32,025 nucleotides of DNA, taken from an uncultured Prochlorococcus sp. (GTDB lineage Bacteria; Cyanobacteriota; Cyanobacteriia; PCC-6307; Cyanobiaceae). Below the pieces are notes generated by a model, which was not told the origin of the DNA, ran no database searches, and saw nothing but the letters and a program-made list of their open reading frames with translations. This document shows positions 1 to 32,025 of the stretch, one piece after another. The stretch covers positions 1 through 32,025 of the forward strand of contig CACLGU010000018.1 of assembly GCA_902606505.1 (NCBI GenBank). The letters run 5' to 3'. Within the stretch, counting starts at the first letter, position 1. Each line of letters opens with the position of its first letter. The translations under genes were made by a program, and so were the position numbers.

Positions 1-1104
1 TGTAAGCTAGGAGCACCAATGGAATATATCGACGTTGGGGGAGGATTAGGGATAGATTTTGATGGAACTAAAACCTCCTCCAACACCTCTACTAATTATT
101 CTCTTCAAAATTATGCTAACGATGTAATTGCAACCATTAAAGATTCATGTGAATTAAATGATATCAAGCATCCAACCATAATTTCAGAAAGTGGAAGAGC
201 AATAATTAGTCATTGTTCAGTTTTAATTTTTAATGTCTTAGGAACAAGCCATGTCAATTCCAAGCTACAAATTTTGGATAAAAAAAATCAACAATTAATA
301 ATTTCAAATTTACTTGAAACTTTCTATGAATTAAAAAAACTTAAAAATAAAAAAATAAATTTATCTCAAATAATTGAACTATGGAATGATGCAAAAAAGT
401 TTAAAGAAGATTGCTTAGTTGCCTTTAGATTAGGATTTTTAAGTTTAGCGGAACGAGCTTATGCCGAAGAACTGACCTGGGCTTGCGCAAAAGAAATTTC
501 TAATAACCTGAATAATAATGAGATCAATCACCCTGATTTATCTGAAATCACAGAAACTCTTGCATCAACTTACTATGCAAATTTATCTATCTTTAAATCT
601 ATTCCCGATAGCTGGGCAATAAATCAGATTTTTCCAATAGTACCAATACATAGACATTTAGAGGAGCCTTTCTGCAAAGGCAACTTTGCAGATTTAACTT
701 GTGATTCAGATGGTAAGCTAAATAATTTTATTGATAATGGGAAAATTAAATCATTACTCAATTTACATAAGCCAGAGAAAGATAAAGATTATCTAATTGG
801 AATTTTTATGACTGGAGCCTATCAAGAAGCATTAGGAAACTTGCACAATTTATTTGGCAGTACAAACGTTGTTCATATAGATATAAATCAAGATAATTCA
901 TATAAGGTCAAAAATATTATTAAAGAGGACAGTAAATCTGAAATTTTACAATTATTAGATTACAGTTCAGCTTCTTTGGTTGAATCTATAAGAATTAATA
1001 CTGAATCAGCAATTGATCAAAAAAAATTAACTATTGAAGAAGCAAGAAAATTAATGGATCAAATCGAAATTAGTCTCAGAAAAAGCAGTTATTTATCAGA
1101 ATGA
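1..1104 (+). CDS. speA: Biosynthetic arginine decarboxylase, C-terminal part (5' end outside window)
   Basis: Arginine decarboxylase converts arginine to agmatine, the first step of polyamine synthesis in cyanobacteria, using PLP. The reading frame is open from base 1 (C-K-L-G-A-P-M-E-Y), so the gene enters from the left and the ATG at 19 is internal. About 367 residues are present, against roughly 640-650 for the family, so the N-terminal part of the PLP barrel is missing. Visible family features are the glycine-rich [11 protein letters not shown] loop near the edge and the SESGRA motif, followed by the helical and beta C-terminal region typical of biosynthetic SpeA. The 3' end overlaps the convergent alaS by 16 bp. 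Confidence 0.95.
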
Positions 1105-3749
1105 CCATCAAATGTTTTTTGTAAATGATTTTTAGCATAATCTAAAGCATCACTTAACTTATCAATATCTTTAGCACCTGCTTGAGCAAAGTTAGGCTTT
1201 CCTCCTCCTCCTCCTGAACAAATTCTTGCAATCTCATTAATTAATTTACCTGCATGCAATCCTATTTTTACTGCATCATCACCTAAAGAAACTACAAATA
1301 ACAACTTTCTATTTTCTGGATTTGGTATTCCCCCAAGAATCACTATTGCTTTATTTCCCAAATGAGAAGTTAAATAAAGTGCTGCAGATTGCAAAGAATT
1401 CCCATCTAAGCCATCAATCTGATTTACTAAAATTGAAAAAGAATTTACTATTTCTGCGGATGATTTTATAGAAGAGTACTTAAAAAATGCAATTTCATCT
1501 TTCATTTTTTGTATCTCTTTATTCTTATTGATAAGCTCTGCTTGCAAATTATTAACCCTCTCAAAAAGTTGATTAGGATTTGCTTTTAACAAATCACTTA
1601 GTTGATTTACTAAGGCATTTCTATCACTGAAATAGTCTAATGCTGATTGGCCTGATAATGCTTCGATTCTTCTTACTCCGGCTGAGATTCCTTCCTCACT
1701 AATTATTTTGAAAGAACCTAATTCGGATGTAGTTTTAACATGTGTGCCGCCACAAAGTTCCATTGAAACTCCTTGTACATTAACAACGCGCACTTCATCA
1801 TCATATTTTTCTCCAAACATGGCGACTGCTCCCTTTTCAAGAGCCTCACTCTTGGACATATTTTTTATTTCTAGTGCATGATTTTCCATAATCCAAGAAT
1901 TAACTAAAGTCTCAATCTTAGAAATTTGATCTTTAGAAATAGGATTAGAGGAATTAAAGTCAAATCGTAATTTGTTAAAGGCTACTAATGAACCTTTTTG
2001 TCCAACACTTTCATTAACGACTGATTTAAGTGCGGATTGTAATAAATGAGTAGCCGTATGATTTGCAGCAGCCTTAGTTCTATTAGAAGAGCTAACATTA
2101 GTCTTCACTTTTTGTCCAATAGTTAATATTCCTTTTTTGATCGTTCCATAATGTAAAAAAACATTTTTCTTTCTCACAACATTATCAACCAGAACCTCTA
2201 CATCTTTTGAAAATATCGTTCCAATATCACCAACTTGCCCGCCAGATTCTCCGTAAAAAGTTGTCTGATCAAGAACAATTAAAACTTTCTGGCCTTCACT
2301 TGCTTGCTTAACTAATGTTGAATCCAAGAATATACCCTTTATTTCAGCTTCTGAAATGAGTGAATCATAACCATTAAAAACAGTTTTTTTAAAAAGATCT
2401 ATTTCTCGCTCTAATGATCCCTCTAATGTCAAATCAATATTACTTGAAGCAGCTTTAGCTCTCTCTTTTTGTATATTCATTTCTTCTTCAAAACCCTTTA
2501 TATCTACACTGATCCTATTTTCTTCAGCAATTTCTACAGTAAGTTCTAGAGGAAATCCATAAGTATCATAAAGTTCAAAAGCTTTAAAACCAGAAATTAA
2601 TTTCTGTCCTGAAGAAATTAACTCATCTAGCAATTTCTCTCCTCTTTCAAGAGTTTCCCTAAATCTTATTTCTTCAATTTTTATCTCATTCAAAATTAAA
2701 TCATTATTATTTTTTAAATCAGGATAATTATTTTGCATTAAATTAATTCCGACAGAAGCAATATGAGGTAAAAATTCATTTGTTATACCTAATAATCTCC
2801 CATGTCTGACCATCCTTCTAATAAGCCTTCTTAGTATATATCCCCTGCCGAGATTACTTGCTGCTACTCCATCAGAAATTAAATGAATAACAGCTCTTGT
2901 ATGATCACCAATGATTTTTAAAGAAATTTTGTTTTTATCATCTGAAGAAAAATAATCAATATTAGCAATCTCACAAATTTTTTGAATGATAGGAAAAATT
3001 AAATCTGTCTCATAATTATTTTGCTTTTTTTGTAGTATTTGAGCCATCCTTTCAAGACCCATTCCTGTATCAATATTTTTAAATTTTAAATCTGTCAATT
3101 TTCCATTAGGATCACGATTATATTGCATAAAAACAAGATTATAAAATTCAATAAAACGATCTCCATCTTCTAAATCAATATTCTGCAGACCCTTTTCAGG
3201 GTGAAAATCATAATAAAGTTCTGAACAAGGTCCACATGGACCAGTTTTCCCGGACGACCAAAAATTATCTTCCTCTCCTAGTTTCACTATCCTATCTTGA
3301 TGAATACCAATTTCATCTCTCCAAATTTTTGCGGACTCTTCGTCTTCGTGATAAACACTCACAATTATATTTTCAACAGAAAGTTGATAAATATTAGTGA
3401 CTAATTCCCAAGCCCATTTAATGGCCTCTCGTTTAAAATAATCTCCAAAAGAGAAATTACCAAGCATTTCAAAAAAAGTGTGGTGTCTTGCTGTAACTCC
3501 AACGTTTTCTATATCGTTTGTTCTGATGCACTTTTGGCTAGATGTAGCCCTTTTGGATGGTCTACCTTTTAAACCTAAAAAAACTGGTTTAAAAGGTAGC
3601 ATTCCAGCAATTGTGAGCATAACCGTAGGGTCATCTGGAATTAAAGATGCACTTGGAATGATTTTATGTAATTTTTCACTATAAAATTTTAAAAAAGCAT
3701 TTCTTATCTCATCTCCAGTAACTATTTTTTTAATTAGTTGAGATGCCAT
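1089..3749 (-). CDS. alaS: Alanine--tRNA ligase
   Basis: Charges tRNA-Ala in the cytoplasm. The 886-residue length is normal for bacterial AlaRS. Domains in order: class II aminoacylation core (about 1-245, with the [20 protein letters not shown] motif 2 region at 87-105), tRNA-recognition helices (250-460), the editing domain with zinc-type ligands HTATH (H564, H568) and CGGTH (C666, H670), a short coiled coil (about 730-755), and the C-Ala domain with glycine run 846-850 followed by KPNFAQAG. All editing-site metal ligands are present, so mischarge correction should work. The gene is divergent from flv3 with 119 bp between, and its 3' end overlaps speA. Confidence 0.98.
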
Positions 3750-3784
3750 TTATCCAGAAAAAGAAGATTAAAAATTAAAGAAAA

Positions 3785-3819
3785 GCGTAATTTCGGTTAT
3801 TTCGCAAAAATAATCACGC
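3785..3819. promoter_or_regulatory. Divergent alaS/flv3 promoter region with imperfect inverted repeat
   Basis: The 119-bp spacer must hold the promoters of both alaS and the flv operon. GCGTAATT at 3785-3792 and AATCACGC at 3812-3819 form an imperfect inverted repeat (7 of 8 pairs, 19-bp loop), the only G/C-containing palindrome in otherwise AT-only DNA. TATATT at 3825-3830 is a possible -10 box for the flv operon. This could be an operator, but such matches are weak in AT-rich DNA. Confidence 0.3.
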
Positions 3820-3868
3820 GAATTTATATTCTATATAACTAAAGTTAATTTATAAAGCTAATTATTCT

Positions 3869-5644
3869 ATGATAGCCTCTGCCCAGACAAGTAATTCTAA
3901 ATTGGCACAAACTAATAATAAGTTGACGGTTCAATCTCAAAACTTTGCAAGTGATTCTTGTGCCATAAGATCTTTGGATTGGGATCGTAGTAGATTTGAT
4001 ATTGAATTTGGTTTAAGAAATGGAACTACTTACAATAGTTTTATTATTAAAGGCGAGAAATTAGCAATTATTGATACTAGTCACGCAAAGTTCGAAGAGT
4101 TATGGTTTGAAGAATTACTGAAAAAGGTAAACCCGCAAGAAGTTGATTATCTAATTACAAGCCATACAGAACCTGATCACTCTGGTTTAATAGGTAATCT
4201 TTTAGAACTAAACCAAAATATAACAGTAGTTGGATCAAAATTAGCCCTTAAATTTATTGAAGACCAAATACATATTCCCTTTAAGCGTCTAGAGGTTAAG
4301 AGTGGAGAGTTTTTAAACCTAGGAACTAATTCTAATAGCGGTTTAGAACACAATATTGAATTTATAAGTGCACCAAATTTACATTGGCCAGATACAATTT
4401 TTTCATATGATCACAGCACACATGTTCTCTATACATGCGATGCATTTGGACTCCATTATTGTTCTGACGAATTTTTTGACACTAATCAAAAAGAAATATT
4501 CGATGATTTCCGTTTTTATTACGATTGCCTTATGGGTCCAAACGCTAGAAGTGTTCTCCAAGCAATTAAAAGAATAGATAGGCTTCCTGAATTAAAAACA
4601 ATAGCTGTTGGTCATGGGCCTTTGCTCCATAATCAGGTCAATTTTTGGAAAGGGAAATATCTAGAATGGAGTAGCAACAAAAGCAAAGGTAATGATTTTG
4701 TATCAGTCTGCTATATAAGCGACTATGGTTATTGTGATCGACTAAGCCAAGCGATATCTCACGGAATAAGTAAAGCAGATGCACAGGTTCAATTAATTGA
4801 TTTAAGATCTTCTGAACCGCAAGAATTAACAAGTTTAATTTCCGAATCAAAAGCAGTAGTCATTCCGACATGGCCAGTTGACTCAGATAATGAATTAAAA
4901 GAATCCCTCGGCACTTTATTTGCAGCACTAAAACCAAAACAATTTACTGCTGTCTATGATGCATTTGGTGGAAATGACGAACCAATAGATTCCTTGGCAA
5001 ATAAATTAAGAGAACTTGGCCAAAAAGAAGCTTTCTCCCCTTTAAGAGTTAAAAATATTCCAGATCCAATTGTTTACCAACAATTCGAAGAAGCTGGAAC
5101 TGACTTGGGTCAACTTATTAATAAAAAGAAAAACATTGCCTCTATGAAGAGCCTTGATTCAAATCTAGATAAAGCGTTAGGTAGATTAAGTGGGGGATTA
5201 TATGTAGTTACAGCGAGCCAAGGGGAAGGTTCGACATTTAGACAAAGTGCAATGGTAGCAAGTTGGGTTAGTCAAGCAAGCTTTTCTCCACCAGGCATTA
5301 CAGTTGCAGTAGCAAAAGATAGAGCTATTGAATCATATATGCAAGTTGGTAAAGGTTTTGTTGTGAATATCTTAAGAGAAGATAACTATCAAAAAATGTT
5401 CAGACATTTTTTAAAAAGATTTGCCCCTGGAGCTGATAGATTTGCAGATGTAGATGTCATTAGCAACATCGCTGAAGGAGGGCCAGTTCTCTCAGATTCA
5501 CTCGCCTTTTTAGATTGTAAAGTTAGTTCCAGACTAGAGACTCCAGACCATTGGATAATTTACGGAATTGTTGAAAATGGTAATGTTTCTGACTTATCAT
5601 GCAAGACAGCAGTTCATCACAGAAAAGTTGCTAATCACTATTAG
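3869..5644 (+). CDS. flv3: Flavodiiron protein, Flv3-like (canonical diiron site)
   Basis: A-type flavodiiron proteins reduce O2 to water with electrons from the photosynthetic chain, protecting photosystem I under fluctuating light. The 591 residues carry the three-domain cyanobacterial layout: beta-lactamase-like diiron domain (about 30-265), flavodoxin-like domain (about 278-420) and C-terminal flavin-reductase domain (about 435-591). The diiron ligands are all visible: H99, E101, D103, H104 (in SHTEPDH), H172 (LHWPD), D191 (CDAFG) and H249 (GHGP). This separates it from its neighbour and supports Flv3 rather than Flv1. In contrast its FMN loop is degenerate (SDYGYCDR at 284-291, versus the usual YGNT). 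It is first in an operon with flv1 16 bp downstream; the two are expected to form a heteromer. Confidence 0.9.
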   Translation: MIASAQTSNSKLAQTNNKLTVQSQNFASDSCAIRSLDWDRSRFDIEFGLRNGTTYNSFIIKGEKLAIIDTSHAKFEELWFEELLKKVNPQEVDYLITSHTEPDHSGLIGNLLELNQNITVVGSKLALKFIEDQIHIPFKRLEVKSGEFLNLGTNSNSGLEHNIEFISAPNLHWPDTIFSYDHSTHVLYTCDAFGLHYCSDEFFDTNQKEIFDDFRFYYDCLMGPNARSVLQAIKRIDRLPELKTIAVGHGPLLHNQVNFWKGKYLEWSSNKSKGNDFVSVCYISDYGYCDRLSQAISHGISKADAQVQLIDLRSSEPQELTSLISESKAVVIPTWPVDSDNELKESLGTLFAALKPKQFTAVYDAFGGNDEPIDSLANKLRELGQKEAFSPLRVKNIPDPIVYQQFEEAGTDLGQLINKKKNIASMKSLDSNLDKALGRLSGGLYVVTASQGEGSTFRQSAMVASWVSQASFSPPGITVAVAKDRAIESYMQVGKGFVVNILREDNYQKMFRHFLKRFAPGADRFADVDVISNIAEGGPVLSDSLAFLDCKVSSRLETPDHWIIYGIVENGNVSDLSCKTAVHHRKVANHY

Positions 5645-5660
5645 AAAATAAGTCTTTAAA

Positions 5661-7463
5661 ATGTCAGATATCAATATAGACTTACTTGCAAAAAATCAAA
5701 ACTTATCAGAATTTAAAATTACCGAAAATTTTTCTTGTGTCAGATTCTTAGACCAAAATAAAGAAAGATTTGAACTTGAATTTAACCTTGAAAAAGGAAC
5801 CTCTTTTAATACTTTTTTTATTAGAAGTAATGAGGAACTTTTTATTATTCATCCACCAGAGAAACAATTTTTAAATTCGTTTAATAAAATAGTTTCTAGG
5901 TTTTGCTATCAATTTAAATTAGATAAAATCAACTTCATTTCTGGTCATATTAATCCCCAAATTATTGAAACTATAAAAAATATAAGTAACACATTTCAAA
6001 AAACAACTATTACTTGCTCTAATCCAGGTTATAAACTTATTAGCGAACTTTGGAATCAAAGAAATCCTACCTTAGAAAACTTTATTGAAATTCAATTACC
6101 TGAAATAAATATAATCAAAAAAGAACTTAATTTAAAGTTAGATAATATTTCACTAGAGTTAATTCCTATTCCAACAGCACGTTGGCCTGGTGGCCTGATA
6201 ATTTATGAAAGTAATCAAGAAATACTGCTTAGTGAAAAAATTTTCTCTGCTCACATTGCTTCTGCTGATTGGTCTGAAACAAATCGAGTTAGTACAGAAA
6301 TTGATAGGAAACATTTTTATGATTGCTTGATGGCACCAATGTCTAATCAAGTAATATCAATAACTGAAAAAATTGCAGATTATGAAATTAAAACTATTGC
6401 ACCATTGCATGGTCCCGCGATCGAATATAGCTTAAAAAGCTTTCTAAATGACTATGTTAGATGGGGAGAGAATCTATCAACAAACAATCCTAAAATCGCA
6501 CTGATATATGCAAGTGCATATGGAAATACAGCCTCAATAGGTGATGCATTGGCTAAAGGGATAAATAGAACCTCTGTAGAAGTTGAAAGTATTAATTGTG
6601 AATTCACACCTAATGACGTACTTATAAAATCTATCCAAAATGCTGATGGATATTTAATAGGCTCTCCCACATTGGGTGGTCACGCCCCAACTCCAATAGT
6701 TAGTGCACTAGGAACATTGCTAGCAGAGGGTAATAGAGATAAGCCAGTCGGAATTTTTGGTAGTTTTGGCTGGAGCGGTGAAGCTATAGATTTACTTGAA
6801 ACAAAATTAAAAGACGGTGGTTTTAAGTTTAGTTTTGAACCTATAAGGATTAAATTCAGCCCAAATAAACCAAAGATTAAAGAGCTAGAAGAAATAGGGA
6901 CTCACTTTGGAAGAACAATTATAAAAAAAGCAAAGAAAAAACCCAGAAAATCTGATACTGGAATGATTACAAGCAAAACAGATCCAAAGCTTCAAGCTCT
7001 TGGAAGAGTAATAGGTTCACTTTGTGTCCTGACAGCCTCTAAAGGCAAAGATGAGAACAATATTAAAGGAGCTATGCTTGCATCTTGGGTTAGTCAAGCA
7101 AGTTTTTCTCCCCCTGGGTTAAGTATCGCAGTAGCAAAAGATAGATCGGTAGAGTCTCTTCTGCAAATAGGAGATTCATTCGCATTAAATATTCTTAGTG
7201 AAAAAGATTTTAAAGAACCTTTGAAAAGATTCACAAAGCCCTTTGCACCTGGAGAAGATAGATTTAAAGGTATAAATATTGAATTAACTCCTAATGAACA
7301 GATAATCATTCCTGAGTCACTCGCATGGTTAGATGCTTCTGTAAAAGAGAGAATGGAATGTGGAGATCATTGGGTAATTTACGCCGAAGTACTGCACGGT
7401 AATATACTAAAATCCGATAGTCTAACGGCAGTTCATCACCGCAAAACAGGTGCTAACTATTAA
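5661..7463 (+). CDS. flv1: Flavodiiron protein, Flv1-like (non-canonical diiron site)
   Basis: Partner of the preceding flavodiiron protein in O2 photoreduction; 600 residues with the same three domains. Most diiron ligands are replaced: the H-x-E-x-D-H motif reads H96-I-N98-P-Q100-I101, the next histidine is R174 (ARWPG) and the aspartate aligns with K193; only H96 and H250 (LHGP) remain. This pattern is known for cyanobacterial Flv1/Flv2. The flavodoxin domain is the better preserved of the pair, with SAYGNTASIG (285-294) and GSPTLGGHAP (334-343). The C-terminal flavin-reductase domain closely resembles that of Flv3, both containing LASWVSQASFSPPG-type sequence. The start lies 16 bp after flv3 and the stop 17 bp before the FMN reductase gene, so one transcript is likely. 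Confidence 0.9.
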   Translation: MSDINIDLLAKNQNLSEFKITENFSCVRFLDQNKERFELEFNLEKGTSFNTFFIRSNEELFIIHPPEKQFLNSFNKIVSRFCYQFKLDKINFISGHINPQIIETIKNISNTFQKTTITCSNPGYKLISELWNQRNPTLENFIEIQLPEINIIKKELNLKLDNISLELIPIPTARWPGGLIIYESNQEILLSEKIFSAHIASADWSETNRVSTEIDRKHFYDCLMAPMSNQVISITEKIADYEIKTIAPLHGPAIEYSLKSFLNDYVRWGENLSTNNPKIALIYASAYGNTASIGDALAKGINRTSVEVESINCEFTPNDVLIKSIQNADGYLIGSPTLGGHAPTPIVSALGTLLAEGNRDKPVGIFGSFGWSGEAIDLLETKLKDGGFKFSFEPIRIKFSPNKPKIKELEEIGTHFGRTIIKKAKKKPRKSDTGMITSKTDPKLQALGRVIGSLCVLTASKGKDENNIKGAMLASWVSQASFSPPGLSIAVAKDRSVESLLQIGDSFALNILSEKDFKEPLKRFTKPFAPGEDRFKGINIELTPNEQIIIPESLAWLDASVKERMECGDHWVIYAEVLHGNILKSDSLTAVHHRKTGANY

Positions 7464-7480
7464 ATTCATTTATCTAATTT

Positions 7481-8005
7481 ATGTCTAAAACAAAAGATCT
7501 AATAATCATCACGGCTAGTTGTGGTAAAAATCTAGAACTTTCTGAAAAATTTCTTGAAAAAAGTAATGAACTTAAAATAAATTCTGAAATTTTAGATCTT
7601 ACCACTCTTGATATTCCATTATTTAATCCAAGAATTCACAGCAAAGAAAATATTCCAAATAAAATAAAAGAATTAAAAAAAAAGCTTTTCAAGATCGAAA
7701 GGTGGGTGATTTGTGCGCCTGAATATAATGGATCTATACCTCCTATTCTCTCTAACTTCATAGCATGGCTTTCTATTTCGGGAGATGACTTTAGAAATTT
7801 ATTTAATGGTCAACCGATTGCAATTGCAACATTTTCTGGTGGCATAGGGTTAGAACTGCTGACTTCATTACGCATTCAATTAGTGCATTTAGGAAGTCAA
7901 GTTTTAGGGAGACAACTTTTGTCCTCATATAGTAAACCTATAGATACAAAGACTATTGAAGATATTATTCAAAGACTTTTACAAATGAAAAAATTAAAAA
8001 CATAA
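7481..8005 (+). CDS. NAD(P)H-dependent FMN reductase family protein
   Basis: A 174-residue flavodoxin-fold protein of the NADPH-dependent FMN reductase family, which reduces FMN or, in relatives, quinones or azo compounds with NAD(P)H. The N-terminal strand and loop (IIITASCGKNLELSEKF, 8-24) fits the FMN phosphate site, and PEYNGSIPP (80-88) is the family flavin-binding motif. It follows flv1 by 17 bp on the same strand, so it is probably the last gene of the flavodiiron operon; a role in flavin or electron supply to the Flv proteins is inference from position only. It converges on the PBP gene with a 22-bp spacer in which I see no hairpin terminator. Confidence 0.85.
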   Translation: MSKTKDLIIITASCGKNLELSEKFLEKSNELKINSEILDLTTLDIPLFNPRIHSKENIPNKIKELKKKLFKIERWVICAPEYNGSIPPILSNFIAWLSISGDDFRNLFNGQPIAIATFSGGIGLELLTSLRIQLVHLGSQVLGRQLLSSYSKPIDTKTIEDIIQRLLQMKKLKT

Positions 8006-8027
8006 ACGCTTTAAACCTAATAAAATT

Positions 8028-9818
8028 TCATTCTTTTTCATTCCAAACTTTTAAAATTTCTCTAGCCATAGGCAGTGCATGAACAGAGCCTCCACCCGGA
8101 GTATTTTGTGCAAAAGCAACTACAAGTAATTCGCTTTTTTCAGAGGGAGTAAAGCAAACGAACCAAGCATGATCTAAGCCGCCTTCACCATCTTCAGCAG
8201 TTCCAGTTTTACCTGAAACTGGAGGTAAATTTGAAACTCCATAATTAATTGATACTCCGGTGCCGGACTCTACTACTTTCCTGAGACCACTTTTTATCAA
8301 CTGAATATTATTTGAATCAATATCGACTTTAATAAGTTTTTTATCTGATAGATTTTCATCATCTTTTTTAACTAAATAGGGAGTAACTAGATAACCTCCA
8401 TTTGCAATTACAGCATATGCTCTAGCTATTTGAATAGGAGTAACTTGTACAACAAATTGTCCAATAGACATACTCGCAATATCTTCTGGAACCCAAGGAG
8501 TTCTTCCTGGTTGCCCCCATCCTCTGCCTTGTTTAGCCCATTCACTACTAGCTACTAATCCTATGTTTTCTTGTTCGGAAATTTCAATTCCAGATAAAGA
8601 ATTAAAACCAAGCTTTCGTGAGACCTTATGAATTGCATCAACTCCTACTCCATAACCTACTTGATAAAAAAATGTATTACTAGAAACTCTTAAAGCATCT
8701 TCATAACCTATTACTCCAAAGCCTAAATCATTATGCTCTCTAAAACATTGGCTCCCATAAGTTATACATGGTTTCGTATCTAACATTGTTTCTCTCGGGA
8801 ATTTTCCACTTTCCAAGCCAGCTAAAGCCGTTACAATTTTCCAAACGCTTCCTGGATCGTAAGCATTTAATGCTCTATTAAATAAAGGTTTTTCAGGAGA
8901 ATTAAAAAGGTTATTATATTCTTTCTCAGGTTTAAAATCCTTTGAGAAAAAATTTAAATCAAACGTAGGTTTACTTGTCATTGCTCTTATTGCACCATCT
9001 CTTGGATCCATTACTATTATCGCTCCAGCTTTTTTATCTTTAAGAACTTGCTCAGCAACTAATTGAAGATTAAGGTCTATTGTTAGTTCAATATCATTAC
9101 CTTGTACTGGAGGTCTTATACCCAGTGATCTTTGAAATTTTCCTAATGAATTTACTTCAACCATTTCTCCTCCCCATTCACCTCTTATAAAATCTTCATA
9201 GACATATTCAATTCCAGTTCTACCAACTAAATCATTTAATTTATAACCCTTTTTAAATAAGGTTTTATATTCTAATTCAGTAATTGGCTGAGTATAACCA
9301 ATTACATGGGCAGCAAGAGATTTATAAGGATAATTTCTAATTAATTGGGTAGCTATTTGAAAACTAATTAAATTACCTTCATTCTCCTTAAATTTTATTA
9401 ATTGATCTACACTTAAATCATCTAGAATAGTTACTGCAAGTTTCTGATTTTTAAGACCATCAAAGTATTTTTTTTGAATTTCTTTACTATTAATATTTAA
9501 CAAGTTAGAAATACTTGATTTATGTTTCTCCCAATTGCTTTTATTAACAGATTGAGGCTTTATTATTAAAGAATATTTAACTCTACTATCTGCTAAAACA
9601 TAACCATTTTTATCTAGTATTCTTCCCCGTATTGGCTGTGAAGCAATAAGTCTGATCCTATTCTCATCTGACATCTTCTTAAAAGATTCATAATTTAAAA
9701 GTTGTAAAAAAATTAACCTAAATAGAATCAATAAGAAAGAAATAGAAGAAAAAATAAGTAAGACTAGTGGTTGTCTTTTCAATGAAATAAGTTTTTTATT
9801 AGGATTTATTTTTATCAA
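8028..9818 (-). CDS. mrdA: Penicillin-binding protein 2-type transpeptidase
   Basis: Class B PBP that cross-links peptidoglycan, in the PBP2 group associated with cell elongation. The 596 residues have a short cytoplasmic N-terminus, one membrane anchor (about 17-42), a dimerisation/pedestal domain beginning QPIRGRILDKNG (61-72), and a transpeptidase domain with all three catalytic motifs: SVWK (324-327, nucleophile S324), SSN (379-381) and KTGTAE (537-542). It is preceded by a very small ORF (47 residues), 11 bp upstream. The symbol mrdA is assigned by family; the gene could equally be labelled a FtsI/PBP2-like protein, since class B assignment without phylogeny is not certain. Confidence 0.88.
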   Translation of the reverse strand: MIKINPNKKLISLKRQPLVLLIFSSISFLLILFRLIFLQLLNYESFKKMSDENRIRLIASQPIRGRILDKNGYVLADSRVKYSLIIKPQSVNKSNWEKHKSSISNLLNINSKEIQKKYFDGLKNQKLAVTILDDLSVDQLIKFKENEGNLISFQIATQLIRNYPYKSLAAHVIGYTQPITELEYKTLFKKGYKLNDLVGRTGIEYVYEDFIRGEWGGEMVEVNSLGKFQRSLGIRPPVQGNDIELTIDLNLQLVAEQVLKDKKAGAIIVMDPRDGAIRAMTSKPTFDLNFFSKDFKPEKEYNNLFNSPEKPLFNRALNAYDPGSVWKIVTALAGLESGKFPRETMLDTKPCITYGSQCFREHNDLGFGVIGYEDALRVSSNTFFYQVGYGVGVDAIHKVSRKLGFNSLSGIEISEQENIGLVASSEWAKQGRGWGQPGRTPWVPEDIASMSIGQFVVQVTPIQIARAYAVIANGGYLVTPYLVKKDDENLSDKKLIKVDIDSNNIQLIKSGLRKVVESGTGVSINYGVSNLPPVSGKTGTAEDGEGGLDHAWFVCFTPSEKSELLVVAFAQNTPGGGSVHALPMAREILKVWNEKE

Positions 9819-9829
9819 AGATATAAAAA

Positions 9830-9973
9830 TTATTTAAATATTGTTTCTTCCAATAAAGCAATGTTTGATTTTATCTCTTTAAGTTTAGTAATTAAATCTT
9901 TGTAATCAGTATCTTCATTGTTCAGATTAAACTCATCATTTTCAATATTATTTGAATTCAAATTTTCACTCAT
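9830..9973 (-). CDS. Small acidic ORF (47 aa) upstream of the PBP2 gene
   Basis: An ATG-started frame encodes 47 residues beginning MSENLNSNNIENDEFN and ending KSNIALLEETIFK. The N-terminal half is acidic and Asn-rich, probably disordered; the C-terminal half (about 25-46) is a heptad-like amphipathic helix (LITKLKEIKSNIALLEETI), suggesting a coiled coil. It sits 11 bp upstream of the PBP2 gene on the same strand, so co-transcription is likely. I see no clear ribosome binding site and do not recognise a family. The non-random composition and helix pattern favour a real gene, but it is short. Confidence 0.5.
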   Translation of the reverse strand: MSENLNSNNIENDEFNLNNEDTDYKDLITKLKEIKSNIALLEETIFK

Positions 9974-10081
9974 AAAACTTATACTTTTTTAAGCAATTAT
10001 TCCATTTAATATAATCTTAAATAAGAAATTTATTTTTTCATAATTATACTAACTCAGATAGTTAAAAAATATCAAAAAAAA

Positions 10082-10690
10082 TTAATTTAATTGATCTGTA
10101 TTTTGTTCAAAATAAGGATTACAACTATTCTTTGATATCCCTAAAGACCATCCAATAAATGAAGAAATAAATATCGTTACTATTAAAGGCAAAATGGCTT
10201 GTTGAGTGTTTACAAGACTAAACCATTCCCTCCAGCTACTAAAAAATCTTTCTCTTTGAAATTTTCTTCTTTCATTTTCTAATAATCTCGCTTTTTTGGC
10301 GAAGGATTTTGTTACCCACTTCTCGAAAGGAATCTTTTTTATAATCGCCATTTTTCTCTCCACTTCTAATAATTGTCCGGAACTAAGATAAGGATGAAAT
10401 GTACTTATCAATTCAAGAGTTTTTAAAAACATTTCAACAGTTGCATCTTTTATGAGCTTTTGCTCATGACTTAAATCAGCCCACTCTATTTCTGGATAAA
10501 AACGGTTCCTGTTTGCTGAAATTTGATCATCTGACATTTGACCAGGTTCTCTGAGCCATCTATTAGTATTTTCGTCAAATCTCCGCCAATATAAAAAAGG
10601 ATTTATAAAAATTGTTTTACCAGATACTTTGACTACATCTTGTTGAAGATGATTAGTTATCTTTCTTTCAGAATTTTTCGATTTTATCAA
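10082..10690 (-). CDS. Conserved-type hypothetical protein with one C-terminal TM segment
   Basis: A 202-residue protein of unknown function. The N-terminal part contains a tryptophan-rich segment (YWRRFDENTNRWLREPGQMS, about 34-53), a helical middle (about 75-135) and a very basic stretch with many Arg/Lys (129-147). A single hydrophobic segment (about 165-185, AILPLIVTIFISSFIGWSLG) is followed by a short polar tail, so it looks tail-anchored with the basic domain in the cytoplasm. It lies 108 bp upstream of the small ORF and 81 bp from the nuclease gene, both on the same strand. I recognise no family; the composition is that of a real chromosomal gene. Confidence 0.75.
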   Translation of the reverse strand: MIKSKNSERKITNHLQQDVVKVSGKTIFINPFLYWRRFDENTNRWLREPGQMSDDQISANRNRFYPEIEWADLSHEQKLIKDATVEMFLKTLELISTFHPYLSSGQLLEVERKMAIIKKIPFEKWVTKSFAKKARLLENERRKFQRERFFSSWREWFSLVNTQQAILPLIVTIFISSFIGWSLGISKNSCNPYFEQNTDQLN

Positions 10691-10771
10691 AAGTCTAAAT
10701 TAATAATCTAATTAAAGATTATCTTTTATTCGCTACTTTTCCAGAAATATGAAAAAATTATCCTATAAATA

Positions 10772-11485
10772 TTAAGTTAATGATAACTGCCAACGCTTCT
10801 TTAAATAATTACAGTATTCGCAATTTAAGGAAGGTTTGGGGAAATTATCCGAACGCAATAAATTTACAATATCAATTATCTTTTTTTCTACCCATGAAGT
10901 AGAACAATCTAATTTAATTAGATGAACGTCAAAATTTAATTGGTTATTAAATAACTCTTCATTTTTCTTTCCATTGAAATATAAAAGATAAGCTTCTTTA
11001 GCTACTTGAAAACCGTTTTTTTTAAATAACCACTGATACATTTCTAATTGTCTCTTATAAGCTTTTGCATATTCGTATTTATTAAAAGTCTCTGACCAAT
11101 CAAAATTATTTCTAGATGTTGCTTTTACATCAACAATAATGAGATCACCATTGTTTTTCTGCCAAATATCATCTACTGCTCCACCAAAATCATAATTATA
11201 TTCAATTGACTTATATCTTATCCCTTGAAAATTACTTCTCCAACGTTCTAAATCTTTGTGTTTAAAAGGAATAGCATCAATACCATGTTCAGTGAATAAA
11301 GGATGAGGCTCCTGAATTTTTCTGTAATAATCAAATTCATTTTTACATAAATTGTCTACAGCAATATTTAAAGTAAATGGTAATGATGGTGGTTTTATTT
11401 GATATTTTTTGTCAAGTACGCAACATCTTGGACAACTAATATATTTCTCAACAGTAGATCGACTTAATTTAATAATCTCGCCCAT
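10772..11485 (-). CDS. PD-(D/E)XK nuclease superfamily protein (RecB/Cas4-like) with Cys cluster
   Basis: A 237-residue single-domain nuclease of the RecB/Cas4 type. The core is visible: GGAVDDIW (101-108, metal-binding acidic residue D105 or D106), LIIVDVKATS (115-124, D119 and K121 of the D-x-K motif) and QLEMY (146-150, the QxxxY motif of RecB-family nucleases). Cysteines at 18, 21 and 22 near the N-terminus and 222 and 225 near the C-terminus match the arrangement that holds a 4Fe-4S cluster in Cas4 and AddB. No cas gene or CRISPR array is nearby, so a DNA-repair or processing role is more likely than adaptation. It borders the accessory sulfotransferase region on its upstream side. Confidence 0.8.
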   Translation of the reverse strand: MGEIIKLSRSTVEKYISCPRCCVLDKKYQIKPPSLPFTLNIAVDNLCKNEFDYYRKIQEPHPLFTEHGIDAIPFKHKDLERWRSNFQGIRYKSIEYNYDFGGAVDDIWQKNNGDLIIVDVKATSRNNFDWSETFNKYEYAKAYKRQLEMYQWLFKKNGFQVAKEAYLLYFNGKKNEELFNNQLNFDVHLIKLDCSTSWVEKKIIDIVNLLRSDNFPKPSLNCEYCNYLKKRWQLSLT

Positions 11486-11540
11486 TTTATTTAAATCTCA
11501 TTTCAAAGCTTTTTTGCCTAAAAAGTTTAAACTCATCCCT

Positions 11541-11663
11541 TCAATTATGTAAATCAAACATGCTTGTTGATTAGTTTCTGGAGAATTCGTTAGAAATTGC
11601 AATTAAATTAAATCTTTATTTAACTAAGAAAACTTTAAAAAAAAATTTTGTAAAGACTATACT
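11541..11663 (+). promoter_or_regulatory. Promoter region of TPR-sulfotransferase A, shared with paralogue B
   Basis: This block matches DNA upstream of the second paralogue: ATTATGTAAATC (11544-11555 here, 13495-13506 there) and GAGAATTCGTTAG (11581-11593 here, 13531-13543 there), in the same order. TATACT at 11658-11663 is a -10 box that lines up with the TATAAT of the paralogue and sits 28 bp before the chosen ATG. No good -35 box is seen. Confidence 0.5.
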
Positions 11664-11691
11664 AGCTTTGAAGAAATTATCTTTATTAAAA

Positions 11692-13176
11692 ATGAAAGGT
11701 TTTGGCGAAAAGAACCAATCAAAGAAAGAAAAAATTTCAAAAAATAAACAGAAAGTAAATGCCGGCCAATTGATTAAAAAAGCATTTGATCTACAGTCAC
11801 AAGGACGGAAGTTAGAAGCAGCAAAATACTATGAATATCTTATTAAACAAGGAATAAAAGACTATAAAGTTTTTTCTAATTATGGAATATTCCTTAACGA
11901 GATCGGAAAACATAAAGAATCAGAATCAAAACTTAAAAAAGCAATTTCTCTAAATCCTGACTATGCAAATGCTTACTACAATCTTGCCGTTTTATTCATA
12001 GGTCAAGGAAATTTGGGGAAAGCAGAATTAGAACTCAAAAAAGCAATTAAACTTCAACCAGACTTTGCTATTGCTCACTACAATCTTGGATTCATATTAA
12101 AAGATCAAGGTAGATTAAAAGAGGCAGAGTCATATACTCAAAAAGCACTTGAAGTTGATCCTCAATTAACTGATGCATATTTATCACTATCAACTATACA
12201 AACAAGTAAAACAACTCAAAAATGGCATAATCAACTTTTTTCTGAAAATATTTTAAAAAATAAAAACAATAGAGAGTTAGTGAATATTTTTTTCGCAAGA
12301 TCAAATATTTTTCATAGAAAAGGACAATATGAAGAAAGTGCTGAGAATCTTATTAATGCAAATAATATGAAACTTAGAATGCATAAATCTGAAGTAGATT
12401 TATTAATTGATAAAACTAAAAAATTAAAAATATCCTCAGATAATTATGAAAGCAATAATCAAAAATTTGAAAATTATTCAATGACCATTTTTATAGTAGG
12501 TTTGCCTAGATGCGGTTCTACCCTTGTCGAATCAATAATAAGTTTAAATACTAAAGTAAAAGATCTTGGAGAAGTTAATATCTTTGAAGAATCATATAGA
12601 GAATATAAACAATCTGAAAAACGAAAAAACCTTAGCGAGATATATTGGAAAAAACTAGAAATAACAGATAAAAAAACAATCACAACAAACAAGTGGTTAT
12701 TTAATTATCAATATGCAGGCATTATTGCCAAAGCAATTCCAAATGCAAAAATAATACATTGTTATAGAAATCCTTTAGATAACATTCTTTCAACTTATAG
12801 AGCACATTTCGCAACAGGGAATTATTTCTCTTCTAGTTTGGTTGATTCTGCCGAAGTCTATTCTGATCAAGATGAGATTATGAGAACATATACGAAAGAA
12901 TTTAAAAATCATATATATTCATTAAATTATGATAAGTTAGTGGCTAATCCCTCAGATGAAATAAAATCCTTGATTCGTTGGTTAGGTTGGAGCTGGAATG
13001 ATTTATATTTATCACCACATTTAAATAAACGTATAATCTCAACAAGAAGTAATGTTCAGGTTCGTTCGCCAATTAACACAAAATCTTTAGGAGGATGGAA
13101 AAACTACAAAGAGATGCTTAAACCTGCGATGGAAATAATTACTAAAAAGGATAAATATAAAGACCTTAAATACTAA
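11692..13176 (+). CDS. TPR-repeat sulfotransferase family protein, copy A
   Basis: The 494-residue protein joins about four tetratricopeptide repeats (roughly 26-163; for example ANAYYNLAVLFIGQGNLGKA) to a PAPS-dependent sulfotransferase domain. The 5'-phosphosulfate loop is GLPRCGSTL (270-278) and the 3'-phosphate motif is CYRNPLDN (357-364). The enzyme should move sulfate from PAPS to an unknown acceptor; the TPRs may bind a protein or glycan partner. No signal peptide is seen. A TTG at 11668 would add eight residues, but it lies only 5 bp after the putative -10 box, and the paralogue begins MKGFGE at an ATG, so I take the ATG at 11692. The loop has Cys where the paralogue has Ser (PRSGSTL). 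It lies next to the guaA-associated repeat region. Confidence 0.85.
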   Translation: MKGFGEKNQSKKEKISKNKQKVNAGQLIKKAFDLQSQGRKLEAAKYYEYLIKQGIKDYKVFSNYGIFLNEIGKHKESESKLKKAISLNPDYANAYYNLAVLFIGQGNLGKAELELKKAIKLQPDFAIAHYNLGFILKDQGRLKEAESYTQKALEVDPQLTDAYLSLSTIQTSKTTQKWHNQLFSENILKNKNNRELVNIFFARSNIFHRKGQYEESAENLINANNMKLRMHKSEVDLLIDKTKKLKISSDNYESNNQKFENYSMTIFIVGLPRCGSTLVESIISLNTKVKDLGEVNIFEESYREYKQSEKRKNLSEIYWKKLEITDKKTITTNKWLFNYQYAGIIAKAIPNAKIIHCYRNPLDNILSTYRAHFATGNYFSSSLVDSAEVYSDQDEIMRTYTKEFKNHIYSLNYDKLVANPSDEIKSLIRWLGWSWNDLYLSPHLNKRIISTRSNVQVRSPINTKSLGGWKNYKEMLKPAMEIITKKDKYKDLKY

Positions 13177-13258
13177 TCAAGAAATAAATTATTCATCTAA
13201 AGAAAGCATATGCTGTGAAAACGACTAAACCTCGACAATGACTTACAAATTGTTGTGG

Positions 13259-13281
13259 AACTACTCTAACTTTATAGTACC
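13259..13281 (-). repeat. Degenerate copy of guaA 3' end (old attachment-site-like repeat)
   Basis: This 23-bp stretch matches the guaA terminus at 15434-15456 at 18 of 23 positions. On the minus strand it reads G-T-I-K-L-E-stop where guaA ends G-T-I-E-W-E-stop. The bases to its left (ACTAAACC... from 13223) also resemble the sequence just beyond the guaA stop (ACTAAACC... from 15398), so similarity extends about 60 bp. Confidence 0.6.
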
Positions 13282-13397
13282 GAGAAATAAGGCAGTGATA
13301 AACGTAGTGATACCAGCATGTTTGAAACCATAATAACACACACATGTTCCCACTAGAAACCTATTTTTTGTGTCTATATCTACACTTTAACCCTATT

Positions 13398-13420
13398 AAC
13401 TATTCCCACTCAATAGTTCC
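13398..13420 (-). repeat. Near-perfect copy of guaA 3' end (attachment-site-like repeat)
   Basis: This 23-bp stretch matches 15434-15456 at 22 of 23 positions, including a 17-bp identical core TCCCACTCAATAGTTCC. On the minus strand it still encodes G-T-I-E-W-E-stop; the one change is synonymous (GAG to GAA). It stands alone in a spacer, with an in-frame stop four codons before it, so it is not part of a gene. Similarity ends abruptly on both sides, as expected for a recombination core rather than a gene-sized duplication. Confidence 0.8.
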
Positions 13421-13460
13421 ATTGCTCTAATCCCGCACTACGACAGGGGTGGATTTTGCG

Positions 13461-13481
13461 TGACAAACCTATGACAAACCA
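13461..13481 (+). repeat. Paired TGACAAACC repeat, 11-bp phase (pair 1)
   Basis: TGACAAACCT at 13461 and TGACAAACCA at 13472 are direct repeats exactly 11 bp apart. The 20 bases 13459-13478 are identical to 15316-15335. The pair lies about 40 bp inside the left guaA-end copy. Confidence 0.7.
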
Positions 13482-13597
13482 ACTTATTCCTAACATTATG
13501 TAAATCCAACTCATTGTTGAACTAATTGTAGAGAATTCGTTAGTAAATACAAAATTTTTACATTTAGAAAGTAATATCCCAGAATTTTTAAAGATAC

Positions 13598-13603
13598 TAT
13601 AAT
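13598..13603 (+). promoter_or_regulatory. -10 box of TPR-sulfotransferase B
   Basis: A perfect TATAAT, 30 bp upstream of the ATG at 13634. It aligns with the TATACT of copy A when the two genes are aligned at MKGFGE, which supports it as a functional element inherited by both copies. The region 13495-13543 repeats upstream DNA of copy A. No convincing -35 box is present. Confidence 0.5.
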
Positions 13604-13633
13604 CAACACTAAGTTGAAAATTATTTCTCGGAA

Positions 13634-15217
13634 ATGAAAGGTTTTGGAGAACAGAATAAATTTAAAAAGAAAGTCAATAAGATAACTACTCCTTCCAAAG
13701 AGAAAATAATTAATCAAGCATTTTTATTTCATTCACAAGGAAATATTAGAGAAGCAGAAATATACTATAAATATTGTGTTGATCAAAAAATAAATGACTA
13801 TAGAGTATATTCAAATTATGGTCTTATATTAAAAAACAAAGGAAATTTAAAGGAAGCAGAAATATCTCTCAAAAAAGCAATACAGTTAAATCCCAACTGG
13901 TCCGAAGGGCACAATAATATTGGAACTATACAAAAAGATCTAAGAAAATTTTCCGAAGCAAAAATATCTTTGAGAAAAGCAATTGAACTTGATGCTAACT
14001 CAGTAAATGCTCACTGTAATCTTGGAAATATTCTACGAGAATTAAAAAATTTTCAAGAAGCAGAGATATATCTGAGAAAAGTAATCGAACTTGATCCTAA
14101 TTCGACACTTGGATATGCGAATTTAGGAGATATGTTAAAAACTATTGGAAGATTAAAAGAAGCAAAAATATTACTTATAAAAACAATTGAAATTAATCCT
14201 AACTTTGTAAAACCATATTTTGCATTATCAAAACTTCAATATGAAATTTCTGACAAAAAATGGCATAAATATTTATTTTCTGAACAATTTTTAAATAAAA
14301 AAAATGATAGAGAAAAAATCAATATCTATTTTTCGAGATCTAACATCCGTCACAAAGAAAAAAAATATTATGAGAGTTCTAAGAACCTCCAACTTGCAAA
14401 TAAATTAAAACTTTCACTTTACTCTTCTGAATGCAATTTGCTTATTAATAAATCACAAACTCTACTTAAAGAATCAGAAAAAAATAAGCAAATTGACAAT
14501 TCTAAATCGTATTATCCTATGAGTATTTTCATTATAGGAATGCCCAGAAGTGGAAGTACTTTAGTTGAATCTATTTTAAGTATCAATAAGAAACTGAAAG
14601 ATTGCGGGGAAATTAATATCTTGGAAAAAGCATATATAACAAGCAGAAAATTTAATCAAAAAAAGAGTCTTGCGGATTTATATATGCAAGAACTTAATCA
14701 GTTGTTTAAAGAATTCAGCATCACAACTAATAAATGGTTATATAACTATCAATATTCTGGAATAATTGCTAATGAAATACCAAATTGTAAAATTATACAT
14801 TGTTTTAGAAATCCTCTAGATAATATTCTCTCAATTAACAGAGCAAATTTCGAAAGAGGTAATTACTATTCTTCTTCATTGATTGATTCTGCAAAAGTTT
14901 ATTTAGATCAAGAACAAATAATGAGTATCTACAAAGATAAATTCCGCCAAAAGATTTATGATCTGAATTATGATTTATTAGTGAAGAATCCACATAAAGA
15001 GATTCAATCATTAATAAATTGGTTGGGATGGAAATGGAATACTTCTTATTTATCCCCTGAATTAAATGAAAGAGAAGTATATACAGCAAGTAATGTTCAA
15101 GTCCGTTCCCCAATAAATTCAAAATCAATTGGTGGATGGAAAAACTATAAAGAAATGCTCAGACCTGCTATGGAAGTCATCACTAAAAAGGATAAATTTA
15201 AAAACCTAAGTTATTAA
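13634..15217 (+). CDS. TPR-repeat sulfotransferase family protein, copy B
   Basis: A 527-residue paralogue of copy A, with the same order: basic N-terminus (MKGFGEQNKFKKK), a TPR array (about 25-195, one repeat more than copy A), a helical linker, and a PAPS-dependent sulfotransferase domain with PSB loop MPRSGSTL (303-310) and 3'-phosphate motif CFRNPLDN (390-397). The last 45 residues (SNVQVRSPIN...GGWKNYKEML) are nearly the same as in copy A. The acceptor is unknown. There is no signal peptide, so a cytoplasmic role, such as sulfating a lipid- or nucleotide-linked glycan precursor, is one possibility but unproven. The gene is flanked by guaA-end repeats and paired TGACAAACC repeats and appears to be cargo. 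Confidence 0.85.
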   Translation: MKGFGEQNKFKKKVNKITTPSKEKIINQAFLFHSQGNIREAEIYYKYCVDQKINDYRVYSNYGLILKNKGNLKEAEISLKKAIQLNPNWSEGHNNIGTIQKDLRKFSEAKISLRKAIELDANSVNAHCNLGNILRELKNFQEAEIYLRKVIELDPNSTLGYANLGDMLKTIGRLKEAKILLIKTIEINPNFVKPYFALSKLQYEISDKKWHKYLFSEQFLNKKNDREKINIYFSRSNIRHKEKKYYESSKNLQLANKLKLSLYSSECNLLINKSQTLLKESEKNKQIDNSKSYYPMSIFIIGMPRSGSTLVESILSINKKLKDCGEINILEKAYITSRKFNQKKSLADLYMQELNQLFKEFSITTNKWLYNYQYSGIIANEIPNCKIIHCFRNPLDNILSINRANFERGNYYSSSLIDSAKVYLDQEQIMSIYKDKFRQKIYDLNYDLLVKNPHKEIQSLINWLGWKWNTSYLSPELNEREVYTASNVQVRSPINSKSIGGWKNYKEMLRPAMEVITKKDKFKNLSY

Positions 15218-15243
15218 TCTAAGAATATTTTGTAATTAAGATC

Positions 15244-15287
15244 AACAAAATAAAAAACAAATTGTAGAGAAAACCACTACTCTACGA
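15244..15287 (-). terminator. Possible guaA transcription terminator
   Basis: GTAGAG (15264-15269) and CTCTAC (15280-15285) form a stem, extendable by one U-G and one U-A pair, with a 10-base loop. Read on the minus strand it is followed by a T-rich run (complement of 15244-15261). That orientation and a position about 150 bp past the guaA stop fit a guaA terminator. The stem is short and AT-rich, so this is tentative. Confidence 0.4.
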
Positions 15288-15300
15288 TTTCTCAACAGAG

Positions 15301-15316
15301 AAAGTGCCAAAGTGCC
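15301..15316 (+). repeat. Tandem 8-mer AAAGTGCC x2
   Basis: Two back-to-back copies of AAAGTGCC end where the second TGACAAACC pair begins. Its role is unknown; it is part of the repeat-rich spacer between sulfotransferase B and guaA. Confidence 0.6.
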
Positions 15317-15317
15317 G

Positions 15318-15338
15318 TGACAAACCTATGACAAATAG
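15318..15338 (+). repeat. Paired TGACAAACC repeat, 11-bp phase (pair 2)
   Basis: TGACAAACCT at 15318 and TGACAAATAG at 15329, 11 bp apart; the second half is degenerate at its end. The 20 bases 15316-15335 are identical to 13459-13478. Confidence 0.7.
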
Positions 15339-15377
15339 AGGGTCGAAACCCCAGTAAAATCGTATCTCTAATCTACT

Positions 15378-15398
15378 TGATAAACCTGTGACAAACCA
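15378..15398 (+). repeat. Paired TGACAAACC repeat, 11-bp phase (pair 3)
   Basis: TGATAAACCT at 15378 and TGACAAACCA at 15389, again 11 bp apart. This pair is 36 bp beyond the guaA terminus copy and keeps the spacing of the other two pairs although its bases differ. Confidence 0.65.
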
Positions 15399-15433
15399 CT
15401 AAACCCGCACTATGACTGACAAAATGCCCGTAG

Positions 15434-15456
15434 AACTACTCCCACTCAATAGTTCC
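15434..15456 (-). repeat. guaA 3' terminus, parent of the attachment-site-like repeats
   Basis: These are the last codons and stop of the intact guaA plus two further bases. They are repeated at 13398-13420 (22/23) and 13259-13281 (18/23) in the same orientation. Divergence grows with distance from guaA, as expected for successive insertions at this site. Confidence 0.75.
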
Positions 15457-17022
15457 TGGAGGTTTGCTCGTAATATCATAAACAACTCTATTTACTGAAA
15501 TTACTTCATTTACAATTCTATTTGCAATCCTCTCCAAAATCTGAAAAGGAATTTTTGACCAATCGGCTGTCATGCCATCTTCACTAGATACACAACGTAA
15601 AACTATTGGCCATGCATAAGTCCTTTTATCTCCCATAACTCCTACAGTTTTAACCGGTAGCAATACTGCAAAAGCTTGCCAAATATCATTGTAAAGACCA
15701 GCTTTTTTAATTTCGTCTCTTACTATCCAATCTGCATCTCTTAAACAATCAAGTTTTTCATTATTCACCTCTCCCAAAATTCTTATAGCTAAACCCGGGC
15801 CTGGGAATGGATGCCTTTTGATGATTTCATTCGGCAAACCTAGGGCAGCGCCGACTTTTCGGACTTCATCCTTAAAAAGTTTTCTTAATGGCTCAACTAA
15901 TTTAAATTGTAAATCTTTTGGCAATCCACCCACGTTATGATGACTCTTAATTTTTACAGCTATTCTTTCACCAGTCTTAGGATCAATATTAGTACCAGCA
16001 CTTTCAATAACATCAGGATAAAGAGTACCTTGAGCCAAATATTGAAAAGGTCCCAATCTATTGCTTTCTTCTTCAAATACTCTAATAAATTCTTCACCAA
16101 TAATTTTCCTTTTTTGTTCTGGATCAGTAATCCCTTTTAATTTGGCAATGAACCTTTCCCTTGCATTAATGTATTGAACTTTAATGTGAAATTTATTATC
16201 AAAAAAATTCATTAAAAATTCTGGTTCACCTTTTCTCATGAAACCTTGGTCAATAAACATGCATGTAAGCTGATTTCCAATTGCTCTATTAAGAAGAAAA
16301 GCAAGGGTTGAAGAATCCACTCCTCCTGACAAGGCAAGCAAAACTTTTTTATTACCAACTTGCTCTCTTATCCTAGGAATAGTTTCCTCTATATATTTTT
16401 CGGTTGTCCAATCAGCCTCACAACTAGAAATTTTATAAACAAAATTTTTAATTATCGTCATCCCAAACTCTGAATGTATAACTTCAGGATGAAATTGTAC
16501 GCCAAATAATTTCTTTACATCATTTGAAATTGCTGCATGGAGTGTGTTCTCAGTATGAGCAATTTTATTAAATCCATCAGGCAAACAATTAATTGAATCG
16601 CCATGACTCATCCACATTATAGATTTATCTTCAACATCAAAAAGGAGGTCAGATTCTTGATCTATATTAATTGGTGCTCTACCATATTCAGCTTTTTTGG
16701 TTGCTGAAATAACGGACCCTCCAAGTTCTTTGACCATTAATTGCATTCCATAGCATATGCCAAGAATAGGAATTCCTAAATTAAAAATTTTTTCATCACA
16801 TTTCGGAGCATTTTGTTCATATACAGAATTTGGGCCTCCACTAAGAATGATCCCTTTAGGATTAATATCATTAATGTCCTCAATTGAAATACAATTACTT
16901 ACTACAAGAGAAAAAACATTAGTTTCTCGAATTCGTCTTGCAATCAATTCAGAATATTGAGATCCGAAATCTAAAATTAATATTGAAGGATCTCGTTCTT
17001 TTTTGAAAGATGTTTGACTCAT
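15436..17022 (-). CDS. guaA: GMP synthase (glutamine-hydrolysing)
   Basis: Converts XMP to GMP with ATP and glutamine, the last step of guanine nucleotide synthesis. The 528-residue length is normal. The N-terminal class I glutamine amidotransferase domain has the nucleophile C90 in GICYGMQL and the catalytic H178 and E180 in QFHPEV. The ATP-pyrophosphatase domain has the P-loop SGGVDS (232-237), and the C-terminal dimerisation domain ends KPPGTIEWE. The gene appears intact even though its 3' end is the parent of the repeats in the neighbouring accessory region; an inserting element that carries the same terminal codons would leave the protein unchanged. It lies 48 bp downstream of cbiD on the same strand. 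Confidence 0.98.
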
Positions 17023-17070
17023 GTATAAAAGTTAGCTCAATTTATTTGCAAAAGCATAATGAATCACAAA

Positions 17071-18189
17071 TTAATCTTGTTTAAAATAAGAAATATACTT
17101 ATTACCGTAAATTCCAGCCCACCTAATTTTCCTTTTTCTATCAAAAATGATTGATGCAATTTCCATATCAGTTTTTACATACCTATTTACATAAGTTAAA
17201 GAACGCTTTTCAATCATATGGGATAAATTATGGAATAATTTATCAGCTAAAGATTGATTAAATCTTTCAAGAAGTTGTAATGCATCCTCTAGATTATGTA
17301 ACTGAGATAATTCAAATAATTTTTCAGGTGGTACCTTTTCTTGAACGGCTAAATAAACAAGAATCTCAATTCTTGCATCAGCTAAATGATTATGTGTATG
17401 AAAAATACCGCCAGCTAATTTAATTAATTTTCCGTGATAACCAAAAAGAATTACAGTTTTAACTTTTTTTATTGCAGCTTCTACTAATAGTGGCCCTATC
17501 CAATTTCCAATTTTAATAATTGGTAAATTAACATTATAAGTTTTTGCCAAATTTAACCCATTTTCACCAATAACAAAAACAACTTCCCCTTTAAAATCTT
17601 TTTTAATTAACTTTGCCAGATTAGTTTTAGCCTTTTCTAATTGATCAGGTGAAGCACTCGAATAAGTCTCAGCCGAAGTACCAATAATAGATAATCCATC
17701 AACGATACCGAATGACTTATTACTAGTTCTTTCCGCTAAAAAAGCCCCCTTTGGAAAAATAATTTCTAGTTTCAAATTAAAGCCCTCAGGAATAATATCT
17801 AATAAATTTTGATATAAAACTTCTTTTGCAAAATTAGAAATACATATCTCTGATGTATCTTCTTTTACACCTACACCAGATCCTGCAATAATATTTATTG
17901 GAATTGTTGGAACAGGATTGTTAAAAGAAATTTTTTCTAAAGAGGCTATTGCCCATATTTCTAAGTTTTGTGTTATGTCGAGATCTAAGCCTGACTTTGC
18001 AAAGGTAATTCCTAACGCATGCGAGTTATCTTTAAGTAAACCAACAGAATGAATCTCGATTTTTATTTCTTTTTTTTCATTAGGAATTTTTATTAGTTCA
18101 TAATTCTCAAATGTTAACCCTACTAGTTTTTTTAATGCTGACCTAGCAGCTCCAGCAACCCACAAAGGTAAAGAAAATCCTTTTTTCAA
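17071..18189 (-). CDS. cbiD: Cobalt-precorrin-5B C1-methyltransferase
   Basis: CbiD methylates C1 of cobalt-precorrin-5B in the anaerobic branch of corrin-ring synthesis, consistent with picocyanobacteria making pseudocobalamin. The 372-residue protein has the family N-terminus (GFSLPLWVAGAARSAL, 4-19), the glycine loop IIAGSGVGVKEDTSEICIS, and a conserved histidine region (GYHGKLIKLAGGIFHTHNHLADAR) near residue 250-270. The start is a TTG at 18189; an in-frame stop (TAG) lies eleven codons upstream and no ATG or GTG is available between. It diverges from the aminotransferase gene with 60 bp between, and no cobalamin riboswitch is visible there. Confidence 0.92.
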   Translation of the reverse strand: MKKGFSLPLWVAGAARSALKKLVGLTFENYELIKIPNEKKEIKIEIHSVGLLKDNSHALGITFAKSGLDLDITQNLEIWAIASLEKISFNNPVPTIPINIIAGSGVGVKEDTSEICISNFAKEVLYQNLLDIIPEGFNLKLEIIFPKGAFLAERTSNKSFGIVDGLSIIGTSAETYSSASPDQLEKAKTNLAKLIKKDFKGEVVFVIGENGLNLAKTYNVNLPIIKIGNWIGPLLVEAAIKKVKTVILFGYHGKLIKLAGGIFHTHNHLADARIEILVYLAVQEKVPPEKLFELSQLHNLEDALQLLERFNQSLADKLFHNLSHMIEKRSLTYVNRYVKTDMEIASIIFDRKRKIRWAGIYGNKYISYFKQD

Positions 18190-18249
18190 ATCAAGTAATT
18201 GAAAAATATATAATGAGAACTAATCTAAGAATGACCTATTTAACAAAAA

Positions 18250-19416
18250 GTGGCCATACAACAAAAATTATCATTGATGATTCCTGGACCCACCCCAGTT
18301 CCAGAAAAAGTTTTACAAGCATTAGGTAAACATCCAATAGGCCATCGCAGCAAAGAATTCCAAGATATCGTAGAGAGTACTACTAAAAATTTACAGTGGC
18401 TTCATCAAACTCAAAATGATGTTCTAACAATCACTGGAAGTGGGACGGCCGCAATGGAGGCTGGAATAATAAATACCTTAAGTAAAGGAGATAAAGTAAT
18501 TTGTGGAGAAAATGGAAAATTTGGCGAAAGATGGGTAAAAGTAGCTAAAGAATTTGGTCTAGAAGTAATAAAAATTAATTCCGAATGGGGAACTCCACTT
18601 GATCCAGAGAAATTCAAAAAGGTATTAGAAGAAGATACACAAAAAGAAATAAAAGCTGTTATTTTGACTCATTCTGAAACCTCAACAGGTGTAATTAATG
18701 ATCTAAAAACTATAAGTTCGTATATTTGCAAACACAATAAAGCCTTATCAATTGTTGATTGCGTTACAAGTATTGGAGCTTGCAATGTACCTGTAGATGA
18801 ATGGGAATTAGATATCGTTGCTTCAGGATCACAAAAGGGATACATGATACCTCCAGGGCTTAGTTTTATAGCAATAAGCCAAAAAGCATGGGAAGCTGCA
18901 GAAAAATCTAATTTACCGAAATTTTATTTAAATTTAAAATCCTACAAAAAAAGTCTTTTAAGTAACAGTAATCCATATACTCCAGCAGTTAATTTGGTTT
19001 TTGCTTTAGATGAATCTCTAAAAATGATGAGAGAAGAAGGCTTAGATAACATTTTCTTTAGACACAATAAACATAAATTAGCAATTAGCAATGCTGTAAA
19101 GGCTTTAAATCTAAAATTATTTGCTAATGAAAAATACTTGAGCCCTTCAATTACTGCGGTAAAAACTGAAGGAATAGATGCTGAAGAATTTAGAAAAACT
19201 ATAAAAAATAATTTTGATATTTTACTTGCTGGTGGTCAAGATCATATGAAGGGAAAAATATTTAGAGTTGGACATTTAGGTTATGTTAACGATAGAGATA
19301 TTATTACTGTAGTTTCTGCTATAAGTAATACACTTCTCAACCTCGGTAAAATCACGGGCCAACAAGCTGGTGAAGCATTAGTTGTAGCGTCTAGATATCT
19401 TGAAGAAATAAGTTAA
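18250..19416 (+). CDS. Class V aminotransferase (serine/alanine--glyoxylate aminotransferase type)
   Basis: A PLP-dependent enzyme of the group that includes serine-glyoxylate and alanine-glyoxylate aminotransferases, which in cyanobacteria would serve photorespiratory glyoxylate removal. The 388 residues begin with the family motif IPGPTPVPEKVLQALG (11-26), have the cofactor phosphate loop GSGTAAMEA (63-71), the pyridine-ring aspartate in IVDCVTSIGA (168-177) and the Schiff-base lysine K196 in GSQKGYMIPPG. The start is GTG at 18250, chosen because it precedes the conserved N-terminal motif by a normal ten residues. The 3' end overlaps the next, opposite-strand small gene by 4 bp. Relatives are often mis-named soluble hydrogenase small subunit. 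Confidence 0.9.
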   Translation: MAIQQKLSLMIPGPTPVPEKVLQALGKHPIGHRSKEFQDIVESTTKNLQWLHQTQNDVLTITGSGTAAMEAGIINTLSKGDKVICGENGKFGERWVKVAKEFGLEVIKINSEWGTPLDPEKFKKVLEEDTQKEIKAVILTHSETSTGVINDLKTISSYICKHNKALSIVDCVTSIGACNVPVDEWELDIVASGSQKGYMIPPGLSFIAISQKAWEAAEKSNLPKFYLNLKSYKKSLLSNSNPYTPAVNLVFALDESLKMMREEGLDNIFFRHNKHKLAISNAVKALNLKLFANEKYLSPSITAVKTEGIDAEEFRKTIKNNFDILLAGGQDHMKGKIFRVGHLGYVNDRDIITVVSAISNTLLNLGKITGQQAGEALVVASRYLEEIS

Positions 19417-19610
19417 GTACCAGGCTCTTCAACATTTCCGCCTAATTCAACAATCTTTTTTCTAAGAACAATTGATTTTTTTTCATCACCGTTAGTTTGA
19501 GCAATCGCTAGGGCAAACTCTAATTTTTCAAGCTGGTGGCCACCCTCAATAAAAGATAATTTTTTCCTTATGCGGTTTTTATTATCTTTGTATGAAATTT
19601 GTGAAGACAT
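19413..19610 (-). CDS. Small conserved-type hypothetical protein (65 aa)
   Basis: A 65-residue basic protein beginning MSSQISYKDNKNRIRKKLSF and ending ELGGNVEEPGT. The middle (QLEKLEFALAIAQTNGDEKKSIVLRKKIVELGG, about 26-58) looks like two short helices resembling a single helix-turn-helix repeat unit. I recognise no function. It fills the gap between two solid genes, converges on the aminotransferase with a 4-bp overlap, and has balanced, protein-like composition, so it is probably a real cyanobacterial gene. Confidence 0.65.
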   Translation of the reverse strand: MSSQISYKDNKNRIRKKLSFIEGGHQLEKLEFALAIAQTNGDEKKSIVLRKKIVELGGNVEEPGT

Positions 19611-19743
19611 AAAAATTCATCCTTTAAATAATATTATGCCAACAAAAGGGGACATTACGAGAGGAAATCAAAAATATTATTTGACTATAAACTTAAGCAA
19701 ATAAATTTTTTTCTAATATTATGTCCAAACATCACTAAAAATT

Positions 19744-20256
19744 ATGCCAAACATAAATCTCATATATTACTTTCTTGCTGGCGGCATTTTTGGAGCTTTA
19801 GCTCTAAAAACAGGTATCCCAGCAGCTCCTCTTGCTGGGGCCTTAATTGGCGCAAGCGTACTAAGTATCAGTGGCAAAGTCGATATTGCAGAATGGCCAA
19901 TAGGCACGAGAACAATTTTAGAAATCGGAATTGGAACAGTTATTGGTACATCATTAACCAAAGACTCATTAATGGATCTTCAAACCTTATGGAGACCCGC
20001 TATCTTAATAACTTTTACTTTAGTTATTACGGGATTAGCAATTGGATTATGGACAAGCAGATTACTTAATATCGATGTGATAACAACAATTCTTGGTGCA
20101 GCACCAGGAGGTATTAGCGGTATGAGTCTTGTAGGTTCAGAGTATGGAGTAGGAGCTGCAGTCGCAACTTTACACGCAGTAAGATTAATTACTGTTCTTC
20201 TAATTCTTCCTTTAATTGTAAAATGCTTGAATTTATTCGGAGTAATTAAATCTTAA
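19744..20256 (+). CDS. AbrB/AimA-family membrane protein, half-length
   Basis: A 170-residue integral membrane protein with about five hydrophobic segments and the family signature GAAPGGISGMSLVGSEYG (around 118-135), which marks the PF05145 family. Members are often mislabelled AbrB transcriptional regulator or ammonia monooxygenase. Full-length members have two such repeats in about 350 residues; this protein has one, so it would have to dimerise to build a full unit. Function is unknown. A TATTAT -10-like box lies at 19717-19722, before the ATG at 19744, and TTGACT at 19681 is too far from it to be its -35. Confidence 0.8.
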   Translation: MPNINLIYYFLAGGIFGALALKTGIPAAPLAGALIGASVLSISGKVDIAEWPIGTRTILEIGIGTVIGTSLTKDSLMDLQTLWRPAILITFTLVITGLAIGLWTSRLLNIDVITTILGAAPGGISGMSLVGSEYGVGAAVATLHAVRLITVLLILPLIVKCLNLFGVIKS

Positions 20257-20309
20257 AAATCTATAGACATAATTCAAAAAAAAGATATTTTTAAATAGAA
20301 CGCTTATAA

Positions 20310-20774
20310 ATGATGAAGAGGTTTAAAAAAGAATTAATTTTAATAACCTTAGGAGTCATAACTCCTTTTTCACTTCATACATTAAAAGTAAATGCAGGAT
20401 CTTTTGGAGCGGAAATTTTTTGTACTATGAGAGATGGAGGTAATGACCACGAAAGTAGTTGGGATGCAGCATATACATATATCAAAAAGCAAAAAGGTGG
20501 AATTTTCAAAGTCTCACCTAAACAAGCAGCAGCACAAATTACTGAATCAGTTATTAGAGATAGAGAATCCTTCAGCTATTGTGTTGAGTACCTAGATCAG
20601 CTTCATCCAAATAGGCAACTAATAAGAGATTTAGAAAAAGAAGAAAAAAGAAAAGCAAAAGAAAAACAAGATAGAGAAAACAAAAGAATAAAATTAGAAA
20701 AAGAATTAGAAGAAACTAATAAAGGAATTTCTGAAGAATTTACTGATGAAACACTTGATAGATATAGTTATTAA
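20310..20774 (+). CDS. Exported hypothetical protein, cysteine-containing
   Basis: A 154-residue protein with a signal peptide: basic MMKRFKKE, a hydrophobic core (LILITLGVITPFSL) and a probable cleavage site after VNA (about residue 29). The mature N-terminal domain (GSFGAEIFCTMRDGGNDHESSWDAAYTYI) contains two cysteines, C38 and C91, that could form a disulfide in the periplasm or thylakoid lumen. The C-terminal third (about 107-145) is a highly charged Lys/Glu helix, probably a coiled coil. I have seen similar domains only as cyanobacterial hypotheticals and assign no function. It follows the AbrB-type gene by 53 bp on the same strand and may be co-transcribed. Confidence 0.75.
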   Translation: MMKRFKKELILITLGVITPFSLHTLKVNAGSFGAEIFCTMRDGGNDHESSWDAAYTYIKKQKGGIFKVSPKQAAAQITESVIRDRESFSYCVEYLDQLHPNRQLIRDLEKEEKRKAKEKQDRENKRIKLEKELEETNKGISEEFTDETLDRYSY

Positions 20775-20889
20775 TCAAGTTTTTAGAAAAATAATAATTT
20801 TTTTCAAATTTACTAAATATTTTTTTGTATCTAAACACACTAAAACATATTTTTAATAGCAAATTTAGACTAAAAAGGGTTAGCAATTA

Positions 20890-20920
20890 TTGACTTTTAA
20901 TATATTCAAGCCATTATTTA
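20890..20920 (+). promoter_or_regulatory. Possible promoter of the HNH gene
   Basis: In the 164-bp gap before the HNH gene, TTGACT (20890-20895) matches a -35 box at 5 of 6 positions. TATTTA (20915-20920) is a weak -10 at 19-bp spacing, 18 bp before the ATG. The rest of the gap is A/T runs with nothing else recognisable. Confidence 0.3.
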
Positions 20921-20938
20921 TTTAACTAAATATTCTGA

Positions 20939-21340
20939 ATGCATATCAACGATGCGGTGTTTTTAGAGGATTTATGCCCTAAGTTCAGATTGAGACAATG
21001 GCGAAAATCTATTCATAGGTTTACAGGAAAAAGTTGTATATATTGTGGAAAACCATCTGAATCTATTGACCATGTAATACCAAGATGCCAAGGAGGCTTA
21101 AGTTCAACAGAAAACTGTGTCCCTGCGTGTCTTTCCTGTAATGGGGATAAATCAGATGAAAATGCTTTGTATTGGTATAGAAGGCAAAAATTTTATGATC
21201 CTCGAAGAGCAATGGCTATAAGAGCTTGGTTAGAGGGAGATTTAAGATTAGCTATTAGATTGCTGCAATGGGCTAATCCTAATTTTAAGGTAAAAAATAA
21301 AAATTACGAAAAAGATGAATCGGAATATAAAGCAGCTTGA
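20939..21340 (+). CDS. HNH endonuclease domain protein
   Basis: A 133-residue protein with a compact HNH fold: zinc-type CIYC (C33, C36), the catalytic DHVIPRCQGG segment (D44, H45), the central N59 in TENC, and CLSCN (C64, C67) with K71 after it. Such HNH proteins are DNA endonucleases; stand-alone cyanobacterial members are common and conserved, so a housekeeping or repair role is as likely as a mobile one. The N-terminal lead (LCPKFRLRQWRKSIHRFTG) is basic and may contact DNA. It abuts the next, convergent small gene with no spacer base. Confidence 0.88.
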   Translation: MHINDAVFLEDLCPKFRLRQWRKSIHRFTGKSCIYCGKPSESIDHVIPRCQGGLSSTENCVPACLSCNGDKSDENALYWYRRQKFYDPRRAMAIRAWLEGDLRLAIRLLQWANPNFKVKNKNYEKDESEYKAA

Positions 21341-21571
21341 CTACCAAACATTACATATTTTTCTAGAGTTATAACTCTCACATATACTTTCCAATTCTTT
21401 TGGTGATTCTGGAAATATTAAAATTGTCGAAAATGCGAGAAGAAAGACAAATAATTTTTGGTAGAATTTAAAATTAATTAAACTAACTTCTTTTTCTATA
21501 ATACGAGGATAACTTTTGCTAAAACAGAAAGTTTTTGATTTCAAATCAGGCTTAAGAGCTGTCTTCATCAT
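21341..21571 (-). CDS. Small membrane-anchored hypothetical protein (76 aa)
   Basis: A 76-residue protein with a basic N-terminus (MMKTALKPDLKSKTF), one hydrophobic segment (about 37-54, FYQKLFVFLLAFSTILIFP) and a short C-terminal tail with two cysteines (ESICESYNSRKIC). The cysteines could pair outside the membrane. I recognise no family. Support comes from its fit exactly between the HNH gene (0 bp) and the divergent SDR gene (32 bp) and from the ordered basic-TM-tail layout. Confidence 0.55.
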   Translation of the reverse strand: MMKTALKPDLKSKTFCFSKSYPRIIEKEVSLINFKFYQKLFVFLLAFSTILIFPESPKELESICESYNSRKICNVW

Positions 21572-21603
21572 TAATTAATACATTTGTACTACTTTAACCC
21601 AAC

Positions 21604-22482
21604 ATGAAGAAGCCTACAAGTTTAATAGGAAATAAAAATAAATTTTTAATCTTAGGATGTGGTTACAGCGGTAGTTATTTTGCAAAAACTATTAAAAAAT
21701 TCGGTTGCACTGTTTTAACAAGCTCAAGATCTATAAGGAGGGACCCAAATAGTTTTGTTTTCAACAGTGAAAACGGTGCGGCTCCTGATGCAAAAATTTT
21801 TGATGGAGTAACACATATTCTTAGTTGCATACCTCCCGACAAAAATGGAAATGATCCAGTATTAAAAAGTCTAAAAAATAAACTAAAAAGTTTGTCACTA
21901 GAATGGGTTGGCTATTTATCTACAACAGGAGTTTACGGGAATACAAAAGGTGATTGGGTTTCTGAAATTAATGAACCAAACCCCTTTCAAAAACGAAGTT
22001 ATAAGAGGTTAAATTGTGAAAAAGAATGGATTGAATCTGGTTTACCTGTACAAATTTTTAGGTTACCGGGCATTTATGGACCTGGAAGATCCACTTTTGA
22101 GGCAATAAAAAATAAAAAAATTCGCGTTATATCCAAAAAAAATCAGGTATTTTCGAGAATTCATGTTGCTGATATTGCAAATGCAATTATCTATATATTA
22201 CAAAACAAAAATTCCATAAAGTTTTGCCAAATTATTAATATTGCAGATGATGAACCCTGTTCTCAGATTGAGGTTATTCAATTTTGCTACGATTTACTTG
22301 GTTTGACAATGCCAAAACCAATATTATTTGAAGATGCAAAAGAAGAATTGTCACCTATAGCTCAATCTTTTTGGATGGAAAATAGAAGAGTTTCGAATAA
22401 ACTTTTATGCGAAACACTTGGATATAAACTAATTTATAAAAACTATAAAATAGGCTTAAAAAATTGCTATCTGAATAGTTAA
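21604..22482 (+). CDS. NAD-dependent epimerase/dehydratase family (atypical SDR, YeeZ-like)
   Basis: A 292-residue Rossmann-fold protein of the extended/atypical short-chain dehydrogenase group. The nucleotide loop is GCGYSGSYFA (18-27), strand-end ISCIPP-type sequence is LSCIPPD (73-79), and STTGVYGNTKGDWVSE (106-121) is the serine/threonine plus YGxxxG motif seen in YeeZ-like proteins. The usual catalytic YxxxK is absent: the corresponding helix reads RSYKRLNCEKEW (131-142). A RLPGIYGPGRS motif (153-163) follows as in sugar-nucleotide epimerases. Substrate unknown. It is 21 bp upstream of pdxA on the same strand. Confidence 0.82.
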   Translation: MKKPTSLIGNKNKFLILGCGYSGSYFAKTIKKFGCTVLTSSRSIRRDPNSFVFNSENGAAPDAKIFDGVTHILSCIPPDKNGNDPVLKSLKNKLKSLSLEWVGYLSTTGVYGNTKGDWVSEINEPNPFQKRSYKRLNCEKEWIESGLPVQIFRLPGIYGPGRSTFEAIKNKKIRVISKKNQVFSRIHVADIANAIIYILQNKNSIKFCQIINIADDEPCSQIEVIQFCYDLLGLTMPKPILFEDAKEELSPIAQSFWMENRRVSNKLLCETLGYKLIYKNYKIGLKNCYLNS

Positions 22483-22503
22483 AAAATAAATTTAAAATTT
22501 TTT

Positions 22504-23538
22504 ATGAATTTTCAAAATACAAATAAACCATTAAAGGTAGTAATAAGCATAGGAGATGAGTCAGGTGTTGGACCCGAAATAATCTTAAAAGCGCTTTGTT
22601 CTAATGAGATACCAGAAAATATTGAATTAGAATTAGTTGGATCAAAAAAAAATCTACAAAATACATATGAACACCTTAGATCCTTAGGATTGGAAAATCT
22701 TGCAAATCCCAAAAATTTAAAGATACATGATCTCGAAATTTCTTCACAAAATAGTGGTTCTAAATCAAGTTACGGTGATTCAAGTTTCCAGTATTTAAAA
22801 AAAGCAATAGAAATTGTAAAACAATATCCCGATTCAGCACTTGTAACTGGACCAATTTGCAAGAAATCATGGTCTCTAGCAGGTCATGACTTCTCTGGTC
22901 AAACTGAAGTACTAGCAAAATCATGTGGGGTAAAAAAAGTTGGAATGTTATTCACAGCAAAATCACCAATTACAGGTTGGAGATTTAATACTCTACTAGC
23001 TACGACCCACATAGCACTTTGTGAAGTTCCCAAGAAATTAACTACAGAATTAATTCACTCTAAATTAGATCTTTTTAAAGATTTTTGTAATACCTATAAT
23101 GATAAACCTACTTTTAAAGTAGCAGGATTAAACCCTCATGCCGGCGAAGAAGGCATTTTAGGTCATGAAGAAAAAGATTGGCTGAATGATGCGTTAATTA
23201 CATGGAAAAAAAAGAATAGAAATATTAAATTATTAGGCCCTTTATCACCAGATAGTTGCTGGAATTCTTCCGTAAAAGCCTGGAGTAACAAAAATGCTGA
23301 AAAGCATGATGGTATTCTTGCTATGTATCATGATCAAGGTTTAATTCCAATGAAAGTGATAGCCCTTAATTTCTCAGTCAATACCACAATCGGTTTACCT
23401 TTTATAAGAACATCTCCAGATCATGGAACAGGATTTGATATAGCTGGCAAAGGAATTGCTCAATCTCAGAGCATGATTGAGGCAATAAAGGCTGCTGTAG
23501 AAATTACTAACAATTCAAGACTGCTTAACACGCATTAA
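22504..23538 (+). CDS. pdxA: 4-hydroxythreonine-4-phosphate dehydrogenase
   Basis: PdxA oxidises 4-phosphohydroxy-threonine in the DXP-dependent route to pyridoxal phosphate. The 344-residue protein has the N-terminal GDESGVGPEI motif (18-27) and three metal-binding histidines in their usual contexts: H169 (TTHIAL), H212 (NPHAGEEG) and H276 (YHDQGLIPMK), followed by SPDHGTGFDIAGKG. The substrate-loop histidine found in the E. coli enzyme (GHTE) is Q133 here (SGQTE). The 3' end overlaps the convergent accB by 24 bp. Confidence 0.95.
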   Translation: MNFQNTNKPLKVVISIGDESGVGPEIILKALCSNEIPENIELELVGSKKNLQNTYEHLRSLGLENLANPKNLKIHDLEISSQNSGSKSSYGDSSFQYLKKAIEIVKQYPDSALVTGPICKKSWSLAGHDFSGQTEVLAKSCGVKKVGMLFTAKSPITGWRFNTLLATTHIALCEVPKKLTTELIHSKLDLFKDFCNTYNDKPTFKVAGLNPHAGEEGILGHEEKDWLNDALITWKKKNRNIKLLGPLSPDSCWNSSVKAWSNKNAEKHDGILAMYHDQGLIPMKVIALNFSVNTTIGLPFIRTSPDHGTGFDIAGKGIAQSQSMIEAIKAAVEITNNSRLLNTH

Positions 23539-24015
23539 AACTTGGCCAAATTCTACTGGTGTCCCATTTTCAACGAGAATCTCTACAATTTCGGCATTAA
23601 ATTCAGATTCAATTTCATTCATTAACTTCATTGCTTCCAAAATACAAATAGTTTGACCAACATTAACGTTATTTCCTACTTCGACGAATGGCTCCTCACC
23701 AGGCGCTGCAGCCCTATAAAATGTTCCTACCATAGGAGAAGTAATTTCAGTTAGGTCAGAACGGCCTGGAGGTGCTACCTGAGGTGCTTCAGGCCCATTA
23801 ACGACAGTGATATTATCGTTGATAGGTTTTTGATTAGCAATTTTTTGCTTATCAAATGAAGTATTAGAAACTAAATTATTAATAACTTGGTTCTGATCAA
23901 ATAAATTCCTTTTTATTTCGAGTTTAAAATCTTCTCCCTCTAGCGAGAACTCTTGTATATCACTTGTAGAGATCTTGTCTATCAAGTGATTTAAGTCTTC
24001 ATGATCTAATTTCAT
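23515..24015 (-). CDS. accB: Biotin carboxyl carrier protein of acetyl-CoA carboxylase
   Basis: AccB carries the biotin that moves CO2 from biotin carboxylase to carboxyltransferase in fatty-acid synthesis. The 166 residues comprise an N-terminal helical and beta region (1-40), a flexible Asn/Pro-rich linker (about 40-90) and the biotinyl domain (about 92-164) with biotin-accepting lysine K130 in EAMKLMNEIES. The segment YRAAAPGEEPFVEVG is the thumb-like region of bacterial AccB. It lies 5 bp downstream of efp on the same strand, the efp-accB pairing common in cyanobacteria and other bacteria. Confidence 0.96.
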   Translation of the reverse strand: MKLDHEDLNHLIDKISTSDIQEFSLEGEDFKLEIKRNLFDQNQVINNLVSNTSFDKQKIANQKPINDNITVVNGPEAPQVAPPGRSDLTEITSPMVGTFYRAAAPGEEPFVEVGNNVNVGQTICILEAMKLMNEIESEFNAEIVEILVENGTPVEFGQVLMRVKQS

Positions 24016-24020
24016 AGCAA

Positions 24021-24581
24021 TTAATTTTCACGTCCAAGATAACTGTCATTACGAGTATCAACTTTAATCATTTCTCCCACAGAAATAAATAAAGGAACCA
24101 TAACTTGAGCACCTGTTTCTAGAATAGCTGGTTTCGTGCCCCCACTAGCAGTATCACCTTTAACTCCAGGATCAGTCTCCGTAACTTTCAAAGTGATAGA
24201 TATTGGAAGTTCTACTTCTAAAACTTTACCATTATGGAAAATTACATTAACCTCCATTCCCTCTTTCAAATACTTTGAGCCTTTACCGATTTGTTCAGAG
24301 GAGAGTCTTGTCTCTTCAAAACTTGTCATATCCATAAAAACATAATCACCAGACTCCACATAAGTGTGCTGCAGGTTAGACTTCTCAAGGATAGCCTGCT
24401 GTACTGATTCTCCGGCTCGAAAAGTTTTTTCAACCACATTGCCGCTTTGAACTGATTTTAATTTTGTTCGCACGAAAGCAGAACCCTTACCAGGCTTGAC
24501 ATGTAGAAATTCTACAACACGCCAAACTTGTCCATCCAATTCGATGGTAGTACCTGTGCGAAAATCGTTACTGGAAATCAT
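24021..24581 (-). CDS. efp: Translation elongation factor P
   Basis: EF-P relieves ribosome stalling at polyproline stretches. The protein is taken as 186 residues starting [10 protein letters not shown], the standard EF-P beginning; an ATG 36 bp further up would add twelve residues ([12 protein letters not shown]) not found in the family. Three beta domains are recognisable: the KOW-like domain with the modification-site lysine K32 in VKPGKGSAF, and two OB-like domains ending [13 protein letters not shown]. The tip residue is lysine, not the arginine of EarP-dependent EF-Ps. It is first in the efp-accB operon and divergent from the cyclophilin gene with 43 bp between. Confidence 0.96.
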
Positions 24582-24624
24582 TCCTGTATTACATCCCCAA
24601 GGATCATAAACCTGCAAGAGTGCT

Positions 24625-25716
24625 ATGCAAAAATTCTTATCAAATCAGAACAAACTTTTCTTAATCCTATTTATTTTAATTTTACAGGTTTTTCTCTTTA
24701 AACCGATTCAAGTACTAGCTGATTTACCTACTGGAAATGCAGTAAAAGACCCTAATGCAATCCTCAGAAACGCACTTCCCATCAAGCAAGTTGAGTTGCA
24801 AGAGATTCAACACAAACTTGAAGAGACTAGTGATCTTGTAAGAGGCGGAAGATGGCCCGCTCTTACGAAAACTGTTACAAAATGTCAATCTTTACTAAAA
24901 AAATACCAGAGTAAAATTATTCAAGAATTACCAAACGATAAAAAGAAAATTGCTGAAAAAACATTTTTAGAGCTCAAAGAAAATTTTGTTAGTCTTCAAG
25001 ACCAAACTAAATCAAAGGATAAATACGCATTTATAGCGACCCGAAGAGATGCCTTAGACAAGATAGGTGGATTAGAAGAATATTTTCTACCAACTGAATT
25101 TCCATACTCTATTCCTCAGGAATTTGATAATTTACCAAGATTACTTGGCAGAGCAAAAGTCAATATAAAAACCTCCAAAGGAGATATGCAAGCTATTGTA
25201 GATGGATTTAACGCGCCACTTACAGCAGGAACATTTGTTGATTTATCTTCAAAAAACTTCTACAAAGATTTACCTATTAACAGAGCAGAAGAATTTTTTG
25301 TACTGCAAACAGGTGATCCAATTGGTGAAGATATTGGTTACATAGATCCTGAAACAAACGTAGAACGTCACGTTCCCTTAGAAATTAGAATTCCTAATGA
25401 AAAAGATACTTTTTATAATCAAACTTTTGAAGATTTAGGTCTTTACACAGAGACGCCAACATTACCTTTTGCCACACTTGGAACTCTAGGATGGTCCCAT
25501 TCAAATACCGCAGTTGATGATGGCTCATCGCAATTTTTCTTCTTTTTATATGAAGCAGAATTAAATCCAGCAGGTCGCAATTTAATTGACGGGAGGAATG
25601 CTGCCTTTGGATACGTTGTAGATGGATTTGATGTATTAGAAGAGCTTACTAAAGATGACACAATCATTTCAATTGATGTTTTAGAAGGGATTGAAAACCT
25701 CAAATTAAATGCATAA
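24625..25716 (+). CDS. CYP38/TLP40-like lumenal cyclophilin-type peptidyl-prolyl isomerase
   Basis: A 363-residue exported protein. A signal peptide (1-32; hydrophobic [15 protein letters not shown], cleavage near VLA) targets it to the lumen or periplasm. Residues about 35-160 form a helical bundle with long helices, and about 175-358 is a cyclophilin beta-barrel ([30 protein letters not shown] ... SQFFFFLYE ... [19 protein letters not shown]). This two-domain layout is that of plant CYP38/TLP40 and its cyanobacterial homologues, which assist photosystem II assembly. The cyclophilin catalytic arginine region is altered, as in CYP38, so isomerase activity is doubtful. The stop overlaps the thiL start by 8 bp. 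Confidence 0.88.
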
Positions 25717-26695
25717 AGAAGTATTAGAAGATTTTGGGGAAAAAGAATTAATCAATAGGCTAGGAAGATTTATGCCTAAAAACCAAATTTCAGATGATTG
25801 CGCTTTAATCAAAACTAAAAATGAAAATTTACTTGTTAATACTGATTCTTTGGTAGAAAATGTTCATTTCAATGACATTACTATTTGTCCTAGGGACCTT
25901 GGGTGGAAAGCAGTTGTGAGCAATATCTCTGATTTATTATCTAGTGGAAGCAAGAAAACTATTGGTATTACAATGAGCCTAGTTCTACCTCCAAGAACTG
26001 AGTGGATTTGGGTTGAAGAATTATACAAAGGAATAAATAAAGCACTAAAAGAATATGGAGGCATAATTCTTGGAGGAGATTGCTCAAAAGGGAATCAAAA
26101 AGCCATATCAATTACTGCCTTTGGGATTCAAGGTGAACTTGAATTACGAAGAAACGCATGTAAACCAGGAGATGTCATCTTAACTACAGGAATTCATGGT
26201 CTTAGCAAACTAGGATTTTTAATTAAAAATAAAATTAATTTAGATAGTGATATTTCTCTTAATAAAAGATTAATTAATAAATCCATTGAACATTTTTGTC
26301 GCCCTAAAGCATACCCAAATTTTCAAAAAAATCTTATAAAAACTCGCTCCAATAAAAAAATTAAGAGAATAGGATGTACTGATAGCAGTGATGGTCTCTA
26401 TCAAGCTTTACAAGATTTAGCAAGTGCTAGCAAATGTAAAGCAATTATCAATTATGAAAAAATACCCAAAGATAAGGATTGGCCAAGAGGAGATAAATGG
26501 GACGAATATTATTTTTTTGGAGGTGAAGATTACGAATTAGTTTTCTCCTTGCCAAAAAAGTGGGCAAAGAATTTATCTAAACTTGATAAAGATATTAACG
26601 AGATTGGTTTTTTTGCTGATGGTGAACCATCAATAGAATTTAAAGATAGTAACAGAAACAAATTATTAAAAACCACCCCTTTCAAGCACTTTTAA
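25709..26695 (+). CDS. thiL: Thiamine-monophosphate kinase
   Basis: ThiL phosphorylates thiamine monophosphate to the active diphosphate. The 328-residue length is normal. Features of the PurM/ThiL fold are clear: paired aspartates ISDDCA (27-32), NTDSLVENVHF (44-54), the AxxNISDL segment (VVSNISDLLSSG), GGDCSKG (122-128) for magnesium and phosphate binding, TDSSDGL and GGEDYELVFS near the C-terminus. It overlaps the cyclophilin gene by 8 bp and is probably translated with it. Its stop codon touches the stop of the convergent gap2 with no base between. Confidence 0.95.
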   Translation: MHKEVLEDFGEKELINRLGRFMPKNQISDDCALIKTKNENLLVNTDSLVENVHFNDITICPRDLGWKAVVSNISDLLSSGSKKTIGITMSLVLPPRTEWIWVEELYKGINKALKEYGGIILGGDCSKGNQKAISITAFGIQGELELRRNACKPGDVILTTGIHGLSKLGFLIKNKINLDSDISLNKRLINKSIEHFCRPKAYPNFQKNLIKTRSNKKIKRIGCTDSSDGLYQALQDLASASKCKAIINYEKIPKDKDWPRGDKWDEYYFFGGEDYELVFSLPKKWAKNLSKLDKDINEIGFFADGEPSIEFKDSNRNKLLKTTPFKHF

Positions 26696-27718
26696 TTATT
26701 CCCAATTTTTTGCAACAATCTCGGCTAAATCTACAACTCTTTGACTATAACCCCACTCATTGTCATACCATGCAAGCACCTTTACAAGGTTATCTCCGAT
26801 ACACATAGTAAGGTCACTATCTACAATTGATGATTCATTGGTACCTGCATAATCGCTTGACACTAATGGTTCATCTCCATACTTAATAATGCCTTTCATT
26901 GAGCTTAAAGATGCTTCCTTGAGAGCATTATTAACTTCTTCAGCTGTGACAGATTTAGAAGATTCAAAAACAAAATCTACTGCTGAAACGTTAGGAGTTG
27001 GAACTCTCATTGCAATTCCTGTTAATTTGCCTTTCATTTCTGGGTATACCAAAGCTACTGCTTTTGCAGCTCCTGTAGAAGTAGGAACGATGTTTGTAGC
27101 GGCGGCTCTAGCCCTTCTTAGATCTCTATGACTATTATCTAAAATTCTTTGATCCCCTGTATAACTATGAATTGTAGTCATCAAACCTTTATTAATCCCA
27201 AAAGTTTGGTCTAAAACTTTAACTACTGGAGCTAAACAGTTCGTTGTACAACTAGCATTACTCAAAATATCATAATCTTTATGTTTGTATGTATCAGCAT
27301 TGACTCCAACTACATAAGTACCAACGCCATCACCTTTACCTGGAGCAGTTAAGATGACTTTTTTAGCTCCTACCTCTAAGTGCTTACTTGCACCTACGTC
27401 TGTATTAAATACCCCAGTAGATTCAATAACCAAATCTACACCCCAGTCTTTCCAAGGAAGATTCATTGGGTTTCTATCAGAGAAACATTTAATTGTCTTG
27501 TTATTAATTACAAAAGTATCATCAGTATATTGAATATCAACACCATCAAGTTGACCAAGAACCGAATCATACTTTAATAAATGAGCATTAGTCTTTGGAT
27601 CTGAGGTAACATTAATTCCAACTACTTCAATATTGGTGTAAGCCCCTCTACTAAGCCAACAACGCATAAAGTTTCGACCAATTCTACCAAAGCCGTTAAT
27701 TGCAACACGCAAAGTCAT
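26696..27718 (-). CDS. gap2: Glyceraldehyde-3-phosphate dehydrogenase, Calvin-cycle type
   Basis: The 340-residue enzyme reduces 1,3-bisphosphoglycerate in the Calvin cycle and can run both ways. The Rossmann loop is [10 protein letters not shown] (7-16), the catalytic cysteine C157 is in SNASCTTNC and the assisting histidine is H184 in [17 protein letters not shown] and the C-terminal [23 protein letters not shown] are diagnostic of Gap2/plastid GapA types. The position normally held by the NAD-binding aspartate after strand two is V37 (VGINVTSDP), which should favour NADP. A single intact gene diverges from murC. Confidence 0.96.
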
Positions 27719-27754
27719 AACTAATAATTTCTAAATGATTAACCTAAGTTGCTG

Positions 27755-27760
27755 ATCATA
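27755..27760 (-). promoter_or_regulatory. Possible -10 box of gap2
   Basis: On the minus strand this reads TATGAT, five of six bases of the consensus, 36 bp upstream of the gap2 ATG. The -35 region at standard spacing is poor (TTACTT), as is common for cyanobacterial promoters. The 193-bp gap between gap2 and murC otherwise holds A/T runs only. Confidence 0.35.
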
Positions 27761-27911
27761 CTGAATTTTGTGCAATAAAGTAAGTTTTTTTTGATTTATT
27801 AAGCAAATAAGTCTAGTTTTGTATTAATTCAAGGAAAAAAAGCATTTTTTTTTAAGAAAAAATAGCAAAATTTTACCTAGAAGTTATTTTTATTTAAGTA
27901 AAAGATAAACA

Positions 27912-29318
27912 TTGGATAAAAAATTACTTTTGAAAAGTCATTTTCATTTTATTGGGATTGGAGGTATTGGGATGTCAGCATTAGCAATAGGTTTACTTAA
28001 AAAAGGTTGTTCAGTTTCAGGATCTGATTTAGTTAAAAACGATGAAACTAAAAAATTGGAGAAATTAGGTGCAGTAATCTTTTCTTCTCAAATTCGACAA
28101 AATATTGAATTTGTCATTTCAAAATTTACCAACAAATTTATTAATTTTGTTGTAACCTCCGCGATTAAGCCAGAAAATGAAGAATTTTTGTACTGCAAAG
28201 AAAAAAATTTATCAATAAAACATCGTTCAGAGATACTTGCAATGCTAATGCGCACTTACACTACATTGGCGGTAGCTGGCAGCCACGGAAAAACATCAAC
28301 CAGTACATTTCTATCTACAATACTTGAGTTATGTACACATAATTCTTCATCAATAACTGGAGGAATAATTCCTATTTACGACTCTAATTGTCATTTAGAA
28401 AATACAAAATACTTAGTAGCTGAAGTTGATGAATCTGATGGAACAATTAACAAATATAAGTCTGATATCGGAATAATAAATAACATTGATTTTGATCATT
28501 GCGATCACTTTTCTAATTTAAGTGAAGTCATATCTTCTTTTAAAAGTTTTGCTAAAAACTCTAAAAAATTACTACTTAATTTTGATTGTGAAAACTCAAG
28601 AAATAATTTTAATTCTGATTGTAAGTGGTCAAACAAAAAAGCCAAAAACGTAGATTTTGCAATAATTCCGACTGAAATTAATTCAAAGTATACAATTGGA
28701 AAATATTATGAAAATGAAAATTTTATTGGTAGTTTAAATATTCCAATTCCAGGATTACACAATCTATCTAATATCACCGCAGCAATAGCAGCTTCAAGAA
28801 TGATAGGAGTAGATTTTATAGAAATTAAGAAAAATATAAAACATCTTAAACTACCAAAAAAAAGATTTGAATTCAGAGGCCAAGTAGATGAAAGAAATGT
28901 ATATGATGATTATGCACATCACCCAAACGAAATAAAAGAGACGATTAAATTAGGAAGATTATTGGTTCAGGAAAAAAATAATAATGAATGTCAAAAAAGT
29001 AGATTAATAGCTATATTTCAACCTCATAGATACTCTCGAGTAAAGGAATTTACGAAAGAATTTGCTGAAGAATTATCAAAAGCAGATGTTATTTATGTAA
29101 CCAGTATTTATGGAGCAGGAGAAGAAAACAAAAATAAAATTACTTCGAAAATTATCACTGATCTGATTTATAAAAAAAATAAAAATGTTAGTTACATAAA
29201 TAATTATTATGAAGTTACAAAGAATTTTTACAAATTAACTCAAAAAGGAGATTTAATTTTAAATATGGGTGCTGGTGATTGTCATAATTTATGGTGGATT
29301 TTAAATGAAAAAAATTAA
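27912..29318 (+). CDS. murC: UDP-N-acetylmuramate--L-alanine ligase
   Basis: MurC adds L-alanine to UDP-MurNAc in peptidoglycan synthesis. The 468 residues contain the N-terminal UDP-binding loop GIGGIGMS (15-22), the ATP P-loop GSHGKTST (123-130), the EVDESDGT segment of the central domain and the DDYAHHPNEI motif of the Mur ligase C-terminal domain. The start is TTG at 27912, giving MDKKLLLKSHFHFIGIGG, which places the loop at the usual distance; a second TTG at 27930 is the only close alternative. The gene is followed by murB after 3 bp. Confidence 0.95.
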   Translation: MDKKLLLKSHFHFIGIGGIGMSALAIGLLKKGCSVSGSDLVKNDETKKLEKLGAVIFSSQIRQNIEFVISKFTNKFINFVVTSAIKPENEEFLYCKEKNLSIKHRSEILAMLMRTYTTLAVAGSHGKTSTSTFLSTILELCTHNSSSITGGIIPIYDSNCHLENTKYLVAEVDESDGTINKYKSDIGIINNIDFDHCDHFSNLSEVISSFKSFAKNSKKLLLNFDCENSRNNFNSDCKWSNKKAKNVDFAIIPTEINSKYTIGKYYENENFIGSLNIPIPGLHNLSNITAAIAASRMIGVDFIEIKKNIKHLKLPKKRFEFRGQVDERNVYDDYAHHPNEIKETIKLGRLLVQEKNNNECQKSRLIAIFQPHRYSRVKEFTKEFAEELSKADVIYVTSIYGAGEENKNKITSKIITDLIYKKNKNVSYINNYYEVTKNFYKLTQKGDLILNMGAGDCHNLWWILNEKN

Positions 29319-29321
29319 TTT

Positions 29322-30215
29322 ATGAATAAAAAGATTTTTTCTGAAAACTGTAATTTAAGTAGTTATACAAGTATAAAAGTGGGAGGAGTAGCTGAATATT
29401 TTGCAGAGCCAAAAAGCATTGAAGAACTTTCATATCTAATGAAATGGGCTAATTTAAACAAACAAAGATGTCAAATAATTGGGGCAGGTTCAAATCTTTT
29501 AATAAATAATATTTTCATAAAAGGCTTAGTTTTGTGTACAAAAAAATTGAAATCATTAAAGATAGAGCCATATTCAGGAATTGTTGAAGCGGAAGCAGGT
29601 GTAATGCTCCCGACATTATCTAATTCTCTCGCTAAAAATGGATTAAAAGGAGGAGAATGGGCTGTCGGAATTCCAGGAACATTAGGAGGAGCAATTTATA
29701 TGAATGCTGGCACAGGTAATTTATCGCTAGCAAAAAATCTTATTTCCGTAAAAGTTATAAATAATAAAACTAATGAAAAACTTAAAATTGAAAAAAGAGA
29801 TATCGACTTTGAGTATAGATTTAGCTCTTTTCAAAGTAATGATTTGACAATTATTAGTGCAAAGCTTCATTTTGAACCTAATGGAAATTTAGAACAATTA
29901 ATTCAAACAACCAAAAATAACCTTAAATTAAAAACGGAAACGCAACCATATCATCTACCAAGTTTTGGTAGTGTTTTTAAAAATCCTGAAAATAATTATG
30001 CAGCGAAATTAATTGATGATATAGGTTTAAAAGGATATAGAATTGGCGGTGCTGAAATTTCTACAATGCATTCAAATTTTATAATTAACAATTCTTCAGC
30101 AAGTTCAAAAGATATTTATGAATTAATAACTGTAATTCAACAAAAAGTACTACAAAAAAAAGGAATTTATCTAAAACCGGAAGTAAGAATGATTGGTTTT
30201 GACTATCCTAATTAA
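29322..30215 (+). CDS. murB: UDP-N-acetylenolpyruvoylglucosamine reductase
   Basis: MurB is the FAD enzyme that reduces UDP-GlcNAc-enolpyruvate to UDP-MurNAc, the substrate of MurC just upstream. The 297 residues are of the shorter type II class. FAD-binding features are IIGAGSNLL (52-60) and [15 protein letters not shown] (116-130); the tyrosine-arginine pair is Y165-R166, and the catalytic serine S217 is in SFGSVFKNP. It lacks the extra loop of E. coli-type MurB. It is 3 bp after murC and 16 bp before the ybaB ATG, in one transcription unit. Confidence 0.96.
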
Positions 30216-30231
30216 AGAAACTTTTTTTAAA

Positions 30232-30582
30232 ATGGCGGGTTTTGGACTTCCTAACTTTGGACAACTTACAGAAGCTTTTAAAAAAGCTAAACAAATTCAG
30301 CAAGATGCTCAAAAATTACAAGATGAACTTGAAAATATGGAGATTGAAGGCAAAAGTGATGATGAAATGATAAAAGTTTGGATAAGTGGAAACCAACTTC
30401 CTTTAAAGGTAGAAGTACAAGAAAATATATTAAATGCAAATAAAGAACAAATAGAGCAAAACATACTACAAGCTATTCAAAAAGCTCATGAATTATCAAC
30501 TACAACTATGAAAGAAAGGATGAATGATTTGACCGGCGGATTAAATCTTAATCTTCCTGGTTTTGATAATAGTGACTCTTAG
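30232..30582 (+). CDS. ybaB: YbaB/EbfC family nucleoid-associated protein
   Basis: A small DNA-binding protein that coats or bends DNA as a dimer. The 116 residues have the family plan: long N-terminal helix (about 10-45, [25 protein letters not shown]), a beta sheet (about 46-70) and a C-terminal helix with [16 protein letters not shown] place the start at the ATG at 30232 ([12 protein letters not shown]). An ATG at 30193 lies inside murB and would add thirteen residues unlike the family. Its 3' end overlaps the convergent rsgA by 35 bp, the longest such overlap in the window. Confidence 0.92.
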
Positions 30583-31465
30583 AAGACTCAATCATTTCTC
30601 TATAAAAAGAATATCTTTCGAAAGATTTATTTAAATTACATCCTTCATCTTCTAAATGTAAGCAGTCCCGAAATTTACACTTAATCCCTTCTTCGATTAC
30701 CTGTTTATATATTTCTGGATAAAAATTTGGTAGCAGCTTAATATCAACCTCTAGAGGTTGCATATTAAATCCTGGAGTATCCACAATGTAACTTTGATTC
30801 GATATAGAAAATAACTCAACATTTCGAGTAGTATTTTTTCCTCTCTTAATTTTATTGGAAACTGGAGCGGTAGAGTTTTGAAGACCTGGAATTATCTTGT
30901 TAAGCAAAGTAGTTTTACCAACACCGGATGGGCCCATGAAAATCGAACACTTTTTTTTCTTTAACTGTGCTAATAAATCTTGAAACTGATCAGATTTATA
31001 TAAATTTAAAATAATTGCTTGATAACCCCATTTCTTGAATTTATCAAGTAAAAAAATCTGTTTTTTGTCTGGTATTAAATCACACTTTGTCAAAACTAAT
31101 GATACTTCTACCCCCATAGATTCTGCTGATATCAAAAACCTATTAACTTGAGATAAATTTAACTTTGGCTCTTCAACTGAAAAAGTAATATAAATGTTAG
31201 AAATATTTGCAACTGATGGTCTATTTAATAAATTTTGTCTTTTTTTTAGACTTGCTATTACTGCCCGTTTGCTTGTTAAATCAATATTATCAATTTCTAC
31301 TTCATCTCCTACATAAATAAATTGATCTTTGAAATTTATAGACTTTCTTACCTTACATAAAAATCTTTCGCTATTTCCAAAGTTTTCTTTATTTTTTAGG
31401 TCAACAAAGAAAAATTCATTAAATTTTTTCGTAACTAAACCTAAATGTTTACTATTAGTTTTCAT
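30548..31465 (-). CDS. rsgA: Ribosome small-subunit-dependent GTPase RsgA
   Basis: RsgA is a GTPase that checks late 30S ribosome assembly. The 305-residue protein has the circularly permuted G-motif order that defines the family: G4 TKCD (126-129) first, then G1 GPSGVGKTT (178-186), then G3 DTPGF (229-233). An N-terminal OB-fold (about 8-75) precedes it and a zinc knuckle (C263, C268, H270, C276) follows. It overlaps the upstream TusA-like gene by 11 bp, so the two are probably translationally coupled. It overlaps ybaB tail to tail by 35 bp. Confidence 0.95.
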
Positions 31466-31685
31466 TTAGAATTTTTATTTTTAAAAATTTTTCATATTCA
31501 TTGATCTGTTCATAGAAACATCCCATCTCTTTTAAATTTTTTAATACCATTTCTTCTGGTTCACCTTTATCTAATTCAACAATAAGTTGTTCATTTTTGG
31601 ATAACTTTTCTAAAGCCAATTTAATCTTGACGACATTTAAAGGACATGGAACAGATTTCAGATCCAAATACTTTAAAAAAGTCAT
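31455..31685 (-). CDS. TusA/SirA-like sulfur-carrier family protein
   Basis: A 76-residue protein of the TusA/SirA/YedF fold. The N-terminal strand and helix LDLKSVPCPLNVVKIKLALEKL (7-28) carries the conserved cysteine C14 of the CPxP motif; the second proline is Asn here (CPLN). In TusA this cysteine carries persulfide sulfur for tRNA thiolation; for this variant the role is uncertain. It is locked between dnaJ (stop and start share one base, TAATG) and rsgA (11-bp overlap) in one operon, suggesting coupled translation. Confidence 0.82.
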   Translation of the reverse strand: MTFLKYLDLKSVPCPLNVVKIKLALEKLSKNEQLIVELDKGEPEEMVLKNLKEMGCFYEQINEYEKFLKIKILNEN

Positions 31686-32025
31686 TAAGATTCTTTACCA
31701 AATAATTTACTAAATAGTCCACTACTGGAATTGATATTTTTATCTGAATACTGAGAAGCTAAATCCTCTAAAAGATTTCGCTCTTCATCAGTTACACGAG
31801 TTGGCAATTTTACCTTTACTAGAACTTCATGATTTCCTCTAGCAACTGGATTACCAAGTCTAGGTACTCCTTTATTCTCAAGTGAAAGAGTTGTATTTGG
31901 TTGCGTCCCACTTGGAATTTTTAAATTAACTTTGCCATCAACTGTAGTAATTTCAACAGTATCTCCTAAAATTGCCTGTAAATAACTGACGGCTATTTCT
32001 GAGTAAATAGTCACACCATCTCTTT
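31685..32025 (-). CDS. dnaJ: Chaperone protein DnaJ, C-terminal part (5' end outside window)
   Basis: DnaJ (Hsp40) delivers clients to DnaK. Only about 113 C-terminal residues are present; the frame is open to the right edge, so the GTG at 32014 is internal. Visible are the substrate-binding domain II motifs [21 protein letters not shown] and [26 protein letters not shown], followed by the dimerisation tail. The J-domain and zinc fingers, if present, lie beyond the window. It is the upstream gene of the dnaJ-tusA-like-rsgA operon on the minus strand. Confidence 0.93.

Follow-up and report, generated by a model that had tools for sequence, protein, structure and literature searches.

Why should the last bases of guaA, the gene for GMP synthase, occur three times within little more than two kilobases of a Prochlorococcus genome? 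In the window, by which we mean the whole 32,025-nucleotide stretch of DNA that was analysed, the terminal 23 bp of guaA recur twice beyond the gene, and a sequence-only reading had taken these copies for the trace of repeated site-specific insertion at the guaA terminus, each event restoring the gene and pushing older copies outward. All three lie in one orientation and match the guaA end at 23/23, 22/23 and 18/23 positions, and the displaced ones, read by eye, keep the coding sense given to them in that reading, G-T-I-E-W-E-stop and G-T-I-K-L-E-stop. The next best site for the 23-mer in the 32 kb window matches at 16/23, no site on the opposite strand reaches 16/23, and 1,000 shuffled 23-mers gave a mean of 0.003 sites of at least 18/23 per window (3/1,000 reached 18); the shuffles and the next best score together rule out a chance repeat as the source of the copies. 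Across the window's own genome (69 contigs, 1.25 Mb, 76% complete), the guaA-end pattern with up to three mismatches occurs only at 15434-15456 and 13398-13420; the copy at 13259-13281 has five mismatches and lies beyond the threshold of that scan. No tRNA gene was found in the window, and no RNA family reached the gathering threshold between positions 10000 and 17500. The features of the locus, from guaA outward, are these:

15436..17022, minus strand: guaA (GMP synthase), the target gene, intact (Pfam GATase and GMP_synt_C; list of open reading frames).
15434..15456, minus strand: core copy 1, the present guaA 3′ end, attL-like, containing the crossover block GAGTGGGA (23/23).
13421..15433, no strand: innermost cassette B, with sulB as sole clear gene and no integrase, bounded by the cores at 13398-13420 and 15434-15456.
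15376..15396, minus strand: left-end iteron pair 1 of cassette B (GTTTGTCACAGGTTTATCAAG), about 40 bp from the guaA stop.
15316..15336, minus strand: left-end iteron pair 2 of cassette B (ATTTGTCATAGGTTTGTCACG), about 100 bp from the guaA stop.
15286..15295, minus strand: conserved left-end motif TTGAGAAATC of cassette B, which fits RAGARRTC.
13634..15217, plus strand: sulB, a TPR-sulfotransferase of 527 aa, cargo of cassette B (Pfam Sulfotransfer_3 and TPR).
13459..13479, minus strand: right-end iteron pair of cassette B (GTTTGTCATAGGTTTGTCACG), in 10/11 agreement with its own left iteron.
13398..13420, minus strand: core copy 2, a displaced guaA end that separates cassette B from the mini-unit (22/23).
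13282..13397, no strand: inside of the gene-less mini-unit of 139 bp (core to core), degenerate; similar units of 130-148 bp occur in relatives.
13259..13281, minus strand: core copy 3, a displaced guaA end that separates the mini-unit from cassette A (18/23).
11486..13258, no strand: outermost cassette A, left end present and right end lost (homology with L152, L029 and L081).
11668..13176, plus strand: sulA, a TPR-sulfotransferase of 502 aa, cargo of cassette A (Pfam Sulfotransfer_3 and TPR).
10772..11485, minus strand: PDDEXK nuclease gene, the conserved chromosomal neighbour (Pfam PDDEXK_1).

The stack in the window has three layers: a sulB cassette, a gene-less 139-bp mini-unit and a sulA cassette. 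In the mini-unit a left end is fused to a right end, and one iteron remnant can be read from the sequence at about 13349-13361. The sulA cassette recurs at 93.7% identity in L152, at 91.6% in L029 and at 90.1% in L081, a divergent relative (guaA 81.1%) where the cassette has its right end and core intact. Its homology stops at the cores: with L152 it begins at the displaced core of both genomes (offset 2883 in L152, 13281 in the window), and with L029 it begins 7 bp before the displaced core. The DNA between the sulA layer and guaA differs among the window, L152 and L029, although the middle unit of L152 includes a stretch of about 0.8 kb with 70% similarity to part of the sulB cassette. Because the outermost layer, beside the nuclease gene, is shared among relatives under different inner layers, it is likely the oldest, which agrees with the claim that older copies were pushed outward; the recurrence of the sulA layer in L152 and L029 under different inner layers also makes layered site-specific insertion at the guaA end a well-supported account. 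The same reading saw divergence of the copies rise with distance from guaA. As an observation this stands (22/23, then 18/23), but as decay it holds only in part: two of the five mismatches at 13259-13281 (GGTACTATA for GGAACTATT) make up a core variant that L015, L026 and L041 also have with this right-end family, and 13398-13420 differs by one base only (GGGAATAG), a common left-end variant. Some of the core divergence is polymorphism of the elements and not age.

Relatives do not all carry the same spacer with the same diverged copies; their sites are empty or otherwise filled. From a species-level genome collection we took the 80 guaA loci that ranked best; almost all carry the name Prochlorococcus, and the set is biased toward close relatives and drafts. 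Both kinds of site that the sequence-only reading had anticipated exist among them: 24/80 are empty, with one guaA end 44-115 bp before the PDDEXK nuclease gene, and 56/80 have inserts, with many unrelated cargos. Among the filled loci, 41 close at the nuclease gene, with 195-7,837 bp between it and guaA, and 15 have a contig end inside the insert; the shortest of these open inserts (L010) shows its left end by eye, and another (L070) extends to 16.9 kb in a longer stretch of the same locus (L149). Eighteen further genomes, picked for few contigs, gave 7 empty and 11 filled sites, and no nuclease gene turned up within the examined stretch in three of the eighteen (L154, L161 and L167). Empty and differently filled sites can be seen directly on one flank: L021 and L052 are empty at guaA, and L024, L026 and L044, whose downstream flanks score 90, 88 and 90 of 90 against that of L021, carry inserts that differ from one another (7.8, 4.7 and 1.3 kb), and in each a guaA-end copy stands immediately before the common flank. 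On a guaA tree of 81 rows there are at least 19 changes between empty and filled, 13 of them forced by well-supported branches; shuffled labels gave a mean of 21.1 changes, and 77 or 69 of 500 shuffles were equally low, so occupancy hardly follows descent.

The point of exchange can be narrowed to a few bases. Compared position by position, the guaA-linked ends of filled sites equal those of empty sites up to GGGA and then diverge, and the displaced copies are divergent upstream and chromosome-like downstream. Given GGTACTATAGAG in the displaced copy of L026 and GGGAATAG at the guaA of L044, the block that remains shared is GAGTGGGA, where we place the crossover. The identical 8 bp are given as the cutting site of guaA islands in other bacteria (Song et al. 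2012, as cited in the relevant part of PMC7775301).

The repeat is longer than 23 bp, and the guaA-end copies are the cores of longer, attachment-site-like ends that carry 11-bp iterons. The inserts of relatives contain 54 further cores of at least 16/20 in the guaA orientation, where 0.08 were expected from shuffled cores, and none in reverse complement. Beside cores, a tandem pair of 11-bp iterons agreeing at 9/11 or better is present in 49/95 left-side and 48/63 right-side stretches, and among periods 6 to 15 no other comes near 11. The spacing of these pairs is regular: 45 of the 49 left pairs begin 36-42 bp after the start of the stop codon, and the 48 right pairs are situated 62-102 bp before the next core. 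A first left pair near +40 is found in many cassettes and in most integrase-bearing loci, and most of the latter have a second near +101. The iteron sequences themselves vary (TTTCACGTG, TTTCCCTCAG, TTTGTCACG, TTTTACGTG, TTACACGTG, TTTGTTGCG, ATCACACAC and CTCACCC), but they match between the two ends of one cassette: among cassettes no shorter than 180 bp and carrying a pair of at least 8/11 at both ends (26 in all), agreement was 10.2/11 within cassettes and 8.0 between them, a difference reached in 0/20,000 permutations. The motif RAGARRTC occurs in 27/51 left ends against a mean of 0.4 in shuffles, with only one occurrence outside +133 to +169. Read outward from guaA, a cassette has a core, about 40 bp, an iteron pair, in many cases a further pair some 60 bp on, often a AGAGAAATC-like motif, the cargo, and last a right-end iteron pair at 62-102 bp ahead of the following core; cassette B of the window follows this general plan. 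In other genera, 6/25 loci have a period-11 pair of at least 9/11 after guaA, although a few of the 25 are short of sequence in that stretch.

Gene-less units of 130-148 bp recur among relatives; each consists of a left end and a right end put together, and none has more than one iteron pair. One 140-bp example matches 52/200 genomes, and 13 near-full-length copies of it start directly after the guaA stop. The matches that were compared by eye on contigs with a listed guaA lie downstream of guaA; several others are on contigs with no listed guaA and hence have no position relative to it. That all mini-units are deletion remnants proved true only in part, because the TGACGG family of mini-units has no large cassette of the same left end among the ends listed.

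What could move such units? A tyrosine recombinase family lies close to guaA, at 0.2-1.0 kb, in 13/13 strong loci. It occurs in only 5/266 Prochlorococcus genomes and is absent from the window's own genome (76% complete). Among 81 insert regions its profile matches only L023, L070 and L078, and on this ground the remaining regions have no integrase at the site. Pfam gives only PF00589 for the guaA integrases of L023 and L078; the core and catalytic domains of a tyrosine recombinase are present, as in lambda-type (heterobivalent) enzymes. A separate N-terminal domain is predicted, the lambda rows aligning from residue 13. Folded alone in a search for an arm-binding fold, this predicted domain gave no clear structural match and no integrase in the result lists, which lowers the odds a little, and the L023 integrase had no match at E 0.1 among the sequences of solved structures. 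A serine-recombinase Resolvase domain is present in L023 and L146, and look-alike reading frames were seen by eye in L144, L145, L147, L148 and L150; L144 is the guaA integrase locus of Synechococcus sp. WH 8101. No tRNA gene was found in 19 integrase-hit loci with 1.5-kb flanks, and no helper with TTTGTCA iterons was seen. A 60-aa reading frame conserved at nine right ends was considered as a cassette-specific directionality factor and rejected; it is treated as cargo because near-identical copies also lie tens of kilobases from guaA.

We consider it quite probable that the guaA 3′ end is a sequential insertion site of att-flanked, mostly integrase-less cassettes, with a recombinase likely provided in trans by rarer elements. 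Every new cassette would rebuild guaA on its arrival and push the earlier guaA-end copies further out. The tyrosine recombinase of the rarer elements at guaA may bind the iterons, probably via its N-terminal domain, as lambda integrase does, recombine at GAGTGGGA and so move cassettes that have no recombinase of their own. Supply in trans is suggested by sequence comparisons between hosts. The integrase-less cassette shared by L059 and L152 is 97.5% identical over 1,167 bp, from guaA stop to core, beside guaA genes of 92.1% identity over their whole length and 89% over the final 200 bp; beyond the core the sequences are unrelated (24/60). L003, L032 and L074 share an integrase-less cassette at 96.6-97.1%, with guaA at 87.1-90.7%, and this common cassette is preceded by nothing, by a mini-unit and by a 0.8-kb cassette, respectively.

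The strongest rival, which we regard as unlikely, holds that the cassettes are dead remnants of integrase-bearing islands that entered at guaA and had their integrase deleted, what was left being passed on vertically or reshuffled by homologous recombination with no mobilisation in trans. The cassette is more similar than guaA in 17/62 cassette pairs and no more similar in the other 45, cassette A of the window has lost one end, cores and iterons are degenerate in many units, and integrase fragments do exist (L121/L151, L122, L128 and L134), all of which speaks for this rival. It accounts poorly for the cassettes of L059/L152, which exceed the adjoining guaA in identity and have sharp edges at guaA and core, for those of L003, L032 and L074, which do so behind different inner layers, and for left and right iterons that are still matched within integrase-less cassettes. 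Capture by an integron integrase through folded attC sites is highly improbable: an array of small cassettes beside a fixed site, with variable content and repeated recombination sites, resembles a mobile integron, but here there is no integron integrase at a fixed attI platform, and a recombinase is found only in the three insert regions named above. To tandem duplication of a unit of guaA end and sulfotransferase we give next to no credence: the relatedness of sulA and sulB (71% DNA identity over 300 bp) speaks for it, but a 22/23 copy sits beside genes only 71% alike, the gene-less mini-unit does not fit, L152 and L029 have the sulA cassette without the window's sulB cassette, and empty sites on the same flank, with unrelated cargos between the same cores, contradict it.

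Sequential insertion with help in trans may form part of something more specific, which we put forward tentatively, at a little under even chances: a non-integron, single-site gene capture system common to marine picocyanobacteria, in which matched 11-bp iterons at both ends would act as an address code on minimal cassettes (down to about 139 bp and gene-less) that visiting integrases load, stack and exchange at guaA. How cassettes might travel was sought among viruses, where a pattern scan gave 0 matches, integrase scans brought up 3 and 38 stretches with no relative among them, and a search of phage proteins found none. Two candidate carriers suggested by a degenerate core pattern (L206 and L207) had no iterons on inspection, and no circular or viral form of the cassettes was found in the scans run. 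Genes related to sulA or sulB (at least 100 bits) are present in 16/56 filled relatives, and the window has two. Pfam, applied to a sample of cargo proteins, gave as other cargo an acyltransferase-SGNH protein, a carbamoyltransferase with asparagine synthase and M20 peptidase, type I restriction-modification, a D12 methylase, an HNH nuclease, an extra copy of MreB and a DnaB C-domain. With sulfotransferases, an acyltransferase, type I restriction, a DNA methylase and an extra MreB among the cargo, surface and defence traits are likely exchanged at guaA.

Few phototrophs are as abundant as Prochlorococcus, and to the routes by which its flexible genes arrive guaA adds a site in a protein gene. 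The arrival routes described in the parts of the compared papers that bear on this use tRNA genes (PMC10872708, PMC10187409). The history of the guaA locus is readable, since every layer keeps ends of its own and close relatives show empty, mini and filled states side by side, and gene gain and loss could be traced at base resolution across many single-cell genomes. The pairing of helper and cassette, iteron sequence against integrase, is open to testing. If the tentative reading of a capture system is true, one essential gene would be a population-wide docking port for surface-modifying and defence genes.

In logic the guaA cassettes are close to cis-mobilisable elements. Among non-autonomous elements, streptococcal CIMEs and the tandem SCC elements of staphylococci lack a recombinase, keep their att ends and accrete at one gene end. 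The intact cassettes here likewise have att sites at both ends, no recombinase gene and tandem accretion, but they are much smaller, include recurrent gene-less mini-units and carry element-specific iteron pairs at both ends. Within the same host, tycheposons also carry cargo, use a tyrosine recombinase and have a gene end as their site, as far as they are described in PMC10872708 and PMC10187409; the former mentions seven tRNA genes as sites and sizes of 4-200 kb, whereas the site here is guaA and units go down to 130-139 bp. An integrase element of marine Prochlorococcus and Synechococcus likewise combines a tyrosine integrase with variable cargo and frequently, not constantly, a small serine recombinase nearby, which is also found here; in the account given of it, it lies beside tRNA-Phe or tRNA-Cys, whereas the family here lies beside guaA in 13/13 loci (PMC10187409). 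The additive island of Methylophilaceae at tRNA-Lys is marked by recurring copies of the target's last 20 bp, as our locus is by copies of its target's end, but it has a tRNA target and belongs to another phylum, and iterons and a link to an integrase are not among the features described in the relevant part of PMC10872708. Among the papers listed by the literature searches, none concerned a guaA island of Prochlorococcus; the tycheposon study of Hackl et al. 2023 may mention one. That the guaA 3′ end is an island site in other bacteria, as the sequence-only reading had stated, is borne out by the pertinent part of PMC7775301, which describes ICERspD18B, a 28.5-kb conjugative island at guaA with its own P4-type integrase and AlpA. 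Such islands likewise insert at the guaA 3′ end between direct repeats containing GAGTGGGA; compared with ICERspD18B as described there, the inserts here are mostly without a detected integrase, often hold one or two genes and are stacked in tandem, the rare guaA integrase gives only PF00589 in Pfam, and the window's cassettes have no integrase. Islands at guaA with GAGTGGGA are already known elsewhere, and the stacked cassette array is a new form of integrative element at this site.

Cassettes at guaA differ in their genes, and some features recur at their ends. A conserved, palindrome-like stretch (e.g. TCTCTATAGAGAAATCGTAGAG) follows the left iterons, the 11-bp tandem repeats near the cassette ends, in the left ends of 27 of 51 filled loci, and lies ahead of the integrase gene in elements that have one. 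In nine cassettes whose cargo differs, the right end holds a conserved 60-aa ORF (MKLFNQFN...); near-identical copies are also found elsewhere in Prochlorococcus genomes. Cargo in several divergent Prochlorococcus includes an extra MreB gene, and that of locus L024 includes a type I restriction-modification system in which methylase and specificity domains share a single ORF.

Features of cassette ends and cargo at guaA loci (L-numbers)
Window 15286-15295: palindrome-like left-end stretch
Final ~550 bp ahead of the core (copy of the guaA 3' end) in L013, L015, L019, L024, L026, L059, L152, L154 and L164: 60-aa ORF MKLFNQFN...
Inserts after guaA in L077, L079 and L080: extra MreB (Pfam shown for L080)
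Inserts after guaA in L157 and L168: extra MreB, by DNA similarity
Offsets 732-5586 relative to the end of guaA in L024: type I restriction-modification system

The integrase-bearing elements L144-L148 and L150 carry ORFs of ~320 aa that look alike by eye; the one tested (L147:5614-6582) had no matches in Pfam, PHROGs or NCBIfam. N-terminal fragments of the guaA integrase, a tyrosine recombinase family, adjoin TPR/sulfotransferase genes at three loci of other genera (L122, L128 and L134), and in genome G283 the fragment lies ~17 kb downstream of guaA. The N-terminal domain of the integrase (in L116, for example, residues 1-97) is predicted to be strand-rich and to contain a single long helix (pLDDT 81); a comparison with solved structures gave no clear match.
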